From assembly GCA_018823835.1 (NCBI GenBank), contig JAHJHT010000007.1, positions 1-64,000 on the forward strand: a stretch of DNA of 64,000 nucleotides, given 5' to 3'. The translations under genes were made by a program, and so were the position numbers. Shown piece after piece: positions 1 to 64,000 of the stretch (position 1 is its first letter; every line of letters starts with the position of its first letter). The notes beneath the pieces are model-generated. The model saw nothing but the letters and a program-made list of their open reading frames with translations, was not told the DNA's origin and did no database searches. This DNA comes from Alphaproteobacteria bacterium. GTDB lineage: Bacteria > Pseudomonadota > Alphaproteobacteria > Rhizobiales > Rhizobiaceae.

Positions 1-483
<483 letters not shown>

Positions 484-578
484 TACTTGTGTCCATCACC
501 ATCGGTGATGGCTGCGGCCCGCACGGGCCGCGTGCCTAGGCACGAAAATCCAGCTTCTTGAACAATGTGCGTTTTGCC

Positions 579-695
579 GACCTGGTGGTTATGGCGGAGC
601 GGCTGCACCCGATCCCATTCCGAACTCGGCCGTGAAACGCTCCAGCGCTGATGGTACTTCGTCTTAAGACGCGGGAGAGTAAGTCGCTGCCAGGT
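579..695 (+). rRNA. 5S ribosomal RNA
   Basis: GACCTGGTGGTTATGGCGGAGCGGCTGCACCCGATCCCATTCCGAACTCGGCCGTGAAAC...CGCTGCCAGGTC with complementary ends, just downstream of 23S. Confidence 0.95.
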
Positions 696-764
696 CTGCC
701 AAGCGCACATTGTCAATCTTCTCTTTTCGATGCGCCTTTCTTGGGCCAATATCTCCAAAGTTGA

Positions 765-841
<77 letters not shown>

Positions 842-847
842 AAATCA

Positions 848-880
848 GCCCGCCAGGCTTCCAGTCTGGCGGGTTTTTTG
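848..880 (+). terminator. Rho-independent terminator of the rrn operon
   Basis: CCCGCCAG-gcttccagt-CTGGCGGG followed by TTTTTT. Confidence 0.9.
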
Positions 881-971
881 TGGTCTTCAGACAGCGGCTT
901 GCGTCGGACCGATCCGGATGCCGGGCTTTGATAAGCAGGCCAGCCGGTTCTCCGTTCAGGCGGGCGTCATG

Positions 972-1826
972 CTATCGGGCATCCCAGAAGGGAGAGTGCG
1001 GAATATCGGGGTTCCTCGCCTCGTTTGGCCGGTCGAGCGGATGCGGCTGCTGTGCCGTGGTCCCCGTTCTGCCCGCCCGGTCCTTGCGCAGGTAGGTCAG
1101 TTCGACGACCGTGGGGACGGTCCGTCCCCTGAAGCGAAAATGTTCTGCGTAGTTGTTGGGGTGCAGATGGCAAAGGAGATGCTGCGCGTTCAGCTTCGAG
1201 ACAGTCGCCATGAAGCGCTCCCTCCAGGCCGGCTCTGCCAGCCGATGCAGATCGTGCAGTTCCAGGACGATGATGCGGAAGCGGGCAAGGAGCTGCTCCG
1301 AAAGGTCGACGAAGACGTCGTATTCGGCACCCTCGATATCCATCTGCAGCAAGAGATCGGATTGGCCCGGGGCGGATTGTTCGACCCAATCCTGCAGCGT
1401 TATGAACGGCGGACGGTCCTGCGGGCCGATGAAGTTCGACCGGAAGTGGATGTTTGACGGCAGGTTCGGGGGAGCTTCGACGGAGGCGTCTGCCAGAAAG
1501 CACTCGATGCCTCTCGCGGCCATCGCGCGGTCGAAGCCGATTTCCTGCGAAACGCCCGGTGAAAACAGCGCGCTGATGGCGTCGAGATCGTCAGGAACCA
1601 GATAGCCCCCGTCGTGGTCCGGCCCGATGCGCACCAGTCGCGTGTCGATCGCTTCCGGACGCAGCATGGCAAGTGCCTGTGCAACTTGCGCCTCACTGGA
1701 AGCGTCGCGCGGGCGTATCGAGCGCAGGAAGCGCCTTTGCAGCTTGAGCGACTTGAAGAACCGCTTCCTTCGACGGTTCCAGCGCGACAGGCCGGAGCTG
1801 AGATAGCGAAACGGCGAACCGGACAT
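972..1826 (-). CDS. FkbM family methyltransferase
   Basis: ORF 972..2036 trimmed to the internal ATG (MSGSPFRYLSSG...). Contains DHDGGYLVPDDLD, LLLQMDIEGAEYDVF and IIVLELHDLH, typical of the FkbM SAM-methyltransferase fold. Confidence 0.8.
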   Translation of the reverse strand: MSGSPFRYLSSGLSRWNRRRKRFFKSLKLQRRFLRSIRPRDASSEAQVAQALAMLRPEAIDTRLVRIGPDHDGGYLVPDDLDAISALFSPGVSQEIGFDRAMAARGIECFLADASVEAPPNLPSNIHFRSNFIGPQDRPPFITLQDWVEQSAPGQSDLLLQMDIEGAEYDVFVDLSEQLLARFRIIVLELHDLHRLAEPAWRERFMATVSKLNAQHLLCHLHPNNYAEHFRFRGRTVPTVVELTYLRKDRAGRTGTTAQQPHPLDRPNEARNPDIPHSPFWDAR

Positions 1827-1863
1827 CAGGCGACCCAGGCTGCGAGGACCGGCGAGCGGGCGC

Positions 1864-2709
1864 TCATGACCAGATCCCGTATTTTTCCTGCATGTAACGG
1901 ACACAGGCGGCATTTGCCTCGTGGCGGTCTGCATCTTCGATGATGGACTTGAAGAGAGCGTCGTAGTTGCCGCCCTGGTGTTCGACCGGCACCCTGCAAT
2001 TGCTGTCTGCCCAGATCCTGATGCCCCGCCGTTCAAGGCTGCCCGACAGCCAGATGTCGTCTACGGCCCAGATCACGTTCGGAATCGTGTAGCTCTCGTC
2101 GTCGAAGAAGTCCGGCGCGACCGAGACGCCACCCAGTCCGCAGGCGATATGGACGTAACCATCCTTCCTGTACAAGCGTCTGGCGGGCTTCGGCAGTCGT
2201 TGTCCCGTCAGGAGGTTTTTCATCCCCTGCTCGATTCGCTCAAGTCGGTAGAGAAGGTTGGTCCGGTGAGGCTGGCGAACGGCGCGAGGCTCGGGGGACG
2301 CGAGCTGCCGGCCAAGCAGCCTGTCGAGATTTCCACCAGAGGCAACGATGGCCTTTTCCGGATGCTCCCGCGTCTTGGACAGGAGGGACTCCAGCCAGTC
2401 GCGTGGCGCCGCGCGATCGTCGTCGCAATAGATTATGCGGACATTCTGCCCGCGATATCGCCGGGCACAGGGAAGCACCTTGCTGGCCGGTCCGAGGTCT
2501 TCGTCGGTGACGACGATCTCGACACCCTCCGGAACCTCGGGGCTGCGGAACTCGTGCTGGGGAAATCGCCTGTAGGATCGCGGGACCGTCACTTCGATGG
2601 AATCGGGCCTGCGGGACTGATCGAGAATGCTCTTGAGCGTCAGCCCGAGGTCGTTGAATCGCGGCGGTATTGTCGTCACCGAGACAACGATCTTGGTTTC
2701 ATTATCCAT
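1864..2709 (-). CDS. Glycosyltransferase family protein
   Basis: MDNETKIVVSVTTIPPRFNDLGLTLKSILDQSRRPDSIEVTVP...IIYCDDDRAAPRDWL; GT-A-like start and a DDD motif. Confidence 0.75.
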   Translation of the reverse strand: MDNETKIVVSVTTIPPRFNDLGLTLKSILDQSRRPDSIEVTVPRSYRRFPQHEFRSPEVPEGVEIVVTDEDLGPASKVLPCARRYRGQNVRIIYCDDDRAAPRDWLESLLSKTREHPEKAIVASGGNLDRLLGRQLASPEPRAVRQPHRTNLLYRLERIEQGMKNLLTGQRLPKPARRLYRKDGYVHIACGLGGVSVAPDFFDDESYTIPNVIWAVDDIWLSGSLERRGIRIWADSNCRVPVEHQGGNYDALFKSIIEDADRHEANAACVRYMQEKYGIWS

Positions 2710-3081
2710 CTGAAGTCCGATTTAGGTGCTTTGCCTGCCGGATCGTCCCGTCCAGCCAGCGGCATGGAGGGAATCGTTTTCGCCCCGGCATGGGCTTGGT
2801 CAGGCAATCATCAGTGTTCGAATAGACCTCACGCGTCAAGATCGGGATAATGACTGTGCTGCGCGCCGGCGATGCTGCCCGGATGCCGCCCGCTCCCGCG
2901 CCGTGCAACGTTTCCCGCACGAGGCGGTTTCCCTGAAGGCCAGCAGATTGCCCGGTCGGGTCTTGACCTGCAGACTCCACCCGGGGTGTACTCGGGGTTC
3001 GGGAGGAGCTGTTTCGTTGACGGCGGCGCGGCGGGTCTCGGCGCGCCGAATTGCCAATCCAGTCCTACGAAGGAATTTCCG

Positions 3082-4797
3082 ATGCACGATGGCGAGCTGA
3101 AGGTCGCGGAGGCGGCCACGATCAAGCGCCTGCATGCCGACCTGCCGGTGAATTCGACCATCCATCTGTGGATGAAGGCGACGTCTTCCGATCACCCTGG
3201 CGAGATGGCCTTCTCCAACCAGCGGGGCACTTTCGGCGACGTCAGCGTGCGCAATGCCGAGGAGTACGAGTTCCGCATCTTCCAGGTCTATGGCGGCGGT
3301 GCGGTCGAGCTCAGCTACGATACACAGAAGACGTCGCTCTCGGTCGCCTACTGGTTCACCCAGGCCGAGGTGCTCGACACCGGCATCACGCTGCTCCACA
3401 CCAATCCCGGCAATGCTGCGCCGAACATTCCCGACAGTTATCACTTCCGCCCGCCCTTCGGCTGGATGAACGATCCCAACGGGTTCGGCCGCTATGGCGG
3501 GCGGCCGCACCTCTTCTACCAGCACTATTCGCACGGCCTGACCTGGAACACGATGCACTGGGGGCATGCCGTCTCGTCCGATTATCTGCGCTGGCGGCAC
3601 ATGCCGATCTTCCTGTTCCCGTCGGAGGAACTGACGGCGCGACCCGACAAGCGCGGCGGCGCCTTTTCGGGCTCGGCGATCCCGCTGGTCGAGGGGCCGG
3701 GCATCCGCGTCTTCTTCACCGAGCAGGTGCTCGACCGAGTGCCGGAGCAGCAGATCCAGCTGACCGCCACCTCGTCCGACCTGATCATGGCCGGGCAGGC
3801 GGAGGTGATCCTGCCCTACCGGCCGGTCGACCAGAGCCTGACGCCCGACTTCCGCGATCCCTACGTGTTCCGGGGTCCCGACGGGCTGTGGAAGATGCTG
3901 CTGGGCAGCCAGAGCGACGCCGGCGGCGTCATCCTGCTCTATGAAACTCAAGACGCGACCGCTGCCTCGGGCTGGACCTTCGTGTCGAAGCTGCTGGTCG
4001 AGACCCGCCACAAGACGACGGCGATCGAGTGTCCCTGCCTGCTGCCCGTCGACGGGCCGGCCGCGGCGCCAGAAACGCGCTGGGTGCTCATCTTCGGGCT
4101 GATGAACGGCGAGGACCAGGCGACGGGCCGCAAGAACCTGACGCTCGCGGTCGTCGGCCATTTCGACGGCAAGGCGTTCACCGGCGAGTTCGAGCAGGAA
4201 CTCGACTTCGGAACCGACAATTACGCTTTCCAGGCCTTCGTCGACGGCAACACGATCGTCGGCATGGGCTGGCTTGCCAACTGGGTCGATACCGGCCCGG
4301 CAATCGACTTTCCGACAGCCATGACCCTGCCGCGCGCCATTCACCTGATCGACGGCGCGCTGCACACGCCGCCGATCGGCGCAGCCGAAAGCCTGCGCAG
4401 CCACATTCTCGACCGCACGCGGCTTGCCGGCGGCGAGGCGATCACGCTGGTCAACGGCGCGGTCGAGATTCTGTTCGAACTGGCGGAGCCGGGCGCGCAT
4501 TTCACGCTGCAGCTCAATCATCCCGAGGTCGAGCTGCAGGTCGTCGTCAATGACGACGGGCTGGCGATCAAGTATAGCGAAGACGACCAGAAGAAGAGCC
4601 CATACTACCTGGCGCGCGGCGCCAAGCCGAAGCGGCTGAGAATATTCCTGGACTACGGCTCGATCGAGGTCTTCGCCGACCATGGCCGCTGGGCAGGGAC
4701 CAAGCGGATCAAGGGCTTCGAGCCGGTGCAGTCGGTCTGGCTCGCCGCCGAACCGGGTGCCGTCGAGCGCGCCATCGTCTGGGCGCTGAAACCCTGA
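3082..4797 (+). CDS. Glycoside hydrolase family 32 protein (beta-fructosidase-like) with N-terminal extension
   Basis: FRPPFGWMNDPNGFGRYGGRPHLFYQHYSHGLTWNTMHWGHAVSSD, FRDPYVF and IECPCLLPV: GH32 WMNDPNG nucleophile, RDP and EC motifs. Start at ATG 3082 behind AAGGAATTTCCG. Confidence 0.88.
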   Translation: MHDGELKVAEAATIKRLHADLPVNSTIHLWMKATSSDHPGEMAFSNQRGTFGDVSVRNAEEYEFRIFQVYGGGAVELSYDTQKTSLSVAYWFTQAEVLDTGITLLHTNPGNAAPNIPDSYHFRPPFGWMNDPNGFGRYGGRPHLFYQHYSHGLTWNTMHWGHAVSSDYLRWRHMPIFLFPSEELTARPDKRGGAFSGSAIPLVEGPGIRVFFTEQVLDRVPEQQIQLTATSSDLIMAGQAEVILPYRPVDQSLTPDFRDPYVFRGPDGLWKMLLGSQSDAGGVILLYETQDATAASGWTFVSKLLVETRHKTTAIECPCLLPVDGPAAAPETRWVLIFGLMNGEDQATGRKNLTLAVVGHFDGKAFTGEFEQELDFGTDNYAFQAFVDGNTIVGMGWLANWVDTGPAIDFPTAMTLPRAIHLIDGALHTPPIGAAESLRSHILDRTRLAGGEAITLVNGAVEILFELAEPGAHFTLQLNHPEVELQVVVNDDGLAIKYSEDDQKKSPYYLARGAKPKRLRIFLDYGSIEVFADHGRWAGTKRIKGFEPVQSVWLAAEPGAVERAIVWALKP

Positions 4798-4809
4798 GCG
4801 CAGGCGCGC

Positions 4810-5565
4810 TCAGACCCCTTCCCGGTCGAGGACGGACCAGTGCACCAGGCCTTCAAGCACGCCTGCGGCATGGGTGCGCCTGGCGTTGAAGACCCTCGGA
4901 TTACCCTCGCCGATGGCGCGTAGTTCGGGCAGGGCGTTGCCCACCACGATGCCGCGCACGTCCGGCAGGTCGAACATGGATCGGTCGTTGCCGGTATCGC
5001 CGGCGACGAGCATCTCGTCGGGGCCTATGCCGAGTTCCTCGCCAAGCCATGTCAGCGCCTGGCCCTTGTCGGCGCGCAGCGGCAATATGTCGAGATCGCG
5101 GCTGCTGGAATAGACCATGGTGAAGGCGACGCCGGCGCGCTGCAGCCTCTTCTCTATGTCGGCCAGCATTCCGGCGTCGGCGTCGCGCAGGTACCAGCTC
5201 GACTTGAAGGCGTGCTGGTAGATGTCGGGCTGGCGCTCCGTCCTGTCGTACGCGCCGAGGATCTCCTCGACGGCATCAAGGGACCAGCCTTCGGAGAGCC
5301 TTTCGTGGAAGCGGTCGAGGCTCGCCGTACCCGTCGGGGCGACCAGCATGGTGCCGACGCCGCCAATCACGTAGTCGGGTTGGGGCAGGCCGGTCGCGGC
5401 AACAAAGTCCAATATGTCTTCGGCGAGCCGGCCGCTGTTGTAGACGAGCAGCGGGCGGCGGACCTTGTCGAGTGCGTCCCACGTCTCGCAGAACATCCGC
5501 GTGGCCGGCGCGTCGCCGGCCAGCGTGCCATCGAGATCGCTCGAGATCAGCGCGACCGGTTTCAA
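4810..5565 (-). CDS. mfppA: HAD hydrolase of the sucrose-phosphatase family, probable mannosylfructose-phosphate phosphatase
   Basis: SSDLDGTLAGD, VYNSGRLAEDILDF, DYVIGGVGTMLVAP, DMLVAGDTGNDRSMF; overlaps the synthase gene by 4 nt. Confidence 0.78.
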   Translation of the reverse strand: MKPVALISSDLDGTLAGDAPATRMFCETWDALDKVRRPLLVYNSGRLAEDILDFVAATGLPQPDYVIGGVGTMLVAPTGTASLDRFHERLSEGWSLDAVEEILGAYDRTERQPDIYQHAFKSSWYLRDADAGMLADIEKRLQRAGVAFTMVYSSSRDLDILPLRADKGQALTWLGEELGIGPDEMLVAGDTGNDRSMFDLPDVRGIVVGNALPELRAIGEGNPRVFNARRTHAAGVLEGLVHWSVLDREGV

Positions 5566-6899
5566 TCGCCGTCGTTCCAGGGTTCGGCCCAGTCGTAGTC
5601 GTCGACCGCCTTCAGCGTGCGGCGGCCCTCGACGAGGCTGACCAGCTGCTGTGCGATGCCGGTCCAGGTGTAGAGGCTGCGCGCCTTGTGGGCACCCATG
5701 CGACCGAGGCGGCCGTAAAGCCGCTTGTGGTTCAAGGGCTTGGTGATGGTTATGCCGAGATCCTCCTTGTCGAAGGGATCGGCAAACAACGCGTGGCGGC
5801 CATAGCTGATGCCGCGGTAGAGGCCGCCATGGATGGTCACCACCGTCGGGGTGCCGCAGGCCATGGCCTCGATGGCGGTCATGCCGAAGGGCTCGTAGCG
5901 GCTCGACAGGACGAACATGTCGGCGGCCCTGTAGGTGTCGGCAAGGTCCTCGTCGGCGACGAAGCCCGAGAAGACGATGCGGTCCTCAAGCTTCAGCCGC
6001 TTGGCCTGCGCCTTCAGCTGGTCGAGGATCTGGCGCTCGTGGTCGTCCATGTTCTCGCCGCCGACGGCGAGCCGCAGCACGGAGTCCGGTATGCGTGTCG
6101 CCACAACCGAGAAGGCGTCGATCAGCAGGTCGTAGCCCTTGTTGGTGGCCAGCCGGCCGAGCGCCAGGATCGTACGACCCTCGAAGCCTAGGCGCTTGCG
6201 CGCCATTCTGCGCGTCGCGTCGCTGACCGGGAAGAAGCGGTTGTCGTCGTAGCCCGGCGGGATCATGTGAACGCGGTTGGCGTCGACATTGTAGTCGTCG
6301 ATCAGCATGTCGAGCTGCGGCGAGGTCGTGGCAATGACCATGGCGCAGCTACGGTAGATGATCGTCTCGTGCTTGATGCGCTCGGCGAAGTTGAACTCCT
6401 CGTCAAAGGAGTCCGCCTTGTCCGGATAGTCGTTCTTCATCTGCCGCTCTTTCCACATGCCGAGCGAATGCGGCGTGTGGATATGCGGCACGTCGAGCGC
6501 CTCGGCGAGGCGCTGGCCGGCGACGCCGCCGTCCCAGTAGTGGCTGTTGATGAAGTCGTAGGTGAGACCCTCGTCGCGGATCAGCCGCAGCGCGTTCTCG
6601 CCCCACTCGAGCAGGCTCCGGTAGAGGTACTCTTTGGGAATGAAGTCGGGCCCGCCGCAGGGAACGCGCAGGACACGTACCCTGTCGGCCACTTCGTCCA
6701 CCGCCGGCTGATCCTCAAAGCGGCGTGTCCAGATGTCGACGCTGTAGCCGAGCTGGGCCAGCTTCTTGGCGAGTTCGAGAACGTAGACGACCTGTCCGCC
6801 GGTATCGGCCGCGCCGAGCGGCGGGTTCGCGGCGACGTAGCCGTGAGTAGAAACGAGAGCGACACGAGGATTCGATTCGTCCGGCTTGGTGTCCGGCAT
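5562..6899 (-). CDS. mfpsA: GT4 glycosyltransferase, probable mannosylfructose-phosphate synthase (SPS-like)
   Basis: STHGYVAANPPLGAADTGGQVVYVLELAKKLAQLGY, INSHYWDGGVAGQ, TPHSLGMWK, RYEPFGMTAIEAMACGTPTVVT, C-terminal WAEPWNDGD; closely resembles my recollection of Agrobacterium MfpsA. Confidence 0.85.
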   Translation of the reverse strand: MPDTKPDESNPRVALVSTHGYVAANPPLGAADTGGQVVYVLELAKKLAQLGYSVDIWTRRFEDQPAVDEVADRVRVLRVPCGGPDFIPKEYLYRSLLEWGENALRLIRDEGLTYDFINSHYWDGGVAGQRLAEALDVPHIHTPHSLGMWKERQMKNDYPDKADSFDEEFNFAERIKHETIIYRSCAMVIATTSPQLDMLIDDYNVDANRVHMIPPGYDDNRFFPVSDATRRMARKRLGFEGRTILALGRLATNKGYDLLIDAFSVVATRIPDSVLRLAVGGENMDDHERQILDQLKAQAKRLKLEDRIVFSGFVADEDLADTYRAADMFVLSSRYEPFGMTAIEAMACGTPTVVTIHGGLYRGISYGRHALFADPFDKEDLGITITKPLNHKRLYGRLGRMGAHKARSLYTWTGIAQQLVSLVEGRRTLKAVDDYDWAEPWNDGD

Positions 6900-7176
6900 A
6901 AGGCAGGTTTCCTTTTTATGTGTTTATGCGACGCGTCAAAGACAAAGCGTTGCCTGAATACAAGTCTAGCTGCTTCTCCGGCGCCTGCAAAGCTTGAATG
7001 GTACGCACCGGTTGCCCGGAAATTGAGCAGTCCGGCTCTCCTGGATTTCAGAGTGCCTTGGCAGGCAAGCGCATTAGACACCCCAACGCACAACGGAAAT
7101 GTGGTGCGATGGTTCCCGCCTGCGCGGCCTGCCCCAGCCGATCGAACGGCGAAAAGGCTCCGTCTCGGCTTTCCCT

Positions 7177-7201
7177 GCTGTATACGAGTGGATATAACGA
7201 T
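7177..7201. promoter_or_regulatory. Putative ModE operator upstream of modA
   Basis: Bottom strand ATCGTTATATccactcgTATACAGC. The left half ATCGTTATAT matches the remembered half-site of the E. coli modA ModE operator; located 46 nt before the modA ATG. Confidence 0.65.
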
Positions 7202-7246
7202 GTGCGGATTGGCTGGCGCATCGCCTCGCCATCGAGGAGCGGCCGG

Positions 7247-8035
7247 ATGGGAGTTTCAGGCAGGTTGGCCGTTGTCGTGGCAGTAGTCGCCACGCTGTGC
7301 AGCGCGACCGCTTGCATGGCCGGCGAGCGGGTCACGGTCTTTGCGGCGGCAAGCCTGAAGAACGCGCTCGATGCCGTAACCGAAAGCTGCACCGCCGAAA
7401 CCGGAATCCCGGCAAGCATATCCTATGCGGCGAGCTCGGCGCTCGCCCGTCAGATCGAGGCCGGCGCGCCGGCCGACATCTTCATCTCGGCCGACCTCGA
7501 ATGGATGACCTACCTGTCAGACCGTAAGCTGACGAAGCCGGAGTCGGAGACGAGGCTGCTCGGCAACCGCATCGTTCTCATCGCGCCTGCGGATTCCGCC
7601 GCCGAGGCGACGATCGGCCCGGGCTTCGATCTCGCCGGGCTGCTCGGCGGAGGCAGGCTCGCCATCGGTGACGTCAGGGCCGTTCCCGCCGGCAAATATG
7701 CCATGGCCGCGCTCCAGTCGCTCGGCGTCTGGCAGTCGGTCGGCGACCACACGGCGCAGGCCGAGAATGTTCGGGCTGCGCTGAAACTCGTGGCGACCGG
7801 AGAGGCGCCGCTCGGCATCGTCTACCGGACCGACGCGGCGGCCGAGCACGGCGTGCGGATCATTGATACCTTTCCCGAGAGCTCGCACCCGCCGATCATC
7901 TACCCGGCCGCGGAACTGGCGGAGGCGCGGGAACCGGAAGCGTCGACATTCTTCGCCTGTCTTGGCTCGGCGCGCGCGCGGCCGCTCTACGAGGCAGAGG
8001 GCTTCACGGTGCTCGCCCCCGCTGCGGCGAACTGA
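7247..8035 (+). CDS. modA: Molybdate ABC transporter substrate-binding protein
   Basis: Signal peptide then VTVFAAASLKNALDAV, ISYAASSALARQIEAGAPADIFISAD, GNRIVLIAP; followed by modB and modC. Confidence 0.95.
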   Translation: MGVSGRLAVVVAVVATLCSATACMAGERVTVFAAASLKNALDAVTESCTAETGIPASISYAASSALARQIEAGAPADIFISADLEWMTYLSDRKLTKPESETRLLGNRIVLIAPADSAAEATIGPGFDLAGLLGGGRLAIGDVRAVPAGKYAMAALQSLGVWQSVGDHTAQAENVRAALKLVATGEAPLGIVYRTDAAAEHGVRIIDTFPESSHPPIIYPAAELAEAREPEASTFFACLGSARARPLYEAEGFTVLAPAAAN

Positions 8036-8046
8036 GAGGCGGAACG

Positions 8047-8751
8047 ATGGACTGGCTGCTCGACCTGACACCTGACGAATGGAGCACGATCCGGCTGTCG
8101 GTCAAGGTCGCGACCTGGGCGATGCTCGCCAGCCTGCCGCTCGGGATCGGCGTCGGGCTCCTGCTGGCGCGCGGCAACTTCTGGGGCAAGTCGCTGCTCA
8201 ACGGCATCGTGCACCTGCCGTTGGTCATGCCGCCGGTGGTGACCGGCTATCTGCTGCTTTTGGGCTTCGGCAAACGAGGACCGATCGGCGCCTTCCTCGC
8301 GGAGAATTTCGGCATCGTCTTCTCGTTCCGCTGGACGGGTGCGGCACTCGCCTGCGCGGTGATGGGCTTTCCGCTGATGGTGCGGGCGATCCGCCTGTCG
8401 ATCGAGGCGGTCGATCGCAGGCTCGAGTTCGCCGCCGGCACGCTCGGCGCCAGCGCGCCCTGGGTGTTCGTCACCATCACGCTGCCGCTCATCCTGCCAG
8501 GCGTCATCGCCGGCATGATCCTGTCCTTTGCCAAGGCGATGGGCGAGTTCGGCGCAACGATCACCTTCGTCTCCAACATTCCGGGCGAAACGCAGACGCT
8601 GCCTTCGGCGATCTACACGCTGACCCAGGTGCCGGGCGGTGACGCCGGGGCGCTGCGCCTGACGCTGATCTCTATCGCCATCGCGATGGCGGCCCTGCTG
8701 GCGTCGGAAGTTCTGGCAAGGCGCGCCGCAAAACAGGCGGGCAGCGCATGA
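8047..8751 (+). CDS. modB: Molybdate ABC transporter permease
   Basis: Hydrophobic permease with EFGATITFVSNIPGETQTLPSAIYT; between modA and modC. Confidence 0.95.
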   Translation: MDWLLDLTPDEWSTIRLSVKVATWAMLASLPLGIGVGLLLARGNFWGKSLLNGIVHLPLVMPPVVTGYLLLLGFGKRGPIGAFLAENFGIVFSFRWTGAALACAVMGFPLMVRAIRLSIEAVDRRLEFAAGTLGASAPWVFVTITLPLILPGVIAGMILSFAKAMGEFGATITFVSNIPGETQTLPSAIYTLTQVPGGDAGALRLTLISIAIAMAALLASEVLARRAAKQAGSA

Positions 8752-9878
8752 CGCTCTCGGTCGACATCCGCCATCGGCTCGGCAGTTTCCGGCTCGACGC
8801 CCGTTTCGAGACGGACGGGCGGCTGGTCGCGCTGTTCGGCCCCTCGGGTTCGGGCAAGACCTCGCTGGTCAACCTGATCGCCGGGCTGCTCGTTCCCGAC
8901 GAGGGTCGCATCGCCGTCGATGGCCGCGTGCTGGCCGACACCGGGGCGGGCACCTTCGTGCCGATGCACCGGCGCCGCGTCGGCTATGTGTTCCAGGATG
9001 CCCGGCTGTTCCCGCATCTCACGGTCGCACAGAACCTGCGCTACGGGCGCTGGTTCGCGCCGCGCGACGAACGCCGGACGGACATGGCCGGCGTGGTCGA
9101 GATGCTCGGCATCGGCTCGCTGCTGGAACGGCGGCCGGGCTCGCTGTCGGGCGGCGAGCGGCAGCGCGTGGCGATCGGCCGGGCGCTGCTTGCCAGCCCG
9201 CTGCTGATGCTGATGGACGAGCCGCTGGCCGCGCTCGACGAGGCGCGCAAGTCGGAGATCATGCCTTATCTCGAGCGGCTGCGCGACGAGACGAAGATCC
9301 CGATCGTCTATGTCAGCCACTCGGTCGCCGAGGTGGCGCGGCTGGCGAGCGACATCGTGGTGCTCGACGAGGGCCGGGTCACCGCCGCCGGGCCGACCAC
9401 GGAAATCCTGCGGCGGCTCGACCTCCTGCCTGAGGAGGAGCGCGGCGAGGGCGGCGCAGTGCTCGACATGCAGGTCGCCCGACAGGAGGGTGAGTTCGAC
9501 ATGACGGTGCTGACATCGGCTGCCGGCGAGCTAAGGGTGGCGGGCAGCGGATTGCCCGAGGGCGCGGGCGTGCGGGTGCGCATCCGGGCGCGCGACGTGC
9601 TGATTGCGACCGAACGGCCGCGCGGCCTGAGCGCGCTCAACGTCCTGCCGGCGACGGTTTCCGCGATCAGGCCACAGGGGGCGTTTGCCGACGTAACGCT
9701 TGCCTGCGGCGAGGCGCAGATCGAGGCGCGCGTCACCCGGCAGTCCTGCGAGGTGCTTGGCCTCGCTGCGGGCCAGCCGGTCTTCGCCGTGATCAAGGCG
9801 GTCAGTTTCGACCGCGCCAACACCTGGAGCGGCGTCGCCGCCGGTCGCGCGCCGGAAAAGGTTTCGGGAGAGGGATAG
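8748..9878 (+). CDS. modC: Molybdate ABC transporter ATP-binding protein
   Basis: Walker A GPSGSGKTS, LSGGERQRVAIGRAL, LLMLMDEPLAALD, C-terminal TOBE/Mop-like region; ATGA overlap with modB. Confidence 0.95.
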   Translation: MTLSVDIRHRLGSFRLDARFETDGRLVALFGPSGSGKTSLVNLIAGLLVPDEGRIAVDGRVLADTGAGTFVPMHRRRVGYVFQDARLFPHLTVAQNLRYGRWFAPRDERRTDMAGVVEMLGIGSLLERRPGSLSGGERQRVAIGRALLASPLLMLMDEPLAALDEARKSEIMPYLERLRDETKIPIVYVSHSVAEVARLASDIVVLDEGRVTAAGPTTEILRRLDLLPEEERGEGGAVLDMQVARQEGEFDMTVLTSAAGELRVAGSGLPEGAGVRVRIRARDVLIATERPRGLSALNVLPATVSAIRPQGAFADVTLACGEAQIEARVTRQSCEVLGLAAGQPVFAVIKAVSFDRANTWSGVAAGRAPEKVSGEG

Positions 9879-9883
9879 CGCAG

Positions 9884-10225
9884 ATGCCAACGCTCAGCCT
9901 GAGGATCAATCTTGATCCCGCCGGCCGCATCGGGCCGGGAAAGATCGACCTTCTGGAGGAAATCGCCGCCTGCGGCTCGATCTCGGCGGCGGCGCGGACG
10001 ATGAAGATGTCCTACAAGCGCGCTTGGGATCTCGTCGAGGAGATGAACCGCCTGTTCGGCAAGCCGGTGGTGGCGGCGCAGGTCGGCGGCAGGCGGGGCG
10101 GCGGCGCAACGCTGACGCCGGCGGGCCTCGCGGTGGTGCGCCGCTTCAGGGCGATCGAACGGGCGGCGACGTCGGCTGCGGCGCGGCACATGACGGCGCT
10201 GCAGGCCGAGATCGAGGCTGCCTGA
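9884..10225 (+). CDS. Winged-helix ModE N-terminal-domain-like regulator without molybdate-binding domain
   Basis: IGPGKIDLLEEIAACGSISAAARTMKMSYKRAWDLVEEMNRLFGKPVVAAQVGGRRGGGATLTPAG; 113 aa only. Confidence 0.85.
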   Translation: MPTLSLRINLDPAGRIGPGKIDLLEEIAACGSISAAARTMKMSYKRAWDLVEEMNRLFGKPVVAAQVGGRRGGGATLTPAGLAVVRRFRAIERAATSAAARHMTALQAEIEAA

Positions 10226-10334
10226 GGCAGCCGTTGCAGAAAGCCGGGGCTCAACGGCCGTTATTGCCGGACTGGCCCTTGCGCAGCCTTGTGGTAGCGC
10301 TACCTTCGAGGCCTGAATTCGCATGGAGGACCAT

Positions 10335-11225
10335 ATGTCGAAGAGAATCATGTTCACGGGCGGCTCGGGCAAGGCGGGGCGGCACGTCGTGCAGTATCTG
10401 GTCGAGCAGGGGCACCAGGTGCTCAACCTCGACACCAAGCCGCTGGACAACCCCAAGGTGCGAACGCTGATCACCGACATCACCGATAGCGGCCAGGTAT
10501 TCAACGCGCTGACGAGCTACATGGGCCTGCACGAGTTCGACCCGTCGCTGCGCGCACAGCCGGTCGACGCCGTGGTGCATTTCGCGGCCATCCCGCGCAT
10601 CATGATCACGCCCGACAACGAGGTCTTCCGCATCAACGCGATGGGCACCTACAATGTCATCGAGGCGGCGGTTAAGCTCGGCATCAAGAAGATCATCGTC
10701 GCCTCCAGCGAGACGACCTACGGGCTGGTCTTCGCCAACGAGCCGCGTAACCCGACGCATTTTCCCCTCGACGAGGAGTATGACGTCGACCCGATGGACA
10801 GCTACGCCCTGTCGAAGGTGGTCAACGAAAAGACGGCGCGCGCCTTCGCGCTGCGCAGCGGCGCCGACATCTACGCGCTGCGCATCGGCAACGTCATCGA
10901 GCCGCATGAATACGAGGCCTACATTCCGAAATGGCGCGCCGATCCGGAGTTCCGCAAGCGCATCGCCTGGAGCTATATCGACGCGCGCGACCTCGGCCAG
11001 ATCACCGATCTCGCCATCGCCAAGGACGGGCTTGGCTTCCAGATATTCAACGCGGCCAATGACGACACCTCGGCCGACCTGCCGACGCGCGAACTGCTCA
11101 AGAGATTCTACCCGGACGTGCCGGTGAAGGGCGAGCTTGGCGAATACGAGACGCTGTTCTCCAACCGCAAAATCCGGGAAGTGCTGGGCTTCAAGGAAAA
11201 GCACAACTGGCGCAAATACGCCTGA
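10335..11225 (+). CDS. NAD(P)-dependent epimerase/dehydratase (extended SDR)
   Basis: MFTGGSGKAGRHVVQYL, YALSKVVNEK (YxxxK); GGAGG ahead of ATG 10335. Confidence 0.85.
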   Translation: MSKRIMFTGGSGKAGRHVVQYLVEQGHQVLNLDTKPLDNPKVRTLITDITDSGQVFNALTSYMGLHEFDPSLRAQPVDAVVHFAAIPRIMITPDNEVFRINAMGTYNVIEAAVKLGIKKIIVASSETTYGLVFANEPRNPTHFPLDEEYDVDPMDSYALSKVVNEKTARAFALRSGADIYALRIGNVIEPHEYEAYIPKWRADPEFRKRIAWSYIDARDLGQITDLAIAKDGLGFQIFNAANDDTSADLPTRELLKRFYPDVPVKGELGEYETLFSNRKIREVLGFKEKHNWRKYA

Positions 11226-11265
11226 GACCGATACTGGCCGACGGAGACGGAGAACGCGCCGCCGT

Positions 11266-12030
11266 TCAGACGGAGGCCGTCATGCCGCCGTCGACGTAAA
11301 GGACGTGGCCGTTGACGAAGCTTGACGCGTCGGAGGCAAGGAAGACGGCTGCGCCGACAAGCTCGGGCACTTCGCCCCAGCGCCCGGCCGGCGTCCGCTG
11401 ATCGAGCCATGTGTTGAACTTGGCATCTTCCGACAGGGCGGTGTTCAGTTCGGTCCGGAAAAAGCCGGGCGCGATGGCGTTGATCTGCAGGCCGTGCTTG
11501 GCCCAGTCGGCGCACATGCCGCGAGTCAGGTTGCGCACCGCGCCCTTGGTGGCGGAATAGGGCGCGATGGTGGCCCGCGCGAGTTCGCTCATCACGGAAG
11601 CGATGTTGATGATCTTGCCCCTGCCGCGCGGGATCATGCGCTTGGCCACGGCCTTGCCGACATTGAATACGCCGGTGACGTTGGTCTGCAGCAGCAGCTG
11701 CCATTTGTCGTCGGGGAAATCCTCCAGCGGCGCGCGGAACTGAACCCCGGCGTTGCTGATCAGGATGTCGATCGCCCCGATCTCGGCCTCGATTTTTTCG
11801 ACGGCCGACGCGACGGATGCCGCATCGGTAACGTCGAACACGGAGGCATGAACCGCATGGCCTTCAGCGCTCAGCGTGTCGACGGCACGCTCGACCTTCT
11901 CCTGCGTGCGACCATTGAGAACGACCGTCGCGCCGTGCTCGGCCAGGCCGCGCGCCAGGCCAAAGCCGATACCCTGTCCCGAGCCGGTGACCAGAGCCCG
12001 CCGGCCCGCTAGACTGAAGAGGTTGTGCAT
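11266..12030 (-). CDS. SDR family oxidoreductase (gluconate 5-dehydrogenase-like)
   Basis: RRALVTGSGQGIGFGLARGL, ISNAGVQ, APYSATKGAVRNLTRGM, INAIAPGFFRTE. Confidence 0.85.
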   Translation of the reverse strand: MHNLFSLAGRRALVTGSGQGIGFGLARGLAEHGATVVLNGRTQEKVERAVDTLSAEGHAVHASVFDVTDAASVASAVEKIEAEIGAIDILISNAGVQFRAPLEDFPDDKWQLLLQTNVTGVFNVGKAVAKRMIPRGRGKIINIASVMSELARATIAPYSATKGAVRNLTRGMCADWAKHGLQINAIAPGFFRTELNTALSEDAKFNTWLDQRTPAGRWGEVPELVGAAVFLASDASSFVNGHVLYVDGGMTASV

Positions 12031-12038
12031 GGATTGTC

Positions 12039-13037
12039 CTAGTCGTTGAGCCGAAGATTGCGGATGCGGTCGAACAATACCGCAAGGACAATCGCGCCGC
12101 CGATGAAGGTACCCTGCCAGAAGGCATTGATGCCGAGCAGGCCCAGGCTGTTGCGGATGATCTCGATCAGCGCCGCGCCGACCAGCGCGCCGAAGGCGGT
12201 ACCGATGCCGCCGGCGAGGTTGGCGCCACCGATGACCGCCGCGGCGATCACCTGCAGTTCCATGCCGGCGCCGAGATTGGTGGTCACCGCGCCGAGCCAG
12301 CCGGTCTGGATGATGCCGGCAATGCCGGCCGACAGCGCAGAGACCATGTAGACGGCGACCTTGATGGGACGCACCGGTACGCCGGTCAGCGTGGCGGCGT
12401 GCTCGTTGCCGCCGATGGCATAGACATGCCGGCCGAACTTGGTCCAGCGCAGCACGAAGCCGGTGATCAGCGCCAGCAAGACCATGTAGAGAACCGGGTT
12501 GGCGATGCCGAACAGCCAGGCGCCGCCACCGAGCGCCAGCAGCTTTTCGTGGTCTGGCCCGAACTCGAAGACCACCGTGTTGTTGGACGCGACCATCGCC
12601 AGGCTGCGCGCAATGGAGAGCATGCCGAGCGTAACCACAAAGGGCGGAAAACCGAGATAGGCGATCAGGATGCCGTTGAAGGCGCCGACGATCAGCGCCG
12701 TGCCGATCGCGGCCGCGATGCCGATCTCGATCGAGTAGCCGGCATGCATGACGACCGCCAGAATCATCGAACAGAGACAGAGCACCGAGCCGACCGACAG
12801 GTCGATGCCGCCAGTGATGATGACCAACGTCATGCCAAGCGCGACGATGGCGACGAAAGAAACGTTGCGGGTGATGTTGTAGAGGTTTTTCGACGTGGCG
12901 AAGGAGTCGGTCGCAAAGGACAGGTACAAGAAGGCCAGCGCGATGGCGACCAGCACCCAGAATGTCTGGCTGGCGAGCGTCGCAGAAAGCCAGCTCTGCT
13001 GCTTCTGCTCGATCGTCTGGTCAAGCGTGATAGCCAT
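12039..13037 (-). CDS. Sugar ABC transporter permease (RbsC/FrcC-like)
   Basis: Polytopic; GMTLVIITGGIDLSVGSVL, YAIGGNEHAATLTGVPV, GGANLAGGIGTAFGALVGA. Confidence 0.92.
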   Translation of the reverse strand: MAITLDQTIEQKQQSWLSATLASQTFWVLVAIALAFLYLSFATDSFATSKNLYNITRNVSFVAIVALGMTLVIITGGIDLSVGSVLCLCSMILAVVMHAGYSIEIGIAAAIGTALIVGAFNGILIAYLGFPPFVVTLGMLSIARSLAMVASNNTVVFEFGPDHEKLLALGGGAWLFGIANPVLYMVLLALITGFVLRWTKFGRHVYAIGGNEHAATLTGVPVRPIKVAVYMVSALSAGIAGIIQTGWLGAVTTNLGAGMELQVIAAAVIGGANLAGGIGTAFGALVGAALIEIIRNSLGLLGINAFWQGTFIGGAIVLAVLFDRIRNLRLND

Positions 13038-13066
13038 TATCGCCCCTTGTCTTTTTTCCGGCCGCC

Positions 13067-13807
13067 TCAGACCCGCTCGATCGCCCCGGTGATGAGCCCG
13101 GTGACTTCCTCGGGCGAGCTGTCGGCGATCTGTTTATCCGCAACCTTCTGGCCCCGCCGCATGACGATGACACGATCGGCCACCGTGAAGACGTCGGGCA
13201 TACGATGACTGATCAGGACGATGGCGATGCCCTTGTCGCGCAACAGGCGTATAAGGTTGAGCACCTCGGCAACCTGCCTGACCGAGATGGCGGCGGTCGG
13301 CTCGTCCATCAGAACGATCTTGGCGTCCGACAGCCTCGTGCGCGCAATGGCGACGGCCTGTCGCTGGCCACCCGACATCTGCTTCACCAGGTCGCGCGGG
13401 CGCGTTTCCGACTTCAGCTCGGCAAAGATCTCGCCGGCGCGGCGGTACATCGTGGCGTAGTCTAGGATGCCGAAGGGGCCGAAGCCGCGTCGCAGCTCAC
13501 GGCCGAGAAAGACATTGGCGGCCGCCGTCAGGTTGTCGCAGAGCGCGAGGTCCTGGTGGACGATCTCGATGCCGTGCCGGCGCGCCTCGACAGGACGGTG
13601 CAGCACGATCTCGGCGTCGTCCATCTTCAGCTTGCCGGCGCTCGGCCGGAAATTGCCGGCTATCATCTTGACCAGGGTGGACTTACCGGCGCCGTTGTCG
13701 CCCATGAGGCCCACGACCTCGCCGGGCTCCAGGGCAAACGACACGTCGTTGACCGCCTGGATGGCGCCGAAATGCTTCGAAATGTTGACGAGTTCCAAGA
13801 CTGCCAC
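13067..13807 (-). CDS. Sugar ABC transporter ATP-binding protein (single NBD), GTG start
   Basis: LELVNISKHFGAIQAVNDVSF, GDNGAGKSTLVKM, MSGGQRQAVAIART, VLMDEPTAA. The annotated ORF start (13939) lies in non-conserved sequence. Confidence 0.88.
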   Translation of the reverse strand: MAVLELVNISKHFGAIQAVNDVSFALEPGEVVGLMGDNGAGKSTLVKMIAGNFRPSAGKLKMDDAEIVLHRPVEARRHGIEIVHQDLALCDNLTAAANVFLGRELRRGFGPFGILDYATMYRRAGEIFAELKSETRPRDLVKQMSGGQRQAVAIARTRLSDAKIVLMDEPTAAISVRQVAEVLNLIRLLRDKGIAIVLISHRMPDVFTVADRVIVMRRGQKVADKQIADSSPEEVTGLITGAIERV

Positions 13808-13950
13808 GCGCTCTTGTTCCTCCCGTTTCCGCGCCGGACAATGGCTCGTGCCTGTGCCGTGTCGCGGTGTCGTCCGGCCCGTTTCCTCCCGGCCGGCGAT
13901 CCCGGCATTTAGGCCAACCACAGCGGAGGCGTCAATCATGCGTCAGTCTA

Positions 13951-13981
13951 TTTGTCTCTTTTGTATGATAAATAGGACAAA
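13951..13981. promoter_or_regulatory. Candidate GntR-type operator (nested dyad)
   Basis: TTTGTCtctTTTGTATGATAAAtaGGACAAA; outer TTTGTC/GACAAA and inner TTT/AAA pairs share one centre (13966); divergent intergenic region. Confidence 0.5.
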
Positions 13982-14248
13982 CGCGTTGACGCGCCCCACC
14001 CGGCGCTATTAGCTGCTCACCCGGAGGAAGGTAATGCCGGATTTCGCGATGCAGTTTCCCGACAGCCGCCGCAGACTCGCAGGGTGCGTCGCACCGGGAA
14101 AAGCTGTCTCGCGCCGGCAATTCCGGCTTGCGGCTGACCCGGCAGGGCTGCAGCGAAGCCAGCGGCGCAGGCCATGCGTCGACTTCCGCCGCGTATCGAC
14201 TAAGTGGCGGCCACGCTCCTGTGGCCGTTTGTTGCAAGGGAGGAATGC

Positions 14249-15238
14249 ATGAGGAAACTACCTTTACTGCTTGCCGCGGCTGCTCTGGCGCTTGGCGCCG
14301 GCCCTGCCCTGGCGAAGAAACAGCTGGTCATCGTCGTAAAGGGTCTCGACAACCCCTTCTTCGAAGCGATCAACCAGGGCTGCCAGAAGTGGAATTCCGA
14401 GAACGCCAGTTCCGAATATGAGTGCTTCTACACCGGTCCGGCCTCGACGTCGGATGAAGCCGGCGAAGCGCAGATCGTGCAGGACATGCTCGGCAAGGCC
14501 GATACCGCCGCAATGGCAATCTCGCCGTCCAACGCCAAGCTGATCGCGCAGACCATCAAGACATCCGGCGCGACGGTGCCGATCATGACGGTGGACGCCG
14601 ACCTTGCCCAGGAAGACGCGGCGCTGCGCAAGACCTACCTCGGAACCGACAACTACCTGATGGGCAAGCGCATCGGCGATTACATGAAGGAAGCGCTGCC
14701 AGCCGGCGGCAAGGTCTGCTCCATCCAGGGCAACCCGGGTGCCGACAACATCCTGCGCCGCGCGCAGGGCTGGCGCGATTCGCTGTCGGGCCAGGACGGC
14801 CTGGCCGAACTGAAGGGCGAAGGCGGCTGGACCGAAGTTGCGGGCTGCCCGGTCTTCACCAATGACGACGGCGCCAAGGGCGTCCAGGCGATGACCGACA
14901 TCATGGCCGCAAATCCCGACCTCGTCGGCTTCGGCATCATGGGCGGCTGGCCGCTGTTCGGCGCGCCGCAGCCCTACCGCGACCTGTTCAGGCCGATCGC
15001 CGACAAGATCGCCGCCAACGAGTTCGTGATCGGCGCCGCCGACACGATCGGCGATGAAGTCGCGATTGCCGGCGAGGGCCTGGTCACGGCGCTGGTTGGT
15101 CAGCGGCCCTTCGAGATGGGCTACCTGGCGCCCGGCGTCATGATCGACCTGATCGAAGGCAAGCCGGTCGACGATCCGGTCTTCACCGGCCTCGACGAGT
15201 GCACCAAGGATACGGTCGACACCTGCATCCAGAAATAG
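14249..15238 (+). CDS. Sugar ABC transporter substrate-binding protein (RbsB-like)
   Basis: Signal peptide MRKLPLLLAAAALALGAGPALA then KKQLVIVVKGLDNPFFEAINQGCQKW; divergent from the ATPase/permease genes. Confidence 0.9.
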   Translation: MRKLPLLLAAAALALGAGPALAKKQLVIVVKGLDNPFFEAINQGCQKWNSENASSEYECFYTGPASTSDEAGEAQIVQDMLGKADTAAMAISPSNAKLIAQTIKTSGATVPIMTVDADLAQEDAALRKTYLGTDNYLMGKRIGDYMKEALPAGGKVCSIQGNPGADNILRRAQGWRDSLSGQDGLAELKGEGGWTEVAGCPVFTNDDGAKGVQAMTDIMAANPDLVGFGIMGGWPLFGAPQPYRDLFRPIADKIAANEFVIGAADTIGDEVAIAGEGLVTALVGQRPFEMGYLAPGVMIDLIEGKPVDDPVFTGLDECTKDTVDTCIQK

Positions 15239-15327
15239 CTATGCTTCCCCGGCGCGTCGTTTCGGCGCGCCGGGGGCATTCCTGCCGGATATTGGTCGTG
15301 CGGCAGGCACAGGAGACTTCACGACAC

Positions 15328-16104
15328 ATGCGGGGCGGCAAGGCAAAGCGATCCTCGACGGCAGCCGGTTCGCAGGGCAGCCTCGACCGAGGCAAGAGCA
15401 CCGGCAATGCGCTGATCGGCGGCAGCAGCGTGCATGCCTCGCTGGCCAACGAGATCGGCCTGAGGATCGTGCGCGGCGACTATCCGCCCGGAACCATCCT
15501 GCCCAACGAAGCGAAATGGTCCGAGACCTTCAACGTCAGCCGCTCGGCGGTGCGCGAGGCGATCAAGATGCTGATGGCCAAGAGCCTGCTGGCCTCGCGG
15601 CCGAAGATCGGCAGCTGGGTCGAGCCACGCGAACGCTGGAACCTGCTCGATCGCGATGTGCTTGGCTGGTACGCCATGGCGCCGGATCGCGAGGCCTTCC
15701 TGCGCACGGTTCAGGAGTTCCGCCACATCATTGAGCCCGAGGCCACCGCCCTGGCGGCCGTACGCCGGACAGACGAGCAGATGGAGGAAATCAGCGCCGC
15801 CTGCCGCGAGATGGGCGAGGCCACCTCGCTGTCGAGCCGCACCCAGGCTGACACGCGCTTTCATCTGGCCATCCTGCGGGCATCGGGCAACGACCTGCTG
15901 GTGCCGCTCGGCGTGCTGATCGAATCGGCACTCAACAATCTCTTCGTCTTCGTGACGCGCGAACTCAATGACGTGCAGAGTGCCCAGATCCTGCACGAGG
16001 CGATCGAGAAGGCGATCCGGCTGCGCCGTCCGGACGCTGCGCGGCGCGCGGTGCGCAAGCTGCTTGCCAATACCGACGAGGTCATCATCGGCAACCGCCG
16101 CTAG
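15328..16104 (+). CDS. GntR family (FCD domain) transcriptional regulator
   Basis: IVRGDYPPGTILPNEAKWSETFNVSRSAVREAIKML wHTH; DTRFHLAILRASGN FCD metal-site region. Confidence 0.92.
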   Translation: MRGGKAKRSSTAAGSQGSLDRGKSTGNALIGGSSVHASLANEIGLRIVRGDYPPGTILPNEAKWSETFNVSRSAVREAIKMLMAKSLLASRPKIGSWVEPRERWNLLDRDVLGWYAMAPDREAFLRTVQEFRHIIEPEATALAAVRRTDEQMEEISAACREMGEATSLSSRTQADTRFHLAILRASGNDLLVPLGVLIESALNNLFVFVTRELNDVQSAQILHEAIEKAIRLRRPDAARRAVRKLLANTDEVIIGNRR

Positions 16105-16241
16105 GCGTCGCCGGTTCTGTCGCCAGCAGTTCGGGGCCCGGTGGTCCGGCCGTTCAAAAACCCATGGCTTCTTGCTCGCGGCGGCTTTTCTCGCCGCGCC
16201 TGTCCGTCTATCACTTCATTCGCAACAGCCAAGGCAGGCGA

Positions 16242-17159
16242 ATGACAAAGAGGCACCGCGCATTCCTCGATCCGGCCCTGATCGCGCGCCTCAGGCGGAC
16301 GTCGCGGCGGTTCAGCTCGATGAAGCACGACCTGAGAGCCCGCCTGCAGGCGATGCAACTGGCCAATCTGGAGCCTGACGACCGGCCGAGGGTCGAAAGC
16401 AGCGGCCGCGAGATCACGGTCGCTTCCTACAACATTCACAAATGCGTCGGGACGGATGGCCGCTTCGATCCGGCACGCATCGCCCATGTCATTGCCGAGC
16501 TCGATGCCGACGTGGTCGCCATCCAGGAAGCCGACCAGCGTTTCGGCCGCCGCCGCGGCCTCCTCGACCTCCAGGCGCTGGAAGGGATGACGGGGCTGAC
16601 GCTGGTGCCAACCTCGGAGAAGCCGGACGGACACGGCTGGCACGGCAACGCGCTCCTGCTGAAGACCGGCGCGGTGCAGGACATGCGCCGGCTGGCGTTG
16701 CCGGGAGCCGAGCCGCGCGGCGCGCTGCTCGTGGATCTCGACCTGCCGACCGGGCCGCTCAGGATGGTCGCCGCCCATCTCGGCCTTCTGAGGCGCAGCC
16801 GGCGCTGGCAGATCCACTCGATCCTCAACGCCATCCAGGACGGCCCGTCCGTGCCGGTTCTGCTGATGGGCGACTTCAACGAATGGCGGCCGGGCAACCG
16901 CTCATCCCTGCTGGCGCTGCGCCCGGTGTTCGGCCCGCTGTCGCACGAGCATTTCAGCTTCCCGTCCTATTTCCCGGTCATCGCGCTCGACCGGGTAATC
17001 GGATCGCCGGGTCTGGTGACCAAGCTCGAGGTGCACAATTCGCCGCTCGCCCGGGTCGCCTCGGACCACCTGCCGATGAAGGCGCGCATCGATATTCCCG
17101 CCGCGCTGAACGAACTGCTGCGGCAGGCCGACGACACCACGCCCGAGGGACAAGGCTGA
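16242..17159 (+). CDS. Endonuclease/exonuclease/phosphatase family protein
   Basis: ITVASYNIHKCVGTDGRFDP, DVVAIQEAD, LLMGDFNEW, VASDHLPMKARI. Confidence 0.88.
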   Translation: MTKRHRAFLDPALIARLRRTSRRFSSMKHDLRARLQAMQLANLEPDDRPRVESSGREITVASYNIHKCVGTDGRFDPARIAHVIAELDADVVAIQEADQRFGRRRGLLDLQALEGMTGLTLVPTSEKPDGHGWHGNALLLKTGAVQDMRRLALPGAEPRGALLVDLDLPTGPLRMVAAHLGLLRRSRRWQIHSILNAIQDGPSVPVLLMGDFNEWRPGNRSSLLALRPVFGPLSHEHFSFPSYFPVIALDRVIGSPGLVTKLEVHNSPLARVASDHLPMKARIDIPAALNELLRQADDTTPEGQG

Positions 17160-17264
17160 CGCCATCCGGGCGGCCGGATGCGCGCCGTTTTGCCGCGACG
17201 GCGTTGCGCTGGACTGCCAGACAGGCGATTGTGCCGGCATCGAGAGACAGGAGACTTTTCAGGC

Positions 17265-18431
17265 ATGGCCGAGACATTCGTGATCGCGCAGGGTGGTGGC
17301 CCGACGGCGGTGATCAACCAGACGATGGTGGGCGCGACACTGGAGGTGCTGCGCCGTCATCCGGGGGCTCGGGTGCTCGGCGCGAGGCATGGCGTGCGCG
17401 GCGTACGCGACGGCGACTATGTCGTGCTGTCGGACGTGCCGGAGGCGCAGCTCAGGCTGATCGCCGGAACGCCGAGCGCGGCGCTGGGCTCGACGCGCGA
17501 CAAGCCGGACGCTGCCTATTGCGACAAGGTGCTCGAGGGCCTGAAAAAGGTCTCAGCCGACGCCTTCATCTATATCGGCGGCAACGACACGTCGGGCACG
17601 CAGCAGATCCTCACCGACGCCTCGGGCGGCTCGATCGCCTTCGTGCATGCGCCCAAGACCATCGACAATGACCTGATGGAGAACGACCACACGCCGGGCT
17701 TCATCTCGGCGGCCGAGTTCGTCGCCGGGGCCTTCCTGTCGGTCGATCTGGATTTCCGCGCGCTGCCCGGCGTCTATGTCGCGATCGTCATGGGCCGGCA
17801 TGCCGGCTTCCTGACCGCCGCCTCGGCGGCCTGGCGGCTCGACGAGGACAGCGGACCGCACCTGATCTACGTGCCCGAGCGGGCCTTCTCGGTGCCGCGC
17901 TTCATCGACGACGTGCGCGCAAAGCTCGCGCGCCACAAACGCTGCATCGTCGCCGTTTCCGAAGGCGTGTCCACCGAGGACGGGCGTTCGCTGGTCGAGA
18001 CCATCGTGCCCGAGGAGCGGCTGGAGCGCGATGCGCACGGCAATCTCAAGCTGTCGGGCGGCGACCTCGGCCTCGCCTTCGAGCATGCGCTGCGCGACGG
18101 GCTGCCCGGCCAGCGGGCGCGGGTCGATGCACTCGGCTACATGCCGCGCGGCTCGATCGCGGCGATCAGCAAGGTCGACCAGCAGGAAGCCTTCGACGCC
18201 GGCGTCCATGCTGTCGAGGCGGCGGCCCAGGGCGGCGGCTCGGTAGCCTTGCAGTTCGATGGCGAGAAGACGGTGCTGAAGATCGTGCCGCTGTCGAGCG
18301 TCGCAGCCAAGACGCGCCATATGCCGGACGATTATCTCGATGTGTCGGGAACCTCCCTGTCGGAAAAAGGCATGGCCTACATGAAGCGGCTGGTGCCGAA
18401 GAAGTACGACGTCGGCAAGCCCTTCGTCTGA
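17265..18431 (+). CDS. PPi-dependent-type 6-phosphofructokinase
   Basis: AQGGGPTAVINQTMVG, YIGGNDTSGTQ, HAPKTIDNDL, MGRHAGFL: PFK fold with a non-ATP-type GGNDTS loop. Confidence 0.85.
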   Translation: MAETFVIAQGGGPTAVINQTMVGATLEVLRRHPGARVLGARHGVRGVRDGDYVVLSDVPEAQLRLIAGTPSAALGSTRDKPDAAYCDKVLEGLKKVSADAFIYIGGNDTSGTQQILTDASGGSIAFVHAPKTIDNDLMENDHTPGFISAAEFVAGAFLSVDLDFRALPGVYVAIVMGRHAGFLTAASAAWRLDEDSGPHLIYVPERAFSVPRFIDDVRAKLARHKRCIVAVSEGVSTEDGRSLVETIVPEERLERDAHGNLKLSGGDLGLAFEHALRDGLPGQRARVDALGYMPRGSIAAISKVDQQEAFDAGVHAVEAAAQGGGSVALQFDGEKTVLKIVPLSSVAAKTRHMPDDYLDVSGTSLSEKGMAYMKRLVPKKYDVGKPFV

Positions 18432-18455
18432 GCCCGGGACGTTCGACGCACGCTG

Positions 18456-19295
18456 ATGGATCAGACCACACCCTCCCGCATCGAACCCGGCCCGGCGGAT
18501 GGCGGTACGGGCTGGCGGCACTGGCTCTATGTGAACCTGCACACCCAAGCATGGCCCGGGTCAGGCCTGTCGCCTCTCAACAAGGCGATTGCCGTGATCA
18601 TCGTCGTCGCCGTGGTGATGGCGATCGTGCAGAGCGAGCCGACCGTGCTGCGCGGGCGCGAGGACCTGTTCCGCGCCGCCGAGATGGTGCTGGCGGTGAT
18701 CTTTCTCGCCGAATATGCCGGGCGGGTCTGGACAATTGCCGAGAACCCGGCCTTTGGAGAGGGCTGGCGCGGCCGGCTGCGCTACATGCGCAGCTTCACC
18801 GCCATCATCGACGTCATCGTGCTCGCCAGCCTGTTCATCACGCTGATGGGTGCGGAGGGCACGATCCTGCGACTGTTCCGGCTGGTGCGCATCGTCATGC
18901 TGGCCAAGCTCGGGCGCTATTCGACGGCGATGCTGGCCATCGCCCAGGCGGTGCGCGACCGGCGTTACGAGCTGCTGATGAGCCTCGCCGTAGCGGGCAT
19001 GCTGCTGCTGGTTTCCTCGACGCTGCTCTTCCTCGTCGAGGGGGCGGGCCAGCCGGAGGCCTTCGGCAGCATCCCGCGCGCCATGTGGTGGTCGGTCGCG
19101 ACACTGACCACGGTCGGCTATGGCGACGCCGTTCCGCTCACCATCCTTGGCAAGCTGCTCGCCGGGCTCACTGCGATCACGGGGATCGGCCTGATCGCCA
19201 TGCCGACCGGCATCCTGGCCTCCGCCTTCAGCAACGCGCTGCAGGAGCAGCGCGAGGCACGCGAGAAGGAAATCGTCGACAGCGAGCCCAGCTGA
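18456..19295 (+). CDS. Voltage-gated K+ channel family protein
   Basis: Six-TM layout, S4-like LRLFRLVRIVMLAKLGRY, selectivity filter TTVGYGDAVP. Confidence 0.9.
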   Translation: MDQTTPSRIEPGPADGGTGWRHWLYVNLHTQAWPGSGLSPLNKAIAVIIVVAVVMAIVQSEPTVLRGREDLFRAAEMVLAVIFLAEYAGRVWTIAENPAFGEGWRGRLRYMRSFTAIIDVIVLASLFITLMGAEGTILRLFRLVRIVMLAKLGRYSTAMLAIAQAVRDRRYELLMSLAVAGMLLLVSSTLLFLVEGAGQPEAFGSIPRAMWWSVATLTTVGYGDAVPLTILGKLLAGLTAITGIGLIAMPTGILASAFSNALQEQREAREKEIVDSEPS

Positions 19296-19415
19296 CGCTG
19301 CCTGAGCCATCGGAAGCGCAGCGCTGGCTGGATGACAGGGATGGGCGCGGACGCATATCGCTCGCGCAAGACAGTCGATAGAATGATGCGGTGTTCGCAC
19401 CGAAGAGGGGATCCA

Positions 19416-20702
19416 ATGACCAGCAATTCAGCGCTCCAGGCCCGCCGGACCGCAGCCATTCCGCGCGGCGTCGCCACCGCCTACCCCGTGTTTGCCGAGC
19501 GCGCCGAGGGCTCCGAGCTGTGGGACGTCGACGGCAGGCGCTTCATCGATTTCGGTGGCGGCATCGCGGTGCTCAACACCGGACACCGGCATCCCAAGGT
19601 GGTCAAGGCGGTGCGCGACCAGCTTGACCACTACACGCACACGGCCTTCCAGATCGTACCCTACGAGCCCTATATCGAACTGTGCGAGAAGCTGAACGCG
19701 CTGGCGCCGTTTTCGGGCGAGGCCAAGTCCATCCTGTTCTCGACCGGCGCGGAAGCCGTCGAGAACGCTGTCAAGATCGCCCGCGCCGCGACGGGACGCA
19801 CAAACATCATTGCCTTCTCAGGCGCCTTCCACGGACGCACGCTGATGACCAGCGCGCTGACCGGCAAGGTCGCGCCCTACAAGAAGAAGTTCGGGCCGAT
19901 GCCGGCCGGCGTGTGGCACGTGCCGTTCCCGGTGGCGCAGCACGGCGTGACGGTCGCCGATACGCTGAAGGCGATCGAGTACCTGTTCCGGGCCGATGTG
20001 GACCCGGTCAACGTCGCTGCAATCATCATCGAGCCGGTGCAGGGCGAGGGCGGCTTCTATCCGGCGCCGACCGAGCTGCTGACGGCGCTGCGCGCCATCT
20101 GCGACGAGCACGGCATCCTGCTGATCGCCGACGAGGTGCAGACCGGCTTCGCGCGCACCGGCAAGATGTTCGGCATCGAGAACTCCGGCGTCGAACCCGA
20201 CCTGATGACGATCGCCAAGTCGCTTGCCGGCGGCTTTCCGCTGTCGGGGGTCGTCGGCCGCGCCGCCATCATGGATGCGCCGGACCCGGGCGGCCTCGGC
20301 GGCACCTATGCCGGCAGCCCGCTCGCCTGCGCGGCAGCCCTTGCCGTGCTCGATGTCATTGCCGAGGAAAAGCTGATCGACCGCGCCAACGTGCTCGGCG
20401 ACCGCATCAAGGGCGAACTCGCCCGCATCGCACAGCGCAACGACACAGTGCCGATGTCGGCGATCCGCGGTCCGGGCGCCATGGTGGCCTTCGACATCGT
20501 CAAGTCGCGCGGCGCAGAGGAGCCGGACGCCGATGCGACCAAGCGGGTGACTGCGGCAGCGCTCGCCGAGGGACTGGTTCTTCTGTCGTGCGGCGTGCAT
20601 GCCAACACGATCCGCATCCTGATGCCGCTGACCATCTCCGACGAGATTCTCGCCGAGGGCATGGGCAAGCTGGAAAAGGCGCTCGTCGCGGCGAACGTCT
20701 GA
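19416..20702 (+). CDS. gabT: 4-aminobutyrate aminotransferase
   Basis: GGGIAVLNTGHRHPKVV, GAFHGRTLMTSALTGK, IIEPVQGEGGFYPAP, DEVQTGFARTGKMF, MTIAKSLAGGFPLSGVVG. Confidence 0.92.
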   Translation: MTSNSALQARRTAAIPRGVATAYPVFAERAEGSELWDVDGRRFIDFGGGIAVLNTGHRHPKVVKAVRDQLDHYTHTAFQIVPYEPYIELCEKLNALAPFSGEAKSILFSTGAEAVENAVKIARAATGRTNIIAFSGAFHGRTLMTSALTGKVAPYKKKFGPMPAGVWHVPFPVAQHGVTVADTLKAIEYLFRADVDPVNVAAIIIEPVQGEGGFYPAPTELLTALRAICDEHGILLIADEVQTGFARTGKMFGIENSGVEPDLMTIAKSLAGGFPLSGVVGRAAIMDAPDPGGLGGTYAGSPLACAAALAVLDVIAEEKLIDRANVLGDRIKGELARIAQRNDTVPMSAIRGPGAMVAFDIVKSRGAEEPDADATKRVTAAALAEGLVLLSCGVHANTIRILMPLTISDEILAEGMGKLEKALVAANV

Positions 20703-20718
20703 GCCGTCTGTCCCTGGC

Positions 20719-20738
20719 GGTTCGCTTCGCGGCGAACC
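20719..20738. terminator. Hairpin between convergent genes (possible bidirectional terminator)
   Basis: GGTTCGC-ttcgcg-GCGAACC between convergent gabT and L,D-transpeptidase genes; weak T-tract. Confidence 0.35.
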
Positions 20739-20749
20739 GGCCTCGGGCC

Positions 20750-21496
20750 TCAGGCGACGACGATCGGGGTCTTGCCGGAAACGCGGTTGAACAGGTCGAT
20801 GACGTCCTGGTTGATCATCCGCACGCAGCCGGACGACATGGCCTGCCCGATGGTCCACCACTCGGGCGAGCCGTGCACGCGAAAGCCGGTGTCGCGGCCG
20901 TCCTTGAAGATATAGAGCGCGCGCGCGCCGAGCGGGTTTTCGAGGCCGCCGGGCTGGCCGCCGCGCCATTTTTCCAGCTCGGGCTTGCGGGCGATCATTT
21001 CTGCCGGCGGCGTCCAGGTCGGCCACTTCTTGCCGTACTGGATGTTGGCCCGCCCTGACCACAGAAAGCCTTCGCGGCCGATGCCGACGCCATAGCGCAG
21101 CGCGTCGCCCCCGGGCTGCACGTAATAGAGATGCCGCTCCTTCAGCCGCACCACGATGGTGCCGGGCGCCTCGCCGGTCGGATCGACGACGATCTGGCGG
21201 CGCCATTGCGGCTCGACCTTCTGGTAGGGCACTTCCGGCAGCACGAACCCCTCATCGGCGAAGGAGGCGTACATGAGCTCCGGGGTCGTGACGTTGCGGT
21301 CGACGCTGATGCGGGGGCGGATCGACCCGGTGGTGTAGTCGTCCACCTCGATCGCGGCGAGATCGATGCTGCGCGAGCAGCCGGCCGCGGCGAGAACGGT
21401 GGCCGATCCGAGACCGAGAAGCGCACTGCGGCGCGAGAAAGTGGCGCGCGACGCTTCGGCTGCGGGCAGGATCGGCGTGGCGGATGAGTTTGACAC
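20750..21496 (-). CDS. L,D-transpeptidase (YkuD domain)
   Basis: TIVVRLKERHLYYVQPGGDALRYGVGIGREGF, FRVHGSPEWWTIGQAMSSGCVRMINQDVIDL (HGS...SxGCVRM catalytic motif). Confidence 0.93.
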   Translation of the reverse strand: MSNSSATPILPAAEASRATFSRRSALLGLGSATVLAAAGCSRSIDLAAIEVDDYTTGSIRPRISVDRNVTTPELMYASFADEGFVLPEVPYQKVEPQWRRQIVVDPTGEAPGTIVVRLKERHLYYVQPGGDALRYGVGIGREGFLWSGRANIQYGKKWPTWTPPAEMIARKPELEKWRGGQPGGLENPLGARALYIFKDGRDTGFRVHGSPEWWTIGQAMSSGCVRMINQDVIDLFNRVSGKTPIVVA

Positions 21497-21670
21497 GGTT
21501 ACTGTTCCACTCGGCTACCTGTTCCGACAGGAGGCCAGAACTTGCGCGAATTTTAGGCAATCATGGTTGACGAAAGGTGAAAGTAGCGCCCGCGCTGCAT
21601 TTTGCCGGCGGGGGCCTCTTTACAAATGGCGCGGGCAGGCGATTCATTCCTGCCTGCTACGGAGTTCGCC

Positions 21671-22294
21671 ATGCCGCTCGAGAACTGGGCAGCCTTTGCC
21701 GCCGCCTCCGCCGTGCTCCTGGTCATTCCGGGTCCGACGATCCTGCTTGTTGTGTCCTATGCGCTCGGTCAGGGCTGGCGCACGGCGCTGCCGATGGCGG
21801 TGGGCGTGGCGCTCGGCGATTTCACCGCCATGACACTGTCCATGCTCGGCATCGGTGCGCTGCTCGCGGCGTCCGCCATGGTGTTCACCGCGCTGAAATG
21901 GATCGGCGCGGCCTATCTCATCTATCTCGGCATCAAACTCTTTCGCGCCGGCGGCAGCCTCGACGCGGAACCGCGCACCGATCGGGTATCGGCCGTGCGC
22001 ATGATGGCGCATGCTTGGCTGGTGACGGCGCTGAACCCGAAGAGCATCACCTTCTTCGTCGCCTTCCTGCCGCAGTTCCTCGACCGCCATGCAGACTTCT
22101 GGACGCAGATGCTGATCTTCGAGACGACCTTCCTGGTGCTCGCCTTCGCCAATGCCTTCGGCTACGCGCTGGTCGCGGCGCGGGCGCGCCGGCTGGTCGG
22201 CAACCCGCGCGCCATCCGCATCTTCAACCGGACGGGCGGCACGCTGCTCGTCGGTGCCGGCATCGCCACGGTGGCCGTGCGCTCGGGCAATTGA
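21671..22294 (+). CDS. LysE family translocator
   Basis: LLVIPGPTILLVVSYALGQGWRTALPMAVGVALGD, GAAYLIYLGIKLFR, NPKSITFFVAFLPQF. Confidence 0.92.
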   Translation: MPLENWAAFAAASAVLLVIPGPTILLVVSYALGQGWRTALPMAVGVALGDFTAMTLSMLGIGALLAASAMVFTALKWIGAAYLIYLGIKLFRAGGSLDAEPRTDRVSAVRMMAHAWLVTALNPKSITFFVAFLPQFLDRHADFWTQMLIFETTFLVLAFANAFGYALVAARARRLVGNPRAIRIFNRTGGTLLVGAGIATVAVRSGN

Positions 22295-22307
22295 GGGGAG
22301 AGCTTCC

Positions 22308-23642
22308 ATGTCAGTCACCGATCAACTCGGCCTTTACGTGACCGGCGCCGATGCGGCCGCCCTCGGCAAGTACGAAAAGGCGCTGCACGAGCTGCAATGC
22401 TATGTCGGCGACCCGGTCGCCTCCGTCGATGCGGCGCTTGCCGAGGCTCCCGAACTCGTCATGGGGCACGTGCTGAAGGGCTATCTTTTTGGGCTGTCCA
22501 CCGACCGCGAGGCCGTCGACGTGGTAAAATCCTGCCATGCAGCAGCCGCCGCACTTCCGGCAACGGCGCGGGAGAAAGGTCATGTGGCCGCCCTCGGCCA
22601 TCTCGCCGCAGGGCGCTGGCATGAGGCGGGCCGCGTGCTGGAGGACGTCACCATCGAGGAACCGCGCGATGCCCTGGCGCTGCTTGCCGGCCACCAGATC
22701 GACTTCTTCACCGGCAATTCCCGGATGCTGCGCGACCGCATCGCGCGGGCCGTTCCGGCATGGTTGCCCGGCATGGCCGGCTATCACGCAACGCTTTCCA
22801 TGCACGCCTTCGGGCTGGAGGAAATGGGCGACTATGCGCGCGCCGAGCGGCTCGGCCGCGAGGCGATCGGCATCGAGCCGCGCGACGGCTGGGCGCAGCA
22901 CGCGGTCGCCCATGTGATGGAGATGCAGAGCCGGCAGCGCGACGGCATTGCCTGGATGCGCGACAATGCCGAGGCCTGGACAGGCGACAGCTTCTTCCAG
23001 GTGCACAACTGGTGGCATCTCGCGCTGTTTCACTACGAACTCGGCGAGACTGACGCTGCGCTGAAACTGTTCGACGACCATATCTACGGCACGCATTCGA
23101 CGCTGGCGCTGAACATGCTCGACGCATCTGCGTTGCTGTGGCGACTCCACCTGCAGGGCGTCGATGTCGGCGACCGCTGGGCCGCTCTTGCCGCCAACTG
23201 GGCGCCGAAGGCGAAGGACGGAAACTACGCCTTCAACGATGCGCACGCCATGATGGCCTTCGTCGGCGCCGGTCTGGACGAGCCGGCGCGCCTGCTGCTG
23301 GAAGCGCAGGACGAGGCCATGGGCGGTACAGACGACAACGCCCATTTTACCCGCGAGGTCGGCCACCCGGTGACGCGCGCCATCATGGCGTTCGGCGAGG
23401 GCGATTATGCAACCGTGGTGACGCTGCTGCGTCCCATCCGTGGCATCGCGGCGCGTTTCGGCGGCAGCCATGCGCAACGCGACGTCATCGACCTGACGCT
23501 GATCGAGGCGGCGTTCCGCTCGGGCAATGGCGCGCTTGCCGCGGCGCTTTCGGCCGAGCGCGCCGTGGCGCGGCCCGAGAGCCCGCTGTCGCAGCTCTTC
23601 CTCAGGCGTGCACGAGAGGTCGCCGGCCGCGCCGTCTCCTGA
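22308..23642 (+). CDS. Tetratricopeptide-repeat (TTC38-like) protein
   Basis: Helical-repeat architecture; FALEEMGDYARAERLGREAI, AQHAVAHVMEMQSRQRDGIAWM, HNWWHLALFHYELGE. Confidence 0.8.
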   Translation: MSVTDQLGLYVTGADAAALGKYEKALHELQCYVGDPVASVDAALAEAPELVMGHVLKGYLFGLSTDREAVDVVKSCHAAAAALPATAREKGHVAALGHLAAGRWHEAGRVLEDVTIEEPRDALALLAGHQIDFFTGNSRMLRDRIARAVPAWLPGMAGYHATLSMHAFGLEEMGDYARAERLGREAIGIEPRDGWAQHAVAHVMEMQSRQRDGIAWMRDNAEAWTGDSFFQVHNWWHLALFHYELGETDAALKLFDDHIYGTHSTLALNMLDASALLWRLHLQGVDVGDRWAALAANWAPKAKDGNYAFNDAHAMMAFVGAGLDEPARLLLEAQDEAMGGTDDNAHFTREVGHPVTRAIMAFGEGDYATVVTLLRPIRGIAARFGGSHAQRDVIDLTLIEAAFRSGNGALAAALSAERAVARPESPLSQLFLRRAREVAGRAVS

Positions 23643-23847
23643 CCGATAAGTCAGACAATAAGAAATTCACGGAATTATTGCGGGTTGCGAAAAAAATGCT
23701 CTCCGGAGCCCGGTTTGGCGGTTGCACTCGGCCCGGTTTTGGGTTGTAGCTTCTGCCGGGAGGAATGCGCGGGGTTCATCTGTGATGAAGTGCAGCGCTG
23801 GTCGGGGCGGCGCTCAAGCGTTTCGGCCGCCATCGGGAGGAGGGTTC

Positions 23848-25302
23848 ATGTATCTCGGCATCGATCTCGGCACGTCGAGCGTCAAGGCGCTGCTGATCGA
23901 CGCGGACCAGCGCGTGGTGGGCTCGGCGACCGCACCGCTCAAGGTTTCGCGTCCGCATCCGGGCTGGTCAGAGCAGGATCCCAACGACTGGATCGCCGCT
24001 ACCGCCAAGGCACTTGAGGGCCTTCAGGCGGGACGGCCTAAGGAACTTGCCGCCGTCGAGGGGATCGGCCTCTCCGGCCACATGCATGGCGCGACGCTCG
24101 TCGACAACCGCGACGTGGTGCTGCGCCCCTGCATTCTCTGGAACGATACGCGCAGCCACAAGGAGGCTGCCGCGCTTGATGCCAATCCGGCGTTCCGCAA
24201 GATCAGCGGCAATATCGTCTTTCCGGGCTTCACCGCGCCGAAGCTCGCCTGGGTCAAGAACAACGAGCCTGAGATTTTCGCTCGCGTCGCCAAGGTCCTG
24301 TTGCCAAAGGATTTCCTGCGCCTCTGGCTGACCGGCGAGCACATGTCGGAAATGTCGGACTCGGCTGGCACCGCCTGGCTCGACGTTGCGAAGCGGGGCT
24401 GGTCGGACGAGCTGCTGGCCGCGACCGATCTCAGCGAAAGCCAGATGCCGACGCTGGTCGAGGGCACCGAAGCGGCGGGCGGGCTGCGCGCCGATCTGGC
24501 GTCGAAATGGGGCCTGCGGGCAGGCATTCCGGTTGCCGGCGGCGCCGGCGACAATGCGGCCTCTGCCTGCGGCATGGGCACGGTCCGGGCTGGCCAGGCC
24601 TTCGCCTCGCTCGGCACGTCGGGCGTCATCTTCGCCGCCAACGGCGCCTATCTGCCCAACCCGGAAAGCGCCTTGCACACCTTCTGCCACGCCCTGCCGG
24701 ACACCTGGCACCAGATGGGCGTCATCCTGTCGGCGACGGATTCGCTGAACTGGCTATCGGGCATCACCGGCAAGGATGCCGGCGCGCTGACCGACGAGCT
24801 CGGCGAGACGTTGAAGGCGCCAACCGGAGTCACCTTCCTGCCCTATCTCTCTGGCGAGCGCACACCCCACAATGACGCTTCGATCCGCGGCGTCTTTGCC
24901 GGCCTCGGCCACGAAGCGGGCCGTCCGGTGCTGACCCAGGCGGTGCTCGAGGGCGTCGCCTTTGCCTTCCGCGACAGCCTGGAGGCGCTGCGCGCCGCCG
25001 GGACCGACCTCGACCGCGTCACCGCGATCGGCGGCGGCTCGCGCTCGCGCTACTGGCTGCGCGCCATGGCGACAGCGCTCGACCTGCCGGTCGAGGTTCC
25101 GGCCGACGGCGATTTCGGCGCCGCCTTCGGCGCGGCGCGGCTGGGGCTCATCGCTGCTACCGGCGCAGACCCGTTCGCGGTCTGCACGACGCCGAAGACC
25201 GAGGCGACGATCGAACCCGACCGTTCGCTGTCGGCCGCCTATTCGGATGCCTATCAGCGCTACCGCGCACTCTATCCTGCCATCAGGGGAGTTATGGGAT
25301 GA
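23848..25302 (+). CDS. xylB: Xylulokinase
   Basis: [56 protein letters not shown] overlap with xylA. Confidence 0.95.
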
Positions 25303-26609
25303 CCACCGGTTTCTTTGGCGACATCAAGCCGATCAAGTACGAGGGGCCGGAGAGCACCAATCCGCTGGCCTACCGTTTCTACAATCCCGACGAGAAGGTC
25401 GCGGGCAAGCGGCTGGAAGACCATATGCGCTTCTCGATCGCCTACTGGCACAGCTTCGCCTGGCCGGGCGGCGATCCGTTCGGTGGCCAGACCTTCGACA
25501 GGCCGTGGTTCGGTGACACGATGGAACTGGCGAAGCTGAAGGCCGACGTCGCCTTCGAGATGTTCTCGCTGCTCGGCGTTCCCTATTACTGCTTCCACGA
25601 TGCCGACGTGCGGCCCGAGGCGGAAACCTTTGCAGAAAGCGCGGCGCGGCTCGACGAGATCGCCGACTATTTTGCCGGCAAGATGAAGAAGACAGGCACC
25701 AAGCTCCTGTGGGGCACAGCCAACCTGTTTTCGCACCGCCGCTACATGTCGGGCGCCGCGACCAATCCGGACCCGGATGTCTTTGCCTATGCCGCGGCGA
25801 CGGTGAAGAGCTGCATGGACGTGACCAAGCGGCTGAAGGGCGAGAACTACGTGCTGTGGGGCGGCCGCGAGGGCTACGAGACGCTGCTCAACACCGATCT
25901 CAAGCGCGAGTCGGAGCAGGCCGGGCGCTTCCTGCAGATGGTCGTCGACTACAAGCACAAGATCGGTTTCAAGGGCACGATCCTGATCGAGCCGAAGCCG
26001 CAGGAGCCGACCAAGCACCAGTATGACTACGACGTCGCAACGGTCTACGGCTTCCTCAAGCGCTTCGGGCTGGAGAACGAGGTCAAGGTCAACATCGAGC
26101 AGGGCCACGCGATCCTGGCCGGTCATACCTTCGAGCACGAACTGGCGCTGGCCGCCGCACTCGGCATCTTCGGCTCGATCGACATGAACCGCAACGACTA
26201 CCAGTCCGGCTGGGACACCGACCAGTTCCCCAACAATGTTCCGGAGATGGCGCTCGCCTACTACGAGGTGCTGCAGGCCGGCGGGTTCAAGACGGGTGGC
26301 ACCAATTTCGACGCCAAGCTGCGCCGCCAGTCGCTCGACCCGCAGGATCTCCTGATCGCCCATATCGGCGCGATGGATTGCTGCGCACGCGGTCTCAAGG
26401 CCGCGGCCAAGATGATCGAGGACAAGGCGCTGATCGGGCCGCTCGAGGCGCGCTATGCAGGGTGGAAATCGGCCGAGGGCAAGGCGATGCTGTCGGGCAA
26501 GCGCACGCTCGAGGAGATCGCCGAGCGCGTGGTGAAAAAGGGCATCGAGCCCCAGCCGCGTTCCGGCCAGCAGGAACTGCTCGAGAACATCGTCAACCGC
26601 TACGTCTGA
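25299..26609 (+). CDS. xylA: Xylose isomerase
   Basis: [75 protein letters not shown]. Confidence 0.97.
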
Positions 26610-26627
26610 GTCTCAAGCCGGCAAATC

Positions 26628-26668
26628 AACGCCCGGGCCGTCGCGTGACAGCCCGGGCGTTTTCTTTT
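26628..26668 (+). terminator. Rho-independent terminator after xylBA
   Basis: AACGCCCGGGC-cgtcgcgtgaca-GCCCGGGCGTTTTCTTTT. Confidence 0.85.
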
Positions 26669-26754
26669 CAAGCCGGCCGACAACAAGGCATGCGAATTCG
26701 AAAATACCTGCGTCACGACACGCAATTGCCTTGGTCGTGTCATGAACGGCCTCT

Positions 26755-27012
26755 ATGCAGGCGGTCATGGAAACGAAAAGCTCCGACGACAAGACATCCA
26801 GCGACCTGGACAGCCAGATCGGGGCCTTGCTCGACCGGCTGAACGAGTCGGCCTCGATCGTCGACCAGCTGATGGCGATGCCGCTGCCGAAACAGGACGG
26901 CCTCTCGCATAGCGCCGACTGGGACGCTGTCGTGGCGCGGCGCATGGAGACAAGGCTCGCTTCCGCCCTGCGCTCCCTCCTCGAAGAAGAACCAACCGCC
27001 AAGCGGGCATAG
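26755..27012 (+). CDS. Small hypothetical protein
   Basis: 85 aa ORF, acidic and helical; no family recognised. It abuts the stop of the convergent regulator gene. Confidence 0.4.
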   Translation: MQAVMETKSSDDKTSSDLDSQIGALLDRLNESASIVDQLMAMPLPKQDGLSHSADWDAVVARRMETRLASALRSLLEEEPTAKRA

Positions 27013-27987
27013 TCAGCCGCGACGCATGCGCGCCGGCGGCTGGCCGAAGGCGCGCGAGAAGGCGCGCGAAAAGGCCGCCGCCGATGAAAAGCCGGTGCGG
27101 CCGGCGATGTCGGCCATCGGCTCTGCTGTGTCGAGCACGAGGCGGCGGGCCGCGTTCAACCTGAGGCGCAGATAGTAGGCGCCCGGCGTCTCGCCAATGG
27201 CGCGGGAAAACGTCTTCTCCAGGGTTCTCGCCGTCACCCCGGTGCGGCGCGCGATGGCGGCCACCGTGAGGGGCCGGTCGACATGCGATTCCATCAGGCG
27301 GATGGCGCCGGCAAGCCGCGGGTCGAAGCCGTCGAGGCGGCCGAGCGAGACGAGCGGCTGTGCGTCGGTGGCGGCGCGCGCCTGGTCGTAGATAAAGACG
27401 CTGGCGACATCGAGCGCCACCGCCATGCCGAGGCGGGCGCGCACCAGATGCAGCATCAGGTCAAAGGTCGGCGAGGCGCCACCGGCGGTGAACACCGGCC
27501 CGTCGATGACATAGCGGTCGGGGCGGATGTCGGCGCCGGGAAAGGCAGCGGCGAAATCCTCCAGATCCTCCCAGTGCGTCGTCGCGGCACGCCCCTCGAG
27601 CAGGCCGGCGCGTCCGAGCAGCCACGTACCGGCCTCGATGCCGCCGACGGCGCGCGTTGCTCTTGCGGCCCGGCGAAAACCTGCAACGAGGGCCGCCGTT
27701 TCGTAGCGCGTGCCGAAGCCGCCGATGGCGATCAGCACATCGGTCTTCTGTGTCGCGTCGAAGCGACCAGACACCGCGATCGGCAGGCCGGAGGTGGTGA
27801 CGGCCGGCTGGCCGTCGGCCGAAACGAGCTGCCAGTCGAACATGGTGGCGCCGGCAATGCGGTTCGCCGCGCGCAGCGGATCGACCGCGGAGGCGACGCA
27901 CATGATCGAGGCGCCGGAAAACACCAGCAGCGTCACCCTGAGCGCTGTATCGTCGGAGCGGAAGATTGACGTGGCTTCGCTTTTCAT
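27013..27987 (-). CDS. GlxA family (AraC-type) transcriptional regulator
   Basis: DJ-1/PfpI-like N-terminus (LVFSGASIMCVASAVDPLRAANR) and C-terminal AraC HTH (MADIAGRTGFSSAAAFSRAFSRAFGQPPARMRRG). ORF trimmed to ATG 27987; divergent from the carnitine-type operon. Confidence 0.9.
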   Translation of the reverse strand: MKSEATSIFRSDDTALRVTLLVFSGASIMCVASAVDPLRAANRIAGATMFDWQLVSADGQPAVTTSGLPIAVSGRFDATQKTDVLIAIGGFGTRYETAALVAGFRRAARATRAVGGIEAGTWLLGRAGLLEGRAATTHWEDLEDFAAAFPGADIRPDRYVIDGPVFTAGGASPTFDLMLHLVRARLGMAVALDVASVFIYDQARAATDAQPLVSLGRLDGFDPRLAGAIRLMESHVDRPLTVAAIARRTGVTARTLEKTFSRAIGETPGAYYLRLRLNAARRLVLDTAEPMADIAGRTGFSSAAAFSRAFSRAFGQPPARMRRG

Positions 27988-28146
27988 CAAGTTGAATTCG
28001 TAAAGTGTGAAGCGTGGCCGCGCAAGCCGGACGATGCTGCCGGCACAATCCACGGCCGTCCGAACTGTCCGCCCGCGCATGCCTCCTCCTCGACGGCAGG
28101 AGCTAGGGTTGGTAGGGGAAGGCGCCGGGAGCCAAGGGAGTTGCCG

Positions 28147-29058
28147 ATGCCGCTGACCATGAACCGCGAGGTCTTCATCACCTGTGCCGTGACCGGCTCG
28201 GGCGGGACGCAGGACCGCAGCCCGCATGTGCCGCGTTCGCCGAAGCAGATCGCCGATTCGGCGATCGACGCAGCCAAGGCCGGTGCGGCCATCGTCCACT
28301 GCCATGTGCGCGATCCCGAGACCGGCAAGCCGCGCCGCGACGTCGCCCTCTACCGCGAGGTGACTGAACGCATCCGCGACGCCGATGTCGATGTCGTGTT
28401 GAACCTGACCGCCGGCATGGGCGGCGACATGGTGTTCGGCGACGTTGAAAGCCCGTTGCCGCTGAAAGCGCAGGGCACCGACATGGCGGGCGCGTCCGAG
28501 CGCGTCGAGCATGTGCGCCAGTGCCGGCCGGAGATCTGCACGCTCGATTGCGGCACAATGAACTTCAACGAGGCCGACTACGTGATGACCAACACGCCCG
28601 GCATGCTGCGCGCCATGGGCCGCATGATGACCGAGATGGGCGTGAAGCCGGAGATCGAGGCCTTCGACACCGGCCACCTGTGGTTCGCCAAGCAGCTGGT
28701 CGAGGAGGGCGTGCTGGCGCCCGACGCGCTGGTGCAGCTCTGCATGGGCGTGCCGTGGGGCGCGCCGGACGACCTCAACACCTTCATGGCGATGGTCAAC
28801 AACGTGCCGTCGGACTGGAACTGGTCGGCCTTCTCGATCGGCCGCAACCAAATGGCCTATGTTGCGGCCGCGGTGCTCGCCGGCGGCAATTGCCGCGTCG
28901 GTCTTGAGGACAATCTGTGGCTCGACAAGGGCATGCTGGCAACCAACGCCCAGCTGGTCGACCGTGCGGTCGGCATCGTCGAGAATATGGGCGCCAGGGT
29001 GCTCGGTCCCGAAGAGGTCCGCAAGAAGCTGAACCTGACCAAGCGGGCGCCGATCTGA
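28147..29058 (+). CDS. BKACE (DUF849) family beta-keto acid cleavage enzyme, probable 3-dehydrocarnitine cleavage enzyme
   Basis: VFITCAVTGSGGTQDRSPHVPRSPKQIADSAIDAAKAGAAIVHCHVRDP; dehydrocarnitine specificity inferred from the neighbouring carnitine dehydrogenase. Confidence 0.85.
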   Translation: MPLTMNREVFITCAVTGSGGTQDRSPHVPRSPKQIADSAIDAAKAGAAIVHCHVRDPETGKPRRDVALYREVTERIRDADVDVVLNLTAGMGGDMVFGDVESPLPLKAQGTDMAGASERVEHVRQCRPEICTLDCGTMNFNEADYVMTNTPGMLRAMGRMMTEMGVKPEIEAFDTGHLWFAKQLVEEGVLAPDALVQLCMGVPWGAPDDLNTFMAMVNNVPSDWNWSAFSIGRNQMAYVAAAVLAGGNCRVGLEDNLWLDKGMLATNAQLVDRAVGIVENMGARVLGPEEVRKKLNLTKRAPI

Positions 29059-29084
29059 CGCCAGGCCGCAGGGAGGAGGAAGCC

Positions 29085-29708
29085 ATGGAAACCGTGAAGT
29101 TCACCGCGATGAAGGACGGCGACCGCGAGGACTACGCCTTCCTGACCGAGCATGAGATCGCCTATGCGGAGAAGACAGCCGACCGGCTGCTCGACACGCT
29201 GGTGCAGCTCGACGAGGGCCTGTCCGGCTACAAGATCACGCGGCTCGGCCATTCGCTGCAGGCGGCGACACGCGCCTGGCGCGATGGCGCCGATTCCGAC
29301 TGGATCGCCTGCGCCCTGCTGCACGACATTGGCGACATCTACGCGCCCTACAACCATGACGAATATGCCGCTGCGATCCTGAGGCCCTTCGTGCGCGAGC
29401 AGTGCACATGGGTGGTCGAAAAGCATGGCGACTTCCAGCGCCTCTATTACGCGCATCACACCGGCGGCAACCCGCATGCGCGCGACCGCTTCGCCGGCCA
29501 TCCCTATTTCGACGACTGCGACCGGTTCTGCGAGCGATGGGACCAGTCGAGCTTCGACCCCGACTACGACACGTTGCCGCTCGAGACCTTCCGGCCCTCC
29601 GTGCTGGAGGTCTTTGCGCGCAAGGCCTACGACCCGGCGGTGATCCGGGCGGGCGACCGCGTGCCGCTCACCAATCCTGAAACAGCCAGACAAAGAGCTT
29701 CGACATGA
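29085..29708 (+). CDS. HD-domain protein, possible HD-domain oxygenase (MIOX/PhnZ/TmpB-like)
   Basis: GHSLQAATRAWRDGADSDWIACALLHDIGD...NHDEYAAAILRPF...VVEKHGDF...WDQSSFDPDYDTLP; ATGA overlap with carnitine dehydrogenase. Confidence 0.75.
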   Translation: METVKFTAMKDGDREDYAFLTEHEIAYAEKTADRLLDTLVQLDEGLSGYKITRLGHSLQAATRAWRDGADSDWIACALLHDIGDIYAPYNHDEYAAAILRPFVREQCTWVVEKHGDFQRLYYAHHTGGNPHARDRFAGHPYFDDCDRFCERWDQSSFDPDYDTLPLETFRPSVLEVFARKAYDPAVIRAGDRVPLTNPETARQRAST

Positions 29709-30796
29709 GCATCATCGAAAAGGCCGCGGCCATCGGCGGCGGGGTCATCGGCGCGGGCTGGGTCGCAAGGCTCCTGCTCAACGGCATCGACGTGGCGATC
29801 TACGATCCGGACCCCGAGGCAGACCGCAAGGTCGCCGAGGTGATGAAGGGCGCGCGCCGCGCCTACAAGCAGATGGTGCCCGGCGGCCTGCCGAAGGAAG
29901 GCAAGCTGACCTTCGCCAAGACCATTGCCGAAGCGGTGAAGGATGCCGACTTCATCCAGGAAAGCGTGCCCGAGCGGCTCGACCTCAAGCACAAGGTACT
30001 GGCTGAGATCGACGCGCATGCGCCGGCCAATGCCATCATCGGCTCGTCGACATCGGGCATACTGCCGTCCGACATGCAGGTGGCGATGAAGCGCCACCCG
30101 GAGCGGCTGGTCGTCGGCCATCCGTTCAACCCTGTCTACCTGCTGCCGCTGGTCGAGATCGTCGGCGGCAAGGAGACGTTTCCCGAGGCTGTCGAGGTTG
30201 CGCGGGAAATCTACGAATCGATCGGCATGAAGCCGGTGGTCATCCGCAAGGAGATCGAGGCCTTCGTCGGCGACCGCCTGCTCGAGGCGGCCTGGCGCGA
30301 GGCGCTCTGGCTGGTCAAGGACGACATCGTCACCGTCGAGGAACTCGATGACATCATGCGCTATTCCTTCGGCATCCGCTGGGCGCAGATGGGCATGTTC
30401 CAGGTCTATCGCGTCGCTGGCGGCGAAGCCGGCATGCGCCACTTCATGGCGCAGTTCGGTCCGTGCCTGAAATGGCCGTGGACCAAGCTGATGGACGTGC
30501 CGGAGCTGACCGACGAGCTGGTCGACAAGATCGCCGAGCAGTCCGACGCGCAGGCGCACGGCCTGTCGATCCGCCAGCTCGAGCGCATCCGCGACGACAA
30601 TCTGGTCGCCATCATGGAAGCGCTGTCGAAGCAGAACAAGGGCAAGGGCTGGGGCGCCGGCGCGCTGCACAACGACTACACCAAGCGCCTCGCCAAGCTG
30701 GCGTCGAACAAGCCGAAGGCTTCGAAGGCCGCCGTGAAGGCCAAGGCCGAAAAGCCGGTCAAGAAGGCCAAGACGCCAAAGAAAAAGAAGGGCTGA
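29705..30796 (+). CDS. L-carnitine dehydrogenase (3-hydroxyacyl-CoA dehydrogenase family), with Lys/Ala-rich C-terminal tail
   Basis: AAIGGGVIGAGWVARLLLNGIDVAIYDPDPEA, FIQESVPERLDLKHKVLAEID, GHPFNPVYLLPLVEIVGG, DRLLEAAWREALWLV. Confidence 0.88.
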   Translation: MSIIEKAAAIGGGVIGAGWVARLLLNGIDVAIYDPDPEADRKVAEVMKGARRAYKQMVPGGLPKEGKLTFAKTIAEAVKDADFIQESVPERLDLKHKVLAEIDAHAPANAIIGSSTSGILPSDMQVAMKRHPERLVVGHPFNPVYLLPLVEIVGGKETFPEAVEVAREIYESIGMKPVVIRKEIEAFVGDRLLEAAWREALWLVKDDIVTVEELDDIMRYSFGIRWAQMGMFQVYRVAGGEAGMRHFMAQFGPCLKWPWTKLMDVPELTDELVDKIAEQSDAQAHGLSIRQLERIRDDNLVAIMEALSKQNKGKGWGAGALHNDYTKRLAKLASNKPKASKAAVKAKAEKPVKKAKTPKKKKG

Positions 30797-30800
30797 GGCA

Positions 30801-31964
30801 ATGGATTTCGGCCTCACGGATGAACAGCGGCTGATCGTCGAGACGACGCGCGCCTTTGTCGAGAACGAGCTTTACCCGCACGAGGCGGAGGTTGAACGCA
30901 CCGGCCTGCTGCGCCCGGAACTGATTGCCGAGCTGAAGGCCAAGGCCATCGAGGCCGGGCTCTACGCCGCCAACATGCCGGAAGAGGTCGGCGGCGCGGG
31001 GCTCGATACCGTGACATGGCTGCTCTACGAGAAGGAACTCGGCCGCGCGAATTACGCGTTGCACTGGACCTGCGTGGCGCGCCCCTCGAACATCCTTTGC
31101 GCGGGCACCGAGGAGCAGCGCGAAAAGTACCTCTATCCATGCATCCGCGGCGAGAAGTCCGACTGCCTGGCGATGACCGAGCCAGGCGCCGGCTCGGACT
31201 TGCGCGGCATGAAGGCAACCGCCGTGCAGGATGGCGACGACTGGGTGCTGAACGGCACCAAGCATTTCATCAGCCATGCCGACATCGCCGATTTCGCCAT
31301 CGTCTTCATGGCCTCGGGCGAGGAGGAGACGCGGCGCGGCAAGCGCAAGAAGATCACCGCCTTCTTCGTCGACAAGGGCACCAAGGGCTTCAACGTGCGC
31401 GACGGCTACAGGAACGTCTCGCATCGCGGCTACACCAATTCGATACTCGAATTCGACGATTGCCGGCTGCCTTCAAGCCAGGTTCTGGGCGAAGTGCACA
31501 AGGGGTTCGAGGTCGCCAACAGCTGGCTCGGCGCGACCCGGCTGCAGGTCGGCGCGACCTGCCTCGGCCGGGCCGAGCGGGCGCTCGGCCACGCCATCGA
31601 CTACGCCGCGCAGCGCGAGCAGTTCGGCCAGAGCATCGGCAAGTTCCAGGGCGTATCCTTCAAGCTCGCCGACATGGCCGTCGAGCTGAAGGCTGCCGAG
31701 CTGATGATCCTCGAGGCGGCGTGGAAATACGATGCCGGCACCGTCACCGACCAGGACATGGCGATGGCCAAGCTGAAGGCTACCGAGATGCTCGCCTTCG
31801 TCGCCGACGAGGCGATCCAGATCCATGGCGGCATGGGGCTGATGGACGAGCTGCCGCTTGAGCGTATCTGGCGCGATGCGCGCGTCGAGCGCATCTGGGA
31901 AGGCACCAGCGAGATTCAGCGCCACATCATCTCGCGCGCGCTGCTTCGGGCGGTCGGAGGCTAA
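30801..31964 (+). CDS. Acyl-CoA dehydrogenase (gamma-butyrobetainyl/crotonobetainyl-CoA type inferred)
   Basis: CLAMTEPGAGSDLRGMKATAVQDGDDWVLNGTKHFISHA, IHGGMGLMDELPLERIWRDARVERIWEGTSEIQRHIISR. Confidence 0.9.
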   Translation: MDFGLTDEQRLIVETTRAFVENELYPHEAEVERTGLLRPELIAELKAKAIEAGLYAANMPEEVGGAGLDTVTWLLYEKELGRANYALHWTCVARPSNILCAGTEEQREKYLYPCIRGEKSDCLAMTEPGAGSDLRGMKATAVQDGDDWVLNGTKHFISHADIADFAIVFMASGEEETRRGKRKKITAFFVDKGTKGFNVRDGYRNVSHRGYTNSILEFDDCRLPSSQVLGEVHKGFEVANSWLGATRLQVGATCLGRAERALGHAIDYAAQREQFGQSIGKFQGVSFKLADMAVELKAAELMILEAAWKYDAGTVTDQDMAMAKLKATEMLAFVADEAIQIHGGMGLMDELPLERIWRDARVERIWEGTSEIQRHIISRALLRAVGG

Positions 31965-31973
31965 GTCGCCGCA

Positions 31974-32711
31974 ATGCCACCCGCGCCGCTTCGCGAGACC
32001 GACCTCTACCCGCCCGTCAAGCTGATGCTCGAAGGGCAGGGCTATGTCGTCAAGAGCGAGATCGGGGCGGCCGACATCGTTGCGGTACGCGGCGACGAGG
32101 AGCCGGTCATCGTCGAGCTGAAGACGAAATTCTCGCTGTCGCTGTTCCACCAGGCGGTGCAGCGGCAGGCCCTGACGGACACTGTCTATGTCGCCGTGCC
32201 GCGCGGCGAGGGGAAGCCTTTCATGAGTTCGCTCGCCGGCAACACGGCGCTCTGCCGCCGCCTGGGGCTGGGGCTGATCACGGTGCGCATGAGGGACGGT
32301 TTCGTCGAGATCCATTGCGATCCGGCAGCCTACAGACCGCGCCAGTCGAAGCCGCGCAAGGCGCGGCTGCTGCGCGAATTCGCCCGCCGCGTCGGCGACC
32401 CCAACAATGGCGGGGCGACGCGCGTCGGCCTGGTCACGGCCTACCGGCAGGACGCGCTGCTCTGCCTCAAGGTCCTGGAAGCGAGCGGCCCGACAAAGGC
32501 CGCGGAAGTGGCGCGGCAGGCGCGCGTAAAGCATGCCCGCCGCCTGATGGCAGACGATCATTACGGCTGGTTCGAGCGCGTCGCGACCGGCATCTACGAC
32601 CTGACGCCGAAGGGCCGCATTGCCGTCACCGACTATGCGGCCGAACTCGAACGGCTCGACGCGGCGATCGAGCAGGCAACCGGCAACGACGGGACAGTGG
32701 ACTTCAGATGA
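31974..32711 (+). CDS. DUF2161 family putative PD-(D/E)XK nuclease-fold protein
   Basis: DLYPPVKLMLEGQGYVVKSEIGAADIVAVRGDEEPVIVELKTKFSLSLFHQAVQRQ (D...ExK core); stop overlaps the next start as ATGA. Confidence 0.8.
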   Translation: MPPAPLRETDLYPPVKLMLEGQGYVVKSEIGAADIVAVRGDEEPVIVELKTKFSLSLFHQAVQRQALTDTVYVAVPRGEGKPFMSSLAGNTALCRRLGLGLITVRMRDGFVEIHCDPAAYRPRQSKPRKARLLREFARRVGDPNNGGATRVGLVTAYRQDALLCLKVLEASGPTKAAEVARQARVKHARRLMADDHYGWFERVATGIYDLTPKGRIAVTDYAAELERLDAAIEQATGNDGTVDFR

Positions 32712-34825
32712 GCGGTACGCGCGACATTTCCCGGCTCTTGCGGCCGAAATCCATTGCCGTCATCGGCGGCGGCTTCTTCGCGCCCAATGTCGTCAAGCAA
32801 TGCATCAAGATGGGCTTTGCCGGCCACATATGGCCGGTGCACCCGACGAAATCCGAGATCGAGGGCGTGGCGACCTTCGCTACGGTGGATGCGCTGCCCG
32901 GCGCGCCCGACGCAACCTTCATCGGCGTCAACCGGCACCTCACCATCGATATCGTGCGCTCGCTTGCCGAGCGCGGCGCCGGCGGCGCGATCTGCTTTGC
33001 CTCAGGCTTCCTCGAGGCCGGCGCCGATGATGCCGACGGGGCGCGGCTGCAGCAGGAACTGGTCAAGGCGGCCGGCGACATGCCGGTCATCGGGCCAAAC
33101 TGCTACGGGCTGATCAATTATGCCGACGGCGCCCTGCTCTGGCCGGACCAGCATGGCGGCCGGCGGCTTGCGCCCGGCGAGCGCGGCGTTGCCATCATCA
33201 CCCAGTCGTCGAACATCGCCTGCAACTTCACCATGCAGACGCGCGGCCTGCCGGTCGCTTTCCTGATGACGGCCGGCAACCAGGCGCAAACCGGCCTGTC
33301 GGAAATGGCGCTCGGGCTGATCGAGGACGAGCGCGTCTCGGCGCTCGGGCTGCACATCGAGGGTTTCGATTCCGTTGCCGGATTCGAGCGGCTGGCGGCG
33401 CGGGCGCGCGAACTGAAGAAGCCGATTGTCGCGATGAAGGTCGGCCGATCCGAGCAGGCGCGCACGGCGACGGTGTCGCATACGGCCTCGCTGGCCGGCT
33501 CCGACGCCGCTTCAGACGCTTTCCTGAAGCGTCTCGGCATCGCCCGCGTGGACGCCATCCCATCCTTCCTCGAGACCTTGAAGCTGCTGCATGTCGTCGG
33601 CCCGCTTTCCGGCCCGAAACTGTCCTCGATGAGCTGCTCGGGCGGCGAGGCGTCGGTGATGGCCGACAGCGCCGAGGGGCGGCGTGTCGGCTTTCCGAAG
33701 CTCGAGGCGGCGCACCACGCCCGCGTGAGGTCGACTCTGGGGCCTCTGGTGACCATCGCCAACCCGCTCGACTACCACACCTTCATCTGGAACGACGTGC
33801 CGGCGATGACCAAGGCCTTTTCGGCGATGGCGTCCGGCGGCTTCGACCTCAACATGCTGGTGCTCGATTTTCCGCGCTCGGACCGCTGCTCGGATGCCGA
33901 CTGGTGGGGGGCGGTGACAGCCTTCGAGGCGGCACTTTCGGCCAATGGCGCGCGCGGCGCCATCGTCGCCTCGATGGGCGAGAACCTTGCGGAAGCCTAT
34001 GCCGAGGGCCTGGTCGCAAAGGGCATCGTGCCGCTGCACGGCATTGTCGAGGCTTTCGACGCGGCCGAAGCCGCGTCCTTCATCGGCGAGGCCTGGGCGA
34101 AGGCCGACCGCGCCCCGGCCTCACCCTTGTGGAATGGTCGTATCGAAGGTTCCAATGGGGGAACTGACCAGCCGACACTGCCTGCCCGCCCCACCGAAGC
34201 CGCCGCCAAGGCGATGCTTGCCGGTTTAGGGTTGCCTGTACCGAAGGGCATCGAGGCCGGCTCCACCGACGAGGCGGTGGCCGCGGCGCACGAACTCGGC
34301 TTTCCGGTCGCCGTCAAGGCGCTCGGCCTGGCGCACAAGAGCGAGGCCGGAGCTGTCAGGCTGCATTTGCGCGACGAGGCGGCTGTTCGCGAGGCGGCAC
34401 ATGGCCTGATAGGGCTCGGCAGCGGGCTCTATGTCGAGCGCATGATTGCCAATAGTGTGGCCGAATTGATCGTCGGCGTGACGCGCGATCCGGTGTTCGG
34501 ACCGGTGATGACGCTGGGCTCCGGCGGCGTGCTGGTCGAGCTGCTGCGCGACAGTGCGACACTGCTCCTGCCGGCAAGCCGCGCAGACATCGAAGCCACG
34601 CTGCGCGGCCTGAAGCTGTTTCCGCTGCTCGACGGCTATCGCGGTAGGCCGAAGGCGGATCTCGCCGCCACCATCGATGCGGTTGCGGGTATTTCCCGTT
34701 TCGTGCTTGCCCATGCAGATCGCATAGAGGAACTAGACATCAACCCGCTCATTGCGTGTGCTGAGGGCGAAGGCGCCTGGATCGCCGACGCGCTGCTGAT
34801 TTTCACGGAGAATGCCCATGACTGA
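32708..34825 (+). CDS. ADP-forming acyl-CoA synthetase (acetate--CoA ligase family)
   Basis: LLRPKSIAVIGGG CoA-binding domain, VGPNCYG-like (VIGPNCYGLINY), ATVSHTASLAGSD, C-terminal ATP-grasp domain (GFPVAVKALGLAHKSEAGAV). Confidence 0.9.
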   Translation: MSGTRDISRLLRPKSIAVIGGGFFAPNVVKQCIKMGFAGHIWPVHPTKSEIEGVATFATVDALPGAPDATFIGVNRHLTIDIVRSLAERGAGGAICFASGFLEAGADDADGARLQQELVKAAGDMPVIGPNCYGLINYADGALLWPDQHGGRRLAPGERGVAIITQSSNIACNFTMQTRGLPVAFLMTAGNQAQTGLSEMALGLIEDERVSALGLHIEGFDSVAGFERLAARARELKKPIVAMKVGRSEQARTATVSHTASLAGSDAASDAFLKRLGIARVDAIPSFLETLKLLHVVGPLSGPKLSSMSCSGGEASVMADSAEGRRVGFPKLEAAHHARVRSTLGPLVTIANPLDYHTFIWNDVPAMTKAFSAMASGGFDLNMLVLDFPRSDRCSDADWWGAVTAFEAALSANGARGAIVASMGENLAEAYAEGLVAKGIVPLHGIVEAFDAAEAASFIGEAWAKADRAPASPLWNGRIEGSNGGTDQPTLPARPTEAAAKAMLAGLGLPVPKGIEAGSTDEAVAAAHELGFPVAVKALGLAHKSEAGAVRLHLRDEAAVREAAHGLIGLGSGLYVERMIANSVAELIVGVTRDPVFGPVMTLGSGGVLVELLRDSATLLLPASRADIEATLRGLKLFPLLDGYRGRPKADLAATIDAVAGISRFVLAHADRIEELDINPLIACAEGEGAWIADALLIFTENAHD

Positions 34826-35600
34826 CGTCGTCAAAACCCGCCGCGAAGGCGGTATCCTCGAGGTCACGCTCGACCGGCCGAAGGCCAACGCCATCGACCT
34901 GCAGACCTCGCGGCTGATGGGCGAGACCTTCAAGGCGTTCCGCGACGACCCGGAGTTGCGGGTCGCCATCGTGAAGACGGCGGGAGACAAGTTCTTCTCG
35001 GCCGGATGGGACCTCAAGGCGGCGGCCGGCGGCGACGCGGTCGACGGCGATTACGGCGTCGGCGGCTTTGCAGGCCTGCAGGAACTGCGCGACATGAACA
35101 AGCCGGTGATCGCCTGCGTCAACGGCATGGCGGTCGGCGGCGGCTTCGAACTGGCGCTGTCCTGCGACCTGATCTATGCGGCCGACGATGCGAGCTTCGC
35201 GCTGCCGGAAATCCGCGCCGGAACGCTGGCCGACGCGGCGACGCTGAAGTTGCCGAAGCGCATTCCCTACCACGTCGCCATGGACATGCTGCTGACGGGA
35301 CGCTGGATGGACGTCGCCGAGGCGCATCGCTGGGGCCTGGTCAACGAGGTACTGCCGAAGGACAAGCTCGAGGAGCGCGTCTGGGAAGTTGCCCGACTGC
35401 TGGAATCGGGACCGCCGCTCGTCTTTGCCGCGATCAAGGAAGTGGCGCGGGCCGCCGAGGGCATGGCTTTCCAGGACGCGATGAACCGCATTACCAAGCG
35501 GCAGTTCCGCACCGTCGACGAACTGTACGGTTCCGAGGACGGCATGGAAGGCTTCCGCGCCTTCGCGGAAAAGCGAGACCCGGTCTGGAAGGGAAAGTGA
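34818..35600 (+). CDS. Enoyl-CoA hydratase family, probable carnitinyl-CoA dehydratase (CaiD-like)
   Basis: LDRPKANAIDLQTSRLMGETFKAFRDDPELRVAIVKTAGDKFFSAGWDLK, GGGFELALSCDLIYAADDASFALPEI. Confidence 0.88.
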   Translation: MTDVVKTRREGGILEVTLDRPKANAIDLQTSRLMGETFKAFRDDPELRVAIVKTAGDKFFSAGWDLKAAAGGDAVDGDYGVGGFAGLQELRDMNKPVIACVNGMAVGGGFELALSCDLIYAADDASFALPEIRAGTLADAATLKLPKRIPYHVAMDMLLTGRWMDVAEAHRWGLVNEVLPKDKLEERVWEVARLLESGPPLVFAAIKEVARAAEGMAFQDAMNRITKRQFRTVDELYGSEDGMEGFRAFAEKRDPVWKGK

Positions 35601-35622
35601 AGGCCATGGCACAGGGGGCGTC

Positions 35623-36561
35623 ATGACCGACTACACGAAGCTGATCGACGCCGAAACCTGGGCCTATATCGACCGCGTCAACGCCTTTTATCCGCCCGAC
35701 ACGGTCGACTACACCGTTGACCAGCAGCGTGCGGTGTACGACCGCATGTGCCGGGCGTTTCACGCCGGCTACCCAGCCGGCGTGACGGCCAGCGACGCGA
35801 CGATCCCCACAGCGGCCACGGATATCCCGGTCCGCATCTACCGCAAGGCGGACAAGCCCGCGGCCTTGGTGCTCTACTTCCACGGCGGCGGCTTCATTCT
35901 CGGCGGGCTCGACAGCCATGACGATGTCTGCGCCGAGATCTGCGACCGCACCGACTTCAAGGTCGTTTCGGTCGACTATCGGCTGGCACCGGAACACGTC
36001 CACCCGGCAGCCTTCGAGGACGCACTGGCGGCCTATGAATGGTCAGCGGATGCTTACGGAATACCGATCGTGCTGTGCGGCGATTCCGCCGGCGGCAATC
36101 TCGCCGCCGCCGTCAGCCACGCGACGCGGGGCCACAAGGTCAGGCCAGCCGGGCAAGTTCTGATCTATCCGGGCCTCGGCGGCGACCGCAGCAGGGGCTC
36201 CTACGTGACGCATGCCGAGGCGCCGCAGCTGACGATGCGTGATCTCGAATTCTACAAGCATGTGCGCACTGGCGGCGTCGACCGCACGGGCGACATCACG
36301 CTGTCGCCGCTTGCCGACGCCGATTTCGCCAACCTGCCGCCGACGGTGCTCATCACTGCCGAATGCGACCCGCTGTCCTCTGACGGCGCGGCCTATGGAA
36401 GCCGTGTTGCGGAAGCGGGCGGGCGGGCGTATTGGCTCGAGGAGCCGGGCCTGGTGCATGGCTACCTGCGGGCGCGCCACAGCGTTGCACGGGCGCGCGC
36501 AAGTTTCACCCGCATCGTCGAGGCGGTCGGCGCGCTGGGCAGGCAGGAGTGGATCTGGTGA
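35623..36561 (+). CDS. Alpha/beta hydrolase (HSL family)
   Basis: LYFHGGGFILGGLDSHD, VSVDYRLAPEHVHPAAFEDALAAY, LCGDSAGGNLAAA, EEPGLVHGYLR. Confidence 0.92.
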   Translation: MTDYTKLIDAETWAYIDRVNAFYPPDTVDYTVDQQRAVYDRMCRAFHAGYPAGVTASDATIPTAATDIPVRIYRKADKPAALVLYFHGGGFILGGLDSHDDVCAEICDRTDFKVVSVDYRLAPEHVHPAAFEDALAAYEWSADAYGIPIVLCGDSAGGNLAAAVSHATRGHKVRPAGQVLIYPGLGGDRSRGSYVTHAEAPQLTMRDLEFYKHVRTGGVDRTGDITLSPLADADFANLPPTVLITAECDPLSSDGAAYGSRVAEAGGRAYWLEEPGLVHGYLRARHSVARARASFTRIVEAVGALGRQEWIW

Positions 36562-37232
36562 ATATGACGGCAAATGCCTTTCCGGCAACGGGGTTCTCGG
36601 CCTTTCTGTTCGACATGGATGGCACCATCCTGACGTCCATCCTGGCGACCGAGCGGGTCTGGGCCGGCTGGATGCGTGGCCACGGGCTCGATGTGGCGGC
36701 CTTGCTGCCGACGATCCACGGGATGCGCGCCATCGATACGATGCGCCGTCTGGCGGTACCCGGCATGGATCCGGAAGTGGAGGCGCGCCGGCTGCTCGCG
36801 CTGGAGTTGGAGGATGTCGGCGGCATCGAAGCGATCCGGGGCGCGGCGGCCTTCCTCGCCTCGCTGCCGCAGGACCGCTGGGCCGTGGTCACCTCGGCAC
36901 CGAAGGCGCTGGCGCTGAGGCGCATGGAGGCGGCAGGTCTGACCGCGCCGCCCGTCATCGTGACGGCCGAGGATGTTTCGCGGGGCAAGCCGGCGCCCGA
37001 CTGTTTCCTGCTCGGCGCGGAGCGCCTCCGCGTCACGGCAGAGTCCTGCCTGATTTTCGAGGACGCACCGGCCGGGATCGCCGCCGCGGAGGCCGCCGGC
37101 GCGCGCGTCATGGTGGTGACCGCGACCCATGACGACAAGTCCGGAGCGGGCCATGCAGCTATCGAGAGCTACGAGTCCATAGCCGCGATGACGGATGCCG
37201 CGGGCGCCCTGCACGTTCGCGCGCGGTCATAG
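36558..37232 (+). CDS. HAD-IA family hydrolase
   Basis: FLFDMDGTILTSILATE, VVTSAPKALALRRMEAAGL, GKPAPDCFLLGAERLRV, IFEDAPAGIAAAEAAGA; start GTG 36558 (GTGA overlap) or ATG 36564. Confidence 0.85.
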   Translation: MNMTANAFPATGFSAFLFDMDGTILTSILATERVWAGWMRGHGLDVAALLPTIHGMRAIDTMRRLAVPGMDPEVEARRLLALELEDVGGIEAIRGAAAFLASLPQDRWAVVTSAPKALALRRMEAAGLTAPPVIVTAEDVSRGKPAPDCFLLGAERLRVTAESCLIFEDAPAGIAAAEAAGARVMVVTATHDDKSGAGHAAIESYESIAAMTDAAGALHVRARS

Positions 37233-38072
37233 TCAGCTCAGGAAAGGCTTCGCCTTCATCGTAGCCGGGACCGGCACGCCGAGGCGTTTGAGAATGGTCG
37301 GTGCCAGCTGCAACTGGTCGAGCAGCGTTTCGGCCGCCGGTCCCTTGCCCTTGCCGAAATAATAGAGCGCGAAATCCTGCATCTCGTCGTCGTGGCCGCC
37401 GTGGTGGCCGCGGTCGGTCTGGCCGTGGTCGGCGGTCACCATGACCTCGTAGCCATTGTCCAGCCAGCGCGGCAGGTAGGCGGCCAGCATGGCGTCCATG
37501 ACGGCCAGCGCGTGGTCCATCTCGCCGCAGTCATGGCCGAAGCGGTGGCCCATCGAGTCCAGCGTGCAGGTGTGCAGGATGCCGTAATCGATGCCGTGCC
37601 GCTCGGCCAGCATGGTCAGCGTGGCGAACAGGTCGACATCGGACGGCGTCATCTGGTTGGCGTGGCCGTAGCCGGTCATGGTGTGGAAGCGGCCATGCGT
37701 GATCGGCCCGCCGGGCTCGTCATATTCGATGTCGCGCACCATGTCGAAAGGATAGCGGTTGAAGAATTCCGACCAGTAGGAATGGGTCACCGCGCCGGTC
37801 TTGCCACCGGCCTTCACCACTTCCGAGAAGACGTCGGGCTGGGCGACGCGGAAGCGCACCTCGTTGGACAGTATGCCGTGCGCCTGCGGTGCCACGCCGG
37901 TGTGGATCGAGGCGTAGCAGCAGGCCGAGGTAGAAGGCAGGACGGAGCGCATCTTCCAGGCGCGCGCGTCGCCCGACTGCACCCAGCCCTCCAGATTGCC
38001 CATGAACTTCTTCCAGTTGCGCCAGGGCAACCCGTCGAGGACGATGAGCAGGAGTTTTGTCTTGAGCGCCAT
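37233..38072 (-). CDS. Alkaline phosphatase / nucleotide pyrophosphatase family protein
   Basis: LLIVLDGLPWRNW, MRSVLPSTSACCYASIHTGVAPQAHGI, HTCTLDSMGHRFG, VMVTADHGQTDRGHHGGHDDEM. Confidence 0.88.
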   Translation of the reverse strand: MALKTKLLLIVLDGLPWRNWKKFMGNLEGWVQSGDARAWKMRSVLPSTSACCYASIHTGVAPQAHGILSNEVRFRVAQPDVFSEVVKAGGKTGAVTHSYWSEFFNRYPFDMVRDIEYDEPGGPITHGRFHTMTGYGHANQMTPSDVDLFATLTMLAERHGIDYGILHTCTLDSMGHRFGHDCGEMDHALAVMDAMLAAYLPRWLDNGYEVMVTADHGQTDRGHHGGHDDEMQDFALYYFGKGKGPAAETLLDQLQLAPTILKRLGVPVPATMKAKPFLS

Positions 38073-38135
38073 GTTTCCGATCCGGAAGTTTCGGACGCCG
38101 ACAGGTTCTGTCGCAGTCCGCTTCTAACCAAGAAA

Positions 38136-38165
38136 ATCCCCGCCACGGTATACCGCGGCGGGGAT
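38136..38165 (-). terminator. Rho-independent terminator of the minus-strand peptide ABC operon
   Basis: Bottom strand ATCCCCGCC-gCGGTATACCGt-GGCGGGGAT followed by TTTTCTT. Confidence 0.8.
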
Positions 38166-38187
38166 CATTATCGACGTCCAGTCAGGC

Positions 38188-39780
38188 TCAGGCGGTGAGC
38201 CAGCACTCGCAGAGCGCGTAGCCGTCCATCATCTCGCCCTGCGGGTTGGCAACCCAGCCGGCAACCTTCTTGGAATCCACCGCATCGATGAACTGGTTGA
38301 AGAACGGCACGATCGTGCCGCCTTCGTCACGCACCATCATGCCCATGTCGTGGTAGATGGACTTACGCTTGTCCTGGTCGAGCTCGCCGGCGGCTGCACG
38401 CAGCATGGCGTCGAACTCCGGCCGCTTGAAGCGGGTGTCGTTCCAGTCGGCGGTCGAAGCGAGCGCGGTCGCGTACATCTGCGACTGCGTGGCGCGGCCA
38501 CCCCAGTAGGACAGCGAGAAGGGCTGCTTGTTCCAGACTTCCGACCAGTAGCCGTCACCAGGCTCGCGCTTGATCTCGATCTTGATGCCGGCCTTGGCGC
38601 AGCTCTGCTGGTAGAGCTGGGCAGCGTCGACCGCGCCCGGGAAGGCAACGTCGGAGGTGCGCAGCAGGATCGAGCCGGAGTGGCCGGACTTCTTGTAGTG
38701 CTCTGCGGCCTTTTCCGGGTCGAATGTGCGCTGCTCGATGTCGTCGGGGAACAGCGGGTAGGCCGAGTTGATCGGGAAGTCGTTGCCGATCGTGCCGTAG
38801 CCCTGCAGGATCTTGTCGAGCAGTTCCTCGCGGTCCATGGCCAGCTTCAGCGCCATACGCAGGTCGTTATTGTCGAAGGGCGCGGTGTCGCAGAACATGT
38901 TGAACGGATAGAAGCCGCGGCCCGAAGTCGCTTCGACCGAGACGCCGGGGACGCGCTTGACGAGGTCGACGACCTTCGGCTCGATGCGGTTGATCATGTT
39001 GACCTGGCCGCCCTGCAGGGCCGAAAGGCGCGCAGTCGCGTCGTTGATCACGACGATTTCCACCTGGTCGGCATGGCCGAGCTTGTCGCCCAGCCAGTAG
39101 TTGGCAAAACGCTCGCCGCCATGGCGCACGCCGGGTTCGTTGACGGTGACCTTGTAGGGGCCAGCGCTGATGCCGGCGTTCGGATCGTCCTTGCCGCCAT
39201 TGGGCTGGATGATCAGGTGATAGTCAGCCATCAGGTAGGGGAAGTCGGCATCCGGCTCGGCCAGGGTCACGGTGACCTCCTTGCCGCTCGTCTTGACGCC
39301 CTTGATGTTCTTCAGGATGCCCAGCGCGCCGGACTTGGAGTTCTCGTCCGCATGACGCTCGATCGTCGCGGCCACGTCCTCGGCGGTGACGGTCTTGCCA
39401 TTGTGGAACTCGATGCCGTCGCGAACCTTGATGGTCCAGGTCGTGGCATCGCCCGACGAGCCGATTTCCTCGGCGATCAGGTTTTCCAGCCCGCCGTCCG
39501 GCTTCAGCCGGTTCAGGTACTCGCCCCACTGCTTGCCGAAGCTGAACATGACCTGGCTGAGGATCAGCGCCGGGTCCATGCTGTTGGTGGACTCGCCGCC
39601 CTGCAGGCCGGCACGCATGATGCCGCCCCTGACGGGCGTCTGGGCCTGGGCTGCGCCGGAGAGCAGCGTGTTGGCGAAGGCTGCCGAGGCGCCGAGCGCT
39701 GCGGCCCGGCCGAGGAAATCACGCCGAGACATGCGTCCGGCAACGGTCAATCGGCTTAGGAATTCGAGTTCGGTGGTCAT
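38188..39780 (-). CDS. Peptide-type (family 5) ABC substrate-binding protein, Tat signal
   Basis: MSRRDFLGRAAALG twin-arginine signal; GIEFHNGKTVTAEDVAATIER, KLAMDREELLDKIL. Confidence 0.92.
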   Translation of the reverse strand: MTTELEFLSRLTVAGRMSRRDFLGRAAALGASAAFANTLLSGAAQAQTPVRGGIMRAGLQGGESTNSMDPALILSQVMFSFGKQWGEYLNRLKPDGGLENLIAEEIGSSGDATTWTIKVRDGIEFHNGKTVTAEDVAATIERHADENSKSGALGILKNIKGVKTSGKEVTVTLAEPDADFPYLMADYHLIIQPNGGKDDPNAGISAGPYKVTVNEPGVRHGGERFANYWLGDKLGHADQVEIVVINDATARLSALQGGQVNMINRIEPKVVDLVKRVPGVSVEATSGRGFYPFNMFCDTAPFDNNDLRMALKLAMDREELLDKILQGYGTIGNDFPINSAYPLFPDDIEQRTFDPEKAAEHYKKSGHSGSILLRTSDVAFPGAVDAAQLYQQSCAKAGIKIEIKREPGDGYWSEVWNKQPFSLSYWGGRATQSQMYATALASTADWNDTRFKRPEFDAMLRAAAGELDQDKRKSIYHDMGMMVRDEGGTIVPFFNQFIDAVDSKKVAGWVANPQGEMMDGYALCECWLTA

Positions 39781-39858
39781 ATTCTGCAACTCCCATTGTT
39801 GTTGGTTGGCCATCGTGAGCCAGGCTCGTGACGGCTGTTTGACTAGGACAGTGACGGA

Positions 39859-41514
39859 TCAGTTTCCGGCACTCTCCATTCTGCGGCCCTTGATGGCCTT
39901 CTCCAGCCAGCCGATCTCCATTTCCGGTACGGAGGAGAGCAGCAGGTCGGTGTAATCGTCGAAAGGCGGCGCCAGAACCTTGCTTTTGGGTCCGTAGCGC
40001 ACGACCTCGCCACGATACATGACCGCGATGGAATCGGCGATCGATTTCACCGTCGCCAGGTCGTGGGTGATGAAAAGATAGGCTACGCCTTCCTCCTTCT
40101 GCAGGCCGAGAAGCAGCTTGAGAATGCCGTTTGCCACGAGCGGATCGAGCGCCGAGGTGACCTCGTCGCAGATGATCAGCTTGGGCTTGGCGGCGAGCGA
40201 CCTGGCAATGCAGACACGCTGCTTCTGGCCGCCGGAAAGCTCTGCCGGGTAGCGATCGCTGAAGCCCTTGCCCATCTCGATCTTGTCGAGCAGTTCGGCG
40301 ATGCGTCGGTCGCGCTCGGCGCCGCGCATGTTGAAATAGAACTCCAGCGGCCGGCCGATGATGGTGCCGACGGTCTGACGCGGATTCATCGCCACATCGG
40401 CCATCTGGTAGATCATCTGCAACTGCCGCAGGTCTTCCTTCGGGCGGTTGGCCAGCCGGTTGGCGAGCGGCCTGCCGTCAAAATCGACCGTGCCCTGTTC
40501 GGGCGGCAGGAGGCCGGTGATGGCACGCGCCAGGGTCGACTTGCCGGAGCCGGATTCGCCGACCACGGCCAGCGTCTGGCCCGGAAAAATATCGACCGAG
40601 ACGTCCTTCAAGACCTTCGGACCGCCGCGGCCATAGGCGGCCGTGACGTTCTTGACGGAGAGAAACGGCGCTTCGCCCGGCTGCTGCTCGTCATGCGTGA
40701 TCTCGTGCACGGAAACCAGCGCGTTGGTGTATTCCTGACGCGGTTCCTTGATGATCTGCTGGGTGCCACCCCACTCGACCAGCCGGCCGTGCCTGAGCAC
40801 CATGATCTCGTCCGAGACCTGGGCGACGACGGCAAGGTCATGCGTGATGTAGAGCGCGGCGACGCCGGTATCGCGGATCGCATCCTTGATCGCCGCCAGA
40901 ACGTCGATCTGGGTGGTCACGTCGAGCGCGGTTGTCGGCTCGTCGAAGACGATCAGGTCCGGCTCCGAGCAGAGAGCCATCGCCGTCATGACGCGCTGCA
41001 ACTGGCCGCCCGAAACCTGGTGAGGATAGCGCTCGCCGATGTTTTCAGGATCGGGCAGGCTGAGCTTGCGGAACAGTTCGACGGCGCGCTTCTCGGCCTG
41101 GGCGCGCGTGCCCGTGCCATGTTCCAGCGACGCCTCTATCACCTGATCCATCAGTTTGTGGGCGGGATTGAAAGCTGCCGCGGCCGATTGCGCGACATAG
41201 CAGACCTCCTTGCCGCGCAGCTTTCGGATGCCGCGCTTGCCGGCCTTCATGATGTCTCGGCCGTTGAGCATGACCTCGCCGCCGGTGATGCGAACGCCAC
41301 CGCGGCCGTAACCCATGGCCGACAGGCCGATGGTCGACTTGCCGGCCCCGGATTCACCGATCAGACCGAGCACCTTGCCGCGCTTGAGCGACAGCGAGAC
41401 ATCGTGAACCAGGACGATGTTCTTCGGCGCCTCGCCGGGCGGGAAGACCGTCGCCTCGATGCGAAGCTTGCGGATGTCGAGCAGGGGGTCCTGCTTCTTT
41501 GCTGCCTCGGCCAT
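39859..41514 (-). CDS. Dual-NBD peptide-type ABC transporter ATP-binding protein (DppDF/YejF-like)
   Basis: Two Walker A (GESGAGKST, GESGSGKST) and two signature motifs (VSGGQLQRV, LSGGQKQRV). Confidence 0.94.
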   Translation of the reverse strand: MAEAAKKQDPLLDIRKLRIEATVFPPGEAPKNIVLVHDVSLSLKRGKVLGLIGESGAGKSTIGLSAMGYGRGGVRITGGEVMLNGRDIMKAGKRGIRKLRGKEVCYVAQSAAAAFNPAHKLMDQVIEASLEHGTGTRAQAEKRAVELFRKLSLPDPENIGERYPHQVSGGQLQRVMTAMALCSEPDLIVFDEPTTALDVTTQIDVLAAIKDAIRDTGVAALYITHDLAVVAQVSDEIMVLRHGRLVEWGGTQQIIKEPRQEYTNALVSVHEITHDEQQPGEAPFLSVKNVTAAYGRGGPKVLKDVSVDIFPGQTLAVVGESGSGKSTLARAITGLLPPEQGTVDFDGRPLANRLANRPKEDLRQLQMIYQMADVAMNPRQTVGTIIGRPLEFYFNMRGAERDRRIAELLDKIEMGKGFSDRYPAELSGGQKQRVCIARSLAAKPKLIICDEVTSALDPLVANGILKLLLGLQKEEGVAYLFITHDLATVKSIADSIAVMYRGEVVRYGPKSKVLAPPFDDYTDLLLSSVPEMEIGWLEKAIKGRRMESAGN

Positions 41515-42338
41515 TATCCGCGCCCTCCCTTCAGGCTGGTGGTGCGGTTCAGGATCCAGTCTGCGACCAGGTTGACCGAGATGGCAAGCGCGGCAATCGC
41601 TGCGGCCGGGATGAGGGCTGCGGGAATGCCGAACACGATGCCATCCTTGTTTTCCTTGACCATGCCGCCCCAGTCCGCGTCCGGCGGCTGGACGCCAAGG
41701 CCGAGGAATGAGAGGGCCGAGAGGAACAGCACGGCGTAGATGAAGCGCAGGCCGAGCTCGGAGATCAGCGGCGAAAGGGCATTGGGAAGAATCTCGCGGA
41801 AGATGATCCAGACCGTGCCTTCGCCGCGCAGCTTGGCAGCCTCGACGAAGTCCATCACGTTGATGTCGACGGCGACCGCGCGCGACAGCCGGTAGACGCG
41901 CGTCGAGTCGAGCAGGCCCATGACCATGATGAGCGTGACCAGCGTGGTCGGCAGCACCGACAGCACGACGAGGCCGAAGATCAGTGTCGGGATCGCCATC
42001 AGGAGATCGACGAAGCGCGACATCAGTGTGTCGAACCAGCCGCCGAGCACGGCGGCCGTGAAGCCGAGGATCGAGCCCAGCGAGAAGGACAGCGCGGTTG
42101 CAAGCACCGCGACGAAGATCGTGACGCGGGCGCCGTAGATCATGCGCGACAGGAGATCGCGGCCGAGATTGTCGGTGCCGAGCAGGTAGCTCGACGAGGC
42201 TGGTTCCCAGACATCGCCAACGATCTGCCCGTTGCCGTAAGGGGCAATCAGCGGCGCGAATATCGCGGCAAACAGGAACATGGCGGTCAGGACGAGCCCG
42301 ACCAGCGCCGGGATGGGTATACGTCGGATGTTCAGCAT
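41514..42338 (-). CDS. Peptide-type ABC transporter permease (DppC-like)
   Basis: LLGTDNLGRDLLSRMIYGARVTI, EAAKLRGEGTVWIIFREILPNALSPL. Confidence 0.94.
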   Translation of the reverse strand: MLNIRRIPIPALVGLVLTAMFLFAAIFAPLIAPYGNGQIVGDVWEPASSSYLLGTDNLGRDLLSRMIYGARVTIFVAVLATALSFSLGSILGFTAAVLGGWFDTLMSRFVDLLMAIPTLIFGLVVLSVLPTTLVTLIMVMGLLDSTRVYRLSRAVAVDINVMDFVEAAKLRGEGTVWIIFREILPNALSPLISELGLRFIYAVLFLSALSFLGLGVQPPDADWGGMVKENKDGIVFGIPAALIPAAAIAALAISVNLVADWILNRTTSLKGGRG

Positions 42339-42347
42339 GGCGCGCCC

Positions 42348-43307
42348 CTACTTCGGATGCCGGAGGCGCGGATTGGCGACGATCGCCCCGATATCCGCAA
42401 CGATGTTGAGGGTGATGTAGACGGCGGCGAAGATCAGGCCGACGGCCTGCACGACCGGCACATCGCGCTTGGAGACGTGGTCGACGAGATATTGTCCCAT
42501 GCCGGGATAGACGAAGATCACCTCGACGACGACCACGCCGACGATGAGGAAGGCGAGGTTGAGCATGACGACGTTGATGATCGGCGCGATGGCGTTCGGG
42601 AAGGCGTGCCGGCGGATGACGTCGATTGCCGACAGGCCTTTCAGTTCGGCCGTCTCGATATAGGCCGACTGCATGACGTTGAGGATGGCGGCGCGCGTCA
42701 TGCGCATCATGTGGGCGAGCACGACCAGCGTCAGCACGGCGGCCGGCAAGGCGATGGCCTGCATGCGGTCCATGAAGGGCATGCCGTCATAGACGGTCGA
42801 GATGCCCGGGAAGATCTGCCATTTGACGGCGAAGAAATAGACCAGGAGATAGCCGATGAAGAATTCCGGGAATGAGGTGGAAGCGAGCGCCAGGCCGGAA
42901 ATCAGCTTGTCGACCCAGCCGTTGCGGTAGCGCACGGCGAGCAGGCCAAGCCCGATGGCCAGCGGGATGGATACCGCCGCGGCCCAGAAAGCGAGGAACA
43001 GCGTGTTCCACAGCCTGCCGCTGATCGAGGTGGCGATGTCCTGCCCGCTGGACAGTGCCGTGCCGAGATCGCCGGTGAGAATGCCGCCGAGCCAGTTGAA
43101 GTAGCGGACATAGGCGGGGTCATTGAGGCCGAGTTCGGCGCGCAGATTGGCGAGCGACTCGGGCGTCGCCGACTGGCCGAGGATGGACTGGGCGACGTCG
43201 CCGGGCAGGATCTGCGTGCCGGCAAAGATCAGGACCGAAACGGCCAGGAGGAGAAGGATACCCAGCGCGATGCGCTGGGCAATCAGTTTCAGGATCGGTG
43301 ATGACAT
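42348..43307 (-). CDS. Peptide-type ABC transporter permease (DppB-like)
   Basis: SVLIFAGTQILPGDVAQSILG, RMTRAAILNVMQSAYIETAELKGLSAIDVIRRHAFPNAIAP. Confidence 0.94.
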   Translation of the reverse strand: MSSPILKLIAQRIALGILLLLAVSVLIFAGTQILPGDVAQSILGQSATPESLANLRAELGLNDPAYVRYFNWLGGILTGDLGTALSSGQDIATSISGRLWNTLFLAFWAAAVSIPLAIGLGLLAVRYRNGWVDKLISGLALASTSFPEFFIGYLLVYFFAVKWQIFPGISTVYDGMPFMDRMQAIALPAAVLTLVVLAHMMRMTRAAILNVMQSAYIETAELKGLSAIDVIRRHAFPNAIAPIINVVMLNLAFLIVGVVVVEVIFVYPGMGQYLVDHVSKRDVPVVQAVGLIFAAVYITLNIVADIGAIVANPRLRHPK

Positions 43308-43321
43308 GTCCGCGGCGCCGA

Positions 43322-44911
43322 TCAGGCTTCAAGCCAGCACTTGGCAAGTGCGTAACCGTTCATCAGTTCCTGGTGCGGGTCGTCGACCCAGCCGCCGACG
43401 CCGTCGCCGGTGGCGTCGATGAAGTCGTTGAACATCGGCAGGATCAGGCCGCCCTCGTCGCGCACGATCACCGCCATGTCGCGGTACAGGGCCTTGCGCT
43501 TCTCGTTGTCGAGTTCGGCGCGGGCGGCGATCACCATCTTGTCGAAGTCGGGGCGCAGGAAGCGGGTGTCGTTCCAGTCGGCGGTCGAAAGATAGGCGGT
43601 CGAGTACATCTGATCCTGTGTCGAACGGCCGCCCCAGTATGAGGTGCAGAAGGGCTGCTTGTTCCAGACTTCCGACCAGTAGCCGTCGCCGGGCTCGCGC
43701 TTGACCTCGACCTTGATGCCGGCCTTGGCGCAGCTCTGCTGGTAGAGCTGGGCGGCGTCAACGGCGCCGGGAAAGGCGACGTCGGAGGTGCGCAGCAGCA
43801 CCGTGCCGTCATGGCCCGACTTCTTGTAATGGAAGGCCGCCTTCTCGGGGTCGAAGGTGCGCTGCTCGATATCGTCCGAAAACAGCGGGTAGGCGGAGTT
43901 GATCGGGAAGTCGTTTCCGACGGTGCCGTAGCCGCGCAAGATCTTGTCGACCATCTCTTCGCGGTCCATGGCGAGCTTCAGCGCCATGCGCAGGTCATTG
44001 TTGTCGAAGGGCGCCGTGTTGCAATGAGCAATGAAGACGTAGTGGCCGGGGCCCGAATGGTTGCGGATGGTGACACCCGGCAGGCGCTTGATCAGGTCGA
44101 CGATCTTTGGCTCGACCCGGTTGATCATGTTGACCTGGCCGCCCTGCAGCGCGGCCGTGCGCGCCGTCGCGTCATTGATGACGATGATCTCGACCTGGTC
44201 GGCATGGCCCATCTTGTCGCCCTGCCAGTAGTTGGCAAAGCGCTCGCCGCCATGCCGCACGCCGGGCTCATTGACTGCAATCTTGTAGGGCCCGGCACCG
44301 ATGCCGGCGTCGGCGCCGTCCTTGCCGCCGTTCGGCTGGACGACCAGATGGTAGTCGCTGAGCAGGTAGGGCAGGTCGGCATTGGGCTCCTTGAGCGTGA
44401 TTACGACTTCCCTGCCGCTCGCCTTGAGGCTCTCGATGCCCTTCATGTAGCCGAGCGCGCCGGATTTCGAATTCTCGTCGGAGTGGCGCTCGAGTGTCGC
44501 AACCACGTCTTCCGGCGTTACCGTCTTGCCGTTGTGGAACTCGATGCCGTCGCGGATCTTCAGCGTCCATACCTTGGCATCGTCGGACGAGCCGATTTCT
44601 TCGGCAATGCGCGGCTCGAGGTCGCCCTCGGGCGACAGCTCGACGATCATTTCGCCCCACATCTTGCCGAAGGCGAAGGGCACCTGCGTCATGAACAGTG
44701 CCGGGTCGAGGCTGTTGGTGGATTCGCCGCCGACCAGGCCGGCCTTGAGAATGCCGCCCTTGACCGGGCCCTCTGCCCGCGCTGCGCCTGCAAGCAGGGA
44801 ATTGGCGAAGGTCGCTGAAACACCGAGCGCGGTGGCGCGGCCAAGGAATTCACGCCTGCTGAGTCGGCCCTGGGCGACGCGGCGGCTCAGGAAATCCAGT
44901 TCGTTTGACAT
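43322..44911 (-). CDS. Second peptide-type ABC substrate-binding protein, Tat signal, paralogue of 38188..39780
   Basis: LSRREFLGRATALG; near collinear with the first SBP (RDGIEFHNGKTVT, NEPGVRHGGERFANYW, GNDFPINSAYPLF, KREPGDGYWSEVWNKQPF). Confidence 0.93.
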   Translation of the reverse strand: MSNELDFLSRRVAQGRLSRREFLGRATALGVSATFANSLLAGAARAEGPVKGGILKAGLVGGESTNSLDPALFMTQVPFAFGKMWGEMIVELSPEGDLEPRIAEEIGSSDDAKVWTLKIRDGIEFHNGKTVTPEDVVATLERHSDENSKSGALGYMKGIESLKASGREVVITLKEPNADLPYLLSDYHLVVQPNGGKDGADAGIGAGPYKIAVNEPGVRHGGERFANYWQGDKMGHADQVEIIVINDATARTAALQGGQVNMINRVEPKIVDLIKRLPGVTIRNHSGPGHYVFIAHCNTAPFDNNDLRMALKLAMDREEMVDKILRGYGTVGNDFPINSAYPLFSDDIEQRTFDPEKAAFHYKKSGHDGTVLLRTSDVAFPGAVDAAQLYQQSCAKAGIKVEVKREPGDGYWSEVWNKQPFCTSYWGGRSTQDQMYSTAYLSTADWNDTRFLRPDFDKMVIAARAELDNEKRKALYRDMAVIVRDEGGLILPMFNDFIDATGDGVGGWVDDPHQELMNGYALAKCWLEA

Positions 44912-45061
44912 GACAGGTTCCTCACTCTGCGGTTTCGACCTTCGGCCGTTCTTGTTTTTATGCTGGTCTGAATATTGACCGGAATGGAGCGACGTCCGCA
45001 AGGCGGATTGCGACATGCCGTGGCGTAAATCAAATTCCGCCATGGCCCAATGGAGGTCTGG

Positions 45062-47065
45062 TCAGATGAAGCCGCGGGGGGCGGTTTCGTCGAAGTCCCG
45101 CTCGAAGACGAGCCGGGATCCTTCACGCGCGACAATGCGGCCGCGCAGATGGAAGCTTGTCGCATCCGAGGTCATTTCGGTCAAGGTTTCGGTCGATACC
45201 GACCAGCCATCCCGCGACAGCGTCTGCGTCCAGCGCGTGCTGCCATGCGCCGAGAGAGGGTCGTCCGGATCGATCGTCCAACTCTCCTCGGCGGTGCCAC
45301 CCGATACGAGGCCATGGTCGAGATCGCGCACCTCGCCGAAGTCGTCGACGATATCGAGCCGCACGCGTCCATCCGCCGTCCGCTTGACCGTGCGGCTGTT
45401 CGTAGATGGCCGCAGCGTCTCGATCTTCCAGGGCGTGGCGGCTTCGGGCTCGGCGAAGCTCCATTCGTCGCCTTGCCCCGACGGGCGCACCGGCAGGTCG
45501 ATGGCGCCTTCCGCCAGCGTCAGCGCGACGGGTTCGGGCGATGGCCAGACCAGAGGCCAGTAGGTCGAGGAGATCGCGACACGCAGGCGGTTGCCGGGTT
45601 TGACCGAGTAGGCGATGTCGTCGAGCTGCAACACGACCTGTATCGGTTCGCCGGGAACCACATTGCGCGGGAATTGGTGGCTGTCGCGGTGGCAGAGGTT
45701 GAGCACGCCATAGGTGATGCGGGTCGAGGCGCCGTCGGGCTGCACGTCGCAAAGCCGCACCGCGACCATGGCGCGCGGTCGGTCGGCCGAGAGCGTCAGG
45801 CTGATCACCGGCGCACCGACGATGTCGAGCGGGGCGTCGAGCGGTTCGCTGTCGAAGCAGGCAGATTGTTCGTCGTCGATGCGCTGGTCCCCCGGCAATT
45901 CCGGGCCGAGCCAGATGGCACAATATTCACCCCCGGCCAGGCCGCAATCCTGCGGCGAGGCGATGATCGTGGGGGGCATGGGCGTCGCATCCGCGGCGAG
46001 CCGGTTGCCGGCGCCGAGCGCGAGTCGGAGCGGTGCGCGGTCCGGCACCGGCCAGACCGGCTCGGCGATCCAGCGACCGGGCCGCTTCTCGTACCAGTCG
46101 CGCGGCGGTTCGGAGTCCATGACGTAGAGCCGCATGGCCGGGTCGTTCTCGACGCCGGTTTCGATATCCTTCAGCCAGTGGTCCCACCAGCGCAGCGCCT
46201 CCTGCAGGAAACCGATTGCCGGCTTCGGTACGGCGAAATGCGGGTATTTGTGGATCCAGGGTCCGACGATGCCCTTGGCCGGCGCATCGATGCCGGCAAC
46301 CAGCCGCGAGACGGCGTTCTTGTAGCCGTCGCCCCAGCCACCGATGGCCAGCGGCGCGGCCTTGATGGCGGAAAAATCCTCGCAGACCGAGCCGCGTTTC
46401 CAGTAGGCGTCGCGGGTCTGGTGGCTTAGCCAGACGGCGGGCAGGAATGGTTCGTGCTCCAGCCGCTCGAGCCACATGGCGCGCCATTTGTCGCCGACGA
46501 TCGCCGGGTCCGGAGGGCGCGAGGAATAGGACAGCATCGTTGCGCCCCAGCCCATGTTCTCGTTGAGCAGCAGGCCGCCCTTGTAGTGGATGTCGTCGGC
46601 GTAGCGGTCGTCGGTCGAACAGAGCGTGATGATCGCCTTCAGTGCAGCCGGGCCCTTTGCAGCGACCTGCAGCGCGTTGAAGCCGCCCCAGGAAATCCCC
46701 ATCATGCCCACCTTGCCGCTGCACCAGGGCTGTGCAGCCGCCCAGGCAATGACGTCGCAGGCGTCCTGCAATTCCTGCTCCGAGTACTCGTCCTCCATCA
46801 GCCCGTCGGAATCGCCGTTTCCGCGCATGTCGACACGCAGGCAGGCATAGCCGTGGCCGGCGAAGTACGGATGGGTCAGGCTATCGCGCGCCGTCGTGCC
46901 ATCGCGCTTTCGGTAGGGCAGGTGCTCGAGGATGGCCGGCACCGGATCCTGGTCGGCATCGACAGGCATCCAGACCCGTGCGGACAGCCGACAGCCGTCG
47001 GGCATGACGATTCCCATGTCGGGAAATTCGAGGGGTTGTCGCGGAAAGTCGGTGACGGTCTTCAT
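45062..47065 (-). CDS. CocE/NonD family hydrolase
   Basis: MPDGCRLSARVWMP, YRKRDGTTARDSLTHPYFAGHGYACLRVDMRGNGDSDG, VGMMGISWGGFNALQVA. An alternative start (ATG 47074) is possible. Confidence 0.9.
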   Translation of the reverse strand: MKTVTDFPRQPLEFPDMGIVMPDGCRLSARVWMPVDADQDPVPAILEHLPYRKRDGTTARDSLTHPYFAGHGYACLRVDMRGNGDSDGLMEDEYSEQELQDACDVIAWAAAQPWCSGKVGMMGISWGGFNALQVAAKGPAALKAIITLCSTDDRYADDIHYKGGLLLNENMGWGATMLSYSSRPPDPAIVGDKWRAMWLERLEHEPFLPAVWLSHQTRDAYWKRGSVCEDFSAIKAAPLAIGGWGDGYKNAVSRLVAGIDAPAKGIVGPWIHKYPHFAVPKPAIGFLQEALRWWDHWLKDIETGVENDPAMRLYVMDSEPPRDWYEKRPGRWIAEPVWPVPDRAPLRLALGAGNRLAADATPMPPTIIASPQDCGLAGGEYCAIWLGPELPGDQRIDDEQSACFDSEPLDAPLDIVGAPVISLTLSADRPRAMVAVRLCDVQPDGASTRITYGVLNLCHRDSHQFPRNVVPGEPIQVVLQLDDIAYSVKPGNRLRVAISSTYWPLVWPSPEPVALTLAEGAIDLPVRPSGQGDEWSFAEPEAATPWKIETLRPSTNSRTVKRTADGRVRLDIVDDFGEVRDLDHGLVSGGTAEESWTIDPDDPLSAHGSTRWTQTLSRDGWSVSTETLTEMTSDATSFHLRGRIVAREGSRLVFERDFDETAPRGFI

Positions 47066-47137
47066 GCGGGCCACGTTGCATCGGCACGAGGCCCTGCGTC
47101 CAGACGGAATCCGAGCATGGGCGCGCCGCTTGCTGCC

Positions 47138-47731
47138 TCAGTTCAGCGGAATGTCGTTGTCGGTCTTGCTGTCCTGGTAGGTCGCCGACAGCTCGTCATA
47201 GCGCTTCGAAATCGCGGCGATGCGGGCTTCGAGCCTCGACCGGTCCGGTTCCTGAAGGTCGCGCACCAGCCTGCGGATGCCGAAGCTCTTCCAGTAAGCG
47301 TTCTCCGCCCGGTAGCCGCCAGGATCGAGCGTGAAGACCTCCTTCAGGATATTCAGGTCGTGCGGGATGGCGAAGCTGTCGCGCGAATCCTCGTGGCTGA
47401 ACAGATAGAAGAAGTTGTCGAAGCCGGTCCAGGTGATGGCCGATAGGCAGAGCGAGCAGGGCTCGTGCGTGGCGAGAAAGATGCAGTCGCGCGTCTCCGG
47501 GCGGTCGGCCTTGGGCATCTCGTAGAAGCGCTTCAGGCAATGGATTTCGCCGTGCCACAGCGGGTTCTCGGTCTCGTTGTTGGTTTCGGCGAGCACCAGC
47601 GAGCGGTCGTCCTTGCGCAGGATCGCCGCGCCGAACAGCTTGTTGCCATGCGCCACCCCTTCGGCCGTCTTCGGCACGATGTCCTGTTCGATGACATCGA
47701 GCAGGCGGTCGATCAGCGACACTTCGGCCAT
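47138..47731 (-). CDS. Cytidine/deoxycytidylate deaminase-fold protein
   Basis: NPLWHGEIHCLKRFY and ATHEPCSLCLSAITWTG: HxE...PCxxC zinc motif. Confidence 0.88.
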   Translation of the reverse strand: MAEVSLIDRLLDVIEQDIVPKTAEGVAHGNKLFGAAILRKDDRSLVLAETNNETENPLWHGEIHCLKRFYEMPKADRPETRDCIFLATHEPCSLCLSAITWTGFDNFFYLFSHEDSRDSFAIPHDLNILKEVFTLDPGGYRAENAYWKSFGIRRLVRDLQEPDRSRLEARIAAISKRYDELSATYQDSKTDNDIPLN

Positions 47732-47733
47732 CG

Positions 47734-48246
47734 TCAGAGGCTCCCGGGGAGACGGATTTCATAGGGCTCGGAGAAGACGTGCTCCTCGAGGTTCACGCCG
47801 TCGCCGCCGCGGTCGACGACAAGAAAATCCTGCGGCTCGCCGATGACCGTCAGGACGCCGTGCCACAGGTTGCGCGGATAGTTTACGCCCTGTCCCGGCG
47901 CGGTGACGAAGGCATGCGGCTCGCCCGGCTTGCCCGCCTCGTCATGGCAGACGACGACGATGAATGGCTGCGCCGACAGCGGCATGAAGGCCTGGCTGCC
48001 GAGCGGATGGCGCTCGACCATACGCAGCGCAAGGGGGAGCCGATAAGGCTGGCCCTGGAAGATGTTGATCAGCACGTGGCCGTCGGGGCCCGCCGCCTCG
48101 GGGCGCGCCAGCGCGTGGAAGCGCTCGGTCATGCCGCCATTGATAGGATAGTGCAGGCCGCCTTCGGTATCGATGACGTCGCCGAATTCGGCGAACTTCT
48201 CGCGGGTCAGCGGCCGGGCGGTGATGACGCGGGACGGTGAGCCCAT
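47734..48246 (-). CDS. allA: Ureidoglycolate lyase
   Basis: RPLTREKFAEFGDVID, INIFQGQPYRLPLALRMVERHPLGSQAFMPL, GQGVNYPRNLWHGVL. Confidence 0.92.
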   Translation of the reverse strand: MGSPSRVITARPLTREKFAEFGDVIDTEGGLHYPINGGMTERFHALARPEAAGPDGHVLINIFQGQPYRLPLALRMVERHPLGSQAFMPLSAQPFIVVVCHDEAGKPGEPHAFVTAPGQGVNYPRNLWHGVLTVIGEPQDFLVVDRGGDGVNLEEHVFSEPYEIRLPGSL

Positions 48247-48247
48247 G

Positions 48248-49093
48248 TCAGCCGCCGAACCGCTGGACCGGCGCGCCGAGCTTCATGTGGCGGTTGACGT
48301 CCTTGTAGAGCAGATAGCGGAATTTTCCGGGGCCGCCGGCGTAGCAGGCCTGCGGGCAGAAGGCGCGCAGCCACATGTAGTCGCCGGCCTCGACTTCGAC
48401 CCAGTCCTGGTTCAGCCGGTAGACCGCCTTGCCCTCCAGCACGTAGAGGCCGTGCTCCATGACATGAGTCTCGGCAAAGGGGATCGTGCCTCCGGGCTCG
48501 AAGGTGACGATGTTGACGTGCATATCGTGGCGCAGATCGTCCGGATCGACGAAGCGCGTCGTCGCCCAGCGTCCCGCGGTGCCCGGCATCGACAGGGGGA
48601 TGATGTCCTGCTCGTTGTGGAACACCGGCTCCGGCACGTCGAGGCGGTCGACGCGGTCGTAGATCTTGCGGATCCAGTGGAAGCGGGCGTGCGCGGCACC
48701 ATCATTGCGCAGGGTCCAGCCGCATGACGGCGGCAGGTAGGCATAGCCGCCAGGCTGCAGGCGGTGGGCCTCACCGCCGAGCGTCACGGTGACTTCGCCC
48801 TCCATGACGAACAGCACGCCTTCGGCACCGGCGTCCGGTTCCGGCCGAACGCTGCCACCGCCCGGCGCGACCTCCATGACGTATTGCGCAAAGCTCTCGG
48901 CGAAGCCCGAGAGCGGACGCGACAGGATCCAGGCGCGCGTGCCGTCCCAGAAGGGCAGGGCGCTGGTCACGATGTCGCCCATCACCCCCTTGGGAATGAC
49001 GACATAAGCTTCGGTGAACACGGCGCGGCCAGTCAGAAGCTGTGTCTGCGGCGGGTGACCGCCTTGCGGTGCGATGTACTGGGGACCGGCCAT
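48248..49093 (-). CDS. allE: (S)-ureidoglycine aminohydrolase (bicupin)
   Basis: YVVIPKGVMGDIVTSALPFWDGTRAWILSRPLSGFAESFAQYVMEVAPGGGS, MHVNIVTFEPGGTIPFAETHVMEHGLYVLEGKAVYRLN; ORF trimmed to ATG 49093. Confidence 0.9.
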   Translation of the reverse strand: MAGPQYIAPQGGHPPQTQLLTGRAVFTEAYVVIPKGVMGDIVTSALPFWDGTRAWILSRPLSGFAESFAQYVMEVAPGGGSVRPEPDAGAEGVLFVMEGEVTVTLGGEAHRLQPGGYAYLPPSCGWTLRNDGAAHARFHWIRKIYDRVDRLDVPEPVFHNEQDIIPLSMPGTAGRWATTRFVDPDDLRHDMHVNIVTFEPGGTIPFAETHVMEHGLYVLEGKAVYRLNQDWVEVEAGDYMWLRAFCPQACYAGGPGKFRYLLYKDVNRHMKLGAPVQRFGG

Positions 49094-49103
49094 CTGATCT
49101 TTC

Positions 49104-50537
49104 CTAGGAAGGCAGCATGTCTGTGAGCCTGAGCCTTGCGATGCGCTCGACCTGGCGGCAGGCGGTGTCGAATTCGGTGGCGCGGTCGTTGCCAATGCGC
49201 GTCTCGAAGGCGGCGAGGATGTCGTCCTTGGTCTTTCCCTTGACCGCGATGATGAAGGGAAAACCGAAGCGCTCGACATAGGTCGCGTTGAGGTCAGTGA
49301 AGCGGCGGCGCTCCTCGTCGGTCAGCGCGTCGAGGCCGGCGGAGGCCTGTTCGCTCGTCGATTCAGGCGTCAGGCGCCTTGCTGCCGCCAGCTTGCCGGC
49401 AAGATCGGGATGCGCGTTGAGTACGTCGAGGCGCTCGGCCTCGCTGGCCGAACGGAATATCCGCGCCAGCGCGTTGTGCAACCCGCCGGCCGTGTCGTGC
49501 GCTGCGCCCAGCTCCAGCCGGTAGGCCCGCTCGGCGATCCAGGGCGAATGCTCGAAGACGCTGCCGAAGCGCCGCACGAACTCGTCTTCCGGCATGCGCG
49601 AGGGGCGCAGTTCCGGCGCGCGGTAGGGATGGTGCTTCTGCCAGTGGCGGGCGATGTCGATGCGGCGCGGCAGCCAGACCTTCTCGTGGCCCTTCACGTA
49701 TTCGATGAAACGCTTGAGCGCAGCCGCGCGGCCCGGTCGACCGACCAGCCGGCAGTGCAGCCCGATGCTCATCATGCCCGGCCGACCTGACTTGCCCTCG
49801 GCGTAGAGCGTGTCGAAGCTGTCCTTCAGATAGGCGAAGAACTGGTCGCCGGAATTGAAGCCCTGCGGCGTCGCGAAGCGCATGTCGTTGGCATCGAGCG
49901 TATAAGGAATAATCAGCTGCGGCGGGATCTCGTTGCCGTGGCCGTCATGGTCGAGCCAGTAAGGCAGCTCGTCGTCATAGGTATCCGAGACATAGGCGAA
50001 GCCGCCTTCGGCCGCCGCCAGCCGAACCGTGTTGATGGAGGCGCGGCCGGTGTACCAGCCAGTCGGCCGCTCGCCGGTCACCTCGCGGTGCAGGCTGATC
50101 GCCTCTTCCATGTCGCGCGCCTCGTCGGCGGCCGAATGGTCGCGGTAGTCGATCCATTTCAGGCCGTGCGAGGCGATCTCCCAGCCGGCTTCCTGCATCG
50201 CCGCAACCTGGTCGGGGGAGCGGGCAAGCGCGGTTGCGACGCCATAGACGGTGACCGGAACATCGGCGCCTGTGAACATGCGGTGCAGCCGCCAGAAGCC
50301 GGCGCGGGCGCCATATTCGTAGATCGATTCCATGTTCCAGTGGCGCATGCCGGGCCAGGGCGCCGCGCCGACCACTTCGGACAGGAAGGCTTCCGAGGCC
50401 TGGTCGCCATGCAGGATGGAATTCTCGCCGCCCTCCTCATAGTTGACGACGAACTGCACGGCGACACGCGCACCGCCCGGCCAATGCGGATCGGGCGGGG
50501 TGCGCCCATAGCCACGCATGTCTCGGTAGTAACGCAT
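49104..50537 (-). CDS. Fusion of PuuE-type allantoinase (polysaccharide-deacetylase fold) and OHCU decarboxylase
   Basis: N-terminal RDMRGYGRTPPDPHWPGGARVAVQFVVNYEEGGENSILHGD; C-terminal UraD-like LNAHPDLAGKLAAARRLTPESTSEQASAGLDALT...FGFPFIIAVKGKT. Confidence 0.92.
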   Translation of the reverse strand: MRYYRDMRGYGRTPPDPHWPGGARVAVQFVVNYEEGGENSILHGDQASEAFLSEVVGAAPWPGMRHWNMESIYEYGARAGFWRLHRMFTGADVPVTVYGVATALARSPDQVAAMQEAGWEIASHGLKWIDYRDHSAADEARDMEEAISLHREVTGERPTGWYTGRASINTVRLAAAEGGFAYVSDTYDDELPYWLDHDGHGNEIPPQLIIPYTLDANDMRFATPQGFNSGDQFFAYLKDSFDTLYAEGKSGRPGMMSIGLHCRLVGRPGRAAALKRFIEYVKGHEKVWLPRRIDIARHWQKHHPYRAPELRPSRMPEDEFVRRFGSVFEHSPWIAERAYRLELGAAHDTAGGLHNALARIFRSASEAERLDVLNAHPDLAGKLAAARRLTPESTSEQASAGLDALTDEERRRFTDLNATYVERFGFPFIIAVKGKTKDDILAAFETRIGNDRATEFDTACRQVERIARLRLTDMLPS

Positions 50538-50717
50538 ATTCCTCCGTCGCCGGCTCGGGCCGGTCTCTCGATTTTCGAGGATAGTCGTGGGACAGGGGAA
50601 AGAATTCCCCCGAAATTTTTGAAAGTCTTTTTGTGGCGCTCGGCTTCACCCGGACTTATGCATGGCCTTTAATTGACGCACAATCGTGCATTGACGGAAC
50701 AAGGGAGGACCTGCCGA

Positions 50718-51083
50718 ATGTCGAATGCAGGGGGCGGACGCCTGACGACCCACGTTCTCGATACCGCTTCCGGCCTGCCTGCGGCGGGCCTCGGGATCGA
50801 GCTGTTCCGCCTTTCGGGCGGCGAGCGCACGCATCTGAAGACGGTCGTCACCAATGCCGACGGGCGTTGCGATGCCCCGCTTCTCGAGGGCGACCACTTC
50901 GAAACCGGCGAATACGAGCTGGTCTTTGCCGCCGGCAACTATCTGCGCGGCCAGGGCGCCGAGTTGCCCGAGCCCGCCTTCCTCGACATCATCCCGATCC
51001 GCTTCGGCATGGCCGAGGCGCGCCACTATCATGTACCGCTGCTCGTTTCGCCCTACGGCTATTCGACCTACCGGGGAAGCTAG
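50718..51083 (+). CDS. uraH: 5-hydroxyisourate hydrolase
   Basis: [34 protein letters not shown] (C-terminal YSTYRGS signature). Confidence 0.96.
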
Positions 51084-51087
51084 AGCC

Positions 51088-52569
51088 ATGGCCAAGCCAA
51101 AGACACGCAACGAACTGCGCTTCATCCTGAACGGCGAGGACGTGGCGCTGTCGTCGGCTGCGCCGGACGAGACGCTGCTCGACTATCTGAGGCTTCGCCG
51201 CTCGCTGCGCGGCACCAAGGAAGGCTGCGCGGAAGGCGACTGCGGGGCCTGCACCGTGCTGGTCGGCAGGCTGTCGGGCGGCAGGCTGGTCTACGAGAGC
51301 GTCAATGCCTGCATCCGCTTCATGGGTTCGCTCGACGCCTGTCACGTCGTCACCATCGAGCATCTGCGCGGCACGGACGGTGGACTTCATCCCGTGCAGC
51401 AGGCGATGGTCGATTTCCACGGCTCACAATGCGGCTTCTGCACGCCGGGCTTCGTCATGTCGCTCTACGCGCTGTGGATGAAGTCGCCCGATCCGTCGGA
51501 CGCGGCCATCGAAAAGGCGCTGCAGGGAAACCTCTGCCGTTGTACCGGCTACGAGGCGATCATGCGCGCTGCGCGCGCCATCTCGAGCTACGGCAAGGCG
51601 GCGAAGGACCCGCTCGCCACCGAGCGCAAGGCAATCAGCGCGCGGCTTGCAGCACTCGACGACGGGTCGCGTGTCGACATAGGTGCAGGCGCCGACCGGC
51701 TGGTCGTGCCGGCGGATGCCGACGATTTCGCCAAGATCCTCAACGACCATCCGGAGGCCACCATCGTCGCCGGTTCGACCGATGTCGGGCTCTGGGTCAC
51801 CAAGCACATGCGCCGCATTTCGCCGGCCGTCTTTATCGGCAATCTCGACGGCCTCTGCGGCCTCTCGGAGGAGAGCGGCGTCATCAGCATCGGCGCCGGC
51901 GTAACCTATACCGACGCCTTCGCCATGCTGTCGAAGCGCATCCCCGCGCTCGGGCCGCTGTTCGACCGCATCGGCGGCGACCAGGTGCGCAACATGGGCA
52001 CGATCGGCGGCAATATCGCCAACGGCTCGCCGATCGGCGACACCCCGCCACCGCTGATCGCGCTGGGCGCCAGCCTGACGCTCAGGCGCGGCAAGAAGCG
52101 GCGAACGATCCCGCTCGAGAAATACTTCATCGCCTATGGCAAGCAGGACCGGAAGCCCGGCGAGTTCGTCGAGGCCGTTCACGTTCCGGTGCCGGCAAAG
52201 AGGGTGCATTTTGCCGTCTACAAGATTACCAAGCGGCGCGACGAGGACATCACCGCCGTGCTCGGCGCCTTCCACCTGACGCTGGCGAACAACGGCACGG
52301 TCGGCGCGATCCGCATTGCCTATGGCGGCATGGCGGCGACGCCGAAGCGGGCGAGCGCCGTCGAGGCAGCGCTCGTCGGCAAGCCGTGGACGGAAGCCAC
52401 CGTCGAAGCGGCGATTGGCGCCTACGACGTCGATTTTTCGCCACTGACCGACATGCGCGCCTCGGCCGAGTACCGCTCGCTCGCAGCAAAAAACCTGCTC
52501 AGGCGCTTCTTCGTCGAGACCACCGGCACCAAGGCGCCGGTCCAGGTCTCCAGAAGCGTTGCGGCGTGA
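51088..52569 (+). CDS. xdhA: Xanthine dehydrogenase small subunit (2Fe-2S/FAD)
   Basis: GTKEGCAEGDCGACTVLVG, GSQCGFCTPGFVMSLYALW, GNLCRCTGYEAI, FAD domain MGTIGGNIANGSPIGDTPP. Confidence 0.96.
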   Translation: MAKPKTRNELRFILNGEDVALSSAAPDETLLDYLRLRRSLRGTKEGCAEGDCGACTVLVGRLSGGRLVYESVNACIRFMGSLDACHVVTIEHLRGTDGGLHPVQQAMVDFHGSQCGFCTPGFVMSLYALWMKSPDPSDAAIEKALQGNLCRCTGYEAIMRAARAISSYGKAAKDPLATERKAISARLAALDDGSRVDIGAGADRLVVPADADDFAKILNDHPEATIVAGSTDVGLWVTKHMRRISPAVFIGNLDGLCGLSEESGVISIGAGVTYTDAFAMLSKRIPALGPLFDRIGGDQVRNMGTIGGNIANGSPIGDTPPPLIALGASLTLRRGKKRRTIPLEKYFIAYGKQDRKPGEFVEAVHVPVPAKRVHFAVYKITKRRDEDITAVLGAFHLTLANNGTVGAIRIAYGGMAATPKRASAVEAALVGKPWTEATVEAAIGAYDVDFSPLTDMRASAEYRSLAAKNLLRRFFVETTGTKAPVQVSRSVAA

Positions 52570-52573
52570 GGGC

Positions 52574-54928
52574 ATGGCCATGAACAAGCACGCTGCACCC
52601 GACCTCAAGGCCAGCAAGATCCACGGCGGCGTCGCCACCGACCAGCGCCACGATTCCGCGCACAAGCATGTCTCCGGGCAGGCGGTCTATATCGACGACA
52701 TGCCGGAGCCGGCCGGCACGCTGCATGGCTGCCTCGGCCTGTCGACGGTAGCGCACGGCACCATCAGGAAGATGGACCTGTCGGCGGTGCGTTCGGCGCC
52801 GGGCGTCGTCGACGTGTTGACCGGCCATGACATGCCGGGGGTCAACGACATTTCGCCCACCGGCCGCCACGACGAGCCGGTGCTGACGACAGACACAGTT
52901 CAGTTCTTCGGCCAGCCGATCTTCTGCGTAATCGCCGAGACGCGCGAGCAGGCTCGCCGCGCCTGCGGCCTCGCCAGGGTGGAATACAAGGAAAAGCCGG
53001 CAATCATCGACGTGGCCGGTCTCGATCCCACCAAGGCAAAGCAGGTGACGGCACCGCTGACGCTGAAGCGCGGCGACGCAGCCAAGGCCATCGCCAAGGC
53101 GCCGCGCCGGCTGAAGGGCCGCATGCGGCTCGGCGGTCAGGACCATTTCTACCTCGAGGGCCAGATCGCCTTCGCCATCCCCGGCGAAGACCATGACGTC
53201 ACCGTCTACTCCTCGACGCAGCATCCGAGCGAGGTGCAGCACATGGTCAGCCACGTGCTGGGCGTGCCGAGCCACGCGGTGACGGTCGAGATCCGTCGCA
53301 TGGGCGGCGGCTTCGGCGGCAAGGAGACGCAGGGCAACCAGTTCGCGGCACTCGCGGCCGTCGCGGCCAAGAAGCTCAACCGCGCCGTCAAGATCCGTCC
53401 CGACCGCGACGACGACATGACCGCGACCGGCAAGCGGCACGATTTCATGATCGACTATGAGGTCGGCTTCGACGACGACGGCAACATTCTCGGCGTCGAG
53501 TATCTCTACGCCGCGCGCTGCGGCTTCTCGTCCGACCTGTCCGGACCGGTCACCGACCGGGCGCTGTTTCACTGCGACAACGCCTATTTCTGGCCGGCGG
53601 TGAAGGCGGTCTCGGCGCCGCTCTACACCAACACGGTGTCCAACACCGCCTTTCGCGGCTTCGGTGGTCCGCAGGGCATGATCGGCGCCGAGCGCGTCAT
53701 CGACGAGGTGGCCTTTGCCACCGGCAAGGACCCGCTTGAAATCCGCAAGCGCAATTTCTACGGCGACACCGAGCGCAACGTGACGCCCTACCACCAGACC
53801 GTGGAGGACAATGTCATCCAGCGCGTCGTCTCCGAGCTTGAGGAGAGCGCCAACTATGCGCGCCGCCGGCGCGAGATCGACGCCTTCAACGCCAACAGCC
53901 GCATCATCAAGCGCGGCCTGGCGCTGACGCCGGTGAAGTTCGGGATCTCGTTCACTGCGACACATTACAACCAGGCGGGCGCGCTGGTGCATGTCTATAC
54001 CGACGGCTCGGTGCACCTGAACCATGGCGGTACCGAGATGGGGCAGGGGCTCTACGTCAAGGTGGCGCAGGTCGTGGCCGAAGAGTTCCAGATCGACATC
54101 GATCAGGTGAAGATCACCGCGACGACGACCGGCAAGGTGCCCAACACCTCGGCCACCGCCGCGTCCTCGGGCGCCGACCTCAACGGCATGGCGGCCAAGG
54201 CCGCGGCGCGAACAATCCGCGACCGGCTCACCGATTTCGCCTCCGACAAGTACCAGGTGCCGCTCGACCAGATCGAGTTTCTGCCCAACCGGGTGCGCGT
54301 CGGCAACCAGGAGATCGGCTTTGCCGAGCTGGTCGGCCAAGCCTATATGGCGCGCATCCAGCTGTCGGCCGCCGGCTTCTACAAGACGCCGAAAATCCAC
54401 TGGAACCGCGACAAGGGCGAGGGCCATCCCTTCTACTACTTCGCCTATGGCGCGTCCTGCTCGGAAGTCTCGATCGACACGCTGACCGGCGAATATGTCG
54501 TCGAGCGCACCGACATCCTGCACGAGACCGGCCGCTCGCTGAACCGGGCGATCGACCTCGGACAGGTCGAGGGCGGCTTCATCCAGGGCATGGGCTGGCT
54601 GACGACCGAGGAGCTGTGGTGGGACGACAAGGGACGGCTGCGCACCTTCGCGCCATCGACCTACAAGATCCCGCTCGCCTCCGACCGGCCGAAGATCTTC
54701 AACGTCACGCTGGCCGACTGGAGCGAGAACCGCGAGGATACCGTCCACCGGTCGAAGGCCGTCGGCGAGCCGCCGCTGATGCTTGGAATGTCGGTGCTGC
54801 ATGCACTGTCGGACGCTGTTGCAAGCGTCGCCGACCACCGAATCTGCCCGCGCCTAGACGCGCCGGCTACGCCGGAGCGCGTACTGATGGCGGTCGAGCG
54901 GCTGAGGCGCGAAGCCGCCGGAAAATGA
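52574..54928 (+). CDS. xdhB: Xanthine dehydrogenase large subunit (molybdopterin-binding)
   Basis: GQAVYIDDMPEPAGTLHGCLG, RRMGGGFGGKETQ, FRGFGGPQGM, EMGQGLYVKVAQV. Confidence 0.96.
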   Translation: MAMNKHAAPDLKASKIHGGVATDQRHDSAHKHVSGQAVYIDDMPEPAGTLHGCLGLSTVAHGTIRKMDLSAVRSAPGVVDVLTGHDMPGVNDISPTGRHDEPVLTTDTVQFFGQPIFCVIAETREQARRACGLARVEYKEKPAIIDVAGLDPTKAKQVTAPLTLKRGDAAKAIAKAPRRLKGRMRLGGQDHFYLEGQIAFAIPGEDHDVTVYSSTQHPSEVQHMVSHVLGVPSHAVTVEIRRMGGGFGGKETQGNQFAALAAVAAKKLNRAVKIRPDRDDDMTATGKRHDFMIDYEVGFDDDGNILGVEYLYAARCGFSSDLSGPVTDRALFHCDNAYFWPAVKAVSAPLYTNTVSNTAFRGFGGPQGMIGAERVIDEVAFATGKDPLEIRKRNFYGDTERNVTPYHQTVEDNVIQRVVSELEESANYARRRREIDAFNANSRIIKRGLALTPVKFGISFTATHYNQAGALVHVYTDGSVHLNHGGTEMGQGLYVKVAQVVAEEFQIDIDQVKITATTTGKVPNTSATAASSGADLNGMAAKAAARTIRDRLTDFASDKYQVPLDQIEFLPNRVRVGNQEIGFAELVGQAYMARIQLSAAGFYKTPKIHWNRDKGEGHPFYYFAYGASCSEVSIDTLTGEYVVERTDILHETGRSLNRAIDLGQVEGGFIQGMGWLTTEELWWDDKGRLRTFAPSTYKIPLASDRPKIFNVTLADWSENREDTVHRSKAVGEPPLMLGMSVLHALSDAVASVADHRICPRLDAPATPERVLMAVERLRREAAGK

Positions 54929-55749
54929 GCCGGGTCGCCGACAGCCTGCGCGCTTTCCTCGACGTGTCGCCGGTCGCGTCACTGGTCGAGGTCACCTCGG
55001 TCAAGGGCTCCGCGCCGCGAGACGCGGGCGCCTGGATGCTGGTGTCGCCGGACCGCATTTTCGGCACGATCGGCGGCGGCCAGCTCGAATTCATGGCGAT
55101 CGACAAGGCCCGCGAGATGCTCGCGTCTTCGGGCGACCGGCCGGCGGCGGAGGCGCTGTCGCTCGACGTGCCGCTCGGGCCGGAAATCGGACAGTGCTGC
55201 GGCGGGCGAGTCGAGGTGTCGATCAGAATGGCCGACGAAAGTGCCAGGGCCGAACTGGTCGCTGCGGCCGGTGCCGGCGATGCCAGCCGGCCGCATGTCT
55301 ATCTGTTCGGCGGCGGCCATGTCGGCCGAGCACTGGCTTCGGCGCTCGATCTGCTGCCGCTCAACGTGGTGGTGGTGGAGACACGCGCGGATGCGCTCGA
55401 GGACATGCCCGACGGGGTTGAGACCCGGCTCACGGCTGTCCCGGAAGAGATGGTGCGTAACGCACCCGCGGGTTCGGCCTTCGTGGTTCTGACGCACGAC
55501 CACGCGCTCGATTTCCTGATCGTCGCCGCGGCCCTCGGACGGGCGGACGCGGCCTATGTCGGGATGATCGGCTCGAAGACCAAGAAGGCAACGTTCGGGA
55601 ACTGGTATTTTCGCGAGGCTGGCGGCAACGAGGCGGACTTTGCCCGTCTCGTCTCGCCGATCGGCGGCGACAGGGTCGCCGACAAGCGGCCGGCGGTCAT
55701 TGCCGCACTTGCAGCCGCCGAAATCCTGACCGCCCTGACCGCACCCTGA
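54925..55749 (+). CDS. xdhC: Xanthine dehydrogenase accessory protein XdhC
   Basis: VEVTSVKGSAPRDAGAWMLVSPDRIFGTIGGGQLE, LFGGGHVGRALASAL, YVGMIGSKTKKATF; ATGA overlap with xdhB. Confidence 0.95.
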   Translation: MSRVADSLRAFLDVSPVASLVEVTSVKGSAPRDAGAWMLVSPDRIFGTIGGGQLEFMAIDKAREMLASSGDRPAAEALSLDVPLGPEIGQCCGGRVEVSIRMADESARAELVAAAGAGDASRPHVYLFGGGHVGRALASALDLLPLNVVVVETRADALEDMPDGVETRLTAVPEEMVRNAPAGSAFVVLTHDHALDFLIVAAALGRADAAYVGMIGSKTKKATFGNWYFREAGGNEADFARLVSPIGGDRVADKRPAVIAALAAAEILTALTAP

Positions 55750-55767
55750 AGCGCGGCTGCCTCTCGC

Positions 55768-56256
55768 CTAGTTCGGTTCCTGGGTGTGCGCCTCGAGGAA
55801 CCACAGCAGCTTGTCCAGCGAACGCGAATAGGCGGTGAAGATGTCGGAAGTGTCGGCATCGCCCGCCTCGTCGGCCTCGTCGATCGACTTGCGCGCCAGC
55901 TTGGCGGCCGTGGCGTAGCGGTCGATGAGGGCTGCGAGGTGATCCTTAGTTTTGTGGATGTCGGTCGGATAGGGCTTCAGCCCGGTCGACTTGCCGACTT
56001 CCTGCGTGGTGCCGTGCGCGGTTCCGCCGAGCTGTACGGCGCGCTCCGCGATGGTGTCGACGTGACCGTCGATCTCCTTGCGGAAGGTGTCGAGCATCTC
56101 GTGGATGGCGATGAAGTTCGGCCCCTTGACGTTCCAGTGCGCCTGCTTGGTCAGCAACGCCAAGTCGATGGAATCGGCGAGCCGATCGTTGAGGATTTCG
56201 ATCGACTGCTTCCGGGCATTCGACTTGAGGTCGTTCTTGGTGGGGATGGTGTCCAT
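55768..56256 (-). CDS. dps: Dps family DNA-binding ferritin-like protein
   Basis: LALLTKQAHWNVKGPNFIAIHEMLDTFRKEIDGHVDTIAERAVQLGG ferroxidase motif. Confidence 0.95.
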   Translation of the reverse strand: MDTIPTKNDLKSNARKQSIEILNDRLADSIDLALLTKQAHWNVKGPNFIAIHEMLDTFRKEIDGHVDTIAERAVQLGGTAHGTTQEVGKSTGLKPYPTDIHKTKDHLAALIDRYATAAKLARKSIDEADEAGDADTSDIFTAYSRSLDKLLWFLEAHTQEPN

Positions 56257-56388
56257 TGGATGGCTCCTTGATTGGTGCGGCCTGGAGGCGCTGTCCTGCC
56301 GTCACGCGGCGCAACGCGGCACGTACGCACGAATGCAATCATCCGGGCGGCGTGCACCAACCCGCTGGCGGCCGATTGGTTCCTTCAG

Positions 56389-57309
56389 TCAACGTCCCGC
56401 CAAAAGGTCCTTGATCAGGCGCTGGCAGCGCTCGGCCATGAAATCGAGAAGCAGGCGCACCTTGGGGTCCTGCAGCTTCTTGTGCGGATAGACCGCTGCA
56501 AGCTGCACCGGCGTTGGCGGCGTGTCGGCCAGGATGACCTTCAGCCGCTGGTCGCGGATAAAGGGTTCGATCTCGAAGCGCGGCTTGTTGATGATACCGC
56601 GCCCGGCAAGCGCCCAGCCGGTCAGCACGTCGCCATCGTCGGAATCATAGGGTCCCCGCACCTCGAACTTCTGCTGGCCGGTCGGCATGTTGAAGACCCA
56701 GAAATGCTCGCGCATGCCGGGATAGCGCAGCATCAGGCAATCGTGACTGTCGCCGATCAGGTCCTGCGGGGTCTTCGGCTCGCCGCGTGCGGCGAGGTAG
56801 CCGGGGGCCGCGGCCAGCACGCGCTCGCAATCCATGATGCCGCGCATGCGGAGGCTGGAATCCTCCAGCCGCCCGAGCCGGAAGGCGACGTCGATGCCTT
56901 CCTTCATCATGTCGACGTCATGGTCCGACAGGCGAAGCCGCACTTCGATGTCGGGATACTTGTCGCGGAAATCGGGAATGCCCGAGGCGATCAGCCGACG
57001 GCCGAGCCCGAGGGGCGCGGTGACGCGGATGGTGCCGCGCGGCTGGCCCGACAATGCGCTGACGGCGGCCTCCGCCTCGGTCACTGCGTCGAGAATGTTC
57101 TTGGCGCCGGCATAGAACACCGTGCCCTGCTCGGTCGGCATCAATTGCCTTGTCGTGCGGTTGAACAGCCTGACACCGAGGTGCTTTTCCAGTTCCTTGA
57201 TGCGGTTGGAGGCGACCGCCGGGGATATGCGCATGTCGCGGCCCGCCGACGACAGGCTGCCGAGTTCGACCACCCTTACAAACACCGCGATATTGTCGAG
57301 ATAGGCCAT
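56389..57309 (-). CDS. LysR family transcriptional regulator
   Basis: NIAVFVRVVELGSLSSAGRDMRISPAVASNRIKELEKHLGVRLFNRTTRQLMPTEQG; divergent from puuD. Confidence 0.95.
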   Translation of the reverse strand: MAYLDNIAVFVRVVELGSLSSAGRDMRISPAVASNRIKELEKHLGVRLFNRTTRQLMPTEQGTVFYAGAKNILDAVTEAEAAVSALSGQPRGTIRVTAPLGLGRRLIASGIPDFRDKYPDIEVRLRLSDHDVDMMKEGIDVAFRLGRLEDSSLRMRGIMDCERVLAAAPGYLAARGEPKTPQDLIGDSHDCLMLRYPGMREHFWVFNMPTGQQKFEVRGPYDSDDGDVLTGWALAGRGIINKPRFEIEPFIRDQRLKVILADTPPTPVQLAAVYPHKKLQDPKVRLLLDFMAERCQRLIKDLLAGR

Positions 57310-57442
57310 GCCGACGGGCTTCCTTGCGCATTGCCGCTTCGCCGAACAGTATTTTCCATTTTTTTTTGAAAGTCATCGTGCATGTCCCCTCTTTCCGTTT
57401 GGACTCCAGCCCGTAAAGTCGGGCTGCATAGGGGATGCTGCG

Positions 57443-58657
57443 ATGAACGATTTCGCGATTTTCTGGGAATGGCTGAGTTTCGGCGTGCGCTGGCTGCATG
57501 TGGTCACAGCCATCGCCTGGATCGGCTCGTCCTTCTACTTCATCGCGCTCGACCTCGGCCTGGTGCAGCGCCCCGGCATGCCGGAGGGTGCCTATGGCGA
57601 GGAATGGCAGGTGCATGGCGGCGGCTTCTACCATGTGCAAAAATATCTCGTCGCGCCGGCGTCGATGCCTGAGCACTTGACCTGGTTCAAATGGGAATCC
57701 TACGCTACCTGGCTGTCGGGCTTCGCCATGCTCGCTGTCGTCTATTACGCCGGTGCCGATCTCTTCCTCATCGACCGCAACGTGCTCGATGTGTCGGCGC
57801 CCGTTGCGATCCTGATCTCGATGGCCTCGATCGGACTTGGCTGGCTGATTTATGACCAGCTCTGCAAGTCGCCGCTCGGCAAGAGCGACACCTGGCTGAT
57901 GCTGGTGCTCTACGTCGTGCTGGTGTTCATGGCCTGGGGCTACACGCAGCTGTTCACCGGCCGCGCCGCCTTCCTGCATCTCGGCGCCTTCACTGCGACG
58001 ATCATGACTGCCAACGTCTTCCTGATCATCATTCCCAACCAGAAGGTCGTCGTTGCCGACCTCATCGCGGGCCGCAAGCCGGACCCGAAATACGGCCGCA
58101 TCGCCAAGACGCGCTCGCTGCACAACAACTACCTGACGCTGCCCGTCATCTTCCTGATGCTCTCCAACCACTACCCGCTGGCCTTCGCGACGGAGTTCAA
58201 CTGGGTCATAGCCTCGCTGATCTTCATCATCGGCGTCCTGATCCGGCACTATTTCAACACGGTGCACCGGCGCGGCGGCACGCCGCACTGGACCTGGCTG
58301 GTCGCCGGCATCCTGTTCATCGTCATCATGTGGCTGTCGACGGCGCCGAAGATCCTGACTGGCGAGGCCAGGCTTGCCGCCTCGGCAGAGCCCTTCGTCG
58401 CCTCGGCGCATTTCCCGGCGGTGCGTGACACGGTGCTCGGGCGCTGCGCCATGTGCCACGCGATGGAGCCGTCCTATGACGGCATCTACCAGGCGCCGAA
58501 GAACGTCGTGCTGGAGAGCGATGCCGAAATCGCCAATCACGCGCGCGAGATCTACCTGCAGGCCGGCCGCAGTCACGCCATGCCGCCCGGCAACGTGACG
58601 CAGATCTCGCCGAAGGAACGCGCGCTACTCGTCGCCTGGTTCGAAGAGGCGCGTTGA
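57443..58657 (+). CDS. puuD: Membrane urate hydroxylase with C-terminal cytochrome c domain
   Basis: Polytopic N-terminus (WLHVVTAIAWIGSSFYFIALDLGL), C-terminal CAMCH haem-c motif at 58445..58459; followed by guaD. Confidence 0.92.
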   Translation: MNDFAIFWEWLSFGVRWLHVVTAIAWIGSSFYFIALDLGLVQRPGMPEGAYGEEWQVHGGGFYHVQKYLVAPASMPEHLTWFKWESYATWLSGFAMLAVVYYAGADLFLIDRNVLDVSAPVAILISMASIGLGWLIYDQLCKSPLGKSDTWLMLVLYVVLVFMAWGYTQLFTGRAAFLHLGAFTATIMTANVFLIIIPNQKVVVADLIAGRKPDPKYGRIAKTRSLHNNYLTLPVIFLMLSNHYPLAFATEFNWVIASLIFIIGVLIRHYFNTVHRRGGTPHWTWLVAGILFIVIMWLSTAPKILTGEARLAASAEPFVASAHFPAVRDTVLGRCAMCHAMEPSYDGIYQAPKNVVLESDAEIANHAREIYLQAGRSHAMPPGNVTQISPKERALLVAWFEEAR

Positions 58658-58661
58658 CAGC

Positions 58662-59984
58662 ATGACCGACCTGATCCTGCGCGGCCGCACGCTGTCCTTC
58701 CTGCGCTGGCCGGACAATGCCGAGGACTACGGTGCCTATGCCTATGAGGAGGACGGTGGGCTCCTGCTGCGCGACGGGAAGATCGTCGCGGCGGGCGCCT
58801 ATGGCGAGGTTGCCGCTACGGCCGGCGAGGGCGTCACGACGGCCGACCACCGGCCGCATCTCCTGCTGCCGGGCTTCATCGACGCGCATGCGCATTTCCC
58901 GCAGATGCAGGTGATCGCCTCCTACGGCGCCGAACTGCTCGACTGGCTCAACAAGTACACCTTTCCGGAAGAGTCGAAATTCACCAATCCGCAGCACGGG
59001 CGGCGTATCGCGCGGCTCTTTCTCGACGAGATGCTGCGCCAGGGCACGACGACGGTGGCGGCCTATTGCTCGGTGCACAAGGCCTCTGCGGAAGCATTCT
59101 TCGCCGAAGCCTTGGAGCGCGACATGCTGGTCATTGCCGGCAAGGTGATGATGGACCGCAACGCGCCCGAGGCCGTGCTCGACACGCCGCAATCGGGCTA
59201 TGACGATTCAAAGGCGCTGATCGCCGAATGGCATGGACGCGGGCGCGGTCTCTACGCCATCACGCCGCGCTTCGCCATCACCTCGTCGCCCGAACAGATG
59301 GAGATGGCCGGCGCGCTGGCGCGCGAGCATCCCGACCTGCACATCCAAACGCACCTCTCGGAAAACCACGCCGAGATCGCCTTCACGCAGGAACTGTACC
59401 CGTGGTCGCGCGACTATACCGACGTCTATGACCACTACGGGCTGCTCGGACAGCGCAGCCTGTTCGGCCACTGCATCCACCTGTCGGAACGCGAGGCAGA
59501 TGCTATCTCCGATGCGGGTTCGGTCGCCGTGTTCTGCCCTACCTCGAACCTCTTCCTCGGCTCGGGCCTGTTCGACTACCAGCGCTACCGCACCAGGCCG
59601 AAGCCGCTGCGCATCGCCGCGGCCACCGATGTCGGCGGTGGCACCAACTATTCGATGCTGCGCACCATGGACGAGGGCTACAAGGTGATCGCGCTGAACG
59701 GCGAGAAGCTCAACCCGCTGGCCTCCTTCTGGCAGCTGACGCGCGGCAATGCAGAGGCGCTGTCGATCGCGAACCGGGCAGGCACGCTGGTGCCTGGTAC
59801 GGACGCCGACATCGTGGTGCTCGATTCCGCGGCCACGCCCGGCATGCGGCTCCGGATGGAGACGGTCGGCACGCTCGCCGAGGAGCTATTCCTGCTGCAG
59901 ACGCTGGGTGACGACCGCGCTGTGGCGGAGGTCTATGTCGCGGGTCGGCCTGCCAAGAGCACGCTCGGCTCGTCGATCAACTGA
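58662..59984 (+). CDS. guaD: Guanine deaminase
   Basis: LLPGFIDAHAHFPQMQVIASYG, YTFPEESKFTNP, TTTVAAYCSVHKASAEAFF, IQTHLSENHAEI, TDVGGGTNYSML. Confidence 0.95.
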   Translation: MTDLILRGRTLSFLRWPDNAEDYGAYAYEEDGGLLLRDGKIVAAGAYGEVAATAGEGVTTADHRPHLLLPGFIDAHAHFPQMQVIASYGAELLDWLNKYTFPEESKFTNPQHGRRIARLFLDEMLRQGTTTVAAYCSVHKASAEAFFAEALERDMLVIAGKVMMDRNAPEAVLDTPQSGYDDSKALIAEWHGRGRGLYAITPRFAITSSPEQMEMAGALAREHPDLHIQTHLSENHAEIAFTQELYPWSRDYTDVYDHYGLLGQRSLFGHCIHLSEREADAISDAGSVAVFCPTSNLFLGSGLFDYQRYRTRPKPLRIAAATDVGGGTNYSMLRTMDEGYKVIALNGEKLNPLASFWQLTRGNAEALSIANRAGTLVPGTDADIVVLDSAATPGMRLRMETVGTLAEELFLLQTLGDDRAVAEVYVAGRPAKSTLGSSIN

Positions 59985-60071
59985 AGCGGGACTTGACGCG
60001 CCGATCACCTGCTTTATGCCCGTGACCGGACTGGCCGCGCCGCGGCCGGGCAACGTTATCGAGGAGGCAGC

Positions 60072-60581
60072 GTGTCCACGGAAGACGATCTCACGAAAAT
60101 CGCCGAGCAGGAAAAGCGCCTCGTCTTCGAGAGTTTCGACGAGGCGACGGCTTTCACGATCGGTTCGACCATCCGCGAGCGGGCGCTCAGCGAAGATCTG
60201 GGCATCGTCATCGACATCCGAACCTTCGACCGGCCGCTCTTCTATGCAGCGCTGCCCGGCTCGACTGCCTCAAACCCCGACTGGGCGCGGCGCAAGATTA
60301 ATGTCGTGAAGCGCTTTCTCAAGAGCACCTATCGCATGGTGCTGGAGCAACGGCGGCCGGACCGCAGCTTCAAGCCTGGCGAGGGCGTCGACATCAAGGA
60401 CTACGTGCTCGCCGGCGGCGGGTTTCCGGTCACGGTGAAGGGCGCCGGCATCATCGGGGTCATCGCCGTATCGGGCCTGCCCGAGCGCCAGGACCACGGC
60501 GTCATCGTCGACACGCTCTGCGACCACTTTGGCATTGCGCGGCAGGAACTCGCCCTGCCGCCGGAGGCGGACGACGAATGA
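60072..60581 (+). CDS. UPF0303 / heme-degrading-domain (GlcG/HbpS-like) protein, GTG start
   Basis: FTIGSTIRERALSEDLGIVIDIRTFDRPLFYAALPGSTASNPDWARRKINVV, GGGFPVTVKGAGIIGVIAVSGLPERQDHGVIVDTL. Confidence 0.85.
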   Translation: MSTEDDLTKIAEQEKRLVFESFDEATAFTIGSTIRERALSEDLGIVIDIRTFDRPLFYAALPGSTASNPDWARRKINVVKRFLKSTYRMVLEQRRPDRSFKPGEGVDIKDYVLAGGGFPVTVKGAGIIGVIAVSGLPERQDHGVIVDTLCDHFGIARQELALPPEADDE

Positions 60582-60603
60582 GCACTCGTACAGGCCTGCC
60601 ACA

Positions 60604-61866
60604 GTGACAATCGACGCGAAGACATTCCTTACCGCCGTCTTCGACGCCGCCGTCGCGGCGGCCGATCCGGAGCGCACCATCCGCGATCACCTGCCGGCCA
60701 AGCCGAAGGGTCGCACCATCGTGATCGGCGCGGGCAAGGGATCGGCGCAGATGGCGGCGGCCTTCGAAAAAGCTTGGGATGGGCCGCTTGAGGGGTTGGT
60801 GGTGACGCGCTACGGCTATGCCGCGCCCTGCCAGCGCATCGAGATCATCGAGGCGGCGCACCCGGTGCCCGATGCCGCAGGGCTCGAGGCCTCGCGCCGC
60901 CTGCTCGAAACGGTCGAGGGGCTGACCGAGGACGATCTCGTTGTCGCCCTGATCTCGGGCGGTGGCTCGGCGCTTCTGCCGGCGCCGGCCGAGGGGCTGA
61001 CGCTCGCCGACGAGATCGCCGTCAACGAGGCGCTTCTCGCCTCAGGCGCGCCCATCGCGGCGATGAACACCATCCGCAAGCATGTCTCGCGCATCAAGGG
61101 CGGACGCCTCGCCGCCGCGGCGCATCCGGCGCGCGTCGTGTCGCTCGTCGTCTCCGACATACCGGGCGACAACCCGGCGCTGGTCGCCTCCGGTCCGACC
61201 ATTCCCGACATTGGCAACCGCGCCGATGCGCTCGGCTTCGTCGCGGCCTACGGCATGAAGCTGCCGGATGCCGTGATGGCGCATTTGAACTCGTCGGCGG
61301 CCGATGCGCCTGCCGTCAATGACCCGCGCCTGGCACAGAACGTCGTCCAGGTGATCGCGTCGGCCGGCGTTTCGCTCGAGGCCGCGGCAGCAGAAGCGCA
61401 GCGCCGGGGCATCGAGGCGGTCATCCTGTCGGATTCCGTCGAGGGGGAGGCGCGCGAAGTGGGCGGCGTACACGCGGCGATCGCCCGCGAGATCGCCGGA
61501 CGCGACCGGCCCTTCCGCAAGCCGGTGCTGCTGCTGTCGGGCGGCGAGACCACGGTGACGCTGAGGGCCAAGGGCAAGGGCGGCCGCAACAGCGAGTTCC
61601 TGCTCGCCTTCGCTATCGGCATTGCCGGGCTCGACGGCATATCGGCGCTTGCCGCCGACACGGACGGCATAGACGGTTCGGAAGACAATGCCGGCGCCTT
61701 TGCCGACGGCACGACGGTCGCTCGCATGCGCGCGGCGGGCGTCGACGCCAAGGCGATGCTGGCCGGCAACAATGCCTGGACCGCTTTCAACGCCATCGGC
61801 GACCTGTTCGTGCCCGGCCCGACGGGCACGAATGTAAACGATCTGCGAGCAATTCTGATACGATGA
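60604..61866 (+). CDS. Glycerate 2-kinase / MOFRL family (TtuD/GckA-like), GTG start
   Basis: VIGAGKGSAQMAAAFEKAW, GGGSALLPAPAEGLTLADE, SGGETTVTLRAKGKGGRNSEFLLAFA, DTDGIDGSEDNAGAF. Confidence 0.9.
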   Translation: MTIDAKTFLTAVFDAAVAAADPERTIRDHLPAKPKGRTIVIGAGKGSAQMAAAFEKAWDGPLEGLVVTRYGYAAPCQRIEIIEAAHPVPDAAGLEASRRLLETVEGLTEDDLVVALISGGGSALLPAPAEGLTLADEIAVNEALLASGAPIAAMNTIRKHVSRIKGGRLAAAAHPARVVSLVVSDIPGDNPALVASGPTIPDIGNRADALGFVAAYGMKLPDAVMAHLNSSAADAPAVNDPRLAQNVVQVIASAGVSLEAAAAEAQRRGIEAVILSDSVEGEAREVGGVHAAIAREIAGRDRPFRKPVLLLSGGETTVTLRAKGKGGRNSEFLLAFAIGIAGLDGISALAADTDGIDGSEDNAGAFADGTTVARMRAAGVDAKAMLAGNNAWTAFNAIGDLFVPGPTGTNVNDLRAILIR

Positions 61867-61915
61867 GAACGGGTTCTGAAGGCCGGAATTAACGCCCCTG
61901 GGGCATAATCCGGCT

Positions 61916-62401
61916 ATGTCTATGGCCAGAACTGCAAGCGCGCATCCTGCCAGGCTGGAATGGCGCAACAACATGGCGGTGGTCGGATGGGTCTTCATGG
62001 CCATCTGGACCGGCATGCTGGTCCTGTTCACATGGCTCTTCATCCGGGAAGGCGGCTTCAATCAATTCAGCCCTCCCGTCGAGATCGGCATCATGGCGCT
62101 GTTCTGGCTGTTCAGCGTCGGCGGCTGCCGGTTCTTCTTCGCCATGCCGCGGGTGCAGGTCACGATCGTCCTCAGCGAAGTCGTGGTGCGCGAACGCTGG
62201 GCCTGGCGCCTGCGCGAGGAGCGCTTCGCCCTGCGCAAGCTCGCCGCACCGGTGTTTTCCGAGGAGAAAGATTCCGACGGCGATGCCTACTTCAAGAGCA
62301 CGCTGACCCTGCCGTCCGGCCGCAAGGTCGACATCGCCGAGGCGCATGACAAGAAGGCCGTGCAGGCCGCGCATGACCGGCTGATTGCCGCGATGACGTG
62401 A
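61916..62401 (+). CDS. DUF2244 domain-containing membrane protein
   Basis: Two N-terminal TM segments and a conserved-looking C-terminal domain (LSEVVVRERWAWRLREERFALRKL). Confidence 0.7.
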   Translation: MSMARTASAHPARLEWRNNMAVVGWVFMAIWTGMLVLFTWLFIREGGFNQFSPPVEIGIMALFWLFSVGGCRFFFAMPRVQVTIVLSEVVVRERWAWRLREERFALRKLAAPVFSEEKDSDGDAYFKSTLTLPSGRKVDIAEAHDKKAVQAAHDRLIAAMT

Positions 62402-62413
62402 TGCCTAGGAGCG

Positions 62414-63883
62414 TCAGGCCGCCATGAGCTGCTTGACCGCTCGGATGTCGGCCAGGAAGCGCTCATGTTCCGCCGCCTTGTCGCGCGCGTCCGGAATGCG
62501 CAGCAGGAACGAGGGGTGGACGGTGAGGAAAATCTTCAGGCCGTCGGCGCGCTCGATCACCTCGCCACGCATTCTGGTGATCGGCACCGCCTTGCCGAGC
62601 AGCGACTGTGCGGCTGTGGCGCCGAGCGCCACCACCAGCTCCGGACGGATCAGCGCCAGTTCCTTGTCCAGCCACCAGCGGCAGGCGCTGATCTCGCCGG
62701 CATTGGGCTTGGAGTGGATGCGCCGCTTGCCGCGCGGCTCGAACTTGAAGTGCTTCACAGCATTGGTGACATAGGTCAGACGGCGGTCGAGCTCGGCCTC
62801 GTCGAGCACCGCGTCGAACAGTTTTCCGGCCGGACCGACGAAGGGCCTTCCGGCAATGTCCTCCTGGTCGCCCGGCTGCTCGCCGACGAAGACGACGCGC
62901 GCCGCACCGGGGCCTTCGCCGAACACGGTCTGCGTCGCTTCGCGCCAGAGCGGGCAGCGCCGGCAGCCTTTCGCGGCCTCGCGCAATTCTTCGAGCGTGG
63001 TCGCCTCGGCGCCGTCGCCCTTGCGGTCGTCCGGTTGCGGCGCGGGCCAGTGCCTGGCCTGAACCTTGGCGTGATGCGGTGCGGGTGTTGTCGGCATCTT
63101 CTCGATCATCTCCCGTGCGGCGTCCTCGGCGCCGGCGATCATGCCGGAAATGAGCGAAGCCTCGGGAAGGTTGCGCCAGTATTTCTTCGGCATCTCGGCC
63201 TGCATCGCCTTCACCTTGAGCCGCGCGGGGTTGAAGATCGAGCGGAAATAGGTGCGCCAAAGGTCCTCGGCGCCGTCATCGGGCGGCGCATCGGTCTTCG
63301 AAGCCCCCGGTCCGATGGCCAGGCGCTCGCCGTCCCAGTCGGCCGAGGCGTAGGGCGTCAGGATCGTCCAGCGCATGCCGGTAAAGCGGCGCACGAAGAA
63401 GGGCGCGTTGCGCTCGACGATGAAGTGATCCGGCTCGAACCAGGCGACGTAGCGCTCGGTCTCTTCCGCGCCGATCCGCCGGAAGCGCACGAAGGCGCGC
63501 ATCTTGTGGGTGTCGCGGCGCACCGACTTTTCCATCGCCTCGAAGCGCCGGACGTCCGGGTCGGAGGCGATCTTCATCAGGTTGGGTTCGGCGACGATTC
63601 TCAGCAGCATGCGATAGAGAAAGGCGAAGCGCTCGGGATCGCTGTGACAGATTACCGTTTCGGCCCGCGTGACGAACTCGCGCGGCACCGACAGCGCCGC
63701 CGACGGGTGGGCATTGTCCAGCAAGGACGACGGTGCGTCCGCCGTCCCGCCGACGCTCCATTCGACCTCGCCGCCCGGTACGCGCTCCGCCGCCAGCCGG
63801 CGCGCGGCGCGCCGCCAGCCGTCGAAATCGGCCGGCCCGTCGAGTGCCACGCGGAAACGGGCGAGGGAGAGCGCCTCCTGCAT
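62414..63883 (-). CDS. udgX: UdgX family uracil-DNA glycosylase/binding protein with N-terminal DUF4130 domain
   Basis: C-terminal family 4-like UDG: GCRRCPLWREATQTVFGEGPGAARVVFVGEQPGDQEDIAGRPFVGPAGKLFD, VTNAVKHFKFEPRGKRRIHSKPN, TVHPSFLLR. KRRIH loop at 62714..62728; N-terminal DUF4130-type domain. Confidence 0.93.
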   Translation of the reverse strand: MQEALSLARFRVALDGPADFDGWRRAARRLAAERVPGGEVEWSVGGTADAPSSLLDNAHPSAALSVPREFVTRAETVICHSDPERFAFLYRMLLRIVAEPNLMKIASDPDVRRFEAMEKSVRRDTHKMRAFVRFRRIGAEETERYVAWFEPDHFIVERNAPFFVRRFTGMRWTILTPYASADWDGERLAIGPGASKTDAPPDDGAEDLWRTYFRSIFNPARLKVKAMQAEMPKKYWRNLPEASLISGMIAGAEDAAREMIEKMPTTPAPHHAKVQARHWPAPQPDDRKGDGAEATTLEELREAAKGCRRCPLWREATQTVFGEGPGAARVVFVGEQPGDQEDIAGRPFVGPAGKLFDAVLDEAELDRRLTYVTNAVKHFKFEPRGKRRIHSKPNAGEISACRWWLDKELALIRPELVVALGATAAQSLLGKAVPITRMRGEVIERADGLKIFLTVHPSFLLRIPDARDKAAEHERFLADIRAVKQLMAA

Positions 63884-63885
63884 GG

Positions 63886-64000
63886 TCAGAACAGCGACAG
63901 CTGCGTCGGCTGCGCGACGAGGCGCCGGCGCAGATGCGTCTCGTCGGTCAGGCCGCCCGGCGACCAGCCCTCGGCCTCGATGAAGGGCCTCACCTTGCCG
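63886..64000 (-). CDS. C-terminal fragment of a CDS truncated by the window edge; possibly a radical-SAM DNA modification/repair protein
   Basis: Bottom strand open frame ...GKVRPFIEAEGWSPGGLTDETHLRRRLVAQPTQLSLF-stop ending 2 nt before the udgX start; missing from the ORF track because no start lies inside the window. Family inferred from recollection of udgX neighbourhoods. Confidence 0.55.
   Translation of the reverse strand, partial: GKVRPFIEAEGWSPGGLTDETHLRRRLVAQPTQLSLF

Follow-up and report, generated by a model that had tools for sequence, protein, structure and literature searches.

What does a protein of the HD superfamily contribute to an operon for carnitine catabolism? The question is raised by a 64,000-nucleotide stretch of DNA from a member of the Rhizobiaceae (hereafter, the window), in which the forward-strand gene at 29085..29708 encodes a 207-amino-acid protein that resembles HD-domain diiron oxygenases, with the putative metal ligands H56, H80-D81, H91, H114 and D153. 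A prior sequence-only reading had singled out this gene as possibly coding for an oxygenase of a trimethylammonium compound. The open reading frame and its coordinates, the residues H56, H80-D81, H91 and H114 and the stretch WDQSSFDPDYD reported there are all recovered by translation, and a strong Shine-Dalgarno sequence (gggaggagg) lies ahead of the ATG at 29085. The gene does lie, as had been described, between those for a beta-keto acid cleavage enzyme (BKACE; end at 29058) and carnitine dehydrogenase (LcdH), and the ATGA overlap with the latter is real, the TGA stop codon of the HD gene occupying 29706-29708 and the LcdH start codon 29705-29707.

The HD gene and its operon

The gene content of this region is consistent with an operon that would convert gamma-butyrobetaine and carnitine to betaine. 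The L-carnitine 3-dehydrogenase LcdH (29705..30796; this and the following genes are on the forward strand unless stated otherwise) scores 597.3 bits against the NCBIfam carnitine 3-dehydrogenase model NF005716 (cut-off 592), and BKACE is adjacent to it across the inserted HD gene, the combination that marks an L-carnitine operon. The match is confined to the dehydrogenase portion, model positions 1-339 of 495; the C-terminal thioesterase domain of the PRK07531 model is missing, and the protein ends in a Lys/Ala-rich tail. BKACE itself (28147..29058), of the DUF849 type, matches keto acid cleavage family models below their equivalog cut-offs and presumably, from what is understood of the pathway, converts 3-dehydrocarnitine and acetyl-CoA to betainyl-CoA. 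Downstream of LcdH are an acyl-CoA dehydrogenase (30801..31964), by context of the gamma-butyrobetainyl/crotonobetainyl-CoA type (CaiA model, 197 bits, below the cut-off of 540); an NDP-forming acyl-CoA synthetase found by profile search (32708..34825), probably for betaine acid activation; an enoyl-CoA hydratase (34812..35600) with crotonobetainyl-CoA hydratase as its best model (318 bits vs a cut-off of 500); and an HSL-type alpha/beta hydrolase (35623..36561) that is kept in Mesorhizobium clusters. A GbdR-like AraC/GATase transcriptional regulator (27013..27951, reverse strand; GbdR model, 201 bits vs a cut-off of 480) is divergently oriented. Neither a hydroxylase partner for the HD protein in this operon nor a thioesterase gene in the cluster was recognized.

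Some other features of the region deserve mention. The NDP-forming synthetase occupies the place expected for CaiC or CaiB in betaine acid activation. Between the acyl-CoA dehydrogenase and synthetase genes lies an ORF (31974..32711), which we take to be DUF2161-like; it has no NCBIfam match, is present in only some relatives and is missing from this place in nearly all Mesorhizobium clusters. Xylulokinase-like and xylose isomerase genes (23722-26609), located upstream of the operon, are kept in most Mesorhizobium relatives.

Within the Rhizobiaceae, a match to the HD protein was detected in 25 of 121 genomes and LcdH in 75 of 121. Among the 30 best LcdH loci of this family, the HD gene is placed between BKACE and LcdH in eight and is lacking in 22, in most of which BKACE directly adjoins LcdH. 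The HD gene is thus an optional extra in a pathway already complete, an argument against its catalysing an indispensable step, for instance that of a thioesterase. One might otherwise look to this protein for the betainyl-CoA thioesterase that the operon lacks, or for some other hydrolysis within its pathway, given that the window LcdH has no thioesterase domain, that no thioesterase gene was recognized in the cluster and that the best match in the same genome to the thioesterase of locus L169 is on another contig. Such a role is nevertheless highly improbable and is rejected here because the HD gene co-occurs with other thioesterase candidates, namely a longer, 477-amino-acid LcdH of thioesterase-fused size (L304), an SGNH-hydrolase-like gene (L294) and separate thioesterases (L169, L352). 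Furthermore, we know of no HD protein that acts as a thioesterase.

Metal site, fold and substrate pocket

The residues H56, H80, D81, H91, H114 and D153 are identical in all 103 alphaproteobacterial family members (33-100% identity), and their columns line up with the metal ligands in 16 control proteins of the TmpB and Phn-HD types. Given this invariance, the ligand pattern noticed in the initial reading is not a matter of chance; the downstream Asp residues invoked there, among which the choice had been left open, can now be narrowed down to D153, in WDQ, as the sixth-ligand position. The resulting H...HD...H...H...D arrangement is the six-ligand pattern of HD oxygenases (PMC8177086).

Profile, sequence and structure comparisons converge on the same relatives. 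In single-sequence profile searches, the HD protein matched the models of Phn-HD (E = 1.4e-8), PhnZ1 (5e-7), TmpB (5.5e-5), Pfam HD (9e-5) and MIOX (3e-4), and a single-sequence search of the PDB retrieved PhnZ and TmpB. With a profile of 37 family members, all 37 of which match the Phn-HD and TmpB models, the PDB search yielded TmpB (1.7e-12) and PhnZ (2e-12) and nothing else below E = 0.3. The best AlphaFold2 model, built from an input alignment of 22 sequences, has a mean pLDDT of 88.3 (range over five models, 57 to 88) and a pTM of 0.85; in a Foldseek search of the PDB with this model, the ten matches with E <= 1.5e-4 (probability 1.00) are all PhnZ or TmpB structures, the next match being at E = 1.7. 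The likeness to the mixed-valent diiron oxygenases PhnZ and TmpB proposed earlier therefore stands at the levels of profile, PDB sequence and predicted fold, as does oxygenase-type rather than YfbR-type kinship, but a close link to MIOX does not. The motifs NHDEY and HHTGG look MIOX-like; however, the C-terminal half of MIOX (2huo residues 196-285) scores -2 bits against the family profile, and 1104 of 2000 shuffled sequences do as well or better, so that the MIOX-like reading was discarded.

Hydrolases account for the majority of characterized HD proteins, and one of them, YqeK, is dinuclear (PMC8177086), so the six-ligand motif by itself is no proof of an oxygenase. A YfbR- or YqeK-like phosphohydrolase with nucleotides or a CoA-related phosphate as substrate would moreover accord with the Pfam HD matches and with the automatic annotation of some family members as phosphohydrolases. 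Yet the searches produced no score for any HD hydrolase model or structure, whereas PhnZ and TmpB score in every test, and the neighbouring genes, considered below, are those of oxygenases and quaternary-amine metabolism, all of which renders this alternative unlikely. In particular, the profile, PDB sequence and fold searches returned no YfbR-type nucleotidase or phosphohydrolase: the grouping with nucleotidases that would have spoken against the initial proposal did not appear, and no HD phosphohydrolase is near the predicted fold. Quite probably, the protein is of the HD-domain diiron oxygenase type. That it had gone unrecognized as such is true only in part, since PGAP already applies the name 'inositol oxygenase family protein' to one homologue of 68% identity.

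In all likelihood, this kinship does not extend to function on phosphonates. The scores of the HD protein stay far below the curated cut-offs of the TmpB (NF049941, 23 vs 300 bits), Phn-HD (TIGR03276, 34.4 vs 214.6) and PhnZ1 (NF052439, 29.4 vs 300) models, and also fall below the Pfam gathering cut-off for MIOX (PF05153, 21.1 vs 25). The phylogeny called for in the initial reading was run against TmpB and Phn-HD, and in it the HD family forms a clade of its own, set apart by a long branch with support of 100; six control rows were omitted from both this tree and the comparison of pocket residues. The YxxE loop gates O2 in PhnZ and TmpB. It is also a substrate-binding loop, represented by Y24 and E27 in PhnZ (PMC8177086). 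In the HD family, the loop is replaced, with position 46 variable and position 49 aromatic, as opposed to Y in 16/16 and E in 15/16 controls. Position 118 is Gln in 102 of 103 members (K in 16/16 controls), Arg is not among the four commonest residues at position 150 (R in 16/16 controls), and the phosphonate-anchor S (16/16 controls) is likewise replaced. We take the K (of HVxAK), S and R (of RxxD) to be the residues that anchor the phosphonate in TmpB and PhnZ. Given the separate clade, the lost loop and anchors, and the presence of a bona fide TmpB alongside this HD type in three genomes (G022, G155 and G149), it can be concluded that the metal site was kept while the substrate pocket was rebuilt.

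Orthology with TmpB is accordingly ruled out by score, clade and pocket residues. A true phosphonate oxygenase with TmpB or PhnZ function, feeding the operon with betaine from trimethylammonium phosphonates, might still be imagined from the existence of TmpA-type partners, one of them above the TmpA cut-off. With 23 bits against a TmpB cut-off of 300, a separate clade supported at 100, the equivalents of K118, R150, Y46 and E49 lost although kept in 15-16 of 16 controls, and bona fide TmpB encoded in the same three genomes, we consider it most improbable.

Gene neighbourhoods and candidate substrates

A match to the HD protein is present in 91 of 290 alphaproteobacterial genomes, about 80 of these being strong. 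Among immediate same-strand neighbours in other Alphaproteobacteria, 16 of 79 are nonheme or Rieske oxygenases (TauD, 6; DIOX/2OG, 5; PhyH, 3; Rieske, 2), whereas at a distance of four to five genes from the HD gene in these loci the count is 2 of 79 (Fisher p = 7e-4, with related genomes counted that are not independent). Immediately upstream of HD homologues there is often an Fe/alpha-ketoglutarate or Rieske hydroxylase gene, in some cases one for a TmpA-type trimethylammonium hydroxylase, and within the Rhizobiaceae there are PhyH-HD pairs (L300, L301) and a TauD-HD pair (L306). The TauD partners are of the TmpA/GBBH type, with 334-353 bits against the TmpA model (cut-off 400), a threshold that the partner in L352 passes at 422.5 bits. 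In one sample of 290 genomes, TmpA-type TauD genes are found beside this HD gene in 7 places, beside TmpB/Phn-HD in 17 and beside neither in 34; thus, this HD protein takes the slot of TmpB.

Quaternary-amine genes adjoin two of the hydroxylase-HD pairs. In L352, from another class, a gene for a choline-type binding protein is accompanied by the HD gene and a TmpA-type hydroxylase gene overlapping it by 4 bp, together with GbdR, BKACE, LcdH, a thioesterase and a second GBBH-like gene. On a Pseudomonas plasmid (L365), a TmpA-like hydroxylase gene and, after a 1-bp gap, the HD gene are associated with genes for a choline-binding protein, choline dehydrogenase (BetA) and a betaine-aldehyde-type dehydrogenase (BetB). 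Moreover, the HD gene adjoins thioesterase, BKACE and LcdH genes in L169 and is near sarcosine oxidase and GbdR-like genes in L173, L175 and L178, the latter names coming from sequence reading and not from profiles. These contexts, above all the TmpA-type partners and the loci L352 and L365, point to trimethylammonium catabolism, as the initial reading had supposed from the window.

Further observations concern individual loci. In L173, the HD homologue is directly preceded by a gene with a weak MTHFR-type match (6979-7968) and followed by sarcosine oxidase-like genes. Tandem duplicate HD genes occur in L182 (2630-4726) beside a PhyH gene and in L184 (3375-4749) beside a Rieske-cluster gene. 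TmpA-like dioxygenases without an adjacent HD gene are found near DIOX-type genes in L361 and L362, the latter with an enolase-superfamily-like gene.

Many family members, however, have contexts unrelated to quaternary amines, and the substrates of the family therefore probably vary. The nearest relatives outside carnitine clusters (G155, G253, G022) have no informative neighbours, and the closest non-operon relatives adjoin valS or LysR-type genes. It is conceivable that the window protein is an HD-type diiron oxygenase for an alcohol unrelated to carnitine or other trimethylammonium compounds, which settled in the carnitine operon as a side acquisition. The breadth of the family, with class II aldolase, amidase and zinc alcohol dehydrogenase genes among its partners besides PhyH, DIOX and Rieske, and the optional presence of the HD gene in carnitine clusters favour such a reading. 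We nonetheless regard it as rather doubtful, given that carnitine loci with the HD gene are spread over no fewer than two distinct tree branches (those of the Rhizobiaceae and of L169), in addition to L352, and that the best-defined partner is of the TmpA/GBBH type. On balance, a trimethylammonium substrate is somewhat preferred for the protein in the window operon.

From homology, predicted fold, ligands, the replaced pocket and gene contexts, all computed here, we infer an iron protein with the following activity, substrate and products. By a modest preference, we propose an O2-dependent oxygenase of a 2-hydroxy-trimethylammonium compound, most likely carnitine, yielding glycine betaine. An Fe(II)/Fe(III) pair would be coordinated by the six residues H56, H80, D81, H91, H114 and D153; from the binding of O2 to one of the two irons, a superoxo species would arise and take the carbinol C-H of (CH3)3N+-CH2-CH(OH)-X, followed by cleavage of the C-X bond to give glycine betaine, with the carboxylate at the former carbinol carbon, and X-OH. 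O2 binding, carbinol hydrogen abstraction and C-X cleavage are modelled by analogy on TmpB and PhnZ (PMC8177086, PMC10574752), X being phosphonate in the TmpB counterpart. The partner hydroxylase (TmpA/GBBH-type, PhyH, DIOX or Rieske) would supply the alcohol in the relatives. For the window operon, its source would be not a hydroxylase but the CoA pathway (acyl-CoA dehydrogenase and hydratase) or carnitine uptake, which makes carnitine (X = CH2-COO-), or else D-carnitine, the leading candidate. The hydroxyl group of carnitine sits at the right carbon, and by electron count the cleavage would formally produce betaine and glycolate. Within the oxygenase model, an alternative substrate would be D-carnitine, on which LcdH presumably does not act.

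The more specific proposal that, in a single step without CoA, O2 serves to cleave L- or D-carnitine between C2 and C3 to glycine betaine and glycolate is put forward only tentatively. A carnitine oxygenase would be redundant, because betaine is already supplied by the canonical LcdH/BKACE route; also counted against the trimethylammonium oxygenase model as a whole are the lack of a hydroxylase partner in the window, the restriction of the HD gene to 8 of 30 loci and the absence of the YxxE loop. Were it true, carnitine would have a further route, separate from those of LcdH/BKACE, CntAB and anaerobic reduction, and the enzyme would be the first of the HD oxygenases to act on a trimethylammonium compound that is not a phosphonate.

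Implications and comparison with known systems

HD oxygenases of characterized function have myo-inositol or phosphonates as their substrates (PMC8177086, PMC10574752). We found no paper on this HD family, and nothing relevant on HD proteins in connection with carnitine, in the open library searched. The assignment of the family to an uncharacterized branch of diiron oxygenases, kin to enzymes that cleave phosphonates, is well supported as regards the oxygenase type; carnitine and choline contexts offer concrete candidates for its likely substrates. A widespread clade that kept the diiron ligands and lost the phosphonate pocket implies that ordinary catabolism of carbon and nitrogen includes further bond cleavages that require O2, and the pairing with four hydroxylase families suggests that 'hydroxylate, then cleave' is a module of general use. 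If true, the finding would also correct 'phosphohydrolase' and 'inositol oxygenase' annotations.

With the YfbR and YqeK phosphohydrolases, the window protein shares only membership of the HD superfamily. The myo-inositol oxygenase MIOX (2HUO; PF05153) resembles it in the six-ligand motif and would share with it a diiron HD chemistry that breaks a C-C bond beside a carbinol; the Pfam match is weak and found in 13 of 37 family members, and MIOX is not among the Foldseek matches listed for the HD model. PhnZ (4MLM, 4MLN, 4N6W, 4N71; TIGR03276, NF052439), a 2-amino-1-hydroxyethylphosphonate oxygenase and the best Foldseek and phmmer match, has the same ligand pattern, and its tandem logic with an Fe/alpha-ketoglutarate hydroxylase recurs in the HD family with PhyH-type partners; unlike PhnZ, the window protein lacks a phosphonate pocket. 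TmpB (6NPA; NF049941), an oxygenase of (R)-1-hydroxy-2-trimethylaminoethylphosphonate, is comparable in fold, in its six ligands, in size and, in several genomes, in the slot after a TmpA-type hydroxylase, and glycine betaine, the product of TmpB, is also that proposed for the window protein. In contrast to TmpB, the latter belongs to a separate clade, has YxxE and K/S/R replaced (by variable, aromatic, Q and non-R residues) and resides in an operon without a hydroxylase.
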